From contig NZ_NRSW01000001.1 of assembly GCF_002288635.1 (NCBI RefSeq), positions 1,457,522 through 1,521,521 on the forward strand: a stretch of 64,000 nucleotides of DNA, in the 5' to 3' direction. A program made the translations under genes and the position numbers. Positions 1 through 64,000 of the stretch are shown here, piece after piece. This DNA comes from Mucilaginibacter sp. MD40. GTDB taxonomy: Bacteria; Bacteroidota; Bacteroidia; Sphingobacteriales; Sphingobacteriaceae. The notes below the pieces were generated by a model, which was not told where the DNA came from, did not search any database, and saw only the letters and a list, made by a program, of their open reading frames with translations. The first letter of the stretch is position 1, and every line of letters begins with the position of its first letter.

Positions 1-1679
1 GACTTGATTTGCCCCACAAAATTTAAAACACGAAGGGCATCACCACGTGCTACGGCAGTATGTTGGCGAGTGTCACCCCCTAAGATGAGCCGGGCGTTTT
101 GCTGCTTTGTAATGGTCAGTAATTCGGTCATATCTTTTGTACCAAGCAAGCCAGCTTCATCCACCCACAGTACCTGTCCGGCAATTTCTTGTTGCATTTC
201 TTTATCTTTCAACAGCCTTGCGACAGTATTCGCGTTTTCAAAGCCTTCATTTACCAATACGCCCCTTGCAGCTTGCGCCGTTGGCGCGACAACGAAAAGC
301 TGCTTTCCTGCCGCTTCGATGTGTTTTCTCGCCTCGCTCATGATTGTGGTTTTGCCCGTACCGGCTGCACCGCGAACAATCGAGGTCTGGTCGGTGGTCG
401 TCAGCACATCTGTAATGGCATTCCGCTGATGTTCGTTAAGAAAGGGCGAGAGTTCAGGCGCTTTGCTAAATAGTGGGAACTGGCTGTTTAAACCTTGACG
501 CGCGAGTTTTACCATTTGCTGTTCCTCGGCGAGTACGGGCTTTGTGGTGCAAACCGTTTGATACTTTTCTTTGATCCTGATGATGCGTGAATCGTTCTTA
601 AAGCTATCGGTTATGCCGACTATAGAAAGCTGTCTCTTTCCAATGCTCTGGCGATAGGCCGTTTCCAGTATCCGGCGTTCAGGCTTCACCGAAGCCCTTT
701 CAAACGAATGTTTTAGCGCATGGTCGATGACATCCTCAGCGATTGTTTTATCCAATTGATTTTTTGTAGCGTAGCGGATCGGTAAAGCTTCCTCATCAAC
801 TGGTAATTGCACTTCCTGCCGGAGTTGTCGCCGCCATTCGGCTTTTAGCTCGGCCATCGTATGGCCTTTCTGCTTTTTCGCGCGGGTTTTTGCTCCAAGC
901 TCCGCCAACTTTTTCGGATCATTTATGCCCTTTTCTTTCGCAAATTCGCCAATGGCATTGGTGCGTTTGCTGAAGTGATCGATAGCAGCCTGTGGTACAT
1001 TCAGAATTTCAAAGGCCTTGTCTGTGCGGCGGATGCCATAACCCAGATCCATTAACCGGTCTGATAGCCGTTTATGAAACATGGCCTGGTAAAACGGCAT
1101 TGATTTTTTGATATCCCGAAACTGTCCGGCCTTGATGGTTTTTTCTATCGGGTCATAGGTGGCATTGATAACCACATTATGCGAATGCAGGTGAACGTCC
1201 GGCAAGGAGCCGTCAACCGGCCTTGCCGTTTGATGGGTAAATTCTGCCCAAAGTAAGTTACCTGTCTGTCTGTCTTCAAGCGATTTATTGATGCGAACCC
1301 TTGTCCGGCTATCGGTTTCAATATCCTGCATCGTTTGCTGAACACTGTCCTGAAACGCTTTAAGAATATGGTCGTCATTAGAAAGGGCATGGATAATACT
1401 TACGCTTTTAGGGGCATTGAACACAATGTCATAGGCAACAGTGCGTCCTTCTTTGGTATGTCTTGTCAGCGGCTTACCGCTAACTGGATTAATATTATCA
1501 CAGAGCGCAAAGAAAGATTGGCGGGTAGGTTCTATAGGCAGGCCTAAATGCGTAGCCAAACTTCCGGCGTATCTTCCTTTCAATTCCTGGCCATCCATAT
1601 AGTAATCGGACTGGAGCAGGGCACCTGAAAAATATTCTTTTGCCTGTTTTGCGGATGTAGTTTGAACCATGCGTATCAT
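1..1679 (-). CDS. MobF-family (TrwC/TraI-like) conjugative relaxase with helicase domain, 3' end beyond window
   Basis: An open reading frame of about 559 codons runs off the left edge. The N-terminus MIRMVQTTSA with paired tyrosines SDYYMDG (residues 24-30) and the three-histidine cluster HLHSHN (163-168) are the active-site Tyr and metal-binding His of MobF relaxases, which nick and covalently bind one strand at oriT. Further on, GAAGTGKTT (about 435-443) is a Walker A motif and WVDEAGLL a Walker B motif, so the TrwC/TraI-type helicase domain follows. The helicase end is missing. ATG at 1679 is preferred over the in-frame ATG at 1670 because MIRM-type starts are usual in the family. It is the last gene of a minus-strand mobilisation block and would act with the coupling ATPase at 3129-4628. 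The family call is secure; completeness cannot be judged. Confidence 0.93.
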   Translation of the reverse strand, partial: MIRMVQTTSAKQAKEYFSGALLQSDYYMDGQELKGRYAGSLATHLGLPIEPTRQSFFALCDNINPVSGKPLTRHTKEGRTVAYDIVFNAPKSVSIIHALSNDDHILKAFQDSVQQTMQDIETDSRTRVRINKSLEDRQTGNLLWAEFTHQTARPVDGSLPDVHLHSHNVVINATYDPIEKTIKAGQFRDIKKSMPFYQAMFHKRLSDRLMDLGYGIRRTDKAFEILNVPQAAIDHFSKRTNAIGEFAKEKGINDPKKLAELGAKTRAKKQKGHTMAELKAEWRRQLRQEVQLPVDEEALPIRYATKNQLDKTIAEDVIDHALKHSFERASVKPERRILETAYRQSIGKRQLSIVGITDSFKNDSRIIRIKEKYQTVCTTKPVLAEEQQMVKLARQGLNSQFPLFSKAPELSPFLNEHQRNAITDVLTTTDQTSIVRGAAGTGKTTIMSEARKHIEAAGKQLFVVAPTAQAARGVLVNEGFENANTVARLLKDKEMQQEIAGQVLWVDEAGLLGTKDMTELLTITKQQNARLILGGDTRQHTAVARGDALRVLNFVGQIK

Positions 1680-1746
1680 AGGCGCGATTGTATATCGGTT
1701 TACTATACGGGGGCCGAAATTCCTTTTGGATTAACAACTGATAGTC

Positions 1747-2118
1747 TCAGTCAATTTCACGGTCGGCATCCTTATTTTTACTGGTATCGTCTGCCGCATC
1801 CTTTTCTCCACAAAACCTTTCATAAAGGCTTTGCGCCAAAAAGCCAGAGCCACCGTAGCTATACTGCCAATCCAATTGTTTTGAGTACAATTCTTCCCGC
1901 GCTTCCGAAGGCAAGTCGTCATAGTTCTGACATTCATATTGCTGCATTAACTCCTCTCTGCGGTCATTAATATGATAACGGGCTTCTTCCGCCATGCCTG
2001 CCAATTCGGCCATTGCTTCCTCATAGTCGCGCGCTTCGCCCAGCGCAGTTTTGGCAAGATCAAAAGATTCATCACGGCTTTCGCCTACGGGCTTGTTGTT
2101 ATTTTCGTTATGGGTCAT
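1747..2118 (-). CDS. small acidic protein upstream of the relaxase, unknown function
   Basis: The 123-aa product is strongly acidic and soluble (MTHNENNNKPVGESRDESFD at the start, ending KNKDADREID), rich in Glu, Asp and Ala, with a likely helical middle part. No domain is recognised. It ends 67 bases before the relaxase start on the same strand, so the two are probably co-transcribed. Position suggests an accessory factor of DNA processing, for example a relaxosome helper, but nothing in the sequence proves this. ATG at 2118 is the only sensible start. Confidence 0.7.
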   Translation of the reverse strand: MTHNENNNKPVGESRDESFDLAKTALGEARDYEEAMAELAGMAEEARYHINDRREELMQQYECQNYDDLPSEAREELYSKQLDWQYSYGGSGFLAQSLYERFCGEKDAADDTSKNKDADREID

Positions 2119-2331
2119 GATTTATTTAGAGTTTTTAATTGGTGGCAATAGTATAATGATTGTTTTGATAGCAGTGCTGGTGCCACTTTAAACGCCGTGC
2201 TAATTGCTATACTTGCTATGGTAATGTATTAAACTGGTATAATTTCTATTAACAAAAAAGTCACTGCACGGGAAGCTATTCTGAGCGGTGCTGTTTCCTT
2301 ACAGACATCTTCCCGTTGCAGTGCAATGGCA
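2119..2331. other. Gap between the two mobilisation operons: hairpin/terminator, candidate oriT region
   Basis: No gene is seen. An imperfect inverted repeat (CACTGCACGGGAAG at 2262-2275 with CTTCCCGTTGCAGTG at 2309-2323) lies just beyond the stop of the membrane-protein gene. On the minus strand it is followed by a run of Ts, so it could end that transcript. The gap also lies directly upstream of the small protein/relaxase operon, where oriT of MobF systems is often found. The oriT idea is inference from position only. Confidence 0.4.
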
Positions 2332-3102
2332 TTAATAAACGTCCGAAGCTTCCTCAGATTCTACAATGGTTTCTGCTAATACACGGCGAAACTTTTTGTT
2401 GTTAGGGGGAGTTCCAAAAAATTCTACCCCACGCTTATCTTCTGGTCTTGTGCCCTCCACCAGCGTTTCGGTTAGATCTTCATTACAAAGCATCTCATCA
2501 ATCATATCCATAAGAAATTGATCTCCCTGATAATGAGCGCCACAATAACTTACAGAATAAATGATGCTGCAAACCATTAGGATGATGCCAACTGGTGAGT
2601 GAAATAGGGTTAGAAGCACACCTATGATGAAACCTACCAGTGGCTCATAGATCGTGGCTATTGTTTTACGCGTTGGCTCAGTACCATTGATCTTTATGTT
2701 ATAAAAAAACGGAAGGATGTCACCTGAATACATGCTGAATTTTGCAAAATCAAATACGCCAGGTTCTCGTTTTATTTCTTTATAACGCATAATGCTCATG
2801 GCTAAGAAGGCGAGGGCAAACAGGGATAGCGATGGGCTTTTACTAAATATCTCCGAAGGGTCTGGGAAAGACCAGCCACCGTAATAGCTGTAGTGTGGCA
2901 AGTTACTGCCAAAGAACATCAACACAAACAGGGTAATAGATGTGGCAAGCGAGAAATAGCGTTCTCCCATTTTGCGTCTGAAAAACACTTCCAGGATCAG
3001 GCGTGGCCAAGAGGCGATTGCCAGAAAGAAACCTAAAATAGCGACTTTGATTAAGTTCACACGTTTAAATACAGTGAGGTAATAGAGGTTTTTTCTTTTC
3101 AT
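2332..3102 (-). CDS. polytopic membrane protein of the mobilisation module
   Basis: The 256-aa product has about four or five hydrophobic segments (roughly residues 18-38, 48-64, 88-106 and 150-185) and a charged C-terminal tail of about 65 residues. The N-terminus MKRKNLYYLTVFKRVN is strongly positive, as expected for a cytoplasmic start. No named family is recognised. It begins 26 bases after the coupling-ATPase gene on the same strand. That ATPase lacks its own transmembrane anchor, so this protein may supply the membrane part of a split coupling complex (inference). It could instead be an unrelated mating or entry-exclusion protein. Confidence 0.75.
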   Translation of the reverse strand: MKRKNLYYLTVFKRVNLIKVAILGFFLAIASWPRLILEVFFRRKMGERYFSLATSITLFVLMFFGSNLPHYSYYGGWSFPDPSEIFSKSPSLSLFALAFLAMSIMRYKEIKREPGVFDFAKFSMYSGDILPFFYNIKINGTEPTRKTIATIYEPLVGFIIGVLLTLFHSPVGIILMVCSIIYSVSYCGAHYQGDQFLMDMIDEMLCNEDLTETLVEGTRPEDKRGVEFFGTPPNNKKFRRVLAETIVESEEASDVY

Positions 3103-3128
3103 GACTATTAGTTTTAATTACACTTTTG

Positions 3129-4628
3129 TTATTTATAATTCTGGTCAAATCTTACTTTACGGAAATTCTGTCCTTTAAATAATTTGTCACCCTGCACATG
3201 CAGGTAGGCTTCCACTTTATAGTTGTTCCTTTCGCCGCCGGTAATCAAGCCAACAAATTGTTCCGGCCGTACCTGTTTATGTACGCTCAGGCTGATGCTG
3301 TCCGTGCGGGAGAAGTTTTCTGCAACGGTAATTGTACTGGATGGCTCGATAAATTCTGCTTCACCGATCAGGTCAGATGCAGCTTTGTTCGTTTCCACGT
3401 CGGAATTGGCATGAAAAATTTTTGTATTGAGTGTACCCAAAAAACTGTGCACACGGTCGCGTGCTTTATCGCCACCAAGGGCGGCAAAATACTGTGGGAT
3501 ATTTTGAGCGATATAGACGGTAGCGACACGACTACTTCTTGACGTGTATTGGAACTCTGCATCCTTTTCATGTAGGAAGGTATAGGCCTCATCAGCGAAA
3601 AGAAAAACGGGTCGGTCATTCTCTTTGACGTTGCGTTTCTCCATTTCCCGTTGCCAAAGTACCTTGTACAAAATCTGGCAATCTCTGCCTACGTTATGGT
3701 AGAGTTTGGTCGGAATATTGAGCAGTAATATCTTGCCGTCCAAACTTGACCTCGGATTGAAGTCAGCTTTCTGTTTGCAAAACATAGAATAAAAAGGCTC
3801 CCTTAGTAAAGAATAAAGCAGGCCAGTAAAGCTGAACTCAACGATGGAACGTGTCTTGCTGGCAAGGTTCTTAAAAGTTTCCGTAAAGAACTGATCCAGC
3901 AGTTTAAGGGGCTTGTATTCCGGCACCATTTGTTCTGCATGATGGTCAAAGGTTCCCTCAAATTCGATGCGCGACTTTTCTGCCCAATGTACCTTTGAAT
4001 ACCATTTGTCAACATCTTTCCTTACACGCGATCTTATTTTACCGAAGGCTTTATAAAATGCCTTCTTTTGTAAGTCTTCGGGTTTTGGTGCCGGTTTCTC
4101 AATGTGAGGAGCCGTTTGTACAATTTCATAGAGTGTTTGCACATCTACTTTGTTGTACGCCATCAGCGCCAGATCAATAGCATTTGCTATCAGTTGGTCT
4201 AAGGCCTGGCTCCAGAAAGGGTCACTGTTATTTTTGCCATTATTCCTTTCCGCTCCAGCATTGATAACAACTTTTAATATCTCAAGCAAGTTGCCGGTGA
4301 GGGCATCGCCAGAATTACTAGCAGACAGATAGCTCATGAAGTCAAAGCTGTATTCGCCGCCTGGTTCCAAAATAAGCAGGTCGTCTGAACGACCTGCCAG
4401 CTTGCAGTACTCTACCCATTGGTCTTTTTCATCGGGTTTTACAGTAAGTACCAAACCACCAAATCCGGCATTAAGCATCTTCAACGCCCACAGCCTGCCT
4501 GATGCGCTTGTCTTCCCTGCACCAATGCTGCCGAAAATGGCGGTGCCTTCTACCAAATTGCGTAGGGTGTAAGGCGACTGATTCTCGCCGCCAAAAAAGA
4601 TCATGGGTTGTTCAAGGTCGTAATTCAT
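3129..4628 (-). CDS. type IV coupling protein ATPase (TraD/TraG/VirD4-like), anchorless
   Basis: The 499-aa protein carries Walker A GSIGAGKT (33-40), Walker B VFLFADEA (341-348) and the downstream RVATVYIAQN stretch typical of the FtsK/VirD4 ATPase fold. Coupling proteins deliver the relaxase-DNA complex to the secretion channel and pump DNA. The Walker A begins only 33 residues in, and no hydrophobic segment precedes it, so the usual two N-terminal membrane helices are absent. The membrane protein at 2332-3102 follows 26 bases downstream and may replace them. Together with the MobF relaxase this makes a mobilisation set. No mating-pair-formation genes are visible, so the element is either mobilisable only or has those genes to the left. 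Confidence 0.87.
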   Translation of the reverse strand: MNYDLEQPMIFFGGENQSPYTLRNLVEGTAIFGSIGAGKTSASGRLWALKMLNAGFGGLVLTVKPDEKDQWVEYCKLAGRSDDLLILEPGGEYSFDFMSYLSASNSGDALTGNLLEILKVVINAGAERNNGKNNSDPFWSQALDQLIANAIDLALMAYNKVDVQTLYEIVQTAPHIEKPAPKPEDLQKKAFYKAFGKIRSRVRKDVDKWYSKVHWAEKSRIEFEGTFDHHAEQMVPEYKPLKLLDQFFTETFKNLASKTRSIVEFSFTGLLYSLLREPFYSMFCKQKADFNPRSSLDGKILLLNIPTKLYHNVGRDCQILYKVLWQREMEKRNVKENDRPVFLFADEAYTFLHEKDAEFQYTSRSSRVATVYIAQNIPQYFAALGGDKARDRVHSFLGTLNTKIFHANSDVETNKAASDLIGEAEFIEPSSTITVAENFSRTDSISLSVHKQVRPEQFVGLITGGERNNYKVEAYLHVQGDKLFKGQNFRKVRFDQNYK

Positions 4629-4644
4629 TGCTTTAGATTTTAAT

Positions 4645-4673
4645 AATCCTCCACAGCCTTGCTGCGGAGGATT
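4645..4673 (-). promoter_or_regulatory. stem-loop in leader of the coupling-protein gene
   Basis: AATCCTCC and GGAGGATT, extended inward by CAGC/GCTG with one mismatch, form a 13-bp stem around a three-base loop. It lies between the stop of the 61-aa gene and the start of the coupling-protein gene. There is no T run after it on the minus strand, so it looks more like an mRNA processing or attenuation structure than a full terminator. Confidence 0.45.
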
Positions 4674-4680
4674 AACCTGC

Positions 4681-4866
4681 TTATTTCAGGCGGTTGGCCA
4701 TAAACGTATCCGAGGTGTCCTTGCCATATTTATTATGGCGGCCACCGTAATCTACGATTATACCTTCCCCTGGCCTCATGGTCACCGTGCTGTTATCCTT
4801 CTTAAATTTGTAAGGATCATCAGTCGGTTTGAAGCCTGCATCACGAACGGTTTTAGACGTACTCAT
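4681..4866 (-). CDS. small conserved-looking protein of the mobilisation module
   Basis: The 61-aa product (starting MSTSKTVRDAGFKPTDDPYK) is basic and has no signal peptide or membrane segment. It is the first gene of the minus-strand block that continues into the coupling ATPase 52 bases later. No family is recognised. The balanced composition and the fit between neighbours support a real gene. Its role is unknown. Confidence 0.6.
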   Translation of the reverse strand: MSTSKTVRDAGFKPTDDPYKFKKDNSTVTMRPGEGIIVDYGGRHNKYGKDTSDTFMANRLK

Positions 4867-5065
4867 GATTACTGGGTGCTGATGCCGTTGCTTACTCTGT
4901 TATTGCGTTTTCAGCTATTCCGCAGCCGCTCTTTTAAGTGTTTAGGCGTTTCCACTATCGCGATACCTTTTAACTAATTCCTGCCCTGATTAATAATAAA
5001 GGGCGGGATTGATAGTATTGACTTTTGAAGTAATATGTAATACGTTTCTTGAGGTGAGGGAACAA

Positions 5066-5374
5066 ATGCGTAAGTACAGCAAGACTAATCCACTTATATT
5101 TCAGAACATGGCGGAATCGCTTGTTGAGGAGGCTGGCCCGCGCGGTGCCAGAGAATTTCTGACAACTTTGATTGAAATCGGTTATGATCTTGATCTCGCC
5201 TGCTATGGCCGCAGAAATTGCATCAAGGGCAAAACCAAGGACCCTAAAAACTTTTTGACCGCTAAAAGTGTCAGCCATCGGATGAAAGGCTTTGTTGAAA
5301 ATTACAAATGCCTTATCGAAGCGTTGAACCAGGAAATTATTAAAACAAATGAGCCGCATGATCCTGTACCATAA
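5066..5374 (+). CDS. hypothetical protein divergent from the mobilisation genes
   Basis: The product from ATG 5066 is about 102 aa (MRKYSKTNPLIFQNMAESLV onward), with helical Glu/Lys-rich character and no membrane segment. ATG 5066 is chosen over the longer start at 5009 because GAGGTGAGGG lies six bases before it and the extra 19 residues are hydrophobic and unlike the rest. A hairpin (TCCTGCCCT/AGGGCGGGA, 4979-5008) lies upstream. The antisense frame is also open (4970-5359), but its translation looks random. No family is recognised. Confidence 0.55.
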   Translation: MRKYSKTNPLIFQNMAESLVEEAGPRGAREFLTTLIEIGYDLDLACYGRRNCIKGKTKDPKNFLTAKSVSHRMKGFVENYKCLIEALNQEIIKTNEPHDPVP

Positions 5375-5412
5375 AATGTTAGCACAAGTTCGCCCAGATT
5401 GAACCAGATCGG

Positions 5413-5508
5413 TTCATTCAGAAATTTTATATTTTTTCTTATTCTTATAGTGAAATTATTTCTGAAATATTTTCAGAAATAATATATGGCATTTTAATAT
5501 TTCAGAAA
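5413..5508. promoter_or_regulatory. cluster of TTTCAGAAA motifs with a perfect palindrome, putative operator
   Basis: A perfect 13-bp inverted repeat (ATTATTTCTGAAA, 5455-5467, and its complement at 5471-5483) with a three-base spacer sits about 40 bases before the ATG at 5522. The core TTTCAGAAA also occurs at 5500-5508, and TTCAGAAA at 5417-5424. Four copies of one palindromic half-site upstream of a single gene suggest a repressor or activator binding region. The regulator is unknown. Confidence 0.5.
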
Positions 5509-5521
5509 ACACCTTTCACAA

Positions 5522-6610
5522 ATGGATATCACTAAAATTGAACTACAAGCATTAAGGTATGAGCTTTGGAGAAAAGCCTATACACTCATTGATGATAAAT
5601 ATAAGAAATTTTATGAGGAGGAACTGGACGATACAATTTTAGATACAAAAGTAGAAATGTATGATGAGATAGAATTAAAGGAAACGACAGGAACAATTTT
5701 TAACCATCTATTTAAAAGATGCAATATTGGCCGCAACCATTTCAATGCAAAGATTGCGCAACTCGAGAATAATAAGGGTCAACTTTCGTCACTAAAGCCG
5801 CCTGTATTTATTTCTGCGTGCAAATTTTTGGAACTAAAATATGATGACATTATAAAATCGTATCAGTTCCCTTTTGATCTTAATGATGAGCCATCAACAA
5901 TCGCTGAAGTTTACAAGAAAGCTTTTGTCGATAAGCTCAAATCTACAATTGAGGAATTTGAAGCTAAAGAAGGTAAGCCTGGTAAGATTAATAATAGCAC
6001 ACCGGTAACCAAGCCTATAACGCCCAACACATCAAAAACATTGATGGAATATAATATTGAAAAATTAGTGACTGAGTTTTATCAGTGCCTTTCTTCAGGC
6101 AAAATTGAAAAAGCATGGAATATGATAACCAAGAGATTCCAAAAGAGGGGATGGAAAGAGAAATATGAGGACTTTGAAATTGGCTACGTCAACTTGTTAT
6201 CCATTAGTGATCTACATATATGGGATATAAAAATTGAAGGCAGCACGGCTGAATGTAAGGTGTTCTACTTGGATAAAATTACAATACATACCTCAGTAGC
6301 CTTGGGTAATTTTGATAAATTAACGGTTGCAGAATTGGACAATTATGTCGAAGACATGAGGTCGCTAATTGATAAATCGAAAACTACCGATCTAAAAGAC
6401 TTTGACAAAATAGAACTGGCCAAATTTTTCGAACCAGCGGTTAGTGAATATATATGGTACAAATGTGGTGTTAATCCTGAAAGTATAATTCCGCTCTTGC
6501 CTACAGAAAGAACAACGACTATACCAAGACTTTATAACATTCTTTGCTCAGACGAAGATGGTTGGCGGATAGCGAGTATTATACCAATTAGGAATCATCT
6601 ATATAGGTAA
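5522..6610 (+). CDS. hypothetical two-part protein, possible NTF2-like C-terminal half
   Basis: The 362-aa product has no signal peptide or membrane segment. Residues 1-125 are charged and helical. A Pro/Thr/Asn-rich linker (about 150-172) leads to a second domain (about 175-362) with the look of an NTF2/SnoaL-like fold: a helix containing EFYQCLSSGKIEKAWNMI and then alternating strands. This fold reading is weak. The gene is A+T-rich, preceded by the TTTCAGAAA cluster, and followed 17 bases later by the HTH gene. It may be an island-specific regulator or effector. Confidence 0.6.
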   Translation: MDITKIELQALRYELWRKAYTLIDDKYKKFYEEELDDTILDTKVEMYDEIELKETTGTIFNHLFKRCNIGRNHFNAKIAQLENNKGQLSSLKPPVFISACKFLELKYDDIIKSYQFPFDLNDEPSTIAEVYKKAFVDKLKSTIEEFEAKEGKPGKINNSTPVTKPITPNTSKTLMEYNIEKLVTEFYQCLSSGKIEKAWNMITKRFQKRGWKEKYEDFEIGYVNLLSISDLHIWDIKIEGSTAECKVFYLDKITIHTSVALGNFDKLTVAELDNYVEDMRSLIDKSKTTDLKDFDKIELAKFFEPAVSEYIWYKCGVNPESIIPLLPTERTTTIPRLYNILCSDEDGWRIASIIPIRNHLYR

Positions 6611-6627
6611 ATAAATTATTCAAAAAC

Positions 6628-6897
6628 ATGGAAGTGATTTGTTTTGAGGATAAGGCATTCTATGAAATCCTCGACAGACTTTATAAACGGTATAAGTCTG
6701 AACACAATGTAAAGGAAGAAAAGTGGGTAACGGGTGAGGTGGCGATGAAACGTCTCGGCATATCCAGTAAAACCACGTTACAGAAATTCAGGGATGAGGG
6801 ACGTATCAGGTTTGTTCCTATCACGCCTAAAAACTTTTTATATGATAGCGATTCTATAAAAGCATATCTGGAACAACACGCTCGTAACATTTTTTGA
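6628..6897 (+). CDS. excisionase-like helix-turn-helix protein (HTH_17/MerR type)
   Basis: The 89-aa protein has a winged HTH at about residues 33-85 (WVTGEVAMKRLGISSKTTLQ, then a wing with RIRFVP and the SIKAYLE helix). This is the layout of the HTH_17 proteins common in Bacteroidota mobile elements, which act as excisionases or transfer regulators. A clear paralogue lies at 11260-11535: both begin MEVICFED and share KTTLQK and RDEG. A small partner gene starts one base after the stop. Confidence 0.85.
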   Translation: MEVICFEDKAFYEILDRLYKRYKSEHNVKEEKWVTGEVAMKRLGISSKTTLQKFRDEGRIRFVPITPKNFLYDSDSIKAYLEQHARNIF

Positions 6898-6898
6898 T

Positions 6899-7174
6899 AT
6901 GGATGACAAATTTTTGAGCGAACAAGAGTTTGCTGATTATTACAACATCGGATATGGATTGAACAAGGTTTCGCCAGAAATGGCCGATTTGATTGTGAAT
7001 ACAAAAACACGCAGCCCTCAACTAGATGCGCTAAAAGCAGGGATAGAGATATCTCGTGAACCGGAACGTGAGAAGGATTATTTACCCGAATGGTTGAAAG
7101 AAGACTGGTTTAAAGAAGATTCAAGAGGTATTACGCAGTCACTTCATAAGAGTATCGAACCAGACAAAGAATAA
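6899..7174 (+). CDS. small partner protein of the HTH gene
   Basis: The 91-aa acidic product starts one base after the HTH stop, indicating translational coupling. It shares layout with the 73-aa product at 11538-11759, the corresponding partner in the second island: both contain an MxxxVxxxI/L segment followed by an AG(I/A) stretch and a charged end. No function is known. Pairing with the HTH gene in two islands suggests they work together, perhaps in excision or its control. Confidence 0.68.
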   Translation: MDDKFLSEQEFADYYNIGYGLNKVSPEMADLIVNTKTRSPQLDALKAGIEISREPEREKDYLPEWLKEDWFKEDSRGITQSLHKSIEPDKE

Positions 7175-7658
7175 TCTAGAAGATTTTCAAGATTAAGTTT
7201 GATTGGCCTTTTAGTTACTTCTTTTTCAATCAAATCCACTTTCTTTGTTCTTTTTATTATATTCTTGGCTTTCACCTTGTATTCAGCCATTTTTGTTACT
7301 CAATGGATCTAGACTCTTTACGAGCTGAATTGATGAAGGCATTTGCGGCCTTGAATAAAAGATAGGCATAGAACCCGTTTTTAGCCCATTAAAAACTGAA
7401 TAAATTTCTAAAGAAATAAGTTGCTGTACAAAAAATCACACCCGGTCTTGTATAATGTAAAGTATTACTTTATTTGAATGCAAGCCTGAGTGTCGAAACT
7501 CGCAATTAGTGTCCGTAAACCAAATTATTTATTTAGCGATTGCTGCTAAGATTTTTCGTTTAAAAGTTGATGTTTTTTTAATGATGATAATTTTTTTAGT
7601 TAAAGTGTGAGTTTAAAGCTGAATAATTTGTTATAAATTAGTACTTTAAATCTTAGAA
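7175..7658. other. A+T-rich intergenic stretch, possible 48-aa minus-strand ORF
   Basis: No convincing gene is seen. A short minus-strand frame (7290 down to 7144) would encode a very basic 48-aa peptide starting MAEYKVKAKNIIKRTKKVDL and overlaps the end of the partner gene by about 30 bases. It has no strong ribosome-binding site and is a weak candidate. The rest is A+T-rich, with T runs before the start at 7659, and must hold the promoter of the metallophosphoesterase-STAND gene. Confidence 0.3.
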
Positions 7659-10649
7659 ATGACTATAGGAATTGCGCACTTTACTGATATTCACTTTACA
7701 ATTAAAACCGATATTGATAATAAGATTGCTTCTTGTTTAGGCGCTTTAAAAAATGATTTTTCTGGTGTTAAAGCGATCTATTTTGTATTAAGTGGAGACA
7801 TCGCTTACTCAGGTAAAAAGCAAGAGTATGATCTTGCCAAAGTGTTTTTCAATAAAATAATTCAATTATTAAAAAAGCAATATCCAGACACAGGACTTAA
7901 GGTAATTATTGTGCCGGGAAATCACGATTGCAATTTTTCGGACTATGATTCACAGTTACGAAAGAATTCAATTGAAAACATTTCTTACGATTATTTGGGA
8001 GACGATAACAGCGTAATCGATACCTGCCTATCTGTTCAAGCAGATTTCTGGGATTTTTATAAAATTTATAATGATTTGCCGTCAGACAAATTATTTTATA
8101 AGGTATCGGATATTGTCGATGGTCGTACAATATGCTTTCATTGCATAAATACCAGTTGGATGTCCCAAATATACGAGCAACCTGGCAAACTGTTTTTTCC
8201 CGCAAGAAAATATGATTCTTATGATAATGAGGACTGTTATTTAAACATTGGAGTCTGGCACCACCCTTATAATTGGTTCAATCCTGGAAGCATTGAAAAT
8301 AATAAAAAAGAGCTTGAACATCTCACAGAGCGAATTGCGTCTGTTCACTTGATAGGTCATGAACACGTTAATGAATTTTATACCATCAAGAACAATATTA
8401 CCACTGACAAAATAAATATTGTATCAGGTAAAGTTTTTAATGAGGATAGCCTCCCTAATGAATCTGGATTTGAAACAATTATTGTAGACATTGACAAAAG
8501 AGAAGGGGGATTAAAAACATATTCTTGGGATAAAGATATCTACAAATCATCTTACAACAAAAAACTCAATTTCTTTAAGGACTCGCATAAAAAATTTGAA
8601 TTCAATTCAGATTTTATTAAAAACTTAGATGAAATTAAAATTCCCTTAACTATCGGGGAACGTAGAAAAGTCAAGCTAAGTGATATTTTTATATTTCCCC
8701 ATCTTGATACAATTAATTCTGACACGAAAATCCTTGAAAATTATCAAGATTCAGAAAGTATCATTGATAACAAGTTCAGCCATTGTGTCATTGCAGGTGA
8801 CGACCAAATAGGTAAAAGTAGCCTTTTAAGCATGATTTACCTCAATAAATTAAAAAATGGAGTTTTTCCGTTGATGATAACAGGAAAGGATATAAAGGAG
8901 CTTGACTTTAATAAGATTTTAAAAAGAGCTTTTAGGCGGCAGTATATTAATGGTGATGAGAATTTTGATGCCTATCAACAATTAGACAAGTCTAAAAAGA
9001 TATTGCTAGTTGATGACTACCATCATTGTAAATTTCCAGCAGCTGTTGTCTATAAAGTGTTGAAAGAGTTAATGCCGAAATTTGAATTTGTATTATTATC
9101 TATCGATTCTGCTCATAGCTTATTACCTGTTTTGCAAACCGAATTTAAAGATGTTGGATTTTATAAAATTAAGCCGTTCGGCTATTCCAAACGAAATAGT
9201 TTGATAGAGAGGTACAACTACCTAAAGAGAAGCAGCTATCATGATATTGATGACATAGATATACTGAAAGAATCTTTTGACAAAGTAGGGGCAGTTTTAG
9301 GAGATAAATTAATTCCGTCATATCCGATTTTCATACTTTCCATCTTACAGTCATTAGAATACAATTCTTTAAGACAGAATGAAACTTCGTTTGGATATTG
9401 CTATCAAACCTTAATCCATTTCTCATTGCATAAAGCAAAAGTTAAAAGTGATGATATCGATACATACTTCAATTTTCTTACAGAATTAGCTTTTGCCTTT
9501 GTTGATAGTGAAAAGGAAGTTTTCAGGGAGGAAGAATTACTTGAATTCTTTGCAAGCTATAAACGGCGGTTTATAACACCTTCGTACAACCAGGTGATTG
9601 AGACCTTAAAACAGTCAAAAATTTTGGTGTTTGAAGATGACGAAATTTGTTTCGGATATGACTATATTCTTTATTATTTGTCAGCAAAGAAGATTTCAGA
9701 TATTATTCATACTGAAAAAGGGAAGAGTATTGTAACTAAATTGTTTAAAGATTTACAAGAAGAAAAGAATGGGAATATTTTAGTTTTTGTAACACACCAT
9801 TCCAAAGATATATCATTTATCGAAGATTCTCTTCTCACTTCAATGGATATATTATCTGATTATACACCGATTACATTAGCGCTGAACGATCCATTTTATA
9901 TTCATATAAAAGCTATAGCAGAGGATGTAAGTAAAGAAATTTTGGAGATTAATAGAAATCCCAGAGAAGAAAGAAAAAAACACCTTCAATCTCTAGATGA
10001 AAGTGAGTCACGAGTTGAAAAGAGATCACAATCCTCCGAAAGCTACAATGCAATAACACTGCCATTTAAAAAATCATTTCGCTCGATTGAAATAATTGGT
10101 CAAATTGTAAGAAATAGAAAAGGTTCGCTAGAGATTTCGCAATTAAAAGACATGATCAAAGAGGTGTATGATACCGGTTTTAGAACGATTAGTTACAGTA
10201 GCGAATTGCTTATTAGTGCCAAAAATCAAATCATTCTTATGTTGAATGAAGATGATATTGCTGAGACAAGTAAGAAAGAAATAGAAAAAGGAGTTACTGA
10301 TTTTGTAATGATGTCAAGTTTTGAATCATGTATAGGAATTTTTAGCAAGATAATGCAATCAATGGGTTTAAAGGATTTAAAAGATTTATTTAACGAAGTT
10401 GCAATCGATATAGATACCCCAGCTGCTAAGTTGGTGTCCTTTGGTATTAATTCTTACTACGGAAGCATATCAGAAAACGAGCTAAGAACTTTGGTCACTG
10501 ATTTAAAAGGTAATGCAGTGGCAATGAAAATGTTAAGAGGAAGAGTGCAAGCTTATGTTTACAGCAAAAATCTTGATATCAGAACCAAACAGAAATTTGC
10601 TAATCTATTAGGAATGACAATATCGCCAAATAGAGTGAACAAGTCTTAG
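7659..10649 (+). CDS. metallophosphoesterase-STAND NTPase fusion, candidate anti-phage defence protein
   Basis: The 996-aa protein starts with a calcineurin-like phosphoesterase domain (about 1-290) carrying all the metal-site motifs: D10-I-H12, GD (46-47), GNHD (87-90), WHH (200-202) and GHEH (233-236). A STAND/NACHT-type NTPase follows, with Walker A GDDQIGKS (380-387) and Walker B ILLVDDYHH (448-456). The C-terminal half (about 560-996) is helical, without clear repeats, and probably senses a trigger. STAND proteins are signal-activated switches. Nuclease or phosphoesterase effectors fused to them are a known design in phage-defence proteins. The gene stands alone between an HTH pair and the tRNA and is A+T-rich like other island cargo. 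Domain calls are firm; defence is inference. Confidence 0.88.
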   Translation: MTIGIAHFTDIHFTIKTDIDNKIASCLGALKNDFSGVKAIYFVLSGDIAYSGKKQEYDLAKVFFNKIIQLLKKQYPDTGLKVIIVPGNHDCNFSDYDSQLRKNSIENISYDYLGDDNSVIDTCLSVQADFWDFYKIYNDLPSDKLFYKVSDIVDGRTICFHCINTSWMSQIYEQPGKLFFPARKYDSYDNEDCYLNIGVWHHPYNWFNPGSIENNKKELEHLTERIASVHLIGHEHVNEFYTIKNNITTDKINIVSGKVFNEDSLPNESGFETIIVDIDKREGGLKTYSWDKDIYKSSYNKKLNFFKDSHKKFEFNSDFIKNLDEIKIPLTIGERRKVKLSDIFIFPHLDTINSDTKILENYQDSESIIDNKFSHCVIAGDDQIGKSSLLSMIYLNKLKNGVFPLMITGKDIKELDFNKILKRAFRRQYINGDENFDAYQQLDKSKKILLVDDYHHCKFPAAVVYKVLKELMPKFEFVLLSIDSAHSLLPVLQTEFKDVGFYKIKPFGYSKRNSLIERYNYLKRSSYHDIDDIDILKESFDKVGAVLGDKLIPSYPIFILSILQSLEYNSLRQNETSFGYCYQTLIHFSLHKAKVKSDDIDTYFNFLTELAFAFVDSEKEVFREEELLEFFASYKRRFITPSYNQVIETLKQSKILVFEDDEICFGYDYILYYLSAKKISDIIHTEKGKSIVTKLFKDLQEEKNGNILVFVTHHSKDISFIEDSLLTSMDILSDYTPITLALNDPFYIHIKAIAEDVSKEILEINRNPREERKKHLQSLDESESRVEKRSQSSESYNAITLPFKKSFRSIEIIGQIVRNRKGSLEISQLKDMIKEVYDTGFRTISYSSELLISAKNQIILMLNEDDIAETSKKEIEKGVTDFVMMSSFESCIGIFSKIMQSMGLKDLKDLFNEVAIDIDTPAAKLVSFGINSYYGSISENELRTLVTDLKGNAVAMKMLRGRVQAYVYSKNLDIRTKQKFANLLGMTISPNRVNKS

Positions 10650-10907
10650 ATTGTAAAGATATGATAAGCCCGGAGAATGAAAATTAAGTTAACTCGAAGT
10701 GAGGACTTCTGCTTATTGCGGCATTGTATCGACAAATTCTCTTCTGGCAGTTTCTTTAATTTCAAAGGTTATTATATGTAGAAAAACATACCTTAAGTGT
10801 TGATTTTGAATTTACCCTCTACCAAGCGTATAGAAAGAACAAAATATGCGTCATTTTTGATTGTGAAAACTTCATATGTTTGTTGTACCTATGTTGTACC
10901 AATAAAA

Positions 10908-10937
10908 AACCTCCCACGATTTTAATCGTAAGAGGTT
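10908..10937 (-). terminator. rho-independent terminator of the tRNA-Met transcript
   Basis: AACCTC/GAGGTT and ACGATT/AATCGT pair into a two-part stem with a TT loop. On the minus strand a run of Ts follows (10,904-10,909). It lies about 10 bases beyond the tRNA 3' end and fits as its terminator. Confidence 0.75.
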
Positions 10938-10947
10938 GGTAATCAAG

Positions 10948-11021
10948 TAGCGGGGAGCAGGATCGAACTGCCGACCTTAGGGTTATGAATCCTACGCTCT
11001 AACCATCTGAGCTACCCCGCC
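10948..11021 (-). tRNA. tRNA-Met (CAT), elongator type
   Basis: A full cloverleaf is readable on the minus strand: acceptor GGCGGGG/CCCCGCT with a G-T closing pair, D arm GCTC...GAGC, anticodon loop TTCATAA with CAT, T arm GGCAG TTCGATC CTGCT, discriminator A. The CCA is not encoded. The paired 1-72 position argues against an initiator tRNA. A tRNA-Ile read with lysidine cannot be excluded. Its 5' half is duplicated at 28,481-28,520, marking it as the insertion site of the 17.5-kb element. Confidence 0.93.
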
Positions 11022-11022
11022 G
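10983..11022. repeat. left attachment repeat (att) inside the tRNA-Met gene
   Basis: These 40 bases, covering the tRNA 5' half from the anticodon loop to one base before position 1, are identical in the same orientation to 28,481-28,520. Identity ends exactly at both edges. The crossover must lie inside this block. The intact tRNA is at this left copy. Confidence 0.9.
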
Positions 11023-11092
11023 AGTTGTTTTTGTAGCTGATAATCAATCTTTTATGATGATTGTTGGAATGGCTTTTATCAGCTTCAAAAGT

Positions 11093-11192
11093 TTGTTAAC
11101 GGTTTTGTTAACGGTGCGCCTTTCGGTGCATGGAGCGCAAAGGTAATATATACTGCGCTTATATTATAATCTTTTTGATTTTTGTTAACGGT
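11093..11192. repeat. TTGTTAACGGT repeats, putative integrase/Xis arm sites, left end
   Basis: TTGTTAACGGT occurs at 11,093-11,103, 11,105-11,115 (12-base period) and 11,182-11,192, all in the same orientation. The same tandem pair occurs just inside the right end at 28,353-28,375. This arrangement fits arm-type binding sites of a tyrosine integrase or its directionality factor. On the minus strand TACCTTTG (11,145-11,138) resembles a Bacteroidota -7 box and could drive the restored tRNA-Met gene. Confidence 0.6.
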
Positions 11193-11259
11193 GATTTGGC
11201 GGTCAAACCATTTTGTATTACCGTTTAAAGTTTTTACCTTCATATAAATCCTAAACCAA

Positions 11260-11535
11260 GTGGAAGTAATCTGTTTTGAAGACCGCGCATTCTACGCGCT
11301 GATAGACAAGCTCGAAGCCTACATCGATAGCAAAAAGCCACAACAAACGCTTAGCGACAAATGGATATCTGGCGCAGAAGCCATGAAGATGCTGCGTATT
11401 AAAAGCAAAACAACTTTACAGAAATTACGCGATGAAGGCAAAATACGCTTTACCCAGCCTGAGAAAAAGATCGTGCTGTACGACCGCGATTCAATAAACG
11501 ATTATCTTGAAGATTTTACCTACGAAACCTTTTAG
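11260..11535 (+). CDS. excisionase-like helix-turn-helix protein, paralogue of 6628-6897
   Basis: The 91-aa protein begins at a GTG codon that aligns exactly with the ATG of its paralogue (both MEVICFED). The HTH lies at about residues 34-86, with SGAEAMKMLRIKSKTTLQKL and the wing residues GKIRFTQ. It is the first gene inside the left att site, transcribed inward, as expected for an Xis or a regulator of the element. The partner gene begins two bases after its stop. Confidence 0.85.
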   Translation: MEVICFEDRAFYALIDKLEAYIDSKKPQQTLSDKWISGAEAMKMLRIKSKTTLQKLRDEGKIRFTQPEKKIVLYDRDSINDYLEDFTYETF

Positions 11536-11537
11536 CC

Positions 11538-11759
11538 ATGCAGGAAGAACAAGACCCATCACCGGAATATATCAAAGGCTTTAATCAAATGTATAAGCTT
11601 AAAAAAGAGATGCCGGAAGTTGCACAACAAATATTATCCGCTAAGGATGAGTGTGATCGTTTCAAAGGCATGCAAGCTGGAGCAAAGCAACACGAGCTTG
11701 AACGCATTCGGGAAATCACCCTAAAAAGTCGCGATCAATCAAGATATCAGCAACGTTAA
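11538..11759 (+). CDS. small partner protein of the HTH gene
   Basis: The 73-aa hydrophilic product starts two bases after the HTH gene and corresponds in place to the 91-aa protein at 6899-7174. It contains MYKLKKEMPEVAQQIL followed by a charged helix with AGAKQHELERI. No family is recognised. It is probably co-translated with the HTH protein. Confidence 0.68.
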   Translation: MQEEQDPSPEYIKGFNQMYKLKKEMPEVAQQILSAKDECDRFKGMQAGAKQHELERIREITLKSRDQSRYQQR

Positions 11760-11980
11760 TTTTTAAATGTTAGCTAAGCAGGTTAATTTGTACCAATTTA
11801 TCACCTGTTGACAATATGAGGAATAGAAGTTCATTTCTGCTTTACAAATATTGAAATTTTAAACTTTTAATTTTCGTAATATCAGGGTGGTCATTGCCAT
11901 CTGACTTTATATTTTAACTATATTAAAAGAAAGTATTCTGTCATAATAATTTATAATCAACCTCAAAACTTAGGTTTTTA

Positions 11981-12334
11981 ATGAAATACTCTAAAGGCTC
12001 AACATGGAGAAAATGGGATTTACATGTCCACACTCCAGATTCAATGGTTAGTTTTTATGAAGGCAACTCAATAGAGGACAAATGGGAAAAGTTTATATCT
12101 GACTTAGAGGCTCTCCCATCTGAATTTAAAGTTCTTGGAATAAATGATTACTTATTTTTAGATGGTTACGAAAAGGTCGTTGGGTATAAACAAGCAGGTC
12201 GGTTACAAAATATTGAATGCTTATTTCCTGTTGTTGAATTCAGAATAAAGAAATTTGGCGGAAACAAAGTATTCAAACGAGTAAACTTCCATATCATTTT
12301 TTCACTCCGAGGCAAAAATCAAGCTTTGTCCTGA
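11981..12334 (+). pseudogene. truncated TrlF-type PHP/AAA ATPase gene (N-terminal remnant)
   Basis: The 117-aa frame starts MKYSKGSTWRKWDLHVHTPD. The WDLHVHTP motif is the first metal-binding segment of a PHP phosphoesterase domain, and the whole start matches the N-terminus of TrlF-like PHP plus ATPase proteins, which are several hundred residues longer. Homology appears to stop after NFHIIFS near 12,301. The final LRGKNQALS looks like unrelated sequence read to the first stop. A pair of hairpins follows at once. The gene is therefore taken as the remnant of a larger conflict-system gene cut by a rearrangement. Confidence 0.7.
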
Positions 12335-12359
12335 TAGGGTTTATTGATAGCTTTAAGTG

Positions 12360-12426
12360 CAGCAAAAAGCATCGCTCGTGATGCAATACTTTTTGCTGGA
12401 AAACTCCTAGCCGTGCTACAAGTTTT
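12360..12426. repeat. tandem hairpins at the truncation junction
   Basis: CAGCAAAAAG (12,360-12,369) pairs with CTTTTTGCTG (12,389-12,398), with an inner GCATC/GATGC stem. Next, AAAACT pairs with AGTTTT (about 12,400-12,426). Two structured elements directly after the truncated gene may be the end of a small mobile or recombination element. No flanking duplication was found. Confidence 0.45.
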
Positions 12427-12450
12427 AAATTGCAAGTGCGAATTACCGAT

Positions 12451-12774
12451 CTACTTGTTCACTTTTAGATCAGTAAAATGCGTACTGAAATGCTGAAGAA
12501 GTATTTCAATAAATCGGCCGATAAAATAATTTTCGGCAACTGCGTCTTTTTGACGACTTTTCCATTTTGTTGTCTTGATCACAAGATTGTCTTCATCAAC
12601 AATAAATTTAAGTAAAGCACGGTCAGCCCATTGTTCAGGCTTGTGCGTAAGTAAGTAGCTATCATCTGCGCTTTCTCTGATTTCCCAAGTTTTAAGGGTT
12701 TCATCTTCAACTGCTTCAAAAATCGCTTTTTTGAAAGCGTCTGCTTTTTTGGTCTGAATAGTAATATTTGGCAT
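12451..12774 (-). CDS. hypothetical protein
   Basis: The 107-aa product (MPNITIQTKKADAFKKAIFE at the start) is soluble with mixed helix and strand character and no signal peptide. No family is recognised. Composition is protein-like and the start is a normal ATG. It is the first of three unrelated small minus-strand genes separated by long gaps, an arrangement typical of island cargo. Confidence 0.6.
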   Translation of the reverse strand: MPNITIQTKKADAFKKAIFEAVEDETLKTWEIRESADDSYLLTHKPEQWADRALLKFIVDEDNLVIKTTKWKSRQKDAVAENYFIGRFIEILLQHFSTHFTDLKVNK

Positions 12775-13044
12775 GATAAGTAGGTTTTATTTCTGGAAGA
12801 TAGAAAATTCTATAATCAAATAAAATATTTGTTGAGACACTGAGGCCCTGCGGATATGCAACTGTCAGTTTATTAATCCAAGCACAGGAATTATTAAGCA
12901 CGGATTTTTAATGTATATTAGAAACTTGAATATGTAAGTGCCTCGCATTTACATTGTGATAAAGTTTAGATAAGCGCCCGAAACAGCGAGTGCGACGGGA
13001 CTTTTTTATTTGCGTTTATGTAAGTTATCCTAACCAAATCATTG

Positions 13045-13365
13045 TTATTCACCATAGGCTGAAAGATAGTTTTCGTCATTGAATAGAAGCAAGTCTACAA
13101 TCGTTCGGGCCTTTTCGTAGTTCACGCCAAGAACACGTACTCTAAAACTTCCCCCTTCTTCAATTGCTTGTTGTAATCTGTCTGCAACAGCATCGTCTGA
13201 AACATAGTCGGCAGCAGTAAAACTGATAAAGTCCCCATTGTTCGGAACATACAGAGCATCAGCAATGTCTATAAATGTTTTACCAACATGCCCATTTGGG
13301 AAAAATTCGTATTCTTCGTTAAAATGCAGTCTTAGGGTTAAACTCATCACCTGTTTTTTAAACAC
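13045..13365 (-). CDS. hypothetical protein
   Basis: The product is up to 106 aa. ATG codons at 13,365 and, six residues in, at 13,347 (MSLTLRLHFN) are both possible, and the latter is the more natural protein start. It contains a strand-rich front half and an acidic helix near the end. No family is recognised. The 270-base gap to the previous gene contains a CCCG/CGGG hairpin followed by Ts on the plus strand (near 12,977-13,008). Confidence 0.55.
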   Translation of the reverse strand: MFKKQVMSLTLRLHFNEEYEFFPNGHVGKTFIDIADALYVPNNGDFISFTAADYVSDDAVADRLQQAIEEGGSFRVRVLGVNYEKARTIVDLLLFNDENYLSAYGE

Positions 13366-13421
13366 AATTTAGCGTTTATTTTAAAAAACTGAATAAACGT
13401 ATGCACACTAAGTTTGAAGAA

Positions 13422-13910
13422 TTACACCATATTGTGAGATTCTTTAGGTAAATGTCTTGCAAACCAGCTCAAATCCCTTTCAGTCGTAATCTTGTGGTCA
13501 TAGATGTCCCGTCCAATGACTGTAAGTTTAAGATCGGCTAATTGATGTCGAACATCGTCTATTACAGAGACCGATATGTCTTCTCCAAACTGCTTAGAAA
13601 ATACTTCGAGATATTCTCCTGGCGGCACCACTTTGACCGAACCACTGATGGTGACACGCTGGTATTCTTTTGGATTAAGCTCCACACACTGTGTTATATC
13701 AGTATAGATTTTTCCGTCTTTTGTAAAAACGAGCTTTTCCAGGATAACCGGCCCAAGGCCATTGTTTTGCATGTGGACATACAATAGACCATTTTGATCG
13801 GTCAGATCGATTTGGATCAGTGGCTTTACCGACTTTTCATTATGTACCCGCTGTAAATACAATTGGTAAAAAGTTGCCAGCAAGGCAACGATTGATAACG
13901 CCAAGGCCAT
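13422..13910 (-). CDS. membrane-anchored hypothetical protein
   Basis: The 162-aa product has one N-terminal membrane segment (MALALSIVALLATFYQLYLQ) and a soluble remainder rich in beta strands with segments such as NNGLGPVILEKLVF. This resembles small membrane-anchored proteins with an immunoglobulin-like outer part, but no family name is justified. It is in the element's cargo between unrelated small genes. Confidence 0.6.
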   Translation of the reverse strand: MALALSIVALLATFYQLYLQRVHNEKSVKPLIQIDLTDQNGLLYVHMQNNGLGPVILEKLVFTKDGKIYTDITQCVELNPKEYQRVTISGSVKVVPPGEYLEVFSKQFGEDISVSVIDDVRHQLADLKLTVIGRDIYDHKITTERDLSWFARHLPKESHNMV

Positions 13911-14001
13911 TGTGTCACCTTTGATACGGTAAGAATTATTGGTAGAAGTTTGTTTATTAGTAAACCATCCTCAACCTATAGACAAAAAGCCCGATTTAAG
14001 A

Positions 14002-14068
14002 TCAACTCCTGCTTTTCAACTCCTTGCAGTACAAAGAGTTGATTTTCGACATTAAGTGATTTTCAACT
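14002..14068. promoter_or_regulatory. repeated TCAACT motifs upstream of the serine recombinase, possible recombinase site
   Basis: TCAACTC at 14,002-14,008 and 14,016-14,022, its complement GAGTTGA at 14,036-14,042, and TCAACT at 14,063-14,068 lie within 70 bases, ending about 55 bases before the recombinase start. Serine recombinases often bind repeated half-sites next to their own gene. This is inference from pattern and place. Confidence 0.4.
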
Positions 14069-14123
14069 AAATCTTGTTCAAATATAAACGATGGTTTAAT
14101 AGTGAACAAAAAGGACAAAAGCG

Positions 14124-14777
14124 ATGAAGCAGGCTATCGCATATTATCGAGTGTCAACAAGCAGGCAGGGTAAAAGCGGTTTAGGGCTGGAGGCGCAGCA
14201 AGATGCGGTAGAGCAGTATTGCTCGGTCAATGATTATAATCTGATCAAACAGGTGATCGAAGTTCAATCAACCAGAAAGTATCGCGCAGGATTATTCAAT
14301 GCCCTTGCACTTTGCCGGAAGCGGCAAGCGACGCTAATTGTTGCAAAGCTTGACAGGCTGGGGCGTGACGTAGAACAAATCGCCGGGATAGTGAAATCAA
14401 AGGTAGAGGTAAAGGTAGTGGACAATCCGCACGCCAACCGTTTCACCATTCATATCCTGGCCGCAGTAGCAGAAGAACAACGTCAGCGCATCAGTGAGAA
14501 CACTAAATCAGCACTGCTGGCCGCTAAAAGGCGTGGCGTTGAATTGGGCAAGAACAGTAAAGTGTTAGCCGTTGCCAATAGACGGGCGGCTGAAAACTTC
14601 GCAGACAAGCTGTCTCCGATAATCAGTCGCTTCCATGACAGGGGAATTGTTACAACCCGCGCCGTTTGCAAAGAACTAAATAAAAGAAAAGTGCCAACCT
14701 TCCGCATGGTCGGAAAATGGCACCCAAGTACGGTTCATACATTATTGAACCGCCTTAACAGGAACAAGAATAAGTAA
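14124..14777 (+). CDS. serine recombinase (resolvase/invertase family)
   Basis: The 217-aa protein has the family signature AYYRVSTSRQGKSGLGLEAQ, with the nucleophile Ser11 and Arg9, and the KLDRLGRD motif (75-82). The catalytic domain spans about 1-140 and a C-terminal HTH about 165-215. The length matches small resolvases rather than large integrases. It catalyses site-specific DNA inversion or resolution. Repeated TCAACT motifs lie upstream. The peptide gene begins only 19 bases after its stop, so the two may share a transcript. Confidence 0.93.
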   Translation: MKQAIAYYRVSTSRQGKSGLGLEAQQDAVEQYCSVNDYNLIKQVIEVQSTRKYRAGLFNALALCRKRQATLIVAKLDRLGRDVEQIAGIVKSKVEVKVVDNPHANRFTIHILAAVAEEQRQRISENTKSALLAAKRRGVELGKNSKVLAVANRRAAENFADKLSPIISRFHDRGIVTTRAVCKELNKRKVPTFRMVGKWHPSTVHTLLNRLNRNKNK

Positions 14778-14796
14778 CAACATAAATAATCAGATC

Positions 14797-15000
14797 ATGC
14801 TAAATACAATTCAACAAGACATTCTATTCGATGACCGTTCGGTAATGGCACTACTACACGGCAAAATTAATTCATTTACTAGCGGTAATGCACATTACAA
14901 CGATTGCACCAACAATTTTAATGATTGTACGAATAATGTGTACGCAAGTAAAATCGTTGATGAAAGTCACAACGAAGTGTCGTTTAAGAAAGATAATTAG
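14797..15000 (+). CDS. putative RiPP precursor peptide with tandem NDCTNN repeat
   Basis: The 67-aa peptide has a hydrophobic/charged leader-like front (MLNTIQQDILFDDRSVMALL) and a polar C-terminal part containing YNDCTNN followed directly by FNDCTNN (residues 34-47). Four of the six shared codons differ synonymously between the two units, so the peptide repeat, not the DNA, appears conserved. The gene sits eight bases before a radical SAM/SPASM enzyme, as precursors of radical-SAM-modified peptides do. Each aromatic-Asn-Asp-Cys-Thr-Asn-Asn unit offers Cys for a thioether or an aromatic ring for a cyclophane. No known precursor family is recognised. Translation is likely; function is inferred. 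Confidence 0.72.
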   Translation: MLNTIQQDILFDDRSVMALLHGKINSFTSGNAHYNDCTNNFNDCTNNVYASKIVDESHNEVSFKKDN

Positions 15001-15008
15001 ATTTTCTT

Positions 15009-16367
15009 ATGAATGTTACAGGAGTGATGTGTTCAGTGCCTCATAAAGCGCCTGACCTGCTATTGACCACATTAGACGAAAATTACGCCTATGCGGTTAA
15101 CTGTTCATTCCCAAATTCTTTCCGGTTGCTCAACCGACGCCAGTTTGAGATACTATCAGCTATTGATGGCATTGATGATATAGAAACCTTGGCGGAGAAG
15201 TTAGGAATACCTCCAGCTGTATTAGGCGAGTTTCTATCGATGCTGCAAAAAACAGAATTGATTGCCTTTGATGAGCACAGTTTTTCAAAGCCTGTTAAGC
15301 CCGCTTCTCCTGAAAAGCTCAATTTTTGGATTCACACGACTAATGCCTGTAACCTGGGATGCAGCTATTGTTATATCCAAACATTAAATACCGGCAAAGG
15401 TATGAGCGATGCGGTAAGGCGGCAGTTACTGCATAAGCTAATTGAAGCTGCAAAGCAGAAGGGCATCCGCCAAATTCGGCTTCGTCTGGCCGGAGGTGAA
15501 CCGCTTGGACAGTTCAGTGTCTGGAAACAGTTTATTCCTGAAGCAAAGAAGTCTTTAGCAGAAGCCGGGTGCAACCTCGAGGCGGGATTTATAACTAACC
15601 TGACATTGCTAACCGACGATATGATTGCGTTCGCAAAAGAATATGACGTTGGCTTTGGCGTATCGCTGGACGGGATAGAAGCAACACATGATGCCACGCG
15701 CAGTTTCCGTTCCGGTTGCGGTTCATTTAGTATTGTTGATGCCAATCTGCGCAAACTGATTGATGCGGAAATATCGGTATCAGTAAATACGGTGGTAACT
15801 AATTTGAACTTGACGGGACTGCCGGATCTCACCCGTTATTTGGTCGGGCTTGACATTCCCTTTCGCTTTTCAATAGTAAAAGGTGATAACATCCATGCAG
15901 AACTCCTGGACGAATACCTGGCGGCATCCTATGCCATCATGGAGGAGGCTGTTGGTAAAGGCTGGCTGTTCTCTAAGCGCTTCCGGTTCTGTGACCTTAA
16001 ACCAAATGAATTAGGGTTTCAAACCTGTGCTTCGGGTTTTTCAGGTGGTGCCATTTATGTTGACGGTACTTTTAAATACTGCCATGTGCAATTCGGGGAT
16101 GATGGTGCACCAAGTACATCTATTTTCAACGAGGAACTTAGCCTTGTTGATATGATCGCAAGTGGGGAGCATCATGAAGATGATAGATCGGAAGATTGCC
16201 AAAAATGCCGCTACCGCTACGTCTGCACCAGCGGTTGCCCTGTTTATCGGGTTAATGGGAAAGACCCACAATGTAGTTTGTATCACCGGTTTATTCCTAA
16301 GTATTTTGAGTTACAGGCAAAGCAAAGTTTATATTTATTGCACTTAGATTCGCAACGGATCACTTAG
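15009..16367 (+). CDS. radical SAM/SPASM peptide maturase
   Basis: The 452-aa protein has an N-terminal region (about 30-90) like a winged-helix peptide-recognition element, then the radical SAM motif C114-N-L-G-C118-S-Y-C121 and AGGEP (161-165). The C-terminal SPASM domain has C340, C358, C397, C400, C406, C410 and C422 for auxiliary iron-sulfur clusters. Such enzymes form thioether or carbon-carbon links on ribosomal peptides. The adjacent NDCTNN peptide is the obvious substrate. No exporter or peptidase gene is nearby, so export must use other host functions or the product stays inside. A maturase of a quinohemoprotein-type subunit is a less likely alternative. Confidence 0.9.
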   Translation: MNVTGVMCSVPHKAPDLLLTTLDENYAYAVNCSFPNSFRLLNRRQFEILSAIDGIDDIETLAEKLGIPPAVLGEFLSMLQKTELIAFDEHSFSKPVKPASPEKLNFWIHTTNACNLGCSYCYIQTLNTGKGMSDAVRRQLLHKLIEAAKQKGIRQIRLRLAGGEPLGQFSVWKQFIPEAKKSLAEAGCNLEAGFITNLTLLTDDMIAFAKEYDVGFGVSLDGIEATHDATRSFRSGCGSFSIVDANLRKLIDAEISVSVNTVVTNLNLTGLPDLTRYLVGLDIPFRFSIVKGDNIHAELLDEYLAASYAIMEEAVGKGWLFSKRFRFCDLKPNELGFQTCASGFSGGAIYVDGTFKYCHVQFGDDGAPSTSIFNEELSLVDMIASGEHHEDDRSEDCQKCRYRYVCTSGCPVYRVNGKDPQCSLYHRFIPKYFELQAKQSLYLLHLDSQRIT

Positions 16368-16701
16368 AAAAGAAAAAAATACTTGCTTTGAAAATTTTAT
16401 CTATATTAGCCTAACCTTACTAAAATAATAACTATCACAATTCAATGACTACTTGCTGTTCCTTTCTGCTTTTGCGATTTACAAATCTCTTGTTTGCCTA
16501 CTCTTTAAAATCTTTTTTGCCCCTGCTGGCAGCTTTTGGGCAATCAAAATACATTGAACTTCAATTTCCTGTTTGCCGCATTCCATTGGCCAAATAGCCT
16601 GTTCGGTTTCGTTTGTGGGAGCCTTAAGGCTGTGGCGCTTTCCCTGCAACAACAATATTATTCAACTTTTATTCAATTAATCATCTAGAAACCTTATTAA
16701 A
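16368..16701. other. intergenic region before the fibre-like gene
   Basis: No gene is supported. A 50-codon plus-strand frame (16,445-16,597) gives an unlikely Cys/Phe/Leu-rich peptide. The TA-rich stretch soon after the maturase stop (16,380-16,420) and the sequence before 16,702 could hold promoters for the Rhs cluster, but no clear consensus was seen. Confidence 0.4.
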
Positions 16702-17394
16702 ATGAAACATATATATCTTTTAGTGCTCATTGTTGTTTTTAGCACCCAAGTACATGCACAGGGATTCTTTTCCACTAACGCCTATAGTACCAGTGTTCCC
16801 CGAGGCGTTGGTGCCAATAGCTTATTCGGCTGGGGTGAAAACAGCAGCAGTACAATTGATGTTCGACCGAATCCGGGCAACGCTAATGGAACCATGATGA
16901 TCAACTACCATACGGGGATCACTTTTTCCGCGCATTCTTATTACGGCGGTATCCGCTTTTATAATCAGGGATATCCTAATCCGTACGACAGCTCAACGGG
17001 TGCGACCATGGTGATGAGCATCACCAACAACAATGTCGGTATTGGTACGACAAACCCTGATCAAAAACTGACGGTGAATGGAATGATCCATGCAAGCAGC
17101 GTAAAGGTGGACACCAATATACCGGTTCCTGATTACGTTTTTCAAAAGGACTATAAGCTCACGAATCTATCGGCCCTGGCCGCTTACATTGATAAAAATC
17201 ATCATTTGCCGGAAATCCCCTCAGCTGCGGAACTGGAAAGCAAAGGGATGGATGTCGGTAAGATGAACCTTTTGCTGTTAAAAAAAGTGGAGGAGTTGAC
17301 GCTCCATCTGATTAACACCGAGAAGAAGGTCAGGAGGCTGCAACAGGCAAATGCTGTAATCAAGAAATCGCTTAAAAAGTTTAATCAGAAATAG
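16702..17394 (+). CDS. secreted tail-fibre-like protein
   Basis: The 230-aa protein has a signal peptide (MKHIYLLVLIVVFSTQVHAQ), a Gly/Asn/Ser-rich middle, and the phrase NNNVGIGTTNPDQKLTVNG (about 109-127), typical of fibre-like domains found in many Bacteroidota surface proteins. Next come a NHHLPEIPSAAELE segment and a C-terminal coiled coil (about 190-228) that would trimerise it. It opens the cluster with the two large Rhs proteins, 38 bases or more before the next gene, and may be a surface partner or a separate adhesin. Confidence 0.8.
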   Translation: MKHIYLLVLIVVFSTQVHAQGFFSTNAYSTSVPRGVGANSLFGWGENSSSTIDVRPNPGNANGTMMINYHTGITFSAHSYYGGIRFYNQGYPNPYDSSTGATMVMSITNNNVGIGTTNPDQKLTVNGMIHASSVKVDTNIPVPDYVFQKDYKLTNLSALAAYIDKNHHLPEIPSAAELESKGMDVGKMNLLLLKKVEELTLHLINTEKKVRRLQQANAVIKKSLKKFNQK

Positions 17395-17504
17395 TCAAAG
17401 TTACCTGAGTAATTTATCGCACAACTTAGACTGTGTCTTTTATCAAATTTCACTTTAACGGAATAAAAGCACTACTAATTCCTTATCATAACACTAAATC
17501 CCTA

Positions 17505-20500
17505 ATGAAATCCAATTACTTGCTGTGCCGTGCGCTGTTGTGCATGGTGTTTGCATCACTATTTCCCAAGGCAAGCTTTGCGCAAAGCGCATCAGAAAGC
17601 CTGGAATACAATAAGGTTTCTATCGCTTCTCCTACGGCAGGAGCAATTACGAAGTTCGTGGATATCCCTGTCAGCTTACATACCGGTATCCCGCAGATCA
17701 GCATCCCGCTTTATACCGTAAAGGACGGTAGTTTATCTGTACCCATCTCGATGAGCTACCATGCGTCCGGTTTGAAAGTGGGTGAACCCGCCAGTTGGGT
17801 AGGCGCCGGATGGTCGCTTAACGCGGGTGGGGTGATCACCCGTTCAGTCAGGGGAACACCTGATGAAAAAGGAACTGTAAATAATTTTCAGAAAACGGGT
17901 TATTACAGCAATTACGGTTATCGCAGCTATGTTTTCATTAAAGACCCAGGTGGCCAGGATCCACAGGATATAAGATCTGATAGTATGTTAGTGAACCAAT
18001 ACGAAAAGTTCAGTAACGGAACATATGATTCGGAACCCGATGTTTTCTTTTTTAATGTAGGCGGATACAGCGGCAAGTTTTACTTTAATGATGACCGCAC
18101 GCCGATGCTCTTACCGGAACAGGACATCAAAATAGAGGTTAATTATACCTACGGGTCTTCTGAAAGTATCCAGGGTTTTACGCTGACAACACCGGATGGT
18201 ACCAAATACTATTTTGGGGCGACACCGTCAACCACAGACACGGATCCTGTTGAGTACTCCAAGATCATGACTGATCAGAACGGGATCGGTTGGGATAAAG
18301 TATTATCCAGCTGGTATCTCAACAGGATTGTTTCTGCTGATGGTAACAATTCAATCAATTTTGCTTATCGTCCTGTAGTCTATAGTTATTACATGGCCTC
18401 CACGAGTACGTCAAACAACAGTGGAGCTTACGTAGGTTACAAATTAATACGAAACTATATACACGGTGTTGAGCTAAGTTCGATAGCTTCTTCAAATGCC
18501 CAAGTTAACTTTGTACAAGCAGCACAACCGCGTCAAGATCTTTCAGGATCAAATCTTACAGGGGTGGAACAAGTGAACGGAGTTAATAACCCTTCAACTG
18601 CCGCTTATCCCTTAGGTCGTATTGATGTTCTACAAAAAAATGTTTCTCAGCCTCTTAAAAGTTATAAGTTTGATTACGGTTATTTTGAAGATCCCAATGG
18701 CCCGGTCGCTTTTACTTTAAGCGTATCCGTTACCGATAAAAAGCGCCTCAAATTATTGAGTATACAGGAGCAGGGCGCTTCGGGAACGCTGAACCCGCCT
18801 TATAAGTTTGACTATTTTGATGAACTTGTACCGCGCAGGTTGTCGTTTGGTCAAGACCACTGGGGATTTATCAATGGGGTAACCAATAACGGTGACACTT
18901 TTATAGGAACATTTTATAAAACCTATAATACTTCAAGCCCTACAACAGTAACCGGTGCCGATCGCGACCCGCATTGGCCGGCCATGCGCGGAGGTACTTT
19001 AAAGAAGATCACTTTTCCTACCGGTGGATATAATCTGTACGATTTTGAACCCAACGATACTTACAATTCGCAGATTATAGCCAGTAATGGAGAAAGGACA
19101 CCTGTAGGCAGCAAGAGTGCCGGTTACGATGGTTGTGATTGCCCTAAATCCGATACCTTACATATTAACATGGGAACTTATAATTATGTGATCCAATTAG
19201 TGAACAAACCTGAAGGTGGTTCCGCAGAGTTGGACGTATTTGATAGTAACTGGGCGCCCCTTGATCATTTAAGCGCGCTGAAGAACGAGACCAAAGAGAT
19301 CATTCGCAATTATGCGACTGGCCTATACCATATCCGCGTGACCAAGTACAACTCTTATGGTGGTAATGGGGCGGATGTAAGGGTTTACCAGATGGCAGGA
19401 ACCATCGTTAATACCAACGCAATGGTAGGTGGCCTTCGCATCAAGACCATTACGCAGAGCAGCGCGAACGGCAACCCGGACATGGTGACCTCTTATGACT
19501 ATACCGACAGTAGCAGTGGTCAGCAATTATCGACGGGGGTAGTATTCGGAAAGCCGACCATCGCGCAACCAGTCCGAAACCAGATCTACGCGGAATCAAT
19601 CAGGCCAGTGATTAACAATGTCTACAATGATCCGATATATCCCAATGGCTGTCCAGTATCACCTGGATCTGGATTACAGTACCTGACTACCCCTGCCAGC
19701 ATACGACCAATGGGCAGTACCCAAGGATCGCATATTGGTTACCGAAAAGTCACCACACGTCAGCAGGGGAACGGCTATACCGTGTCAATGTTCAATATGG
19801 ATGGCGACTATCTGATCGACCGTAAAGACATTGTTAACCGGACGATTATCACTTCCCCGAATACCTGTACGATGGACATTCCTAATTTCCCGTCCGCGCC
19901 GGAGCCTAATTTCTTTAAGCGCGGACAGTTGGAATACGAAGCCAAGTACAGTGAGGCCGGTATACTTCTCCAGGATATGTCTTACACTAATCAATACCAG
20001 GAAAACCTGCTGACGACGCCAGCTATGGTTGGCACAACAGTTAACGGTGTAAATAACAATACACCTATGTATACCTGGTATGATCAAAAGACCGGCAGGA
20101 AAATAACCGAGGTAGTTCATCGCAGAACTTATAACAGCAGCGGGGTGAGTGATGTGATGGAACAATTGTTTTATGATAATGCTTATCATCACCAACTTAC
20201 CAGAAAAGTTACTGTGAATTCGGCAGGCGAAACATTGGAAACGCGTTACCGCTACGTACCTGATTACACCATCACAGCGGTTGATGGCCTGGACACCAAG
20301 ATACCGGCCCTTGCCTCCGACCAGGACGCGTTGACCACTAATTATAAAGCAAATTGGATCCAATGCGGAACCGATCACCGATGCAGGCGAAATCTTTGGT
20401 TAGACTATGATTTGGCGCTGTGTCATAAGCGTATGACCTTCATCGATTACCGTATTGCGAATTTCACCGGGCCGAACGCGGCGTACAGAGTGAACTTGCA

Positions 20501-21767
20501 AAATGCCTTAACGAACGCATCTGCGGCGCTAAAACCGTTGATCGACATGCGGATACAAAACAACTTTGCACTGGTGGAAACGGTGAACTTGAAGAACGGC
20601 AACGTGATGTCAGCTGTCTACAATACTTATGAATACAAACCAGCCTCACAAAACAAGGTCTATCTGTCAAAAGTGAGCAAGACGGATTACCTGTTACCAC
20701 CGTCCAGTTTTACCTATACTCAAACCGGAACGGATAATACCTCGCTTGTCAAAGACGCCGCGTATAATGAAAAAGCAGCATTCGAATATAACACGGGCAA
20801 CATTTCGCAGGTTAAATTGACGGATAATGTACCCTCTGCTTACCGGTGGGGCTACAATAATCAATATCCTGTACTGGCTGCAAAAAATGCGGCCGCTAGC
20901 GACATCTTTTTTGAGGGTTTTGAAGAAGGCGCAGGTAACGGTACAATAAATGATAGTAAGACTGGTCACTACAGTTACACTGGTAATTATACCAAAGTAT
21001 TATCCGGCCTTACGAATGGTGCCTATGTGTTAAGCTATTACCAGAAAATTAATAGTGCATGGAAATGGATGAACCAGACCATGACGGTAAGCACGGGAAG
21101 TTATACGATCAATCTGAACGCACAAATAGATGATGTTCGTTTTGCTCCTGTCGGTTCGATGCTAACCAGTTATACCTATGATCCGGAGATCGGCATGACC
21201 AGTACGATGGATGTCAATGGGCTGGCTAATTACTATGACTACGATGAGTTTCAGCGATTGAATACGATCCGGGACAATAACAGGAACTTGCTAAAGAAAT
21301 ACTATTATAACTACAGCAATGGAACGGCAAACGACGCGCCGCCGCTGCCATATGCTTTGATCGAGCAAACGTCTTTTACAAGTGGTAACGGCGGACAGAA
21401 CTACGCAACGTACGCAATCAGATTGTATACCGATAGTACCTATACAACATTGTTTACTGCAACTCAAAACATCACGGTTAAGTACAGGGTGAGTACAAGT
21501 ACGTCTGTCAATGGCGGAGCGCCAACAGGTTCCGGTGCAAGTTATTCTGCAGTTATCAATTCGGGATCCAGTTCAGTCAACCTTGGTTCATTTGAGGCAG
21601 GATGTGGTACAGCGCCAGCTTTGGCGAAGCAATCCACCGCAGAAGCTTCGGCGAAACAAGAGTCCACCTCCAACGTCGCTACGGGTGGCGGAGGTTCTAC
21701 AACCTGCGTAAATAACATTTTGTATGTCCTTATTGGCACTGGCTATAGGGGAGGTGTCGTGCAATAG
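17505..21767 (+). CDS. large secreted Rhs-family (YD-repeat) protein without a toxin end
   Basis: About 1420 aa from ATG 17,505. A longer frame starts at 17,433, but the first 24 residues would precede the signal peptide (MKSNYLLCRALLCMVFASLF), so 17,505 is preferred. The body has YD-repeat style segments such as YDYTDSSSG, TYDPEIGMTSTMD and YDEFQRLNTIRDNNRN. The start (VSLHTGIPQISIPLYTVKDG) is typical of Bacteroidota Rhs partners with a following DUF6443/Rhs-core gene. It ends without an Rhs-core consensus. It probably forms or fills the shell with the product at 22,003-25,566. Confidence 0.85.
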   Translation: MKSNYLLCRALLCMVFASLFPKASFAQSASESLEYNKVSIASPTAGAITKFVDIPVSLHTGIPQISIPLYTVKDGSLSVPISMSYHASGLKVGEPASWVGAGWSLNAGGVITRSVRGTPDEKGTVNNFQKTGYYSNYGYRSYVFIKDPGGQDPQDIRSDSMLVNQYEKFSNGTYDSEPDVFFFNVGGYSGKFYFNDDRTPMLLPEQDIKIEVNYTYGSSESIQGFTLTTPDGTKYYFGATPSTTDTDPVEYSKIMTDQNGIGWDKVLSSWYLNRIVSADGNNSINFAYRPVVYSYYMASTSTSNNSGAYVGYKLIRNYIHGVELSSIASSNAQVNFVQAAQPRQDLSGSNLTGVEQVNGVNNPSTAAYPLGRIDVLQKNVSQPLKSYKFDYGYFEDPNGPVAFTLSVSVTDKKRLKLLSIQEQGASGTLNPPYKFDYFDELVPRRLSFGQDHWGFINGVTNNGDTFIGTFYKTYNTSSPTTVTGADRDPHWPAMRGGTLKKITFPTGGYNLYDFEPNDTYNSQIIASNGERTPVGSKSAGYDGCDCPKSDTLHINMGTYNYVIQLVNKPEGGSAELDVFDSNWAPLDHLSALKNETKEIIRNYATGLYHIRVTKYNSYGGNGADVRVYQMAGTIVNTNAMVGGLRIKTITQSSANGNPDMVTSYDYTDSSSGQQLSTGVVFGKPTIAQPVRNQIYAESIRPVINNVYNDPIYPNGCPVSPGSGLQYLTTPASIRPMGSTQGSHIGYRKVTTRQQGNGYTVSMFNMDGDYLIDRKDIVNRTIITSPNTCTMDIPNFPSAPEPNFFKRGQLEYEAKYSEAGILLQDMSYTNQYQENLLTTPAMVGTTVNGVNNNTPMYTWYDQKTGRKITEVVHRRTYNSSGVSDVMEQLFYDNAYHHQLTRKVTVNSAGETLETRYRYVPDYTITAVDGLDTKIPALASDQDALTTNYKANWIQCGTDHRCRRNLWLDYDLALCHKRMTFIDYRIANFTGPNAAYRVNLQNALTNASAALKPLIDMRIQNNFALVETVNLKNGNVMSAVYNTYEYKPASQNKVYLSKVSKTDYLLPPSSFTYTQTGTDNTSLVKDAAYNEKAAFEYNTGNISQVKLTDNVPSAYRWGYNNQYPVLAAKNAAASDIFFEGFEEGAGNGTINDSKTGHYSYTGNYTKVLSGLTNGAYVLSYYQKINSAWKWMNQTMTVSTGSYTINLNAQIDDVRFAPVGSMLTSYTYDPEIGMTSTMDVNGLANYYDYDEFQRLNTIRDNNRNLLKKYYYNYSNGTANDAPPLPYALIEQTSFTSGNGGQNYATYAIRLYTDSTYTTLFTATQNITVKYRVSTSTSVNGGAPTGSGASYSAVINSGSSSVNLGSFEAGCGTAPALAKQSTAEASAKQESTSNVATGGGGSTTCVNNILYVLIGTGYRGGVVQ

Positions 21768-21821
21768 GTCACGATGAGGTTATACAAATTCAAATAAAAC
21801 GGTAACATAAAAATATACAAA

Positions 21822-21938
21822 ATGCTCAAAAGGATTTTAGCTTTCAACCTGATCTGCCTGGCCTTAGTGGTAAAGGCGCAATACAGGACAAATGTTGTTG
21901 GCGATAACAGTGTGACTTATGTCTGTATGGCAAATTAA
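21822..21938 (+). CDS. 38-aa secreted peptide between the Rhs genes
   Basis: The short frame encodes a signal-peptide-like start (MLKRILAFNLICLALVVKAQ) and only 18 further residues ending VTYVCMAN. It lies 54 bases after the first Rhs gene and 64 before the second. It may be the remnant of a longer secreted protein or a genuine small cell-surface peptide. The clean signal sequence supports translation; function is unknown. Confidence 0.45.
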   Translation: MLKRILAFNLICLALVVKAQYRTNVVGDNSVTYVCMAN

Positions 21939-22002
21939 GCCTAACCGATACTGATTCTGAATTAAGCATATTACCCGAAACCAATATCGTTCCACTTATC
22001 AC

Positions 22003-25000
22003 ATGAAGATCAGATTAAATAAGATGCGCAAACTGCTGATTTCAGCTTGTTTTGTTGTTATTTCTACATCTGTTTACAGCCAGGTGCAACTTAGCTCTGC
22101 AAATACCTCCGGTACGTATACAGCACCCTTAAGTATTACATTATTGCCGGGCTTTTCAACGGCTGCCGGACAGACTTTCAGCGCTCTGATCATTCCGGGG
22201 CTGAATTGTGCGCCATTGACGGTACAACCGAGTGTAAACCGAAACTTTGTAATGGAGTATACGGCTCGAGACAGCAATATTACCAATCCGGACGCGACAA
22301 CACTGACCAACTGTGCAATGCTGCGTACGGTGCAATATTTTGACGGCCTGGGAAGACCGCTACAAACGGTACAGATACGCGGAAGCAAGAATGGTGATCA
22401 GGATGTGGTACAACCCATGCTGTATGACCAGTATGGCAGGCAGCCCTTACAATATCTGCCGTATGTAACCGCCTCATCCGCTGCAGGTGCCTTTCATATC
22501 GAGGCATTAAATCCTCAGGGAAATTACAACACCAGCGGCCAGAAGCAGTTCTATCTTCCGGTAACCGGTCAGAATTATAAGGATATGACCACGCCATATG
22601 CAGCGAGCGTATACGAGGCCTCTCCGCTTAACCGGCTCACACAACAGGGCGCTCCCGGGGATGCCTGGCAGCCGGGCAACCGGACAGCGACCAGTGGCCG
22701 AACGGTGATATCGGAATGGGATGTGAATAATGCTGACCCAATAACAACTATTGCGACAACACGTTATGCCGCCCTTTGGAAAGCGACGGTGACCTCCACG
22801 CAAGCGATCAGCTTAAGCAGGGCGTCAGGTACAGCAGGGGTGTATGATGCCGGGCAATTAACAGTAAGTATCATTAAGGATGAGAACTGGTTGTCGGGAA
22901 GGCTCAATTCAGTAGAGGAGTTCAAAGATAAAGAAGGGCGTGTAGTACTTAAAAGGACATTTGTAGATAACTCCGGAACCACGAAAGCCTTGTCAACCTA
23001 TTATGTATACGATGACAGGGGATTGCTGGCCTTTGTATTGCCACCGAAGGCCGATGCGGATAACGCAACCAGTTTAAACCAGACCCAACTGGATGAATGG
23101 TGTTACCAATACCGATACGACGAACGCGGCAGGATTACGCAAAAAAAGTTGCCGGGTAAGGGCTGGGAATTTTTCATTTATAACAGGCTCAACCAGGTCA
23201 TTGCTACGCAGGATGCTGTCCAGCGAAGTAAGGCCCCACAAGAGTGGACTGTGACCAAATACGATGCCTTAGCCAGAGTGGCAATGCTCGCTATTTGGCA
23301 GCATCCATCAAGTACTACCGACGTAGATTACCGTGCTAGCCTACAAACCCAGGCTACAGGTACGGCAGCGCAATGGGAAACACCTGTAAACACTGGTACG
23401 GGATATACTGCGCTTAGCTGGCCGGCTACAACGAGCATTACGCCTCTACAGATCAACTATTACGATAATTATACGCAGATACCCGGCGGTATACCTGCAG
23501 GGTATGCGCCAGCGAGCTACATCACATTGGTCAATGGAAAGTTGACCAGCACCAAAACAAATGTATTGGGCACATCGGTCATGCTGCAATCAGTGATTTA
23601 TTATGATGATATGGGGCGGGTAACCAACACCTATAGCCAGCACTACTATAACGGAACCACCAGCGTGAACAATTACGACGAGATCCGTACCGGCTATGCG
23701 TTTTCAGGCGATGTTCAAAAGACGGTGCGTACGCATTACATCAACGGCTCGGGAAATGTGAAACAAACGGGCGTGGTAGTCACCAATACCTATACCTATG
23801 ATCATATCGGCCGTAAACTGGACACTAAGCAGAGAACAGGTTCGCCAACTTCCACTGAGGTACTGATCGCTCGCAACGAGTATAATGATATCGGGCAGTT
23901 GTATAAAAAGTATGTGCATTCGGAAAATGACGGAAGTACATTTTTGCAAACCACCTCATATGCTTACAACGAACGCGGGTGGTTGAAGAAGATCAATGAT
24001 CCGGCAAGTGCTCCGCCGTCAGATAACAGCAAGCTGTTCAGCATGGAGTTGAAATACAACGATGGCAGCAACGCACAATTCAATGGGAATATTGCTAACC
24101 AGGTATTTGTCAATACGGGGACAAGCACCGAAGCTACGCAGACCTTCAGTTACCAATATGACGCGCTCAACAGGCTGACCAGCGGTATTTCGACAGGTGC
24201 TTCTGTAGCGGCCAATAATATGTCGGAAAACAATATCACATACGACGAATTGGGTAATATCAGGACATTGACCCGTGATGGCAATGTTTATGGCTATAGC
24301 TATGTACCGAACGGTACGGTAGAAAGCAGCAGGCTGAAGTCGGTTAGCGGCTTAACCACCGGCGATTATCAGTATGATGTAAACGGGAATATGACGACGG
24401 ATGCCCGCAACGGTACTGCTTTGCAATATAACTTCCTTAACTTACCAACAAACGTTACCAAAACGGGCGTCAACCTGAACTATGTGTATGATGCAGACGG
24501 ACAAAAAATACGCAAAGTGAGCAATGTAACGGGTACCACGGATTATATCGGAGGCATTGTTTACAACTCGATCAGTAATGTTTACCGGATCGACTATATC
24601 CAAACCGAAGAAGGCCGTGCGGTTAACAACAACGACGGAACGTACCGATACCAGTATGACCTGAAAGATCAGCTGGGAAACATACGTTTGACCCTGCAGA
24701 AAAACAGCACGACAGGTAAGGCTGACAGGATACAGTCGGATAATTATTACGCATTTGGTTTAAGAAAATCGATCAGCCCTATACCTTCATCACCAAATAA
24801 GTATCTTTATAACGGAAAAGAGTTACAGGAAGAAACAGGTGACTATGATTATGGCGCGAGGCACTATGACCCGGTAATTACAAGGTGGGTAGCTATGGAT
24901 CCGATGGCGGAGAAATACCGTAGGTGGACGCCTTACAACTACGTAATGAGTAATCCCATAAGATTTATTGACCCAGATGGAATGGACGCTTATACCTCTA

Positions 25001-25566
25001 AAGCCGAAGGGGCAGACGTAGATAAGATTCGTAGGGAACTAGAGCAATGGGTAAGAAATGCAGGGCGTGGTGCAGATGGCTTAACAAACAACGAATGGAT
25101 TGCAGCCAATAAATTTGGTAACTTTGGGGATGAGATAATCAATGACGTCGGGGCTGGCATATTTATGGCTCCTAATAATGGGAATGATACAACTAAAAAC
25201 AGCGGCAGATCAAAACTTTCAAAAAACGAGGAATCATCTGATTACTATACACGTCGAATCCCTGGTAAAGGCAACACGTTTAGGGGGGGCAAAAAAAATG
25301 ATCGTGACAATGATATGAAGAAGTATCCTGATGACTTCAGAAAATGGTATCATAATGAGACGAATAAAAAGCATTATAAATTGCCTAATCAACCCGATCC
25401 GGATTTAAGTGAACCTTATCAAGATTGGTTGGATTTAGGTAAACCCAAATCATTTACTATTCCTCATATCAATGCTCCGAAAATATCACCTGTCGCAGTT
25501 GGTACAGGGATTGGTATCGGCAGTATAATTGCCAGTTATTGGTGGTTAGGCATTTTGGTACTGTAG
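22003..25566 (+). CDS. DUF6443/Rhs-core polymorphic toxin
   Basis: The 1187-aa protein has a signal peptide (residues 8-26), a DUF6443-like front (TVQYFDGLGRPLQTVQI), many YD repeats, and the Rhs-associated core ending YDYGARHYDP...NPIRFIDPDGMD at about residue 995. The 192 residues after the core are unlike the rest: a helical RRELEQWVRN part, a Lys/Asn/Asp-rich stretch, a FRKWYHNETNKKHYK segment followed by YQDWLDLGKP, and a hydrophobic end. This variable tail is the expected toxin. A putative immunity gene follows 51 bases later. The core call is secure; the toxin activity is unknown. Confidence 0.88.
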   Translation: MKIRLNKMRKLLISACFVVISTSVYSQVQLSSANTSGTYTAPLSITLLPGFSTAAGQTFSALIIPGLNCAPLTVQPSVNRNFVMEYTARDSNITNPDATTLTNCAMLRTVQYFDGLGRPLQTVQIRGSKNGDQDVVQPMLYDQYGRQPLQYLPYVTASSAAGAFHIEALNPQGNYNTSGQKQFYLPVTGQNYKDMTTPYAASVYEASPLNRLTQQGAPGDAWQPGNRTATSGRTVISEWDVNNADPITTIATTRYAALWKATVTSTQAISLSRASGTAGVYDAGQLTVSIIKDENWLSGRLNSVEEFKDKEGRVVLKRTFVDNSGTTKALSTYYVYDDRGLLAFVLPPKADADNATSLNQTQLDEWCYQYRYDERGRITQKKLPGKGWEFFIYNRLNQVIATQDAVQRSKAPQEWTVTKYDALARVAMLAIWQHPSSTTDVDYRASLQTQATGTAAQWETPVNTGTGYTALSWPATTSITPLQINYYDNYTQIPGGIPAGYAPASYITLVNGKLTSTKTNVLGTSVMLQSVIYYDDMGRVTNTYSQHYYNGTTSVNNYDEIRTGYAFSGDVQKTVRTHYINGSGNVKQTGVVVTNTYTYDHIGRKLDTKQRTGSPTSTEVLIARNEYNDIGQLYKKYVHSENDGSTFLQTTSYAYNERGWLKKINDPASAPPSDNSKLFSMELKYNDGSNAQFNGNIANQVFVNTGTSTEATQTFSYQYDALNRLTSGISTGASVAANNMSENNITYDELGNIRTLTRDGNVYGYSYVPNGTVESSRLKSVSGLTTGDYQYDVNGNMTTDARNGTALQYNFLNLPTNVTKTGVNLNYVYDADGQKIRKVSNVTGTTDYIGGIVYNSISNVYRIDYIQTEEGRAVNNNDGTYRYQYDLKDQLGNIRLTLQKNSTTGKADRIQSDNYYAFGLRKSISPIPSSPNKYLYNGKELQEETGDYDYGARHYDPVITRWVAMDPMAEKYRRWTPYNYVMSNPIRFIDPDGMDAYTSKAEGADVDKIRRELEQWVRNAGRGADGLTNNEWIAANKFGNFGDEIINDVGAGIFMAPNNGNDTTKNSGRSKLSKNEESSDYYTRRIPGKGNTFRGGKKNDRDNDMKKYPDDFRKWYHNETNKKHYKLPNQPDPDLSEPYQDWLDLGKPKSFTIPHINAPKISPVAVGTGIGIGSIIASYWWLGILVL

Positions 25567-25617
25567 TCACTCAAACGGATTACAGACGAGTTTAAATAAT
25601 TTTAAAAAGGCAATAAA

Positions 25618-26017
25618 ATGGGTTGCGTACTTTCGGTCTTAGGGGCAACGTTAGATGTCGATGATTTCGTTCAGAAAACAGGTCTCTTGGGATTTAAAAA
25701 AAATACAAGGGGGAATGGATTTCAAAAAAAGAAATTCAAGGCTTAATTATTCTTTAGCGTCTCTGCTGATTATAGATGATAACTATGAGGATATAAATAA
25801 TCAAATTAAAGAAGTAGAGAGTTTTCTCATTCAATATAAAAAACAATTGACTGTTATTGCAATGAATAAGGATATTGAGTATGCGACCATAGATTTTGGC
25901 GTTACTTCAACAACCCAATATCCGAATAAGGCTCAATCTTTTTATTTTCCAATTTCATTACTTACAATTTGTGCAGAACTTAAAATAGGGATTGAACTAA
26001 GTACATATTCATTTTGA
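25618..26017 (+). pseudogene. putative immunity gene split by a frameshift
   Basis: ATG 25,618, after AAAGG, opens a frame reading MGCVLSVLGATLDVDDFVQK and stops at 25,746. The +1 frame is open from at least 25,655 to 26,017 and continues as a sensible protein (RLNYSLASLLIIDDNYEDIN onward). Joined at the A8 run (25,696-25,703) or the A7 run (25,724-25,730), they make one protein of about 130-145 aa. Its start resembles small immunity-type proteins encoded after Rhs toxins. The frameshift may be a real lesion, a sequencing error in a homopolymer, or programmed slippage. Confidence 0.65.
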
Positions 26018-26118
26018 TTTTTAAATCTCTGAAGCGCAGGTTACGGTATTGAGCCTTAATTATAGTTTTTTTATCCGTATGGGATCAAAACTGTATCGAC
26101 CTTACAGAAGAATTTAAG

Positions 26119-26466
26119 GTGCTATTATTAAGCCGCGATATGCGCGTAATCGGCGTTTATCATGCAGCAAGTGGCTCAACATCCGGTGTTGTGGTAGATA
26201 CGAAATTGATACTTGTTTCAGCATTGAAAACGAATGCAAACAGCATCATCATGGCGCATAACCATCCTTCAGGAAATCTTAAACCAAGTCCTCAAGATGC
26301 CGAGCAAACACATAAAATGAAAATTGCCTGCAAAGCGTTAGATATAGAAATGGCAGACCATCTCATAATTACTAACGATGGTTATTACTCTTTTGGAGAT
26401 GGTTTAAGCCATGAAAAGAAAAACATTAATGGCTCTATTTATTTTGAGTGCCAGCCGCCTTTTTAA
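26119..26466 (+). pseudogene. N-terminally truncated RadC-like JAB domain protein
   Basis: The frame contains the JAB/MPN metal motif MAHNHPSGNLKPSPQD with a downstream VVVDTKLI/ADHLIIT pattern typical of RadC proteins common on Bacteroidota mobile elements. Homologous reading extends a few codons upstream (WDQNCIDLTEEFKVLLLSR, from about 26,077), but an in-frame TGA near 26,050 cuts it off. About 40-50 N-terminal residues of a normal RadC-like protein are therefore missing. GTG 26,119 would be the only start for a residual product. It is probably a remnant. Confidence 0.7.
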
Positions 26467-26564
26467 AGCAAATAACTTCCTAGAAAGCCATCATTTCTTA
26501 AGGAACTTATTCCTGCTATGTAGGATTATATTGACAATGGCATGGAATCGGCATAAAAGGAGCT

Positions 26565-26990
26565 ATGCATGGCTTTAAACCCAATTTTGATCCTCCGCAA
26601 CGAGCAGGCCACAAGCAGGGGCGTTTTGTTAAAGTTGTAAACCCGCTTGGATGTCTGGAATATGCAGATGGCGCTAAGATTGACCTGCATAAAGAATTAA
26701 CGGGCAATAAGCACACCGTAGAATTGATGCCCGTACACACCAATATCATGCGACCATCCGGCTTGCATCATGGTGGTATGATTATAGTCGATAAATCGTT
26801 AAAGCCAAAGCGTGGAAATATCGTTGTGGTCAGGTATAACGATGCGATAGTTATTCGCAGAATAGAAAGGTCGCTTACACATTGGGCGCTTGTTGCAGAC
26901 AACCCGAGGGAAGAAAAACTTTTACTTGGCGAGTTTGCCGACTATCAATTGATTGGCGTTGTAACTCATGCTATTAAACCGTGCAGATAG
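26565..26990 (+). CDS. UmuD/LexA-like S24 fold protein lacking catalytic residues
   Basis: The 141-aa protein has the S24 core SGLHHGGMIIVDKSLKPKRG followed by NIVVVRYNDAIVIRRI and ends like UmuD. Aligned by eye with UmuD, the catalytic Ser of the DSM motif falls on Ile61 (NIM) and the catalytic Lys on Arg98 (VIRRI). Self-cleavage would then be impossible. No umuC-like polymerase follows. A good Shine-Dalgarno (AAAAGGAG) lies just before ATG 26,565, unusual in this genome. It may be a repressor or dominant-negative SOS factor of the element. Confidence 0.8.
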   Translation: MHGFKPNFDPPQRAGHKQGRFVKVVNPLGCLEYADGAKIDLHKELTGNKHTVELMPVHTNIMRPSGLHHGGMIIVDKSLKPKRGNIVVVRYNDAIVIRRIERSLTHWALVADNPREEKLLLGEFADYQLIGVVTHAIKPCR

Positions 26991-27017
26991 CAAAGCCCGA
27001 CAATAAGTCGGGCTTTG
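26991..27017 (+). terminator. strong rho-independent terminator
   Basis: CAAAGCCCGAC and GTCGGGCTTTG form a perfect 11-bp stem with loop AATAA, then CCTTTT. It ends the UmuD-like gene right after its TAG and lies between this gene and the convergent integrase. Confidence 0.85.
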
Positions 27018-27021
27018 CCTT

Positions 27022-28296
27022 TTAAAAATCAATTACCGCTTCCAAGGCTTCATCTGCCTTTCTGTGCGAGAAATTTGACTGATAATGCATAGTTGTGAGA
27101 ATACTTTCATGCCGATACATCTTTTGTAATACTTTTGGATGAATGTCTTTTTCTTCAGCGCGTTGCGCAAAGGCATGACGCGCTTTATGCGGTGAAGCAT
27201 TTTTATTGATCGAAAGTAGCTTCATAATATCGACCATGTGACGGCCGATTAAGCGTGTTACCGAGTTTATCCTTCTCCGCAAGGCATAGCGGTCATTTAA
27301 ATTATCTAGCTTCTTTAGGAACGGAAACACAAGATCATGAGCTTGTTCATCCATTTTATATTCATCTATAATTGCCGCGACAGCAGCAGGTATCGGCAAT
27401 GATCCAGGCTCTCCGTTTTTCGACATTGTGTAATAGAACCGACCATTTTGAAAGTCAGACCATTTTAGCAACAACGCATCAGTAATACGCATTCCTGCAA
27501 AATAAAAGCATGTAAGCCAAATATTGCGGCTATGATGCAAGTGCTTTTGATCATCTGGAAACTTGTATTGCTTGAGCAGATTGATTTCGTCACTAGTTAA
27601 ACCAATTTTTTCCGTTTTGCCGAATTTGATCATAATTTTTTCCCTGCCGCCGAATGGATAATTGTCCTTACTTGCTAATCCGGCAGTTATGGCGCGATTA
27701 AAAAGCGTACGGATTACCAATAAGTGGTTGGTAACTGAGCGGTCACTTAGCGGCTGTTGATCTTTCCTGTTGCGATTGTGCTGTGTTTTTAAAAATACTG
27801 TGTATTTGCGCAGGAACTCAACGTTAATTTCAAGGAACGTTACATTGTGTCCTGCATATTCGTAAAAGCGATTCAGACGGCTCTTATCGGTTTTATGAAC
27901 ATCGTAATTGCCCAGCGCATATTGTTCTCGCAAATGGTTATCCGCGACATTTTTAAACAAGGGCTGTTCCGGAACAGGCGGCGGCAGGGTCTGTAAAGGT
28001 TTCGGCCTGACTGACTTAACAATGTCTTCCGCCGTGTAGTGTTTTTTATTTGTTTCGAATTCTAGTATTTTCTCATTTACTTCCGAAAGCTTTTTTGTAA
28101 GAAAATTAGTCAGACGCATATGATGCGGATGAACTTTTTTTACTTGTTGTTTGCTGGCATCCCAATGATCGCGGGAAGCAAGCGCGTTCCCTTCAAATAA
28201 ATAGGCAGGAATGCCATTTTGAGAAACTTTGATGCCGATAGGAAATTTTTTGTTTTTGTCTGGGCGACTCCAGGTAACGATTTTTGCGGTTGCCAT
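27022..28296 (-). CDS. tyrosine recombinase/integrase of the element
   Basis: The 424-aa protein has an N-terminal arm-binding region (about 1-90), a SAM-like core-binding domain (about 112-220), and a catalytic domain with Arg270 (AGMRITDALLLKW), His370 and Arg373 (HKARHAFAQRA), His396 and nucleophile Tyr405 (MHYQ). All catalytic residues are present. It catalyses insertion and excision at the tRNA-Met att site. Its gene starts 185 bases inside the right repeat, and TTGTTAACGGT repeats lie in that gap. It is convergent with the UmuD-like gene. Confidence 0.95.
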   Translation of the reverse strand: MATAKIVTWSRPDKNKKFPIGIKVSQNGIPAYLFEGNALASRDHWDASKQQVKKVHPHHMRLTNFLTKKLSEVNEKILEFETNKKHYTAEDIVKSVRPKPLQTLPPPVPEQPLFKNVADNHLREQYALGNYDVHKTDKSRLNRFYEYAGHNVTFLEINVEFLRKYTVFLKTQHNRNRKDQQPLSDRSVTNHLLVIRTLFNRAITAGLASKDNYPFGGREKIMIKFGKTEKIGLTSDEINLLKQYKFPDDQKHLHHSRNIWLTCFYFAGMRITDALLLKWSDFQNGRFYYTMSKNGEPGSLPIPAAVAAIIDEYKMDEQAHDLVFPFLKKLDNLNDRYALRRRINSVTRLIGRHMVDIMKLLSINKNASPHKARHAFAQRAEEKDIHPKVLQKMYRHESILTTMHYQSNFSHRKADEALEAVIDF

Positions 28297-28352
28297 GTGA
28301 AAACATTTTTAAGGTGAAAAATTGTTTCCATGCCTCTTTCAAAGGTCGCGAT

Positions 28353-28375
28353 TTGTTAACGGTTTTGTTAACGGT
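28353..28375. repeat. TTGTTAACGGT tandem pair, right end
   Basis: Two copies at 28,353-28,363 and 28,365-28,375 have the same orientation and 12-base period as the pair at 11,093-11,115. They lie between the integrase start and the right att repeat, where arm-type sites are expected. The occurrence at both ends of one element argues against chance. Confidence 0.6.
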
Positions 28376-28480
28376 TCGGCTGGTCTAACTTGTGGTGTGA
28401 TAGTGTATTCTGGTTATTGTCGATGGCCTAAATAACCATTTTCAATCATTTCGAACCATTTTATTTCAATAGCCGCAAGA

Positions 28481-28520
28481 TTATGAATCCTACGCTCTAA
28501 CCATCTGAGCTACCCCGCCG
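28481..28520. repeat. right attachment repeat: orphan 5' half of tRNA-Met
   Basis: Identical to 10,983-11,022. It holds only the 5' half of the tRNA (minus strand) and cannot make a tRNA. To its right a TATATTTG box on the minus strand (28,608-28,601) may be the original tRNA promoter, now driving a truncated transcript into the element. Confidence 0.9.
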
Positions 28521-28680
28521 TATAAAAATAAATCAGTGCTAAATTTACTTTAGCTTGCCTTTGCGGTCTAACCATTAAAGATAGGGGCCGAAAAGGTTTG
28601 CAAATATAGTAGATTTTAGTTTTCTTTAGAAAAAATGTTTAACATTTAGCCCCCGATTGATTTGTAACGGTACGAACCCT

Positions 28681-29061
28681 ATGTCTGAAAAAAAGAAGTT
28701 CAACCTGGAATATGAGATAAAGTCTTCTCCCAGAATATTATACAGTTTCCTAAACGAGGCTAATGGCCTTACCCAGTGGTTTGCCGATGATGTTACCGTG
28801 CGCGATCAGATATACACCTTTACCTGGGATGATGAAATGCAGCGGGCCAAGCTGATCACCAATAAGGAGAATAAGCTGGTACGTTTCAAATGGCTGGACG
28901 ATGAACCGCAATGCTACCTGGAAATGGAAATTATACAGGATGAGCTGACGAACGATGTGGCGCTTGCTATAACCGATTTTGCTACAGAAGAAACCATTGC
29001 CGAACGTAAACTCATCTGGGATAACCAGATCGATTACCTTATTAGCACCCTGGGCGCATAA
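28681..29061 (+). CDS. START-like (SRPBCC) domain protein
   Basis: About 126 aa from ATG 28,681. The frame is open from 28,657, but the extra residues do not look like the family and MSEKKKFNLEYEIKSSPRIL is a natural start. The sequence (SFLNEANGLTQWFADDV, then TFTWDDEMQRAKLI) fits small START-like proteins of Bacteroidota, with an internal ligand pocket. The ligand is unknown. It is the first chromosomal gene right of the island and is followed by the LptG-type permease. Confidence 0.85.
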   Translation: MSEKKKFNLEYEIKSSPRILYSFLNEANGLTQWFADDVTVRDQIYTFTWDDEMQRAKLITNKENKLVRFKWLDDEPQCYLEMEIIQDELTNDVALAITDFATEETIAERKLIWDNQIDYLISTLGA

Positions 29062-29149
29062 AACTTAATTTCCGTATTTTTGCCGACCGGATATGCCGTA
29101 TGCAATTATTTGTATGCATCGGCGTTTCATTGCATACTGTTAGCGCTTA

Positions 29150-30574
29150 ATGAAGAAAATACACCTGTTACTGCTCAAATCATTCATCAGGCCATTTGTG
29201 GTAACACTGGTTATTGTAATGTTTGTGCTGCTCATGCTGTTCCTGTTCAAGTACATTGATGACCTGATAGGGAAGGGCTTTCAGTGGTATATCATTCTCG
29301 AACTCATGATGTATAACTCGGCCACTAACGTGGCCATGGCGCTGCCGCTTTCGGTGCTGTTATCTTCTATCATGACGTATGGCAGCCTTGGCGAAAACTA
29401 TGAGCTGGTTGCCATTAAATCTGCCGGGATATCTTTAAGGCGCGCCATGTACCCCATGATGGTGGTAGTAGTGCTGTTGAGCATTGCTGCTTTCGCCTTT
29501 TCGGATTACATGCTGCCGGTAGCTAACCTTAAATATTACTCATTATTGTATGATGCCCGTCAGCAAAAATCAGCCGATCTGATCCCCGAAAATGTATTCA
29601 GTAACCGCTTTCCGGGATATACTATAAGGGTAAAGCATAAGGACCCTGACGGGCAAACCCTTTATGATATCATGATCTACCAGGGTTCGCCGGATAACAG
29701 CGGGGTGCAGAACGTGACCTTCGCCAAATCAGGTTTAATGTACCGTACCAAGGATAATCTTTACCTGGTACTAAAACTTAAGGACGGCATACGTTACCAG
29801 GAGGATAAAAGCGATGTAAGCTTTAATCCGCGCCAGCGTTTCACGCGTTTCAGGTTTAAAGAAACTGAACAAAAATTTGACCTCTCGGGGCTAAAAATGA
29901 AACGAACAGATGAGAGCGAGTTTCGTAGTGCTGCCCAAATGATGAATTTGAGGCAATTAAAACATTTTGTTGACTCAGCAGGGCACAGTATTGACAGTTC
30001 CCGCATCTCTAATTACAATCTGTTGTCGGCTTATTTAAAGTATACCACGGTGCCCGTATCTTCCAAAACAGTGAAGAAGCCTTTACCTGCTGATAGCACG
30101 CGTGCAAAAGAAACCAGCGCAAAAATAAACGCTCTTAATAATGCCATAAGCGAGGTTAACCAGATACAGGATGCTTTGCGCAGCCGTGTAAATACCCATG
30201 AAGAGGCATCGCGAAATATACGCCGCTACATGCTGGAGTATCAGAAAAAATTTACGCTTGGTGCGGCCTGTATAGTATTGTTCCTGATTGGGGCACCATT
30301 AGGCGCTATTATCCGTAAAGGTGGATTAGGCCTGCCCGTAGTGGTATCGGTTATCTTCTTCCTTATTTATTATATCATCGGCACCATTGGCGAAAAATCA
30401 GCTAAGGAGGGAGATTGGTCGCCTGTTACCGGGGCATGGGTCGCTATCGCGATCTTATTACCTATCGGGTTGTTCCTGTCATACAAAGCGGCTACTGATT
30501 CTACTTTGTTTGATATTGAGGCTTATAAGCGTTTCTTCGGCCGCCTCAAATTAAAGCTAACTAAACGCGCCTAA
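29150..30574 (+). CDS. LptF/LptG-type permease (YjgP/YjgQ family)
   Basis: The 474-aa protein has membrane helices near 15-35, 55-80 and 100-118, a long soluble middle (about 120-370) and three more helices at 375-460, the layout of LptF/G. These permeases with ATPase LptB extract lipopolysaccharide from the inner membrane. The front (LLKSFIRPFVVTLVIVMFVL and ALPLSVLLSS) is typical. Only one such gene is visible, so LptF versus LptG cannot be assigned. It lies between the START-like gene and ribBA. Confidence 0.9.
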   Translation: MKKIHLLLLKSFIRPFVVTLVIVMFVLLMLFLFKYIDDLIGKGFQWYIILELMMYNSATNVAMALPLSVLLSSIMTYGSLGENYELVAIKSAGISLRRAMYPMMVVVVLLSIAAFAFSDYMLPVANLKYYSLLYDARQQKSADLIPENVFSNRFPGYTIRVKHKDPDGQTLYDIMIYQGSPDNSGVQNVTFAKSGLMYRTKDNLYLVLKLKDGIRYQEDKSDVSFNPRQRFTRFRFKETEQKFDLSGLKMKRTDESEFRSAAQMMNLRQLKHFVDSAGHSIDSSRISNYNLLSAYLKYTTVPVSSKTVKKPLPADSTRAKETSAKINALNNAISEVNQIQDALRSRVNTHEEASRNIRRYMLEYQKKFTLGAACIVLFLIGAPLGAIIRKGGLGLPVVVSVIFFLIYYIIGTIGEKSAKEGDWSPVTGAWVAIAILLPIGLFLSYKAATDSTLFDIEAYKRFFGRLKLKLTKRA

Positions 30575-30671
30575 GTAACTTTTACACAATCCCGACGCTA
30601 TTCATTCAAATATCAACTACATTTGTTAGCCATGAATTAGAGGCTTTGGCCTGGTTCAAATCTTAAAATAA

Positions 30672-31877
30672 ATGCTCAATACAATACCCGAAGCCATTGA
30701 GGCCATAAAAGCAGGTAAAACCATTATAGTGGTTGATGACGAGGACCGCGAAAACGAAGGTGATTTCTTAACAGCGGCCCGCAATGCCACTCCCGAGACC
30801 ATTAACTTTATGGTTAAATACGGCCGTGGCCTGGTTTGCGCGCCAATTACCGTTGAGCGCGCCCGTCAGTTAGAACTTGAGCCCATGGTAAGCCATAATA
30901 CCACCTCGCACGAAACCAACTTTACGGTATCGGTTGATCTGCTGGGCCATGGCTGTACTACCGGCATCTCAGCTTCGGATCGTTCTAAAACCACAATGGC
31001 CCTAATTGACCCGACTACGAAACCTACTGATTTAGGCAGGCCCGGCCACATCTTCCCGCTTATAGCTAAGGATGGTGGCGTTCTGCGTCGGTCTGGCCAT
31101 ACCGAAGCAGCGGTAGACCTTTCTGTTTTAGCTGGTTTTGAACCTGCGGGTGTTATCTGCGAAATTATGCGTGAAGATGGCGAAATGGCCCGCCTGCCCG
31201 AACTGCTGTTAATGGCTAAAGAATTTGATCTCAAGATAGTTTCTATAAAAGACCTTATCGCTTACCGCCTTAATACCGAATCATTGGTGCGGAAAGAGGT
31301 TTCTGTAAAGATGCCAACCGAATGGGGCGATTTTGATATGGTTGCCTACACCCAATTGGATACCGGTGAGAACCACCTTGCGCTCATTAAAGGTGAGTGG
31401 GAGCCCGGCGAAGCGGTAATGGTACGTGTACACAGCTCATGCGTAACCGGCGATATTTTCGGCTCATGCCGTTGCGATTGCGGCCCGCAGCTACATAAGG
31501 CTATGGAGATGATCAGCAAAGAGGGTAAAGGCGTAATTGTTTACATGAACCAGGAAGGCCGTGGCATAGGCCTGGTAAATAAATTAAAAGCTTATCATTT
31601 ACAGGAAAACGGCTTAGATACCGTTGAAGCGAATATTAAACTGGGCTTTAAAATGGACCAGCGCGACTACGGCGTTGGGGCGCAAATACTACGAAACCTG
31701 GGCATCTCCAAAATGCGCCTGCTTACCAATAATCCTAAAAAGCGTGCAGGGCTAATTGGCTATGGCCTTGAAGTAATAGAAAACATACCTATTGAGATTG
31801 CCGCCAATCCGCATAATGAAGCCTACCTGCGCACCAAACGCGATAAAATGGATCACGCTATTATGCGCGAACATTAA
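30672..31877 (+). CDS. ribBA: bifunctional DHBP synthase/GTP cyclohydrolase II
   Basis: The 401-aa protein joins two riboflavin enzymes. The DHBP synthase half (1-200) has [11 protein letters not shown] (22-32) and [13 protein letters not shown]. The GTP cyclohydrolase II half (about 205-400) has the zinc-binding [18 protein letters not shown] and [17 protein letters not shown]. It makes both precursors of riboflavin, 3,4-dihydroxy-2-butanone 4-phosphate and the pyrimidine. Its TAA overlaps the stop of the convergent TamB-like gene by three bases. Confidence 0.96.
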
Positions 31878-34800
31878 TCGTTATCGTTATTGTCGTTGTT
31901 ATCTTCGGCTGGTTTTGTTGGTACGGGGTTAGTTACGTTAGGCTTTTGTACCGGTGCCGGTGATACCGGAGCCCTGTTTCTACGGCTTTGCCTAAAGATG
32001 TTACGGAAAAACTCACCAAACGTGTCAAAATCCCGCTGGTAAATTAAGCCTATACCATTTACATACTGCGGTAGTAGCTGGTCGTTTAGTGTATTCAGTG
32101 TGGTAGTATTTAATGCCCTATAAGAGTATTTAGCGCGCAGGTTCCCATCCTTACGAATAAGGTATTGTATCTCAAAGTCTTTAGTAAGCGTCCTGAAATC
32201 AGTATTCAGCAGGCTTTGGCGGGTGTTAAAAAGGTCGCTTGTACCGGTAGTTGAGTATAAGTTACCGTTTATTACCAGCCTGTCATTCCAAAACCTTAAC
32301 GATGCGCTGGCATCATTGAGCGACCGTATATTTAAGTCAAAGTATTTGATGTTTGACTGTGATATAAAGCTGTTCAATTTATTGAACGCAAATTCACTTA
32401 CCGCTTCGCCGGCGGTACCTAACACCTGGTTGGTTAAATTAGTGCCCGTGCCCGATGCAAAGCTCCGCCTTACAATGATACTCAGCGCTTGCTGGCTGCG
32501 GTTGTTGTTATCGGCCAGGTAAGTGTTCAGGTCATCATTGATAGCAGGGTCAACAGGGAAGGTGAAGTTAAAATCGATATTAGGTTGCAGGAGCGATTTG
32601 GTTAATATCAGTTCGGCCTGTACCAATACCTGTTTTGATCCGTAAGGCGATTGCAGACCCGCTGCCGTATAAAGCGGCGCTATATTAGTACGCACTTCAT
32701 AGATAGCCTTCAGGTTAATTTCGGCGTTATTCGGGTTGCCTGTCCAATGTATGGTACCACCCTGGTTTACGGTAAAGTTTTTACTGATAAAGTCCTTAGC
32801 GGTAAACTCAAATTTACCCGAAGTAATGAGGAAATCACCAAACATCTCAAAATCGCCCAGGCTGTTGATGTTAAGTTTAAGGTTACGCGCCTGTCCCGAT
32901 CCTTCCAGCACACCATAATCAGTACTGATGCGTACAATGGTTGATTCATTGACCGTAAGATCGAAATTAAGGGTTACGCCATTGAAAGGATTCTTCTTTT
33001 CAACAACTTTCTGCAGCGTGTCATTATGGTTAACATACCTGATAAAGTCATATTCGCTGGCAGTGGCAGAGGTATTCAATGGAATATTGAAAACCGTTCC
33101 ATCCTGCGTACTGGCCGTGATATCAATTTTCATGTTATCAATAGGCCCCGCAAATTTAAATGTACCGGTTCCGTATGCTGTTCCGTAATACAGGTGGTTG
33201 TCTTTAAAGGTGGTGTTTAATGCTTGCAGATTAGTGGCTTTAATGGTGACATCAAGTGTCGGGTTTGACAGGTTATTTAGGTCTACCTTGCCGTTCACTT
33301 CTCCCTTGCCGCCTTTTACGTCTTTTAACACCATGCCGTCAATGGTAATAATGCTATTATTTACCGTCAGCTTATCATTAATGGTGTAAGGAGTTTTAAG
33401 GTAATTTACCGTTAGCCCGGTATTATTAAGTGTTATATCTCCGTTAAGCTGCGGTTTAGACGGCACTCCCGTCATTTTAACGTTTGCCGATATGGACCCT
33501 TTTACATCAGAAACCAGATTTTTTATAAAAGGCTCAAAAATAATGGCTTCGGTATGGTCCATTTTAATATCAAAGTCGAGCTGGTCGTCTTCGCCCTTTT
33601 GGCCAATGAGGTAAGCGCCATCAACGTTCATGGTTTCCATACCACGATTGGTAATGTTAAGCTTCACATTGGCGCGGCTGTTCTCATTATCCAAAACGGA
33701 TTGCAGCTTTACATCACCTACCAGTGTTTTGTTCATGGTAAGCGAGTCTATCCCCAGCTTAGCATCTACCCCCGGTTGTTTGGTAAGCGAATTAAGAATA
33801 ACATCTCCGTTTAACGCGCCCTTAAGCAACACCCCGGATGGTTTGGTAAGTTGGTTAAGGGTGGCCATGCTAAATTCATCAAAAGTGACCTTGAGTTTAT
33901 CGGCAGGGTTATCAGATATAAACCCATTTATCAATACCTTTTGCTTTCCGTTTGATAACTCAAAATTTTGTACCTGCGTTTTTCCATCGAGCAGGCGTAT
34001 ACGTACCTGTTCCTGTATCTTCCAGTTCTCGTGCTCGAGTATAACATCTGATGGTAGCAGCTTAAGTTTAGCCGTGGTGTCGCGTCCAAACTCAACCAGG
34101 CCATAAAGGTCAAGCTGGTTAATGGCCGATTTATCCGATAACTTCACGTTGAAGTTAAGACTGTCCTTCTTCAGGAAGTTGGTTATCGTGATATTTTTGA
34201 TATATAAGCTATCAGTAAGATCTATCCGGTTGAGCGATAAGTTGAGCCCAAGGAAATCATCCGTCGTACTTTCATCAATAATGAAGTCATGGAAAACTAT
34301 CTTACCCAATTTGATGGTTTTTATGTAACCGTTGAGTGTGGCCGTTTTATCATTAGAATTAAACTTGCCTACAAATGTGCCCTGGTCCGGAATCTGCAGG
34401 GTAGGCATAAACATAGCGGTAACCGGTTCAATATTCTTGAGCGTAAGGTTAAAATCAAAGTTCTGCGGCTTTGGTGGCGTTATGTCTGTCTTTAAAGATG
34501 GAATGTATTTTTTAGCGATGGTTTTATAGTAGGAGGGTAGGGTAGCCAGGTCATAGCTTCCTTTAATACTACCGTCGGCAATGTCTGAACGGAGCGATAT
34601 TATCCTGTCGGCGCCTTTACCACTTGCGGATAGGTTTACGGTATCTACCACATAACTCTTGCGTGGGTCGTCCAACCGGATTTTAGTTAACAGTATGCTG
34701 CCATCCAGGTTGTCGAGGTTGTTGCCCGAGAAATCGGTATTGATGTCAGTAGTGAAGGTAATGGTATCTTTCAGTAGCTTCAACTGCTGCAAATGTGCAT

Positions 34801-36355
34801 TGGTAATATTGCCTGCTATATTATAAACAGGCAGCTTGGGTTTAAGGTCAACACTGCCATTGAGGTTAAGCTTTATATTATGGTCATTTATACTCAGCTT
34901 TCCGTTAGCTTTTCTGTTTACAAAGCTGCCGCTTGATACCAGGTTATTATACGTATACCCTTTAAATTGCAGATATGCTATACGTGCATCACCACGAACA
35001 TTAAGATTTTTAAGTTCATCGCCCCGACCGCTCACATTTCCGGAGAAAGAGGTGCGCCCAAGCGATTGCTCATTAATCAGCTCACCGAGATTAAAGTTGC
35101 TGGCTACAATTTTGCCGCTGTAACTCGGCATGCCGGCCTTATTTATTTTCAGGTTAATATCCGGGTCAAAACGGCCCAGTTTAGTTTTGAAGGTGCCGAA
35201 CGCCACAAAATCATTTTGTAAGCCGGTAAACCTGCCGGTAAAATTAACATTGCCAAACTTGCCCACAACATCCGGTACTTTGGCGTTCGGTTTACCTGTA
35301 AAATGGCTGTACAGGTAATCCATATCCTTTTTATTGGTAGCAATCTGGTCAAAACGCAGCTGTAAAAAGGTATTGTCCCAGTCAGGTAAGCCGGTTAAGT
35401 GGAAATCACCTTGAATAAAAGTAGATTGTGCCGCGGTAACCGTAAGGCCGGTAGCGCGCAGGTTGTTTACCAGGCCGCGTACCCGGCCATCAACGCCCAG
35501 TTCAAAGCTGGTTCCGGTTTTGCTGAGCGCATCGGTAAAGTAGGCGATATCTTTTGATGACAAGTGCGAGGAGCGAAACTCGGCATCCATATTTACTTTG
35601 TTCTCAAAATCGTCCAGGTCGCTAAAGGTTTTAAACCGCATCCTGAAATAGTTTTTCAGCGTGGAGTTACCAGTTAAAATATTCAGGTTCTGGAGTAATA
35701 TCTGGTTAGTATCAACTGTGGCGTTGGTGTTAAAGTTTTTTACGAAGAAACCGCTTTTTTCTTTAAGCGTGAGCCCCGTAACTCTTGCCTTAAAAAGGTG
35801 GTTACGCAAATCCATGTTGCGCACTATGGTAGAAAAGTGGTTAACATCAATGTCATTAAAGTTAACGCCCTTTACAAACTCAGTACGTAAATTATTTTTA
35901 TACCTGAAGTGGAAGTTGTTTATTGTAATTTTTTCAAAATTGAGTGTCCAGGGTTTGCTCTTGGTTTTTGTAGTATCTCCGGAATTAAAGTAATCAATAA
36001 CAAACTGCAGGTTGGTGGTGCTGTCCTTTAATTTTTTTAAGTAGAACGAGCCATTATCAAGCTGGATGGTCTTAAAGTCAAGACGTTTCTGTTTAATGCT
36101 GTTGAATATAGAAAAACCGGTAAGCTCAACAGCAAGTTTGGGCGTACTAAGCAAGGTATCGCGCTGTTTATCCAGAATATACAAGCCCTCAAGCACTACC
36201 GACGAGAAGGGTTTGATATAAAGGCTTTTTACATCAACCGTGGTGTTAAGCTCTTTTGAAAGATATTTGGTAGCCTTTTTTGCCGCCCAGGTTTGTACAG
36301 GCTTATATTGAAAAAGCATTAACACTATGCTAACCAGCAATAGGATGATGAGCAC
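31874..36355 (-). CDS. TamB-like translocation and assembly module protein (DUF490)
   Basis: The 1493-aa protein has an N-terminal membrane anchor, a very long strand-rich body with repeated asparagine/leucine ladders, and a DUF490-type C-terminal domain (about 1080-1440). The tail is rich in Pro, Asn and Asp. TamB-like proteins bridge inner and outer membranes for protein or lipid transport. Only GTG (36,355) is available as a standard start, yet the upstream frame KKVLKIALSI reads like the natural positive N-terminus before the anchor, with ATT as the only codon near its front. The true start may therefore lie upstream at a rare codon. Confidence 0.88.
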
Positions 36356-36534
36356 GATGCTTAACGCTATTTTAAGTACTTTTTTAATAACTTTGCAATT
36401 AGATAGAATACAAAAAAGTAAAATTCAAAAACACCGTAAGTGTTTTAATTTTTGAATTTATTTATAACTCTGCTCAAAAGCCGGCGGCCAATTATTTTTT
36501 GACTTTCAACTTTTGACTTTATACTTTACAAAAC

Positions 36535-37536
36535 GTGCCTGCAATTTTAGCTATAGAATCATCATGCGACGAAACCTCAGCTGCTGTTTGTGTTGATGGT
36601 GCAATATTAAGCAATGTTATTGCTAATCAAACCATTCACGAAGCTTATGGCGGCGTTGTTCCCGAACTGGCCTCAAGGGTTCATCAGCAGAACATTGTGC
36701 CGGCCGTGCAGCAAGCATTATTTAACGCAAAAGTAAGTAAAAATGATATTGATGCGGTAGCTTTTACACGCGGGCCCGGCCTTTTAGGTTCATTATTGGT
36801 TGGGGTATCTTTTGCTAAGGCTTTTGCGCTGGCCAGGCAGATACCGCTTATTGAGGTGAACCATATGCAGGCACACATACTGGCGCATTTTATTGCTGAA
36901 AAAAAACCGGCTTTTCCTTTTATATGCTTAACTGTATCTGGCGGGCATACACAAATAGTACTGGTTAAAGATTATTTTGATATGGAGATAGTTGGCCAGA
37001 CACTTGATGACGCGGCCGGCGAAGCTATGGACAAGACGAGCAAGATACTTGGCCTGCCATATCCGGGCGGCCCGCTCATTGATAAAAATGCCCGTAATGG
37101 TAACCCCGATGCCTACCAGTTCCCTGAGCCGCAGATACCAGGTTTCGATTTTAGTTTTAGCGGCCTTAAAACCTCCATCCTGTATTTTATAAGGGATAAC
37201 GTAGCTGCTAACCCCAATTTTATACAGGAGCATATGAATGATATTTGCGCTTCTGTAGAGAAACGTATTGCAACTATATTGCTCAATAAATTGAAGCGTG
37301 CTGCACAGCAGTACGGCATTAAGCATGTAGCGCTTGCAGGAGGGGTATCTGCCAATACCGGTTTACGTAACCTGTTACAGCAAATGGGTGATCAAAATGG
37401 CTGGGAGGTTTTTATACCTAAGTTTGAGTACTGTACGGATAATGCCGCTATGATAGCCATAGCTGGTTACCATAAATATTTAAAAGGTGAATTTATTGGT
37501 CAGGATGTAGCTCCTTTAGCCAGGATGCCATTTTGA
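36535..37536 (+). CDS. tsaD: tRNA N6-adenosine threonylcarbamoyltransferase
   Basis: The 333-aa protein begins with GTG and reads PAILAIESSCDETSAAV, the TsaD/Kae1 signature. H110 and H114 (NHMQAH) bind the active-site metal, and ASGGHTQ-like CLTVSGGHTQIV and FSFSGLKT follow. It transfers threonylcarbamoyl to A37 of tRNAs reading ANN codons with TsaB and TsaE. The length is normal. It is divergent from the TamB-like gene, so promoters for both lie in 36,356-36,534. Confidence 0.97.
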   Translation: MPAILAIESSCDETSAAVCVDGAILSNVIANQTIHEAYGGVVPELASRVHQQNIVPAVQQALFNAKVSKNDIDAVAFTRGPGLLGSLLVGVSFAKAFALARQIPLIEVNHMQAHILAHFIAEKKPAFPFICLTVSGGHTQIVLVKDYFDMEIVGQTLDDAAGEAMDKTSKILGLPYPGGPLIDKNARNGNPDAYQFPEPQIPGFDFSFSGLKTSILYFIRDNVAANPNFIQEHMNDICASVEKRIATILLNKLKRAAQQYGIKHVALAGGVSANTGLRNLLQQMGDQNGWEVFIPKFEYCTDNAAMIAIAGYHKYLKGEFIGQDVAPLARMPF

Positions 37537-37611
37537 AGTAGTATAAAGGCTGGGAACCACAAATTTTTGAAGATCATTATGGTCTATTGACCATTGACTA
37601 TTAACTAATAT

Positions 37612-37782
37612 ATGAACGCTCCTTCTTTAATTTTCTGGATCATATTTGTAGTACCATTAGTAGCCTTTTTAATTTGGCTGATGCGTCAGGATAAGCGCAA
37701 GGGCAAAACCGGCTTGATGGTATTAATTATTACCGTAGTACTTTGCATAGCTTATATGTACTGGAAAACCGGCGGCAAATAA
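37612..37782 (+). CDS. 56-aa membrane protein downstream of tsaD
   Basis: A short frame encodes two hydrophobic helices (residues 5-23 and 35-50) separated by a basic loop (MRQDKRKGKTG). The start ATG 37,612 and the clean two-helix pattern make a real small membrane protein likely. It is probably co-transcribed with tsaD, 75 bases apart. No family is recognised. Confidence 0.65.
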   Translation: MNAPSLIFWIIFVVPLVAFLIWLMRQDKRKGKTGLMVLIITVVLCIAYMYWKTGGK

Positions 37783-37785
37783 AAA

Positions 37786-37805
37786 GCCTCCCTGTAAAGA
37801 GAGGC
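37786..37805 (-). terminator. rho-independent terminator after recA
   Basis: GCCTC/GAGGC stem with T-rich sequence on the minus strand (AAAAA at 37,781-37,785 read as Ts). It lies between the convergent 56-aa gene and recA and best serves the minus strand. Confidence 0.6.
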
Positions 37806-37845
37806 CTCATCTATTAAGAACTAAAAGTAATGGCTTGTAAACGGT

Positions 37846-37939
37846 TTGACAAGCTCACCATGACGGTATTATTGTGTCAGCCTGAGCATGTGTCGAAGGC
37901 CTGCGCATGCGATGATAGTTCGACAGGCTCACCATAACG
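37846..37939. repeat. REP-like palindromic repeat element
   Basis: TTGACAAGCTCACCATGACG (from 37,846) and TTCGACAGGCTCACCATAACG-like sequence (37,919-37,939) are direct copies, and GTCAGCCTGAGCATGTGTCGAA between them is the inverse form. Such GACAGGCTCA palindromes are dispersed between genes in many Sphingobacteriaceae genomes. It probably folds in RNA downstream of recA. Confidence 0.65.
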
Positions 37940-37952
37940 CAAAAAATGACGC

Positions 37953-38960
37953 TTATTCTTCAACCATGGTATCGCCGGTAACGGTAGCTTTAATTTTTGC
38001 TTCCAGTTCTTCGGCAAGTTCGGGGTTATCCATTATCAGCTGTTTTACAGCGTCGCGGCCCTGGCCAAGGCGGGTATCGCCATAGCTAAACCACGAACCT
38101 GCTTTTTTGATGATGTTGTACTCCACGCCCAGGTCAATAATTTCACCTGCTTTAGAAATACCCTCGCCAAACATAATATCAAACTCGGCCACACGGAATG
38201 GAGGAGCTACTTTGTTTTTAACGATCTTTACTTTAACACGGTTACCTGATACTTCATCCGTATCTTTAATTTGCGATATACGACGAACATCTAAACGGAC
38301 TGACGCGTAAAACTTTAAGGCGTTACCACCGGTGGTTGTTTCAGGGTTACCAAACATTACACCTATCTTATCACGCAACTGGTTAATAAAGATACAGCAG
38401 CATCCGGTTTTGCTGATGGTACCGGTAAGCTTACGTAATGCCTGTGACATGAGGCGTGCATGCAAGCCCATTTTAGAGTCACCCATTTCTCCTTCTATCT
38501 CTGCCTTAGGTACAAGGGCGGCAACCGAGTCAATAACTAAAATATCAATAGCGCCCGAGCGGATCAGGTTATCAGCAATTTCCAGTGCCTGCTCGCCATT
38601 GTCTGGCTGTGAGATCAGCAGGTTCTCTACATCAACACCTAATTTTTTAGCGTAAAAACGGTCAAAAGCATGCTCTGCGTCTATAAAAGCGGCAATACCA
38701 CCTTTTTTCTGTGATTCTGCTATAGCATGAATGGCCAGGGTAGTTTTACCAGATGATTCAGGTCCGTATATTTCAATGATACGGCCTTTAGGCAAGCCAT
38801 TAACACCTAATGCTATATCAAGGCCTAATGAACCGGTTGAGATGGTTTCAGTTTGTTCAACTACCGATTCTCCCAGCTTCATGATGGTGCCTTTGCCATA
38901 TGATTTTTCCAGCTTATCTAATGTAAGCTGTAGTGCTTTCAATTTATCTGTATTGCTCAT
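37953..38960 (-). CDS. recA: recombinase RecA
   Basis: The 335-aa protein has Walker A GPESSGKT (66-73), [15 protein letters not shown], the loop motif [20 protein letters not shown] and a normal acidic C-terminus. RecA forms filaments on single-stranded DNA for strand exchange and triggers LexA-type cleavage. The reading frame is intact. The UmuD-like protein of the nearby element lacks the residues needed to respond to it. Confidence 0.99.
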
Positions 38961-39038
38961 CTTAAATTAATGTGAAACAAATATAATAAAGTTTTTATAA
39001 ATGCTAAATTTTTTAGTAAAATATTTTTAGTAACACAT

Positions 39039-39122
39039 GTGTCACTGCGAGCAATAACGTGGCAACCTAACAAGTAAGTCCTATAAGATTGCCGCGTCGG
39101 CTACGCCTCCTCGCTATGACAC
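39039..39122. repeat. intergenic palindromic repeat
   Basis: GTGTCACTGCGAG at the left pairs with CTCGCTATGACAC at the right (imperfect), with AGATTGCCGCGTCGGCTACG inside. This form is typical of dispersed bacterial palindromic repeats. It lies between recA and nth on the upstream side of recA. Confidence 0.6.
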
Positions 39123-39167
39123 CAATTTTAATACTTCAGGTAAACTTACCCAACCGTCCTTAATCCA

Positions 39168-39929
39168 TCAATTATTGTTATCAACACTACGCTTCTTCAA
39201 TTCTTTGCTGATGTTGTTTAGCGCGCGTTTCTTTTTAGCAGCTTCTGCTTTCTTGATACGATCGTTCTCGGCTTTCAGTAAGGCTTTTTCGGTGTTATGC
39301 TGTTGGTAGTATTTGCAAAACCACGTAAGGGGGCATATTTCACATTTAGGTGTTCGTGCAACGCATATGTATCGGCCATGCAATATCAGCCAATGGTGCG
39401 CAACAGATAAAGTATTTTGCGGCAGGTTCTCCACCAGTTGTTTTTCAACCGCTAATGGGGTGGTGGCCCTGTTAGTTAAGCCAATCCGGTTAGCTACCCT
39501 AAAAACGTGCGTATCAACGGCAATAGCAGGCGCATCAAATACTACTGAGGTAATTACATTGGCTGTTTTGCGGCCAACTCCCGGCAATTGCTGCAGTTCA
39601 TCCATGCCCGAAGGTACTTCGCCATTAAACTTTTCTACCAACATCTTGCCAAGCCCGGCCAGGTGTTTGGCCTTATTATTCGGATAACTTACACTGCGGA
39701 TATAATGAAATATTTCATCGGCATCAGACGCAGCCAGGGCAAAGGCATCAGGGAAGCGTTCAAATAAGGCCGGTGTTATCTGGTTAATGCGCTTATCGGT
39801 GCACTGTGCGGATAATACTACGGCAACAAGTAATTGATAAGGGTTATTGTAGTGCAGTTCGGTAACGGCATTAGGTTGATTTTTAGAGAAATATTCTACA
39901 AAGTGCTTGTAGCGTTCTTTTTTGAGCAT
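39168..39929 (-). CDS. nth: endonuclease III
   Basis: The 253-aa DNA glycosylase/lyase has the helix-hairpin-helix LQQLPGVGRKTANVI with catalytic Lys121, Asp139 (DTHVFRVANR) and a [4Fe-4S] cluster ligand set C189-x6-C196-x2-C199-x5-C205. It removes oxidised pyrimidines from DNA. The C-terminal 40 residues are a Lys/Ala/Asn-rich extension beyond the usual length of about 210. It is in the same orientation as recA. Confidence 0.96.
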   Translation of the reverse strand: MLKKERYKHFVEYFSKNQPNAVTELHYNNPYQLLVAVVLSAQCTDKRINQITPALFERFPDAFALAASDADEIFHYIRSVSYPNNKAKHLAGLGKMLVEKFNGEVPSGMDELQQLPGVGRKTANVITSVVFDAPAIAVDTHVFRVANRIGLTNRATTPLAVEKQLVENLPQNTLSVAHHWLILHGRYICVARTPKCEICPLTWFCKYYQQHNTEKALLKAENDRIKKAEAAKKKRALNNISKELKKRSVDNNN

Positions 39930-40022
39930 TTGGTTAGCGGTTCATTAATGATGATAGAACACTTGCAAAAATCTTCAATTACAGGGAGAAGGGCAATAGA
40001 TAGGAGAGATTTTAATTGCATA

Positions 40023-40113
40023 GAAGCCTCTCCCCAAACCCTCTCCAAAGGAGAAGGGCTTTTTAAAAGTTATTGCAAAAGTCTTCCCTTAAGGGGGAGA
40101 CTTAGAGGGGGCT
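40023..40113. repeat. CT-rich dispersed intergenic repeat
   Basis: The stretch contains CCTCTCCCCAAACCCTCTCC followed by AAAGGAGAAGGGCTTTTTAAAAG, then a second C/G-rich hairpin part (CTTCCCTTAAGGGGGAG). It resembles common Bacteroidota intergenic palindromes. It lies between nth and the small gene at 40,197. Confidence 0.5.
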
Positions 40114-40196
40114 AAATAGAAAGGTTCATAGCTCAAAACCGGGTAATGCTACCACTGAGATTTGAACCATGAACCAGTAACGTGTTTGCGTACTAA

Positions 40197-40394
40197 TTAA
40201 CGCAGGCTTTTTGAATAATCCAGAATACGATGAATTGTTTGCGGTTTCGGCTCTTTCTTCAAAAGATCGAGCTCCGCCCGGATAGAGTGATAAAAAATCA
40301 CATCATCCGCTTCTAAATTTTCATGTAAATCAGATTCTTTCACCTGTGCTTTATTTGTGAACGCATTAAATGTTGATGTAAAGGTTTCACCCAT
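40197..40394 (-). CDS. small hypothetical protein
   Basis: The 65-aa product (MGETFTSTFNAFTNKAQVKE onward) is charged and helical without signal peptide. It appears protein-like and has a normal ATG. No family is recognised. It is alone between repeat DNA and the sigma-factor terminator. Confidence 0.55.
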   Translation of the reverse strand: MGETFTSTFNAFTNKAQVKESDLHENLEADDVIFYHSIRAELDLLKKEPKPQTIHRILDYSKSLR

Positions 40395-40532
40395 AAGCTG
40401 TTTGTTTGTAATTATAAAGTTAACGATAGTTTTTGATGAATATTTTAGAAAGATGAAAATTAAATGAAATTTTTTCAGGTTCAGTTTTCGCCTCTGCAGC
40501 AGTCATCAAAACTAACATCCATTAAACTAAAA

Positions 40533-40561
40533 AGCCCCGGATATATTATACATCCGGGGCT
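40533..40561 (-). terminator. strong terminator after the ECF sigma gene
   Basis: AGCCCCGGAT and ATCCGGGGCT form a perfect 10-bp stem with T runs on both outer sides, so it can act on both strands. It lies about 55 bases after the sigma-factor stop on the minus strand. Confidence 0.88.
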
Positions 40562-40616
40562 TTTATTTGTAAATAATTTTAGTTTAACGAAAAGTGAGCA
40601 ACTAACCGTTAATGGT

Positions 40617-41201
40617 TTAATTTTTCAAACTCAGTTCTTTGTTCTGCATCATTTTACGCAGGTTATTTAAGGCGTAGCGCATACGGCCAAGAGCGGTGTT
40701 GATGCTTACATCAGTAACGTCAGCAATTTCTTTAAAGCTCATGTCGCCAAAGTGGCGCATAATTAAAACCTCTTTTTGCTCTGCGGGTAAAAGTTGTATA
40801 AGCGCTTTAAGGTCTTTGTGTGTTTGCTCGCGCACCATGCGGTCTTCGGCGCTTTCGTCGTAGTGGCCAAGTACTTCGAAGATGTCAAAGTCGTCACCGC
40901 CACTAACCATTGGGGCGCGCTTCTCGCGGCGAAAATGGTCTATCACCAGGTTATGCCCAATACGGGTAACCCACGGCAAAAACTTACCTTCCTCGTTATA
41001 CTTTCCGGCTTTTAGGGTATTTATTACCTTAATAAACGTATCCTGGAAAATATCTTCGGCAAGGGCCTCGTCTTTAACCAATAAATAAATAGAAGTGTAA
41101 ATTCTGGTTTGATAGCGTCTTATTAATTCAACAAGCCCAGCTTCTTCACCTGCAATATAGAGATGGATTAGATCCTGATCACTTTTCAATTGAAAATCCA
41201 T
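40617..41201 (-). CDS. ECF-type RNA polymerase sigma factor
   Basis: The 194-aa protein has sigma region 2 (about 15-85: LAEDIFQDTFIKVINTLK and FLPWVTRIGHNLVIDHFRRE) and region 4 (about 125-185: LPAEQKEVLIMRHFGDMSFK). It binds core RNA polymerase and selects promoters. No anti-sigma factor gene is adjacent, so its control may be transcriptional or by a distant partner. It is divergent from uvrA, with 375 bases between. Confidence 0.94.
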   Translation of the reverse strand: MDFQLKSDQDLIHLYIAGEEAGLVELIRRYQTRIYTSIYLLVKDEALAEDIFQDTFIKVINTLKAGKYNEEGKFLPWVTRIGHNLVIDHFRREKRAPMVSGGDDFDIFEVLGHYDESAEDRMVREQTHKDLKALIQLLPAEQKEVLIMRHFGDMSFKEIADVTDVSINTALGRMRYALNNLRKMMQNKELSLKN

Positions 41202-41576
41202 AGAAAGCTACTTATAAACTAAATTAAAATTTTTGTCGTTATTAAAAGTAGAGTTCTATCTATAGCGTTTTCGTTTTAGGGTGAAATATCTTATCCTCAA
41301 ATGTAATCAACTTAAAAAATAAAAACAAATATTTTTTAGCAGGGAGAGTTATGTTTCGCCAAATGTTGTTTGCTTGCCAATAATTAAGCCTTACAATAAC
41401 TACTTAATTATCATATTCAAAAACTGAAACCTATTTGCAAAAGGCTAAAAATTTTAGGATTTTTGCAGTTCAAAAGTTCAGGGTTATAAGAACATGGTTT
41501 AATGTACAAACCCAACGTTTAGACTATTTGTTATACCTGTGGTTTAACCGGATTAAAAATAATCTGCTACCCATCT
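41202..41576. other. shared promoter region of the sigma-factor and uvrA genes
   Basis: No gene is seen. The region is A+T-rich with several TTTG stretches that could form Bacteroidota-type promoters for both divergent genes, but no complete box pair was clear. No inverted repeat typical of a SOS box was recognised. Confidence 0.4.
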
Positions 41577-44474
41577 ATGAACAATGAACTATATACCAAA
41601 ACAATGATCAAAGAAGCAGATAAAGATCCGCAGAAACATATTATTATAAAGGGCGCAAGAGTACACAATCTCAAGAACCTGGATGTAGCCATACCCAAAA
41701 ATAAACTGGTGGTAGTTACCGGTATGTCAGGGTCTGGCAAATCCTCGTTGGCGTTTGATACGCTTTACGCCGAGGGGCAGCGCCGTTATGTGGAGAGCTT
41801 ATCATCATACGCCCGCCAGTTTTTGGGCCGTATGAATAAGCCTGATGTGGACTATATTAAAGGTATAGCACCAGCTATTGCCATTGAGCAAAAGGTTATT
41901 ACCAGTAACCCGCGCTCAACCGTGGGGACTTCAACAGAAATATACGATTACCTGAAACTGCTTTTTTCAAGGATTGGAAAAACCATTTCCCCTGTTTCGG
42001 GCGGAGTGGTTAAAAAGGATACCGTCACCGATGTAGTGAATTTTATTTCGGCTCTGCCGGATGAAACGCAGGTAACTATTTTGTGCCCACTGCATCCGCA
42101 TAACAACCGCAGCCTTAAAGAAGAATTAGCCGTGCTGATGCAAAAAGGTTTTGTGCGCGTGGAATTAGACGGACAGTTAGCCCGTATTGAAAGCTTGCTG
42201 GAAGATGAAAGCATTGCTGCCGATACAGAGGTTAAAGACAAGAAAAAGAAGAAAGCAGGAGCCGACCATGAACAGTCTGACGGTTATGATGAGCATGTGC
42301 GCATTGTGATTGACCGTGTGACCAAAAACATGGAAGATGAAACCATTAGTCGCCTGGCAGATTCTGTGCAGACAGCTTTTTTTGAAGGAAAAGGTGATTG
42401 TTACGTACGATATAAAGAACCTGAAGCTGAAAATGAAACGGAACATTTTTTCTGCGACCGCTTTGAGCTGGATGGGATGCGCTTTGAGGAGCCTACGCCA
42501 AATTTCTTTAGCTTTAACAACCCATATGGTGCTTGTAAACGTTGCGAAGGTTACGGAAAGGTGATAGGCATAGATGAAGACCTTGTTATTCCTGATAAGA
42601 GCAAAACCGTTTACGAAGGAGCGATTGCCCCCTGGCGCGGCGAAAAAATGCGGGAGTGGAATGATGTTTTGGTGAAGAACGCCATTAAGTTTGATTTTCC
42701 TATCCATCGCCAGTATAATCAGCTTACCGAAGATCAGCAACGCTTGTTATGGACAGGTAACCAATACTTTCGTGGGTTAGATGCTTTCTTCAAAGAAATG
42801 GAGGAGCAGACCTATAAGATACAATACAGGGTGCTGCTTTCGCGCTATCGCGGTAAAACTACCTGCCCTGATTGTAAAGGTAGTAGGTTACGTAAGGACG
42901 CTTCGTATGTAAAAATAGAAGGCATGTCTATCACCGACGTGGTGTTAATGCCGTTGGACAGGGCCCTTGAGTTTTTTGGCGGACTAAATTTAAGTGAGAA
43001 CGACGAAAAGATAGGCAAGCGCCTATTGATGGAGATAACCAGCCGCCTGCGTTTTTTAAATGATGTAGGGTTAAGTTATCTGACGTTGAACCGCTTATCT
43101 AACACGCTTTCGGGCGGCGAATCGCAGCGTATTAACCTGGCAACTTCATTGGGAAGCAGCCTGGTGGGCTCGGTTTATGTATTGGATGAGCCAAGTATAG
43201 GCCTGCACCCGCGCGATACTGAAAGGCTGATCTCCGTTTTACGTTCACTGCGCGATGTGGGTAATACCGTGTTAGTGGTAGAGCACGAAGAAGAGATCAT
43301 GAAAGCTGCCGACCACATTATTGATATTGGTCCGGAGGCCGGCACACATGGCGGTAATCTTATTTTTACCGGCACTTATGACCAGATCATTACGGACGAC
43401 GATAGCCTCACCGGTAAATACCTGAGCGGTAGAGAAGAAATCGCTATCCCTAAAACCCGCCGTAAATGGCATGATTATATTGAGATAAAAGGAGCGCGTG
43501 AGAACAACTTAAAACATGCTTCTGCTAAGTTCCCGTTAGGGGTGCTTACGGTGGTTACCGGCGTATCAGGCTCTGGCAAAACCAGTTTGGTAAAACGTAT
43601 TTTGGCACCTGCACTGCAAAAAACTTTAGGCAATTATACCGGCGACCAAAGCGGCGCCTTTGATAGCATAGAGGGCGACTACAATAAAATTGAACAGGTA
43701 GAGCTGGTAGACCAAAACCCCATTGGTCGCTCATCACGCTCAAACCCGGTTACTTATGTGAAAGCGTGGGACGAGATACGTAACCTTTATGCCGCACAAC
43801 CGGCTTCTAAAGCAGGCGGGTTAAAGCCCTCTGCATTCTCCTTTAACGTTGAAGGTGGCCGTTGTGATGTTTGCCAGGGCGAGGGAGAGGTGAAGATAGA
43901 GATGCAATTTATGGCAGATATCTTCCTTACCTGCGAGGCCTGCGGCGGTAAGCGCTTTAAACAGCACATTCTGGATATTACTTATAATGATAAGAATGTA
44001 TCGGAAGTGCTGGACATGACCATTGATGAAGCGGTTGAGTTCTTTGCCAAAGAGCCAAAGATACTTGCTAAGATAAAACCTCTGGTTGATGTTGGTTTGG
44101 GTTATGTGCAGTTAGGGCAATCGTCCAACACACTATCAGGCGGTGAGGCACAGCGTATCAAACTGGCAAGCTTCCTGGTGAAGGGTAACAACACGCATAA
44201 AACCATGTTCATTTTTGATGAACCAACTACCGGGCTGCACTTTGCCGATATCAAAAAGCTCCTTAAATCATTCGATGCGCTGATAGAGAACGGTAACACT
44301 ATCCTGGTGATTGAGCACAACATGGACGTAATTAAATGTGCCGATTGGGTTATAGACATAGGCCCCGAAGGTGGAGAACGCGGCGGTAACGTAGTTTTCG
44401 AGGGTGCACCTGAAGACCTGATCAAAAAGGCAGATAGTTACACCGGGCAGTTTTTGAAAGAGCGATTCGAGTAA
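41577..44474 (+). CDS. uvrA: excinuclease ABC subunit A
   Basis: The 965-aa protein has two ABC ATPase units: Walker A GMSGSGKS (49-56) with signature LSGGESQRINL, and the second GVSGSGKT with LSGGEAQRIKL. Zinc-binding CKRCEGYGKV, CPDCKGSRL and CDVCQGEGEV...CEACGGKRF are present. UvrA finds bulky DNA damage and loads UvrB. A Lys-rich insertion (KDKKKKKAGADHEQSDGYDE, about 219-240) interrupts the first unit's insertion region. The start ATG 41,577 gives the longest form; ATG at codon 10 is an alternative. Confidence 0.98.
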   Translation: MNNELYTKTMIKEADKDPQKHIIIKGARVHNLKNLDVAIPKNKLVVVTGMSGSGKSSLAFDTLYAEGQRRYVESLSSYARQFLGRMNKPDVDYIKGIAPAIAIEQKVITSNPRSTVGTSTEIYDYLKLLFSRIGKTISPVSGGVVKKDTVTDVVNFISALPDETQVTILCPLHPHNNRSLKEELAVLMQKGFVRVELDGQLARIESLLEDESIAADTEVKDKKKKKAGADHEQSDGYDEHVRIVIDRVTKNMEDETISRLADSVQTAFFEGKGDCYVRYKEPEAENETEHFFCDRFELDGMRFEEPTPNFFSFNNPYGACKRCEGYGKVIGIDEDLVIPDKSKTVYEGAIAPWRGEKMREWNDVLVKNAIKFDFPIHRQYNQLTEDQQRLLWTGNQYFRGLDAFFKEMEEQTYKIQYRVLLSRYRGKTTCPDCKGSRLRKDASYVKIEGMSITDVVLMPLDRALEFFGGLNLSENDEKIGKRLLMEITSRLRFLNDVGLSYLTLNRLSNTLSGGESQRINLATSLGSSLVGSVYVLDEPSIGLHPRDTERLISVLRSLRDVGNTVLVVEHEEEIMKAADHIIDIGPEAGTHGGNLIFTGTYDQIITDDDSLTGKYLSGREEIAIPKTRRKWHDYIEIKGARENNLKHASAKFPLGVLTVVTGVSGSGKTSLVKRILAPALQKTLGNYTGDQSGAFDSIEGDYNKIEQVELVDQNPIGRSSRSNPVTYVKAWDEIRNLYAAQPASKAGGLKPSAFSFNVEGGRCDVCQGEGEVKIEMQFMADIFLTCEACGGKRFKQHILDITYNDKNVSEVLDMTIDEAVEFFAKEPKILAKIKPLVDVGLGYVQLGQSSNTLSGGEAQRIKLASFLVKGNNTHKTMFIFDEPTTGLHFADIKKLLKSFDALIENGNTILVIEHNMDVIKCADWVIDIGPEGGERGGNVVFEGAPEDLIKKADSYTGQFLKERFE

Positions 44475-44500
44475 CCTAATAACCTCTTTGAGGCAAGTAA

Positions 44501-44528
44501 TAAAGGCGATGAGTTATCATCGCCTTTA
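44501..44528 (+). terminator. bidirectional terminator after uvrA
   Basis: TAAAGGCGATGA and TCATCGCCTTTA form a perfect 12-bp stem with loop GTTA. T-rich flanks exist on both strands. It lies 27 bases after uvrA and 10 before the convergent gene's end, so it serves both. Confidence 0.85.
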
Positions 44529-44537
44529 TTGTTGCTG

Positions 44538-45461
44538 CTATTTCTTTGAATACGGAAACGGTAATCTCATTCTGATCTCGCTGTCCTCGCCGGCTTTATT
44601 GGTGAATTTGGCTTCTTTAAGTACGCGCACAGCTTCTTCATCGCAGCCGTAGCCCAGGCCTTTTACAACGGTAATGTCTTTGGTACCGCCGGAGCCGGTT
44701 ACTGTAAGCTGCACGGTCACAAAGCCGTTTACATTGGCGGCTTTGGCTTGCTCGGGGTAAACAAGCTTACTGAAAATAGCTTCATTGCCACCTATGGGTT
44801 CAATAGCCGGTAGTTCTTCCTCGGTTACTTTGTAGTAAAGGCCCGGCGGGTTTGGGTTAGCGGTGCTGCTTACGGGTTTATAATCTATTCCCCATTTTTT
44901 AAGATAAGATTGTAACGGAGGCAAACCTGCTTTTTTGCGCCTGTCGTTCACAAAAGCTTCATCGCCGATAGGAAATATTTGAAACAAGCCTTTTTTTGAT
45001 TCATGTAATTGGGTGCCATAAACCTGTGGCTGGTTCTGCGCTATCCGCACGCGATCAACCATTAGTGGTATCAATGATGGCGAAAGCTCTCCCTTATCGG
45101 CTGCCTCAATAATTACAGGCAGGTATTTTTTCTGCGCTTCCAGATCATTATGCTGTATCACATTAAAAGCAACGTCGCTTAACTCGGCACCCACCAGCGT
45201 TTTGCCGGGATAACCATAATCGGTTATGATGCGTTCTATTTTGGCCAGGTTAGCCACATCAGCCGCCGACTGCCTTGCCATTAACGCTTTGTCCTCTGCC
45301 GAACCGGTGCCATGCTTTTTAGCTTCTGCAATAGCCGCTACGCGATACTGCTGATCGGCTTTACCAATGGCGGCTATGTCTCCCAGCAGTTTTTTGTTGG
45401 TTTGAGCAAAAAGGGTTGAAGTGGAAAGGCTAAGAATGATAAGGGCTTTAAGGGGTTTCAT
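44538..45461 (-). CDS. secreted DUF6624-like protein with TonB C-terminal domain
   Basis: The 307-aa protein has a signal peptide (MKPLKALIILSLSTSTLFAQ), a helical DUF6624-like domain (about 25-185, with VQHNDLE-type VIQHNDLEAQKKYLPVI), and a TonB C-terminal fold (about 225-305: YPEQAKAANVNGFVTVQLTV). The TonB domain here sits in a periplasmic protein without a membrane anchor, so it may bind outer-membrane proteins rather than transduce energy. It is convergent with uvrA. Confidence 0.82.
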   Translation of the reverse strand: MKPLKALIILSLSTSTLFAQTNKKLLGDIAAIGKADQQYRVAAIAEAKKHGTGSAEDKALMARQSAADVANLAKIERIITDYGYPGKTLVGAELSDVAFNVIQHNDLEAQKKYLPVIIEAADKGELSPSLIPLMVDRVRIAQNQPQVYGTQLHESKKGLFQIFPIGDEAFVNDRRKKAGLPPLQSYLKKWGIDYKPVSSTANPNPPGLYYKVTEEELPAIEPIGGNEAIFSKLVYPEQAKAANVNGFVTVQLTVTGSGGTKDITVVKGLGYGCDEEAVRVLKEAKFTNKAGEDSEIRMRLPFPYSKK

Positions 45462-45823
45462 GGGTGTTTTGGGTAATTGATAGCTAAGTTAGTAAAATGT
45501 CAAGTATTGCTATGCCCTTTCCAGCGCAAAAGTCATCATGGTTCTACCCGCTTTTGCCTAAAGCTTTTTTGCTGACAGGAGAGGAAAAGAAGAGTACAGA
45601 CGGAACGCCACCAACAAATGCGACATAGTGTAACGTGCGGATAGCACAGGCATTGCTTAAGCACAACCCAATGTAGCGCGTTACCAAGTCGCGACTTTTC
45701 TTTGGTAACTTTCTTTTGAGAGAAAAGAAAGTTACTTCCACTGACGATTCAATGCCTACTGCCATTCCTAACGAAGAACCGATTCTGGAGATTTGCCTTG
45801 GAGGTATTTCGTTTTTTAACACA
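45462..45823. repeat. intergenic region with a perfect long palindrome
   Basis: GTAACTTTCTTTT (45,705-45,717) pairs perfectly with AAAAGAAAGTTAC (45,723-45,735) across GAGAG. The surrounding sequence (GGTAACGCGCTAC-like blocks) also looks like a dispersed repeat. No gene is supported. A 92-codon minus-strand frame crosses the palindrome but has an implausible protein. Confidence 0.6.
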
Positions 45824-45854
45824 AAAAAAGCCTCTCCAAACGGAAAGGCTTTTT
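45824..45854 (-). terminator. rho-independent terminator after aconitase
   Basis: AAAAAGCCT(C)TCC pairs with GGA(A)AGGCTTTTT around AAAC. The minus strand ends in Ts. It lies 28 bases after the aconitase stop. Confidence 0.8.
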
Positions 45855-45882
45855 GAATTTTTAATTTTGACTTTTTAATTTA

Positions 45883-48150
45883 TTAAGAAGCCATTTGCCT
45901 GCGGATGATGTTTAACGCGCCACCTGCTTTAAACCACTCAATTTGCTGTGCATTGTAAGTATGGTTTACTGCAAAGCTTTCTGTTGAGCCATCTGCGTGG
46001 TGCAGAACAACGGTAAGTTGTTTGCCGGGTGCAAATTCGGTTAAGCCGGTGATATCGATGATATCATCTTCCTGTATTTTATCGTAATCGTTGCTATCGG
46101 CAAAGGTAATAGCCAGCATACCTTGTTTTTTAAGGTTGGTTTCGTGTATACGGGCAAATGATTTTACCAGTATGGCACGCACACCTAAGTGGCGTGGTTC
46201 CATCGCGGCATGCTCGCGTGATGAGCCTTCGCCGTAGTTCTCGTCGCCAACTACAACAGTACCTATGCCGGCGGCTTTGTAATCGCGCTGAGTAGCAGGT
46301 ACCGGGCCGTATTCGCCGGTTAACTGGTTTTTAACGCTATCCGCATTGTTGTTAAAGTAGTTGATGGCACCAATTAACATGTTGTTTGAAATGTTATCCA
46401 GGTGACCACGGAACTTTAACCACGGGCCTGCCATAGAGATATGGTCGGTAGTACATTTACCTTTTGCTTTTATCAGCAGTTTCAGGCCGGTAAGGTCAGT
46501 GCCTTCCCATGCGTTAAACGGCTCCAGTAATTGCAGGCGCGCCGATGTAGGGCTAACAATAACCTGCACGTGGCTGCCATCTTCGGCTGGTGCCTGGTAA
46601 CCGGCATCTTCAACCGCGTAACCGCGTACTGGCATTTCAATACCTTGCGGCTCGTCCAGTTTCACCTGTTCGCCATTTTTGTTGGTTAAAGTATCAGTAA
46701 GCGGGTTAAAGGTCAAGTCGCCTGCAATAGCAAATGCAGTAACAATCTCCGGTGAAGCCACGAAAGCGTGAGTATTAGGGTTACCATCCTGGCGTTTAGC
46801 GAAGTTACGGTTAAACGAAGTGATGATAGAGTTTTTACGTGTAGGATCATCGGTATGGCGCGCCCACTGGCCAATACATGGGCCGCAAGCGTTAGCTAAC
46901 ACCACACCGCCCATTTGAGCGAAGGTGTTGAGGTAACCATCGCGCTCAACCGTATAACGTACCTGCTCGGAGCCGGGGGTGATCGTAAATTCGGCTTTTG
47001 TAGCCAGGCCTTTGTCAATAGCCTGTTGTGCAATAGATGCAGAACGGGTAATGTCTTCGTAAGACGAGTTGGTACATGAACCAATCAAACCAACCTCAAG
47101 AGTTGCAGGCCAGTTGTTCTCTTTAACGGCTTGCGCGAATTTAGAGATAGGCCATGCCAAATCCGGAGTGAACGGACCGTTTACATGTGGCTCAAGCTCG
47201 CTCAGGTTAATTTCAATCACCTGGTCAAAATATTGCTCAGGGTTAGCGTAAACCGCATCATCGCCGGTTAAGTGCTCGGCAATAGCATCTGCCATATCGG
47301 CAATGTCACCGCGTTTAGTGCCGCGCAGGTAATCAGCCGCTTTTTCATCGTAACCGAAAATAGAGGTGGTAGCGCCAATTTCGGCACCCATGTTACAGAT
47401 AGTAGCTTTACCCGTGGCCGACATTGAACGTGCGCCTTCGCCAAAGTACTCCACTATGAAACCGGTACCACCTTTTACGGTAAGTATACCGGCAACACGC
47501 AGAATAACGTCCTTGGCAGATGTCCAACCAGATAGCTTACCGGTTAATTTAACACCTAATAGCTTAGGGAATTTTAGCTCCCAAGGCAAACCTGCCATTA
47601 CGTCGCAGGCGTCAGCACCACCAACACCAATAGCCACCATACCCAAACCACCTGCGTTAGGTGTGTGTGAGTCGGTACCGATCATCATACCACCAGGGAA
47701 CGCATAGTTCTCTAACACTACCTGGTGAATAATACCAGCACCGGCTTTCCAGAAACCGATACCGTATTTATCTGATACGGATGAAAGAAAATCATAAACT
47801 TCGCGGTTGGTATCAACAGCGGTATTTAAGTCGGCAACGGCGCCTACTTTTGCTTGTATCAAGTGGTCGCAATGTACTGTTGAAGGTACGGCAACCTGCG
47901 GGCGGCCGGCCTGCATAAATTGCAACAGGGCCATTTGAGCGGTAGCATCCTGCATGGCAACGCGGTCCGGTGCAAAGTCCACATAGTCGTTACCACGCTC
48001 AAAAGCTTTTGAAGCATCACCTTCAGAAAGGTGAGCATATAATATTTTCTCTGTTAAAGTAAGAGGTTTACCGGTCGCTTTGCGGGCAGCATCCACACGG
48101 GTACTGTAGCGATCATAAACCTTTTTGATCATGTCTATATCAAAGGCCAT
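45883..48150 (-). CDS. aconitate hydratase (mitochondrial-type)
   Basis: The 755-aa protein has the cluster-ligand motifs [10 protein letters not shown] and [11 protein letters not shown] and the substrate-binding [16 protein letters not shown] near the end. It interconverts citrate and isocitrate in the TCA cycle with a [4Fe-4S] cluster. The front ([20 protein letters not shown]) and length match the mitochondrial-type family found in Bacteroidota. The reading frame is intact and the gene stands alone. Confidence 0.96.
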
Positions 48151-48342
48151 AATAAATTGATCTTTATGAGGTAAAAGAATGTTGTAACCCGTTCTGGGCC
48201 AACAGCCGCGAATTTACAAATTATAACAGTTAATACCGCCCGGGGCTTTAGGCAATTGTTATTTGGACATGTTCTAAATAAGCCTTCATCAAAAAATAAG
48301 AAACAATTAAAACCCTGGTAATTGCCGCTTGTTGATATTGCG

Positions 48343-48819
48343 ATGTCAATCACCATACGCCAACCCCAACTGTCAGAATATCCTTCGCTTGCTGACCTTT
48401 GGGAAGCATCCGTAAGGCAATCACATGATTTTCTGACTGATGATGATATTGCCTTCTACCGGCCTTTATTGGTCACTTACATGCCCATAATGGAAGTTTA
48501 TTGTACCGAAGATGAAAACGGTATAACAGGCTTTATAGGCATTAGCGAGGGGATGATTCAGGCGCTTTTTATAGATCCAGGGGCTGTAGGCAAAGGATAT
48601 GGTAAGCGCTTAATGGAGTTTGCAATTATTGATAAGCAACTAAGCCGGGTGGATGTTAACGAACAGAACATCAATGCAAGAGGGTTTTATGAACGCTTAG
48701 GCTTTAGAGTAGTAGGCCGAAGTGAAACAGACGGAGCCGGTAAGCCCTACCCGATATTGAACATGGAATTGAATTACGAGCTATCCGGTTATCCCCGGCC
48801 GGAGACGAATAATATATAA
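48343..48819 (+). CDS. GNAT-family N-acetyltransferase
   Basis: About 158 aa from ATG 48,343. A longer frame begins at TTG 48,322, but MSITIRQPQLSEYPSLADLW is a typical GNAT start. Acetyl-CoA-binding motif A is QALFIDPGAVGKGYGKRLME, and NINARGFYERLGF marks the C-terminal half. The substrate is unknown. It is divergent from aconitase and converges on the esterase, with a one-base gap. Confidence 0.9.
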   Translation: MSITIRQPQLSEYPSLADLWEASVRQSHDFLTDDDIAFYRPLLVTYMPIMEVYCTEDENGITGFIGISEGMIQALFIDPGAVGKGYGKRLMEFAIIDKQLSRVDVNEQNINARGFYERLGFRVVGRSETDGAGKPYPILNMELNYELSGYPRPETNNI

Positions 48820-48820
48820 C

Positions 48821-49624
48821 TTATTGCTTTATCCACCAGGCATAGAACGCTGCAAATGCTTTACGCCATTGCGCTTCATTATGCCTGGAATCTTTCACTA
48901 TTAAAGGATCAGGCACATGTTTCCTGTCAAAACCTTTTGATAGCAGCAGGCTGTCCATCCGTGCTACGTATTCTGTTTCGTTGCCTTCCTGATCGCCGCA
49001 GGCTAAAAAGAAACGGTTTTTGGTATTGAGTTTTTCGGATGCTACTAATTCATACATTTTGGGCGCTATCCAGAACGAAGGGGAAAATACCCCTGCGGTA
49101 CCAAATATCTGCGGATATTTTATGGCTGCGTACATAGATATCAAGCCACCCATTGAGCTGCCGGCAATTACGGTGTGTTTAGCGTCTTTAAGTGTACGGT
49201 ATGCGCTGTCGATATGCGGCTTAAGGGTGTTTACAATGAAATCCGTATAGGCAACACCCTCTTGTTTGCCGTAATTGCTATCCCAGGCATTATATTCCAT
49301 AATACGGTTTTTCCCGTTATTAATGCCCACGATTATTGCCTGTTTATTGGGTGGATAGGTCTTGAGTAAAGAATCGATATACCAGCTAAATGCAGGGTTT
49401 TTTGTACCACTGAAAAGGTTTTGGCCATCGTGTATGTAAATTACAGGATATGCCCGTTTGGAAGCAGTATAGCCCGCAGGTAGATATATGCGGATGGTTC
49501 GTTCGCGGTTAAGTTGTGGAATGTGGATATTTTCAGTTATAATTCTGGCCGTATCTTGCGCAAACGATGGGGCATAAGCCAGAGAAGTTAACAAGACGAT
49601 GAAGTATAAAATAGATCTTGGCAT
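48821..49624 (-). CDS. secreted alpha/beta-hydrolase esterase (esterase D-like family)
   Basis: The 267-aa protein has a signal peptide (to about AYAPSFAQ) and the fold of the putative esterase family: strand/loop VIYIHDGQNLFSG, nucleophile Ser157 in GSSMGG, and His near residue 249 (DSRHNEAQW). Such enzymes cleave acyl esters of sugars, siderophores or other small molecules. The substrate cannot be told. It is followed after 27 bases of gap by the deacetylase gene upstream on the same strand, which suggests a shared transcript. Confidence 0.88.
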   Translation of the reverse strand: MPRSILYFIVLLTSLAYAPSFAQDTARIITENIHIPQLNRERTIRIYLPAGYTASKRAYPVIYIHDGQNLFSGTKNPAFSWYIDSLLKTYPPNKQAIIVGINNGKNRIMEYNAWDSNYGKQEGVAYTDFIVNTLKPHIDSAYRTLKDAKHTVIAGSSMGGLISMYAAIKYPQIFGTAGVFSPSFWIAPKMYELVASEKLNTKNRFFLACGDQEGNETEYVARMDSLLLSKGFDRKHVPDPLIVKDSRHNEAQWRKAFAAFYAWWIKQ

Positions 49625-49651
49625 ATAGTTAATATAGGTATTTATCGTCCC

Positions 49652-50269
49652 CTATAAAGCTTTAAAGGTAAATCCAAGCCCGGTAAAATGCTCTAATACC
49701 AAAGGCAGCGCATACTCCATTTTATGGAAAGCCTTTATACTATCATGGAAAAGCACAATGGAGCCGTCGCCTGCGTTTTTGGTCACATTGTTCAGGGCTT
49801 CTTCCCGCTTAAGGCTCATGTCAAAGTCGCCGCTAAGCACATCCCACATAATTATCTGTATATCCGGCCGGGCCTGCTGCAGTAATTTTACCTGCGAACG
49901 TTTAATTCGGCCGTAAGGAGGGCGAAATAAGGGCGTATCTAACAACTCGTTAGCCTTGAGGTAATTTTGCAGGTAAACCTGGTCATCCGTGTTCCAGCCG
50001 CGCAGGTGGTTATAGGTATGGTTGCCAATGGTATGTCCGGCCTGTTTTACTTCTTCAAATATATCCGGGTGTTTACGTACATTATCGCCTATGCAAAAAA
50101 ACGTAGCCCTGGCATCGTACTTTTTTAAAATATTTAGAACAAAAGGTGTAACAATGGGTATAGGGCCGTCGTCAAAAGTCAAAAAAATAGAACGGTTACC
50201 CGGTTCGGCATTCCAGATGAGTTGCGGATAAAGTTTTTTAAGCCACCACGGGGTCTTAACCAGGTACAT
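49652..50269 (-). CDS. polysaccharide deacetylase (NodB-type)
   Basis: The 205-aa protein has NodB motifs TFDDGP (31-36), NHTYNH (83-88) with metal-binding His, and RPPYGR. It lacks a signal peptide, having instead a short hydrophobic front MYLVKTPWWLKKLYPQLIW. Such enzymes remove acetyl groups from peptidoglycan, chitin-like oligomers or exopolysaccharide. It lies just upstream of the esterase on the same strand. Confidence 0.93.
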   Translation of the reverse strand: MYLVKTPWWLKKLYPQLIWNAEPGNRSIFLTFDDGPIPIVTPFVLNILKKYDARATFFCIGDNVRKHPDIFEEVKQAGHTIGNHTYNHLRGWNTDDQVYLQNYLKANELLDTPLFRPPYGRIKRSQVKLLQQARPDIQIIMWDVLSGDFDMSLKREEALNNVTKNAGDGSIVLFHDSIKAFHKMEYALPLVLEHFTGLGFTFKAL

Positions 50270-50360
50270 GATTAAAATAAGGAGTTAATGCTTAGTTGTT
50301 TTTATTACCCTACTGTATAGGCAAGGTAATATAAGTTACTTACAATTGTACATATTTAAT

Positions 50361-51806
50361 ATGAAACTAAACTTACCGGTCACAAAAGTAACTATTGCCT
50401 GCCTCATATCACTAATGGGTTTAAGCATGCGCGTTAAGGCCCAGGAAGTGGTTACCCTGCAACGTGCCATTGATCTTGCGCTGGAGCGCAACCTTACCAT
50501 TAAGCAGGCGCAATTCAGCGAGGCTTTATCTGAGGAGAATCTTAAACAATCCAAATATAACCTGCTGCCTAATTTAACTGCAGGTCCCCAGGCTTCTTTG
50601 AACTTTGGCCGTAATATCGACCCTTCAACCAACCAGTTCATTAACCAGCGTATTTCTGCGTTAAGCGGCAATATGTCCTCACAAGTTACCCTTTTTCAGG
50701 GCGGGCAGTTACGCAACCAGATCATCGAAAACAGGTTATTGCTTAATGCCGACCGCAGCTACACCGCAAAGATCAAAAATGATCTGGTCCTTAACGTTGT
50801 AACTCAATATTTGCTGGTGTTAACCAATCAGGATTTGGTTACCGCTGCAAAGCAGCAAATAGATGTAGCCAAAATTACGGTTGACCGTGCGCAGAAAAAC
50901 TTCGATGTAGGTAACCAAACACTTGCTGATCTGGCACAGGCCAAGGCCCAGCAATCAACCGCCGAACTCAACTATACCACTGCCGAAAACCAGCTGGAGT
51001 TATCCATCCTTACACTAAAGCAGTATATGGAAATGCCGCCGGCTACCAATATTGTTTTTGAGAAGCCGGATATTAGTAAATTTAAAAACCTGTCTACCGT
51101 GTTTAACCCGGAGGATGTGTTAAAAACAGCCCTGGCCGTAAACCCGGATGTAAGCCTGGCCGAAGCAAGGCAGAAAGCCGCCGCGCAGGATATTAAAGTG
51201 GCACGCGGCAATTACTACCCCAGCATTGTACTGTTTGGCCAGTTGGGTACCAATTATTCAGACGCGCGCAAGCTGGTTTCAGGCGTTACGCCCAGTGGCC
51301 GTATGGATACTGTGGGTTTTGTAGGTGGTAACATGGCTACCCCGGTTACGGTGCCGGGCTTTAATCCCGTTTATTCCAATTATCCGTTTTTCAGGCAAAT
51401 AGGCGATAACTTTAATCAATCGGTAGGTATTAGCTTACAGATACCCATTTTTAACCGCTTTAGTGCCCGTACATCAGTGCGCAAAGCCAAAATCACTAAT
51501 GAGAATGCTTTGGTAACCGCTCAATTGGCGCGTAATAACCTAAGCAAGATCATCTATCAGGCGGTATGGGACGTACAGGCCGCTAATAAAAAATACCAAA
51601 GTTCGCTGCAAACGTATACGGCCAATAAAGAGGCGTTTAATGTAATACAGCAGCGCTATAATGTGGGGCTTGTTAACTCGCTTGATTATAATACCTCACT
51701 TACTAACTTAAACAAATCGCAGTTTGATCTCATCCAGGCACAGTATGAACTGGTTTTCAGGAGCAAGGTCATCGATTATTATCTCGGAAACCCTATAACA
51801 CTGTAA
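50361..51806 (+). CDS. TolC-family outer membrane efflux protein
   Basis: About 481 aa from ATG 50,361. The frame opens at TTG 50,346, but MKLNLPVTKVTIACLISLMG starts the signal peptide. It has TolC-like repeats with ALERNLTIKQAQ and ALAVNPDVSLAEARQKAAAQ, plus helical coiled coil stretches. It forms an outer-membrane exit duct. The adaptor gene follows 18 bases later. The deacetylase is divergent upstream. Confidence 0.95.
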   Translation: MKLNLPVTKVTIACLISLMGLSMRVKAQEVVTLQRAIDLALERNLTIKQAQFSEALSEENLKQSKYNLLPNLTAGPQASLNFGRNIDPSTNQFINQRISALSGNMSSQVTLFQGGQLRNQIIENRLLLNADRSYTAKIKNDLVLNVVTQYLLVLTNQDLVTAAKQQIDVAKITVDRAQKNFDVGNQTLADLAQAKAQQSTAELNYTTAENQLELSILTLKQYMEMPPATNIVFEKPDISKFKNLSTVFNPEDVLKTALAVNPDVSLAEARQKAAAQDIKVARGNYYPSIVLFGQLGTNYSDARKLVSGVTPSGRMDTVGFVGGNMATPVTVPGFNPVYSNYPFFRQIGDNFNQSVGISLQIPIFNRFSARTSVRKAKITNENALVTAQLARNNLSKIIYQAVWDVQAANKKYQSSLQTYTANKEAFNVIQQRYNVGLVNSLDYNTSLTNLNKSQFDLIQAQYELVFRSKVIDYYLGNPITL

Positions 51807-51824
51807 ATAAAAACCCGCACCATC

Positions 51825-53156
51825 ATGGGAAAAACTACTAAATATATTCTGATAGGCCTTGTAGCTCTTGTTGCCCTGTTATTTATTCTTAAGGCAGCCG
51901 GCATTATCGGTAAACCACAGCTTACGCAGGTTGCTGTTGAAAAGGCCGAAACGCGTGATATTAACGAAACTGTATCAGCCAGTGGTAAAATAAAGCCGCA
52001 TGTTGCCGTAAAGATAAGCCCCGAAGTATCCGGCGAGGTGGTAGAACTACCTATCAAGGAAGGCGATGTGGTTAAAAAAGGCCAGTTGCTATGCCGCATC
52101 CGCCCGGATATTTTAAAATCAGGTTTTGAGCGTGCTGTAGCTTCATACAATACCCAAAAAGCGAGTGTGGGTAACTCTATGCAAATGCTCAAACAATCTG
52201 AAGCTACGTTTGCCAACCAGGAGTCGGTTTATAAACGTAGCAAGGAGCTATTTGATAAAAAAGTATTAACCATTGCCGAATTTGATAAAGCCAGGGCCGA
52301 TTATGCCAGTGCCAAAGCTGCGTTGGAGGCCGCCCGCCAAAATGTAGTAGGTTCAAAATATGGTTTAGAGCAATCACAGGCTTCGGTTAAGGAAGCGTCT
52401 GATAACCTGGCTAAAACCACTATTTACGCCCCGGTTGATGGTGTGGTATCTAAACTTTCTATTGAAAAAGGCGAGCGCGTGTTGGGTACACAGCAATTCG
52501 CGGGTACCGAGATCATGACGATCTCTGACCTCAGCAAAATGGATGTAAATGTTGACGTGAACGAAAATGATATTAACAGGATAACGGTTGGTAACAAGGC
52601 ACAAATTGAGATCGACGCTTTCCAGGGAAAGAAATTTTCTGGTGAAGTAATTGAAATAGGTAGCTCCGCAAATGTGGTAGGTACCAACGCCGACCAGGTA
52701 ACCAATTTTACCGTTAAGGTACGTATCACCGCGCAATCATACATGGATCTGCTTAGAAAGAATGCCGAAAATCATTCTCCTTTCCGTCCGGGGCTTACTG
52801 CTACCGTAGATATCAATACCAATCATGTTAGAGCCCTTTCGGTACCTATCCAATCTGTTACCACACGTGAGGAGAAGAAGGCCGATGACAAAAAGAAAAA
52901 TGACGACGACGATAAAAAGACCGCTAACGATGCGCCTGCAAAAGAGTATGTGTATGTGTTGCAAGGTAACAAAGTAAAGCAGGTTGAGGTAAAGACGGGT
53001 ATACAGGATGATACTTATATTCAAATACTATCCGGTCTTAAAGGTGGCGAGGAAGTAGTTTCCGCACCATTCGCGGCTATCTCCAAAACCTTGAATGACG
53101 GAATGATGGTAGAAAAAGTAGATAAGGCAAAACTGTTTACCGATACTAAGAAATAA
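51825..53156 (+). CDS. periplasmic adaptor subunit (HlyD/MacA-like)
   Basis: The 443-aa protein has one N-terminal membrane helix (about 8-27), a lipoyl-like half-motif GEVVELPIKEGDVVKKGQLL, a coiled-coil hairpin (about 100-200), the second half KTTIYAPVDGVVSKLSIEKG and a beta-barrel end. A Lys/Asp-rich insertion (KKADDKKKNDDDDKKTANDA) sits near residue 350. Adaptors link an inner-membrane pump to TolC. No ABC or RND pump gene follows, only a terminator, so the partner must be elsewhere. Confidence 0.94.
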   Translation: MGKTTKYILIGLVALVALLFILKAAGIIGKPQLTQVAVEKAETRDINETVSASGKIKPHVAVKISPEVSGEVVELPIKEGDVVKKGQLLCRIRPDILKSGFERAVASYNTQKASVGNSMQMLKQSEATFANQESVYKRSKELFDKKVLTIAEFDKARADYASAKAALEAARQNVVGSKYGLEQSQASVKEASDNLAKTTIYAPVDGVVSKLSIEKGERVLGTQQFAGTEIMTISDLSKMDVNVDVNENDINRITVGNKAQIEIDAFQGKKFSGEVIEIGSSANVVGTNADQVTNFTVKVRITAQSYMDLLRKNAENHSPFRPGLTATVDINTNHVRALSVPIQSVTTREEKKADDKKKNDDDDKKTANDAPAKEYVYVLQGNKVKQVEVKTGIQDDTYIQILSGLKGGEEVVSAPFAAISKTLNDGMMVEKVDKAKLFTDTKK

Positions 53157-53173
53157 TTATTTAAGGAATTAAA

Positions 53174-53212
53174 GATAAAAGGACAAAGGACGAAAGACTT
53201 TGTCCTTTTATC
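53174..53212 (+). terminator. strong terminator of the efflux operon
   Basis: GATAAAAGGACAAAG and CTTTGTCCTTTTATC form a perfect 15-bp stem, then GTTTTT. It lies 18 bases after the adaptor stop. Confidence 0.9.
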
Positions 53213-53537
53213 GTTTTTAAATCTATGGTTGAATAAATTAATCCTTTAGGATCGCAAAATAATACAATCAAACTTTTTATGCTAAGACACGAAGCATCTA
53301 TCTGCGAAATAATCACTGATTGACAGATTCTTCACTGTCGCTTAGAATGACAATAACTTTTCTTCTTGTCGGTAAAAGCTTCGACGAAACAATCATCCCT
53401 CCACGCAATGAGCGGACCAACGTTGATTACAGCATTATCTTATGGCTCAACTTGCTTAATGACTAACAACCTCGTATAATTTCACTAATTTGCGGCACCG
53501 GTAAAACCAACAGCCGGAAGGGACATTAATTGCATCA
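53213..53537. other. intergenic stretch before gpsA
   Basis: No gene is seen. The middle (about 53,310-53,400) contains CTGTCGCTTAGAATGACA-like pieces that resemble decayed dispersed repeats. A promoter for gpsA is expected near the 3' end, but no clear box pair was identified. Confidence 0.4.
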
Positions 53538-54545
53538 ATGCTAAAGCAACTCAACAAAATTGCTGTAATTGGCGGTGGCAGCTGGGCCACAGCTAATATC
53601 AAAATGCTTACGGATAATACCATGCCTAAGGAGATTTCCTGGTGGATGCGTAATGCCGAGGCGGTAAACTATATCAAAAGCTTTCGTCATAATCCGCATT
53701 ATTTAAGTTCAGTCGAAATAAAAATACCGGCCGAGAATATCAGCACCGATCTTAAAACAATTATCAGCCATGCCGATTTTGTATTATTGAACGTGCCTGC
53801 TGCTTTTCTAAAAGAGGCGCTTAAGGATATTACTCCTGATGATCTTAAAGAAAAATATATCGTGTCGGCCATTAAAGGTATCGTGCCCGATGAGAACAAG
53901 ATCATCGGTGAGTTTCTGCACGAAAAGTACGAGGTACCTTTTCATCATATCCTCGTGTTAAGCGGCCCCTGCCATGCTGAAGAAGTGGCGCTCGAAAAAC
54001 TATCGTATCTTACTATTGCCTGCAAGGATACCGCATTGGCATCGGCGTTTGCCGGTATGTTAAGTACAAGATATATCAAAACAGTGGTGTCTGACGATAT
54101 TTATGGTACCGAATACGGTGCCGTACTGAAAAATATTTACGCGATAGCCAGTGGTATATGCCACGGAGTAGGCTATGGCGATAACTTCCAGTCGGTGTTG
54201 ATCTCTAATGCTATTCGCGAATTGGAGCGTTTTGTGGATGTGGTACATCCAATCGACCGCGATATTAAGGAATCGGCTTACCTGGGCGACCTCCTGGTAA
54301 CCGCTTATTCGCAGTTTAGCCGTAACCGTACCTTTGGTAATATGGTTGGGAAGGGCTACACTGTAAAGTCGGCCCAGTTGGAAATGAATATGATTGCCGA
54401 GGGGTATTATGCAGTAAATTGCCTACACGAGGTAAATAAACAATACAAGGTAGAAATGCCTATATGTGAGGCTGTTTACGCTATTTTGTACAAGAAAAGC
54501 CCACCTGCGCTTGAAATGCAAAAATTGGCAGAGAAATTGAGTTAG
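53538..54545 (+). CDS. gpsA: NAD(P)-dependent glycerol-3-phosphate dehydrogenase
   Basis: The 335-aa protein has the Rossmann motif GGGSWATA (12-19), the catalytic Lys in EYGAVLKNIYAIASGI and the downstream NRTFGNMVGKG. It reduces dihydroxyacetone phosphate to glycerol-3-phosphate for phospholipid synthesis. The length is normal. A secreted small protein gene follows 30 bases later. Confidence 0.95.
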   Translation: MLKQLNKIAVIGGGSWATANIKMLTDNTMPKEISWWMRNAEAVNYIKSFRHNPHYLSSVEIKIPAENISTDLKTIISHADFVLLNVPAAFLKEALKDITPDDLKEKYIVSAIKGIVPDENKIIGEFLHEKYEVPFHHILVLSGPCHAEEVALEKLSYLTIACKDTALASAFAGMLSTRYIKTVVSDDIYGTEYGAVLKNIYAIASGICHGVGYGDNFQSVLISNAIRELERFVDVVHPIDRDIKESAYLGDLLVTAYSQFSRNRTFGNMVGKGYTVKSAQLEMNMIAEGYYAVNCLHEVNKQYKVEMPICEAVYAILYKKSPPALEMQKLAEKLS

Positions 54546-54575
54546 CATATACATTAATTAATATGCTACCATATC

Positions 54576-54926
54576 ATGAAGAAACTATTTAAATCAGCCC
54601 TGTTTGCTGCCGCAGTATTCGCAGCATCATCGGCAATGGCACAAACACACAAGGATACTACTTTAGGGCAAAAAATAGGTCACACAGCAAAAAAAGGCTG
54701 GAGTGCTACCAAAAAAGCCGGTAAAGCTGTAGGTAACAAAACTGCTGAACTTGCTTCAAAAGGCGCATCAGCTGTGGCAGATAAAAAGTATGATGATAAA
54801 GTTGGCCCGCAAGGACAAACCATTTACATCGATAAGGATTCTAAATACTACTACGTAAACAAAAAAGGACATCATGTTTACGTATCAAAAGCAAGGTTAA
54901 AAAACAAACCTGCCGAAATGAAATAA
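54576..54926 (+). CDS. small secreted basic protein
   Basis: The 116-aa product has a signal peptide (MKKLFKSALFAAAVFAASSAMAQ) and a Lys/Gly/Ala-rich remainder with the repeat-like motifs AKKGWSATKKAGKAVGNKT and KYYYVNKKGHHVYVSKARL. It resembles small periplasmic Lys-rich proteins common in this group. The role is unknown. The terminator at 54,939 follows its stop. Confidence 0.72.
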   Translation: MKKLFKSALFAAAVFAASSAMAQTHKDTTLGQKIGHTAKKGWSATKKAGKAVGNKTAELASKGASAVADKKYDDKVGPQGQTIYIDKDSKYYYVNKKGHHVYVSKARLKNKPAEMK

Positions 54927-54938
54927 AAACTCAAAAAA

Positions 54939-54960
54939 GCATCCGCTACCAGGCGGATGC
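54939..54960 (+). terminator. rho-independent terminator
   Basis: GCATCCGC and GCGGATGC form an 8-bp stem with loop TACCAG, preceded by AAAAA and followed by TTTTT, so it may act on both strands. Confidence 0.88.
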
Positions 54961-54982
54961 TTTTTAATTACCTAATACCATA

Positions 54983-55309
54983 TTGAAAAAGTTCGCGCTC
55001 ATATTTGTACACCTGGCCGGCGCCTATATCTTAGGCATGAGTGCCTGCCATACCAACACCGCTAATAAAAAAGTACAAGGTAACTGGAAATCCAAAGACG
55101 GATCTATACTGCTTAAAATAACAGACAAGCAGTTTGTGATGGAAAATGATTCGCCGGTGCCCGAAGATTATTTTGTAAAAGGCGATACCATTTTTACTTC
55201 ATTTGAAGGCAACCAACCTTATACCAAGTTTGTAATTAAAAAACTTGCGGACCGTGAAATGAGCCTGATCATGCCTGATGATTCGGTTGCCATTGAGTTC
55301 TCAAAATAA
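54983..55309 (+). CDS. small putative lipoprotein
   Basis: The 108-aa product starts with TTG and has a hydrophobic front ending in a lipobox-like GMSAC (Cys22). Next comes a compact beta-rich domain with GNWKSKDGSILLKITDKQFV and KGDTIFTSFEGNQP. This resembles small lipocalin-like or copper-resistance-like lipoproteins of Bacteroidota without a firm family. The TTG start is chosen because no ATG lies near the front. Confidence 0.65.
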   Translation: MKKFALIFVHLAGAYILGMSACHTNTANKKVQGNWKSKDGSILLKITDKQFVMENDSPVPEDYFVKGDTIFTSFEGNQPYTKFVIKKLADREMSLIMPDDSVAIEFSK

Positions 55310-55312
55310 AAA

Positions 55313-55342
55313 AACCTCCCGGTGTATTACACACAGGAGGTT
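55313..55342 (-). terminator. rho-independent terminator after the helicase gene
   Basis: AACCTCC and GGAGGTT form a stem around a GTGT/ACAC inner hairpin. The minus strand is followed by a T run. It lies between the convergent lipoprotein and helicase genes. Confidence 0.75.
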
Positions 55343-55397
55343 CAAAAACAAAACTAAAACAATACCTTACGGCTGTTAAGCCGCAGGCACACTAAAA

Positions 55398-57236
55398 CTA
55401 AAATCTTCTGCGGCGCTCAGGGCGTTCTTCGCGGCGTTTACCACTAAAATCGCGGAAACCGCCTCCGTTGCTATTGGCACCGGCACCTGCAAAGCTTTTC
55501 TCGCGGCGTTCGCCACCTTCGCGTCTGTCGCCACGGTAACCTCCTTCGCGTTTCTGGTAGCCACCTTCTCTGCGACCACCGCCACCGCCACGGTTGCTGC
55601 TAACGCCTTCGCCTGAAATTTCTATACGAACCGGACGTCCTTTAAAGTCTATACCTTTAAAGTTGTTCATCACATTGTCAACATCAGCGTTAACTACTTC
55701 GAAGAAAGAGTAAACACCTTTAACGTCTATTTTACCAACGTTACGGCCGCTTATTTTGGCATTGTTGCAAATGTAACCCAGCAATTCGCCTCGGCTAAAC
55801 TCATCTACACTGCCCAGGTTAATAAACAGACGGGTGTATTCCGAACGCATGCCATCGCGGTTAAAGCGATCGCCTTGCGCGCCTTCTCTGCTGCGGAAAT
55901 CATCAGCAGGGGCGTTCAAGTCTGGTGCATTCTGGTAATATTCCAGGAAGCGGTTAAACTCAAGCGATGCAAAGCGTTTGATCACTTCTTCCTTGCTCAG
56001 TTCAGCAAATTCATCCATTATACGCGGGATGTATTGCTCAATCTGCGATTCGTTAACCTCAACATTGTGTACTTTATGTACCAGTGCAAAAAGTTGTTTT
56101 TCGCAAACATCAAAGCCTGTAGGTATTTCAGCTTTAACAAACTTTTTACCTATAACGCGCTCAATCTGGCGTATTTTGCCTAATTCTTTACTGTTAACAA
56201 TAGAGATAGAAACACCGGTTTTACCTGCACGTGCCGTACGGCCGCTACGGTGGGTGTAGTTCTCAATTTCATCAGGTAAAGAATAGTTGATAACGTGTGT
56301 AACATCGTTAACATCAATACCACGTGCGGCAACGTCAGTAGCAATTAACAATTGCAGGCTGCGCTCGCGGTAGCGTTTCATTACCTTATCGCGTTGTTGT
56401 TGTGAAAGGTCGCCGTGTAAAGAGTCGGCATTGTAACCGTCTTTTATCAGCGCCTCTGCAATTTCCTGGGTTTCTATTTTGGTACGGCAGAAAACGATAC
56501 CAAATATCTCAGGGTTATTGTCAACAATGCGTTTAAAGGCAGCATATTTATCACGTGCACGTACTACATAGTACTCATGCTCGATATTTTGGTTGCCTGT
56601 GTTTTTAGTACCCATGGTTAACTCAAAAGGGTTATCCATGTATTTTTTAGCAATTCTTCTTACCTCTGCAGGCATAGTGGCCGAAAACAGCCAGGTCTTT
56701 TTCTCGTCGGGAGTGGTTGATAAAATATTGTCAATATCTTCCTGGAAGCCCATGTTGAGCATCTCATCAGCCTCGTCTAAAACAACATATTTAACCTGCG
56801 AAAAGTCTATCGCCTTACGGTTAATAATGTCCAGCATACGGCCAGGTGTAGCCACAACGATCTGCACACCACGACGAATTTGACGCAGTTGATCGCTGAT
56901 GCTTGCACCGCCATAAACGGCAACAACATGTACGTTGTTCATTTTTTTGGCGTAGTTGTTAATGTCGTTCGTGATCTGTAAACAAAGTTCACGAGTTGGG
57001 CATAAAACAAGCGCCTGCGGATGATTTTCTTCGAAATCTAATAGTTCTAATAACGGCAGTCCAAAAGCAGCTGTTTTACCGGTCCCGGTTTGGGCTAATC
57101 CGACAAAATCGTTGCTGCCTGTTAACAATACCGGGATTGACTGTTCCTGGATTGGAGTAGGATTTTCAAATCCTAATTCAGAGATGGCATTAACAATATC
57201 ATGACGGATTCCCAGTTCAATAAATGGGTTGTTCAT
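55398..57236 (-). CDS. DEAD-box ATP-dependent RNA helicase
   Basis: The 612-aa protein has the Q motif NPTPIQEQSIPVLL, Walker A AQTGTGKT (48-55), VVATPGR, DEAD (154-157), SATMP, ARGID and HRSGRTARAG. A DbpA-type RNA-binding domain (about 465-545) and an Arg/Gly-rich tail (546-612) complete it. This makes it DeaD/CsdA-like, acting in RNA and ribosome remodelling. The tail's RGG repeats are low-complexity and explain antisense open frames there. Confidence 0.95.
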   Translation of the reverse strand: MNNPFIELGIRHDIVNAISELGFENPTPIQEQSIPVLLTGSNDFVGLAQTGTGKTAAFGLPLLELLDFEENHPQALVLCPTRELCLQITNDINNYAKKMNNVHVVAVYGGASISDQLRQIRRGVQIVVATPGRMLDIINRKAIDFSQVKYVVLDEADEMLNMGFQEDIDNILSTTPDEKKTWLFSATMPAEVRRIAKKYMDNPFELTMGTKNTGNQNIEHEYYVVRARDKYAAFKRIVDNNPEIFGIVFCRTKIETQEIAEALIKDGYNADSLHGDLSQQQRDKVMKRYRERSLQLLIATDVAARGIDVNDVTHVINYSLPDEIENYTHRSGRTARAGKTGVSISIVNSKELGKIRQIERVIGKKFVKAEIPTGFDVCEKQLFALVHKVHNVEVNESQIEQYIPRIMDEFAELSKEEVIKRFASLEFNRFLEYYQNAPDLNAPADDFRSREGAQGDRFNRDGMRSEYTRLFINLGSVDEFSRGELLGYICNNAKISGRNVGKIDVKGVYSFFEVVNADVDNVMNNFKGIDFKGRPVRIEISGEGVSSNRGGGGGRREGGYQKREGGYRGDRREGGERREKSFAGAGANSNGGGFRDFSGKRREERPERRRRF

Positions 57237-57396
57237 GAATTAAAATAACGAATTTGGCAACATCGCCAAATCGGGGGCAAAGGTACGTTTAATATTTGGT
57301 AATTCAAATATTGACCCTAATTTTATCAATGATGACTTTGCTGTGGCAGTATACGCTAATAAAATTCAGAAAATCAGTCAGATATCATCTGTATGA

Positions 57397-58191
57397 TTAG
57401 ATGACCTGCAGGTTATGCCCGGTCATGTAAAGGATGATGATGATACCACCTACCAGAATGCGGTACCAGCCAAATAGCTTAAAGCCCCGTTTTTCTAAGA
57501 AAGTGATGAATGTTTTTATGGCTAATAATGCCACTATAAAGGCTATGGCATTACCTACAGCTAACAGCTTAATTTCTTCGCCTGTAAAGCGGTGCCCTTC
57601 TTTGTAAAAGTCGTAAAGCTTTTTGCCGGTAGCAGCAAACATAGTGGGTACCGCCAGGAAAAAGGAGAACTCCGCGGCGGCTTTGCGGCTAAGCTTCTGG
57701 GCCATACCGCCAACAATAGTAGCTGCCGAGCGTGATGTACCCGGAATCATGGCCAGGCACTGGAACAGGCCTATTTTAAAGGCGGTTGGATAGTTAATGG
57801 CTTTTTCTTCTTTTACATCAGACTGGTTAAACCACTTGTCTACAAATAATAAAATAATACCCCCAATAAATAAGGTTATACCTACAGTAAGCGCGCTTTC
57901 TAACAAAGCATCTATCTTTTTGCTGAAAAGTAAACCGAAAATGGCTGCCGGTATAAAAGCAACTATAAGCTTAAAATAAAAATCGAGCGACTGAAAAAAT
58001 CGTTTCCAGTATAATATAATGACCGAAAGGATGGCGCCTAATTGTATGGCAACAGTAAACAGTTTAACAAAGTCATCGGCAGCTATGCCCATAACAGATG
58101 ATGCGATGATCATGTGCCCGGTAGAAGATACAGGCAAAAACTCGGTTAGTCCTTCAATTATGGCAAGGACTATTACGTGTATAATATTCAT
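57397..58191 (-). CDS. uppP: undecaprenyl-diphosphate phosphatase
   Basis: The 264-aa polytopic protein has the family motifs [15 protein letters not shown] (13-27) and [10 protein letters not shown]. It recycles undecaprenyl pyrophosphate, the lipid carrier of cell-wall synthesis, and can give bacitracin tolerance. Its ATG overlaps the stop of the DUF3098 gene (TAATG), implying translational coupling. Confidence 0.97.
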
Positions 58192-58469
58192 TACTTAGCG
58201 GCTGGCTTTTTCAGTATAGCATAAAAACCAATGCCGAAGCCGGTTAAAACTACGATAGGGGCTATTACAATTTTGGTAGTGCTGTAGATGTCGGTTGTGC
58301 CGCTCATTAATACAAACCCAAATGCGACCACCGCGATGGCGATGATCAGCCACATGTAATTGTCTTTGCCAAATACAAATTGCGCCGGTATAGTGTTCAC
58401 AGGTGCTTCGGTGCTTTTAGCCGCAGATGTTGCCGCTTTGCCTGTTGTTTTTGTTTCTCTTAGTGCCAT
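58191..58469 (-). CDS. DUF3098 membrane protein
   Basis: The 92-aa protein has two membrane helices (about 37-55 and 65-85) and a Thr/Ala-rich front. Its [20 protein letters not shown] stretch is typical of DUF3098 proteins, which often lie between ftsX and uppP in Bacteroidota. Function is unknown. Its stop overlaps the uppP start by one base. Confidence 0.92.
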
Positions 58470-58543
58470 TTTTTAATGAGTGAATGATTAAAGGTGTAAG
58501 TGAGCGAGAGGTTGCAAGAGCTAATGACTCAATGACCCAATGA

Positions 58544-59422
58544 CTACCTGTATAGATCGTATATTTTTAAACGTAAAAACTTGTTAACTGCCAAAAATGT
58601 ACTGAAGCCTGATATAAAAATGCCGATAGCTACCACGGCCAAAAACACAAAACCGAACTCGGCAGGGCTTTGGAGTATCACCAGATCAGGTATTTGCTGG
58701 TTGGCAAAATACAGCGTACCGATAAGGATAATAATAGCGATAAGCGCCCCTAACAGACCATGCCATATGCCATACAATAGAAAAGGCTTACGTATAAAGC
58801 CCTTTGTAGCCCCAACCAACTGCATTGATTTAATGAGGAAACGCTGGGAATAAATAGCCAGCCGTATGGTATTATTGATGAGTGCTACAGACAGTATCAC
58901 AAATATGCCGGCAAATACGATGATGATTAAACTAATAGAGGTGATGTTGGCATTCATTTGGTCAACCAACGACTGCTGGTATTTTACCTCTTTTACCAGT
59001 GGGTTTTTCATCAGTTCGGCCTTAAATTTATCTATACCGGCATTGTTCGCATAATCAGCTTTCAAGTAAATATCCAGCGACTGCGATAATGGGTTGTAAC
59101 CAAGGAATTTAACAAAGTCCTCACCCAGGTCTTTTTGCAGGTTACGGGCTGCAAGTTCCTTGCTCACATACTGGGTTTGCTTAACCATAGGGTTGGCATC
59201 CAGTTGTTTTTGTAATTGCAGCACATCGGTCTCATGCGCCGAATCGTCCATAAAGATATTCAGTACAATGTTTTCCTTTACATAGCGCGACAGGTTGTTG
59301 GCGTGTACCAGTATCAGCCCCAGCAAGCCTATCATCAATAGAACCATAGCTATACCGAAAACGGTAGATATATATATCGTTTTGGTTTTCTTTGCCGACG
59401 CGCTTGCTTCAAATTCTTCCAT
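58544..59422 (-). CDS. ftsX: cell division protein FtsX (permease)
   Basis: About 292 aa from ATG 59,422. An upstream ATG at 59,470 would add 16 residues not found in the family, whereas MEEFEASASAKKTKTIYIST is a typical start. It has one helix near residue 23, a periplasmic loop (about 50-150) and three C-terminal helices. FtsX with FtsE activates peptidoglycan hydrolases at division. No ftsE gene is adjacent here. It heads the ftsX-DUF3098-uppP operon. Confidence 0.93.
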   Translation of the reverse strand: MEEFEASASAKKTKTIYISTVFGIAMVLLMIGLLGLILVHANNLSRYVKENIVLNIFMDDSAHETDVLQLQKQLDANPMVKQTQYVSKELAARNLQKDLGEDFVKFLGYNPLSQSLDIYLKADYANNAGIDKFKAELMKNPLVKEVKYQQSLVDQMNANITSISLIIIVFAGIFVILSVALINNTIRLAIYSQRFLIKSMQLVGATKGFIRKPFLLYGIWHGLLGALIAIIILIGTLYFANQQIPDLVILQSPAEFGFVFLAVVAIGIFISGFSTFLAVNKFLRLKIYDLYR

Positions 59423-59591
59423 GTGCACTTGTAGATATGAGTTTAGACGTAAGCCATGAGCAGGGCTCATTTAGCTTACACCAGGTTCTATAGTTTGCGA
59501 AATTAACAAACCAGCCATAAAGGTAAAAGTTTCCGCTTCAATATTAACAATAATTAACTAAGTGCTTGTTAGGCCATAGCCGTTTAATGGT

Positions 59592-61670
59592 TCAGATCCG
59601 CAAACTGGCACCAAAAAAGTAATTGCGTGGCGGTGCGGGGTTAAAGTAACGGTTCCCTACTGCGTTTAGGTCGTTTCCTAAACTATAGCGTTGGTTTAGC
59701 AGGTTATCGGCGCCGGTATACAGCTCCAGCATTGTGGTATGTGTAAGCCGGGTTTGCCATGACACCTTTGCCTGCAGCAAATGGTATTTTTGGGCGTAAA
59801 CCGAATTGGCATCATTTAGCGGAATGCCTGATGTATAATTATGCTGCACAAAAGCAGCTAAACGGTAAGGGAGTAATACCTGTACAGATGATACAATTAC
59901 CTCACGTGGCACACCTGTTAAGCGGTTCCCTGAGTAATTATTACCGGCTGCCTGGTAATTGCCGAACGTAAACCGGCTAATAGTGACAGCCGTATTTACC
60001 TGCAAACCCCGCAAAAAGCCGCTGTTTTTCTTCCTGATGAGCCAGTCGGTAAAGGCCAGCTCGAATCCCGGCTGGTTAGTGCCCCCGGCGTTAATGTAAT
60101 ATTCAGTTTCGTTGGGGTTGAGTTGCCGAACGATGGCATTATGCAGTTTGTAATAAAAAACAGAAGCATCAAGTATCAAGCTTTCATCAAAGTTGCGCAG
60201 CCTGAACCCGGTTTCGTAGTTCCAGCCGGTTTGTGCCTGTAAAGCGGTGTTGATAATATTATCAGTAGGGCGGACTTCGGCGGTGGTGGGCGTTGAATAA
60301 CCCCTGCTAACGGAAGCCCTCCATATGAAATTATGGGCAAGTTCATAAGAAAGCGCCAGCCTGGGCATCAATACCGGGTTAAAATTGCGGTTGGTAAAGT
60401 CGGCTTCGTTAAGCGGTTGCAGGTTGCGGAATTTGTAACCGTAATAGTTTATACTGGCCGCGGCTTCGGCGTGCAGGCGTTTAAATATATCGGCGGCGTA
60501 ACGCGCGAAAAAAAAATGCTGGCCGGTATTGATCTTATCTATTTTCTGAACTGCGCCTTTTTCGCCTCCGTTGTTATCGTAGTTACTGATCTGCGAATTG
60601 GTTTGCTGCCATTCCAGCCCCAGGTTTACTTTCCAGTCGAAATTTTCCCTGGCAATGGCTGATAGAGTGAAGTAACTGCGTATACCCAACGTGTTTTCGG
60701 CCCTTTGTTCATAGTTGGTTATAAAGGGGTTGGCGAAATCTACATGGTTACCATAAACAGCTAATACATTCCGTATCCTGTTGCTTAACGCAGCGTCGTT
60801 CACCAGGCCGCCCCACAGTAACTTGGTGTTGATACCAATGTGCTGATCAATGGCTCCGGGCAGAGTTGCCGTAGGCAGGCGCGCCGAGCGTGGATCGGCC
60901 AGCATTTGGTTGTAGGTTAGCCCTCCGGGTGTTTGGTAATCCAGGTCGGCATACAAGGCTGTGGCCTTTAATTCGCTGTTGCCGGCATAGCGGTAGGCAT
61001 CCGATGCTTGCATATAAAGGCGGTGCATCCGGCTGTTTTGCCTGTACCCATCGTAATTCTGGTAGGATTGATTAAAGCTAAACCGATTGTTGCCTGTTAC
61101 CTTTTGCAATGATACTTTTTGATGAAAAAGCCCGTAAGAGCCGCCATTGATACCGGCGTTTAAAAAGTTGCTGTCTGCACGGTTAACGGTATTTAGTAAT
61201 ACTACCCCGCCCGAGTTTGCCCCGAACAAGCTGCCATCCGGCCCTTTAAGTATCTCGATATGCCTGATGTTTGCGATATCTATGGCATTAAGATAAGTGT
61301 TCCCGCCGGCATCGGTAAGCGGGATGTCATCAAAATATATTTTTACGTCGCGTATGCCGAAGGGAGAGCGGAGCAGGCTGCCTCGTATACTAAGCCGGTA
61401 GCTGCCCGGTGAGCGTTCCTCTGCCCTAAGGCCGGGCAGAGTGTTGAGTGCGGTAACAAATGAATTATCGGGCTGCAGCCTGAGCTGCGGGGTACCCAAT
61501 ACGCTAACAGACGCAGGTATAATAATAGCTGGCCGCTGGCTCAAATAACCATGCACGGTAACCGGCGCCAGTTGGCGTGCAGTATCCGGACCGGATGATT
61601 TTACTGTTTGTGCCGATAAAGTTAGATGGGCGGCCAGAAAAAATAATATAGCCTGAACATGTTTTTTCAT
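59592..61670 (-). CDS. TonB-dependent receptor
   Basis: The 692-aa protein has a signal peptide (MKKHVQAILFFLAAHLTLSA), a plug domain (about 32-160, with RLSIRGSLLRSPFGIRDVKI and DDIPLTDAGG) and a 22-strand-like beta-barrel to the end. The N-terminal carboxypeptidase-like domain of SusC proteins is absent, so it is a classic receptor for a metal complex or small molecule. The sugar dehydrogenase gene lies 40 bases upstream on the same strand. Confidence 0.94.
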   Translation of the reverse strand: MKKHVQAILFFLAAHLTLSAQTVKSSGPDTARQLAPVTVHGYLSQRPAIIIPASVSVLGTPQLRLQPDNSFVTALNTLPGLRAEERSPGSYRLSIRGSLLRSPFGIRDVKIYFDDIPLTDAGGNTYLNAIDIANIRHIEILKGPDGSLFGANSGGVVLLNTVNRADSNFLNAGINGGSYGLFHQKVSLQKVTGNNRFSFNQSYQNYDGYRQNSRMHRLYMQASDAYRYAGNSELKATALYADLDYQTPGGLTYNQMLADPRSARLPTATLPGAIDQHIGINTKLLWGGLVNDAALSNRIRNVLAVYGNHVDFANPFITNYEQRAENTLGIRSYFTLSAIARENFDWKVNLGLEWQQTNSQISNYDNNGGEKGAVQKIDKINTGQHFFFARYAADIFKRLHAEAAASINYYGYKFRNLQPLNEADFTNRNFNPVLMPRLALSYELAHNFIWRASVSRGYSTPTTAEVRPTDNIINTALQAQTGWNYETGFRLRNFDESLILDASVFYYKLHNAIVRQLNPNETEYYINAGGTNQPGFELAFTDWLIRKKNSGFLRGLQVNTAVTISRFTFGNYQAAGNNYSGNRLTGVPREVIVSSVQVLLPYRLAAFVQHNYTSGIPLNDANSVYAQKYHLLQAKVSWQTRLTHTTMLELYTGADNLLNQRYSLGNDLNAVGNRYFNPAPPRNYFFGASLRI

Positions 61671-61710
61671 GTGCCGCTAAGCTAACTAAAAAAGATTTTG
61701 TTGGCAGCTA

Positions 61711-63018
61711 TTAAATTGAGCTAACACGCCAGATGCGGTTGCTGGTATCATCAGCAATCAGTAATGCGCCATCCTTGGTAACAGCTATGCCCACTGGCCT
61801 GCCATAAACCTCCTTTTTATCCAGGTTAGCTACAAAACCGGTTAAAAAATCTTCAGGCTGGCCGCTTATCTTACCATTGGTAAAGGGTACAAATACTACT
61901 TTATAACCCGACAATACCGAACGGTTCCAGGAACCATGCTGCCCTATAAAAGCGCCGTTTTTGTAGCGGGAAGGGAATTTGTTGCCGTTATAAAATTTTA
62001 AACCCAGCGAAGCCGTATGCGTTCCAAGTGAAATATCGGGGATGATGGTTTTTTTTACCATATCCGGGCGCTTAACCTTTAGTCTGGGATCTTCATGCTG
62101 CCCGAAATAGGCCCAGGGCCATCCGTAAAAGCCGCCCGGCTTCACGTTGGTAAAGTAATCTGGTACCAGTTCATCGCCCAGATTATCCCGTTCATTCACT
62201 ACAGTATAAAGGGCTCCTGTTCCCGGCTGCAGGTCTATTCCGGCAGGGTTGCGCAGGCCTGATGCATAAATACGTTCACCGCTGCCATCGGTATTGATCT
62301 CTAATATGTTGGCACGCCTTTTCTCAACTTCCAGGCCATGCTCAGCAACGTTTGTACCTGACCCTACGGCTATGAAAATTTTGCTGCCGTCAGCATTGGC
62401 AATAATATTTCTGGTCCAATGGTTGTTGTAACCACCAGCGGGTAAGGACAGTATCATCTTTCCCGGCGAAGTAATTTTAACCTGCCCGGGCTGGTAGTCG
62501 TATCTCCACAAGCCATCTGTGTTGGCTACATAAAAGTGATTGCCTATTATCAGCATTCCGTATGGCTGGTTAAGGTTTTCCAAGAACACACTGCGGTGGT
62601 CAACCTTGCCGTCGCCATTGGTATCACGTAGTAAGGTAATGCGGTTGGCGCTTTTCCCCAGGTTCTGCGATTTGGATATGCCCAGTATTTTAGCGCCCAA
62701 CTTTTTAACCCCTCGTGCCTCGGTATTAGCTTCGGCAACAAAGATGTCGCCGTTGGTAGCTACATATATATTACGCGGGTTTTTCAACGTATCTGCCAGC
62801 AGGTTTACTTTAAAACCAGTCGGCGCTACAGGCATTTTGCCAGCCGGCCAGCCAATTACCTTGCAATAATTTTTAACGGCCTCGGTAGCATAGGGTGCAG
62901 GTAACTTTACCTGCTGTTCCCGGGTTTTTACAGTATCGGCTTTAGCCGGATCGGGCTTTTTCTGCTGGCAGCCAAAGGCAAGAATAGCTATAGTTATAAT
63001 GGTGGAAGATAGTTTCAC
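61711..63018 (-). CDS. PQQ-type sugar/sorbosone dehydrogenase-like lipoprotein
   Basis: The 435-aa protein has a lipoprotein signal with LAFGC (Cys17) and a beta-propeller of the glucose/sorbosone dehydrogenase family (DTNGDGKVDHRSVFLENL, ASGLRNPAGIDLQPGTGALY, FIGQHGSWNRS). These use PQQ to oxidise sugars in the periplasm. The adjacent TonB-dependent receptor suggests linked uptake of a sugar or PQQ itself. Confidence 0.9.
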   Translation of the reverse strand: MKLSSTIITIAILAFGCQQKKPDPAKADTVKTREQQVKLPAPYATEAVKNYCKVIGWPAGKMPVAPTGFKVNLLADTLKNPRNIYVATNGDIFVAEANTEARGVKKLGAKILGISKSQNLGKSANRITLLRDTNGDGKVDHRSVFLENLNQPYGMLIIGNHFYVANTDGLWRYDYQPGQVKITSPGKMILSLPAGGYNNHWTRNIIANADGSKIFIAVGSGTNVAEHGLEVEKRRANILEINTDGSGERIYASGLRNPAGIDLQPGTGALYTVVNERDNLGDELVPDYFTNVKPGGFYGWPWAYFGQHEDPRLKVKRPDMVKKTIIPDISLGTHTASLGLKFYNGNKFPSRYKNGAFIGQHGSWNRSVLSGYKVVFVPFTNGKISGQPEDFLTGFVANLDKKEVYGRPVGIAVTKDGALLIADDTSNRIWRVSSI

Positions 63019-63127
63019 TTAAGACGGTTTTAATTAATAACTAACCTCAACGTTAGGCTATTGTTTGGTTATCAACCTGCTTCAAATATTAAAAAAGTAC
63101 TCAATTGTTTTATATTTGAGCATCTCC

Positions 63128-64000
63128 ATGCAATTTAAACTTAGGCTGTTAGTTTTTTTGGTTGTAGCGTTTAGCTATAAAGCATACGCGCAGGTATGTA
63201 CAGGCAGCCTGGGCGACCCGGTTTTTATCTTTGATTTCGGATCGGGCAATAACCCTAAATTTCCTACTACCGATTATAAATATGTTACGGCTGTTTGTCC
63301 GCAGGATGGAGAGTATGGTATCGCGAAATCAGTAACCGGGTGTTACGGTAATACCTGGAATAGCATACTGAAAGACCATACCGGTAATGATGGTTATATG
63401 ATGGTAGTAAATGCCGATAATATTGCTAACAAGGAGTTTTTTTCAAAAGCAACCACGGCTGATGGTACTAATGTTGGCGTATTGTGTGAAAATACCACCT
63501 ACGAATTCTCGGCCTATATACTCAATGTGGTAAGGCCGGATTTAATCGATTATATAAAGCCTAAAATAACCTTTGTAATTACTACCCTTGCCGGTGATAT
63601 CATCAAGCAATCGCCTCCAACAGAAATTCCTGAAACCAGTGACCCTGCCGGATGGCAGAAATATGGCGTATTTTTTACCACCCCGGTGGGAGTAAATGCC
63701 GTAATCGTAAAAATGATCAATAATGCACCGGGCGGTAAGGGTAATGATTTCGTAATGGATGATATCGCCTTCAGGCCATGCATCCCTGACGTTGTACAGA
63801 TCAACTTTTCAACAGACGCATCAGGCGCACCCAAAAACCAGTGTGCCGATGTAGATGGAAGCTATACCATCAAGGCAGTGCCACCAGCCGGCTATGATTT
63901 TGTGTGGCAACAGAATATTAATGGCGCAGGTTGGGTAGATATCAACGAATCAACGCCTACTCTTACCAGGAAATTCCCGGCAGGTTCAGCTGTAGGTGTT
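63128..64000 (+). CDS. large secreted protein, 3' end beyond window
   Basis: The open frame starts with a signal peptide (MQFKLRLLVFLVVAFSYKAY) and continues for 291 codons to the edge without a stop. It has segments like FIFDFGSGNNPKFPTTDYKY and AYILNVVRPDLIDYIKPKIT, and a final PKD-like stretch (SYTIKAVPPAGYDFVWQQ). This is the style of large gliding-motility-associated or PKD-repeat secreted proteins of Bacteroidota, usually ended by a type IX sorting domain. Family is uncertain. Confidence 0.75.
   Translation, partial: MQFKLRLLVFLVVAFSYKAYAQVCTGSLGDPVFIFDFGSGNNPKFPTTDYKYVTAVCPQDGEYGIAKSVTGCYGNTWNSILKDHTGNDGYMMVVNADNIANKEFFSKATTADGTNVGVLCENTTYEFSAYILNVVRPDLIDYIKPKITFVITTLAGDIIKQSPPTEIPETSDPAGWQKYGVFFTTPVGVNAVIVKMINNAPGGKGNDFVMDDIAFRPCIPDVVQINFSTDASGAPKNQCADVDGSYTIKAVPPAGYDFVWQQNINGAGWVDINESTPTLTRKFPAGSAVGV

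Follow-up and report, generated by a model that had tools for sequence, protein, structure and literature searches.

A compact RiPP operon in Mucilaginibacter sp. MD40 appears to be phase-variable, with a small serine recombinase as its first gene, a promoter split between two recombination sites just upstream, and a leader-guided radical SAM/SPASM maturase that would modify the Asp-Cys units of the precursor peptide. Judging from sequence, we give this reading as a whole, switch and modification together, a probability of roughly 0.6. The switch itself, understood as a self-limiting DNA inversion that would yield the peptide in pulses, and as a portable module of plasmid-resolvase stock that elsewhere would drive surface lipoproteins, has in our estimate about an even chance of being correct. 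RiPP genes are usually viewed as controlled by growth phase or signals, and a literature search, with most subscription journals outside it, returned neither a RiPP under an invertible promoter nor a characterised Asp-Cys radical SAM product. Phase variation through a promoter split between two crossover sites therefore appears to be new within the literature searched, a proposal well supported by the sequence comparisons presented below. Here the window denotes the whole 64,000-nucleotide stretch of contig NZ_NRSW01000001.1 that was analysed, and all coordinates refer to it.

An initial annotation, made from the letters of the window, had described a compact RiPP-like locus, and its account of the peptide and enzyme genes holds. 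The precursor ORF (14797..15000, plus strand, 67 aa) consists of a leader with DILFDD, the core YNDCTNNFNDCTNN and a variable tail, and the tandem NDCTNN peptide is indeed present in it as AHYNDCTNNFNDCTNNVY. The maturase ORF (15009..16367, plus strand, 452 aa), a radical SAM/SPASM enzyme with an RRE-like N-terminal domain, begins eight bases past the precursor stop codon, as had been stated. The two repeats are encoded by TAC AAC GAT TGC ACC AAC AAT and TTT AAT GAT TGT ACG AAT AAT, and the count of four synonymous differences among six shared codons is accurate. The selection on the peptide that had been deduced from this count is upheld by comparison with the closest relative (locus L003, genome G101), from which leader and core differ by no amino-acid change: the first 14 codons of the precursor carry 0 non-synonymous and 3 synonymous changes and the 14 core codons 0 and 1, against 17 and 9 in the aligned linker and tail codons.

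Among relatives, the precursor lies directly before the maturase in all 42 close-family loci checked (43 peptides), so the reading survives the test that its author had proposed, a search for maturase homologues lacking such a peptide nearby. The leader motif LF[DN][DE] is found in 42 of the 43 peptides, with IFDD in the remaining one, and every peptide contains Asp-Cys, repeated at most six times (L053). Conservation of the repeat held for Asp-Cys and not for the tandem NDCTNN unit, which is a local form found in the window and G101, with variants in L023 and L025; Cys-Asp-Cys takes its place in 33 of 43 peptides. A pattern match in L062 was dropped from this set as it is not a precursor, and L056 (cut by a contig end) and L018 (a fragment) were left out. 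These data support reading the locus as a compact RiPP-type gene set whose core is under selection and whose cognate radical SAM/SPASM maturase has an RRE-like front.

Maturase matches occur in 13 of 301 genomes of the host's family, or in 11 when the distant G200 and G287 (28-29% identity) are set aside; the match in G025 consists of fragments. The gene set belongs to soil and freshwater Bacteroidota. A scan of species genomes gave 43 maturase loci, four of them (L059-L062) distant at 25-26%, in Mucilaginibacter, Pedobacter, Arcicella, Dyadobacter, Spirosoma, Runella, Emticicia, Larkinella, Fibrella, Siphonobacter, Algoriphagus, Flavobacterium and others. The four distant relatives are found in KSB1, Chloroflexota and unassigned MAGs, with a protein of about 1000 aa just upstream (AAA/TPR in L060, the one scanned); in L059-L061, peptides with Asp/Asn-Cys-Ala-Cys precede the enzyme. 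A viral origin was considered and rejected, as the viral contigs (79 loci kept) held no family member, the best match being 30% over part of the maturase. Among the listed matches to phage and plasmid records, none reached 60% identity.

The initial annotation recognised no described family with this core. The arrangement is, however, in print as 'Cluster 59' (Kostenko et al. 2022), a recombinase, a radical SAM enzyme and a peptide with a conserved Asp-Cys motif in up to six repeats, for which the section describing it offers no chemistry (PMC9062424). In the window the same three genes stand side by side, and the motif and its maximum of six recur in the peptides described here. The RiPP is therefore a real member of a recorded, uncharacterised family, and of the first reading as a whole the compact RiPP locus and cognate maturase stand, while the novelty of the core and the aromatic cyclophane discussed below do not. 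In the same part of the text, Cluster 59 is treated as three genes, with no mention of paired sites or a split promoter, of the membrane protein C1 described below, of recombinase-less members or of relatives with lipoprotein cargo (PMC9062424).

The maturase carries a CX3CX2C motif and seven C-terminal cysteines, all ten invariant in 37 homologues, and we take the spacing of the latter seven to be the SPASM pattern. At its front the predicted model has three strands and three helices in the manner of an RRE, a fold that agrees with the recognition-domain-like front noted initially; model confidence is low around residues 114-127 and in parts of the SPASM region. The search against known families that had been suggested as a check placed the maturase only in the general Radical_SAM and Fer4_12 domains, and beyond these no curated Pfam or NCBIfam family was found for precursor, maturase or C1. 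The best full-length profile matches of the maturase, both below cut-off, are to QhpD (TIGR03906; 118 bits, cut-off 453) and to the PapB-type ranthipeptide model NF047865 (110 bits, cut-off 340), which likewise represent radical SAM/SPASM enzymes. QhpD reportedly performs Cys-to-Asp/Glu thioether chemistry. PapB is described as doing the same and as accepting directly adjacent Cys-Asp, if incompletely, in the part of the source consulted (PMC9413430). The nearest solved relatives are CteB, ChlB, anSME, SkfB and TigE, the best being CteB (5wgg, 5why; profile E 6e-21, Foldseek E 6e-12), a thioether-forming SCIFF maturase that differs from the enzyme here in its precursor and shares only about 17% identity with it in the structural alignment; the maturase does not reach the cut-off of the SCIFF model.

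We propose that the RRE-like front of the maturase binds the LFDD leader and that the enzyme then modifies the Asp-Cys units of the core, linking Cys sulfur to Asp carbon to give a ranthipeptide-like thioether with a shift of about -2 Da per Asp-Cys unit. Such a thioether is the most likely product given the conserved residues and the enzyme type. We rank it first, with moderate odds, because the core conserves no reactive residues other than Asp and Cys and because the profile relative PapB links Cys to Asp. The likeness to PapB has a limit, in that enzymes of that type act on Cys-X3-Asp motifs, whereas the cores here have adjacent Asp-Cys and lack that spacing. We doubt, but take seriously, a modification that forms no crosslink, such as a change confined to Asp or to Cys, or metal binding by Cys-Asp-Cys; the frequent Cys-Asp-Cys motif, the failure to find any characterised member of this radical SAM family and the incomplete action of PapB on adjacent residues, as given in the consulted part of its report (PMC9413430), would all suit it, but the nearest profiles and structures include the thioether formers QhpD, PapB and CteB. 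The aromatic cyclophane raised in the initial annotation, in which Tyr or Phe would be joined to Asp or a neighbouring residue, ranks last and is very improbable. The peptide of the window and six others do have a Tyr or Phe two residues before a core Asp-Cys, and cyclophane-forming models match the maturase weakly (YhhB, 80 bits against a cut-off of 445). Yet these are only seven of 43 peptides (an eighth match, in L045, lies in the leader and is not counted), 15 of the 43 have no aromatic residue within three before or four after any Asp-Cys, and the maturase reaches the cut-off of none of the cyclophane RiPP models GrrM, FxsB and YhhB. Since the aromatic residues are not conserved, the cyclophane was rejected as a general chemistry.

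The description of the locus as a peptide and an enzyme overlooked three further features: the membrane protein C1, the recombinase and the paired sites of the latter. The recombinase gene (14124..14777, plus strand, 217 aa; PF00239, 2.8e-24) is the first of the operon, and its product is the proposed promoter invertase. All nine copies at 70% identity or more in the 301 family genomes adjoin the maturase, the next homologues falling to 46-47%, and so do 22 of 25 copies at 61% or more in 222 Spirosomaceae-type genomes (around Runella). By tblastn, 24 of the 39 close-family contig loci that could be judged have a recombinase ahead of the precursor; these counts were used for recombinase presence, the inclusion of L031 in the recombinase ORF cluster being a spurious join. 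The canonical resolvase motifs are kept in the recombinases read, including YRVST, which we take to be the catalytic-serine motif. In eight Spirosoma-type loci (L037, L045, L095, L097, L098, L100, L103 and L118) the recombinase frame is open into the precursor, at about 284-310 aa, and recombinase and precursor there may therefore form a single chain or arise through internal initiation. Where the recombinase is missing, a divergent gene often occupies the position of the switch (L031, L033, L035, L036, L041, L042, L048 and L055); those of L033 and L035, the cluster C9 members that were read, encode Xre-type HTH proteins, suggesting another control mode for the same RiPP.

In a tree of 46 sequences, the recombinases of switch loci form one clade of 34 (100/100). 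Within it, L088, L096 and L101 have the recombinase and two sites followed by a predicted lipoprotein (lipobox judged by eye) in place of the RiPP genes, with a DUF5122 propeller, no clear domain, or Kelch/TIG, and the tree requires three separate changes to account for this cargo. Surface lipoproteins are typical phase-variable cargo. Sister recombinases (50-54% identity) adjoin genes that are presumably ParA-like, by their P-loop, in 4 of 9 examined, which suggests that the recombinase descends from plasmid resolvases.

Conserved DNA upstream of the recombinase consists of two blocks, 38-bp palindromes of one type with consensus TTTGTTCAnGAGTAAACGATCGTTTACTCnTGAACAAA. In the window, the recombinase-distal site A occupies 13949..13986 (centre AT, 13967-13968) and the proximal site B 14073..14110 (centre AT, 14091-14092), a centre-to-centre distance of 124 bp; across copies the distance is 114-127 bp, and 123-127 bp in 31 of 33. 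A matrix scan found exactly two palindromes in 23 of 24 recombinase loci (one in L038; a third, weak match at +1957 in L029). Within the stretches covered, the 16 recombinase-less loci had none. A pattern search of the host's own genome gave 66 matches against 52 for the reversed control, with nothing standing out beyond the two known sites.

The symmetry of site B is broken in its left half only, where 31 of 33 copies carry CAAANNTA, the complement of the Bacteroidota -7 box TANNTTTG, an element absent from the other three half-sites (0/33 each). The NN of the box varies (TA 22, GG 4, AG 3, GA 1, GT 1), and in L083 and L093 CGAATATA replaces it. The -33 TTG is present at the outer left end of site A in 33/33 copies, against 18, 3 and 12 of 33 in the other half-sites. 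In the window the box is TATATTTG on the minus strand (14079..14086; CAAATATA on the plus strand) and points away from the operon, while the outer left end of site A (13949-13952) reads TTTG, which would supply the -33 half of the ON promoter; inverted in silico, the segment would bring the box to face the operon, 20 nt after TTTG. Bacteroidales invertible promoters are described as -33 TTTG / -7 TANNTTTGY and mostly OFF (PMC8748976), and we applied the consensus given in the consulted parts of three sources (PMC8748976, PMC4747536, PMC9723704). A strict promoter into the operon was found in 0 of 33 copies as sequenced and in 32 after in-silico inversion; it lies at the new A junction in 31 of these and elsewhere in one (L083), and L093 has none. 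The two elements come together only when the segment is turned about the centres, and then at the usual spacing, 20 nt in most copies and 19 in L088. Shuffled sequences gave a strict promoter in 53/9600 cases (0.55%), and random 124-bp inversions in the same stretch in 738/9600 (7.7%). These counts are not independent, because the copies are related. L105 (the same locus as L038) was left out of the two-site statistics since it has only one site. The gene set, its conservation, the paired sites and the split promoter halves can be read from the DNA itself.

We infer from these features an inversion and a pulse of expression. The recombinase would bind A and B upstream of its own gene and invert the segment between them. 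As sequenced, the putative OFF state, site B has its -7 box facing away, and the operon would have no consensus promoter leading into it; inversion would join TTTG of site A to the box of site B, 20 nt apart, creating an ON promoter that reads into recombinase, precursor and maturase. The operon that the recombinase would switch on begins with its own gene, so ON should be short-lived and OFF the stable state. Support for strand exchange comes from two loci, one case each. L101, placed by the tree inside the clade with AT/AT centres, has GT and AC as centres, which are complementary, as exchange between inverted sites demands; it alone has site orientation marked by the centres, the other palindromes being symmetric. 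In L105, the left half of the single site fits A-left of its relative L093 at 15 of 18 positions (against 9) and the right half fits B-right at 14 (against 10), so that it looks like a deletion-like remnant joining A-left to B-right. The three relatives in which recombinase and sites precede a lipoprotein likewise speak for recombination.

Several observations temper this proposal. The symmetric AT centres by themselves give no preference for inversion over deletion, a loop of 124 bp is short, which counts against the switch, and most copies would have A after the -7 box, where the published consensus has Y. As sequenced, 13 of 33 copies contain a strict promoter reading leftward, aimed at C1 in the window, and in some of them the box may therefore be used for transcription in that direction. 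All 35 assembled copies (one assembly per species) are in the putative OFF orientation; none of the 25 copies at 61% or more from the 222 Spirosomaceae-type genomes is ON, and 390 genomes of the wider order contained no recombinase copy outside genomes already covered, and none ON. In the part of the survey consulted, 92 of 96 Bacteroidota switch cases are not predominantly ON (PMC8748976), and uniform OFF fits both a self-limiting ON state with this published bias and a switch that does not flip. As a positive control, the recombinase-less relatives, which are necessarily transcribed, have a strict promoter in only 1 of 16, so its absence as sequenced proves little.

Two other roles for the recombinase and its sites were weighed, and we consider both unlikely. 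If it belonged to a res-type system for multimer resolution or for mobility of the cassette, the promoter pattern would be incidental. Its sister recombinases beside ParA-like genes, as in plasmid resolvases, would accord with this, as would three genomes (G051, G131 and G044) that resemble the window in the cassette only, with different flanks, and the position of the window's cassette in a mobile-looking island with a coupling protein and a tyrosine integrase. However, the cassette is not framed by sites, no further strong one lying within up to 8 kb to its left or right; A and B share one geometry, unlike a crossover site with accessory sites; a strong second site is missing from the sister-clade recombinases; and the -7 box in one half-site and the TTG at another are left unexplained.

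The recombinase might instead act as a repressor, binding A and B as operators and looping the DNA with no strand exchange, to which we assign a similarly small chance. The tightly kept spacing, including a 114-bp variant in L066 that is about one helical turn shorter, and the single orientation of all copies are what such looping would predict. The complementary centres of L101 and the deletion-like site of L105 fit strand exchange and not binding alone, and the resolvase motifs, YRVST among them, are kept in the recombinases read.

The switch resembles known Bacteroidales invertible promoters (Mpi capsule, IP-ARG) in its local recombinase, inverted repeats, -33 TTTG and -7 box, and Mpi is itself described as a serine recombinase that inverts promoters (PMC4747536). 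It would differ from them, as far as the consulted parts of their descriptions extend, in that each recombination site itself holds one half of the promoter, the operon that is switched on starts with the invertase gene, and the cargo is a RiPP. The design, a split promoter with the invertase in its own operon, is compact, and an unstable ON state would be expected from it. If the proposal is true, the RiPP would be made only by the few cells with a flipped promoter, which would explain products undetected in culture and make locking the switch ON a direct route to finding them, and the 'recombinase' of Cluster 59 would gain a concrete job.

The remaining component, the membrane-anchored protein C1 (13422..13910, minus strand, 162 aa), may be read as a fourth component and dedicated membrane partner, which it would add to the Cluster 59 pathway. 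Its ORF cluster is represented in 39 of 44 fetched loci (absent from L053 and the distant L059-L062), divergently upstream in 7 (window, other Mucilaginibacter, Arcicella) and directly downstream of the maturase in 32, and it is found at E <= 1.1e-26 in 11/11 family genomes with the maturase. Outside maturase loci, the 301 genomes held only fragments or weak matches (G192, G219, G115 and a 64-aa piece in G044). C1 belongs to no Pfam or NCBIfam family; its predicted model (pLDDT 93.6) has an N-terminal helix (2-27) and a beta-sandwich without a decisive fold match, the best being Foldseek E 1e-4 (TM 0.36-0.41) and, among VIA's listed families, Z 7.9 (ApaG), within the range commonly seen. Perhaps it serves in immunity or anchoring, which is a guess. 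The earlier remark that no exporter or protease is nearby holds as far as examined, but it passed over C1 and the recombinase, which adjoin the pair.

An additional C1-family ORF stands elsewhere in the locus in 10 loci. An AbiEi/AbiEii-type toxin-antitoxin pair occurs in the fetched flanks of 12 of 44 loci (L030, L032, L037, L039, L041, L042, L043, L046, L047, L048, L057 and L058), and in several of them it comes right behind C1, with a second C1 copy beyond it. The mobile-looking island of the window spans 3129-28296, with a coupling-protein-like gene (3129-4628), RHS proteins (17433-25566), a RadC-like gene (26119-26466), an S24 peptidase-like gene (26565-26990) and a tyrosine integrase (27022-28296). 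Also in the window, 7659-10649 encodes a metallophosphoesterase/STAND-type protein that matches the candidate defence model PDC-S60.
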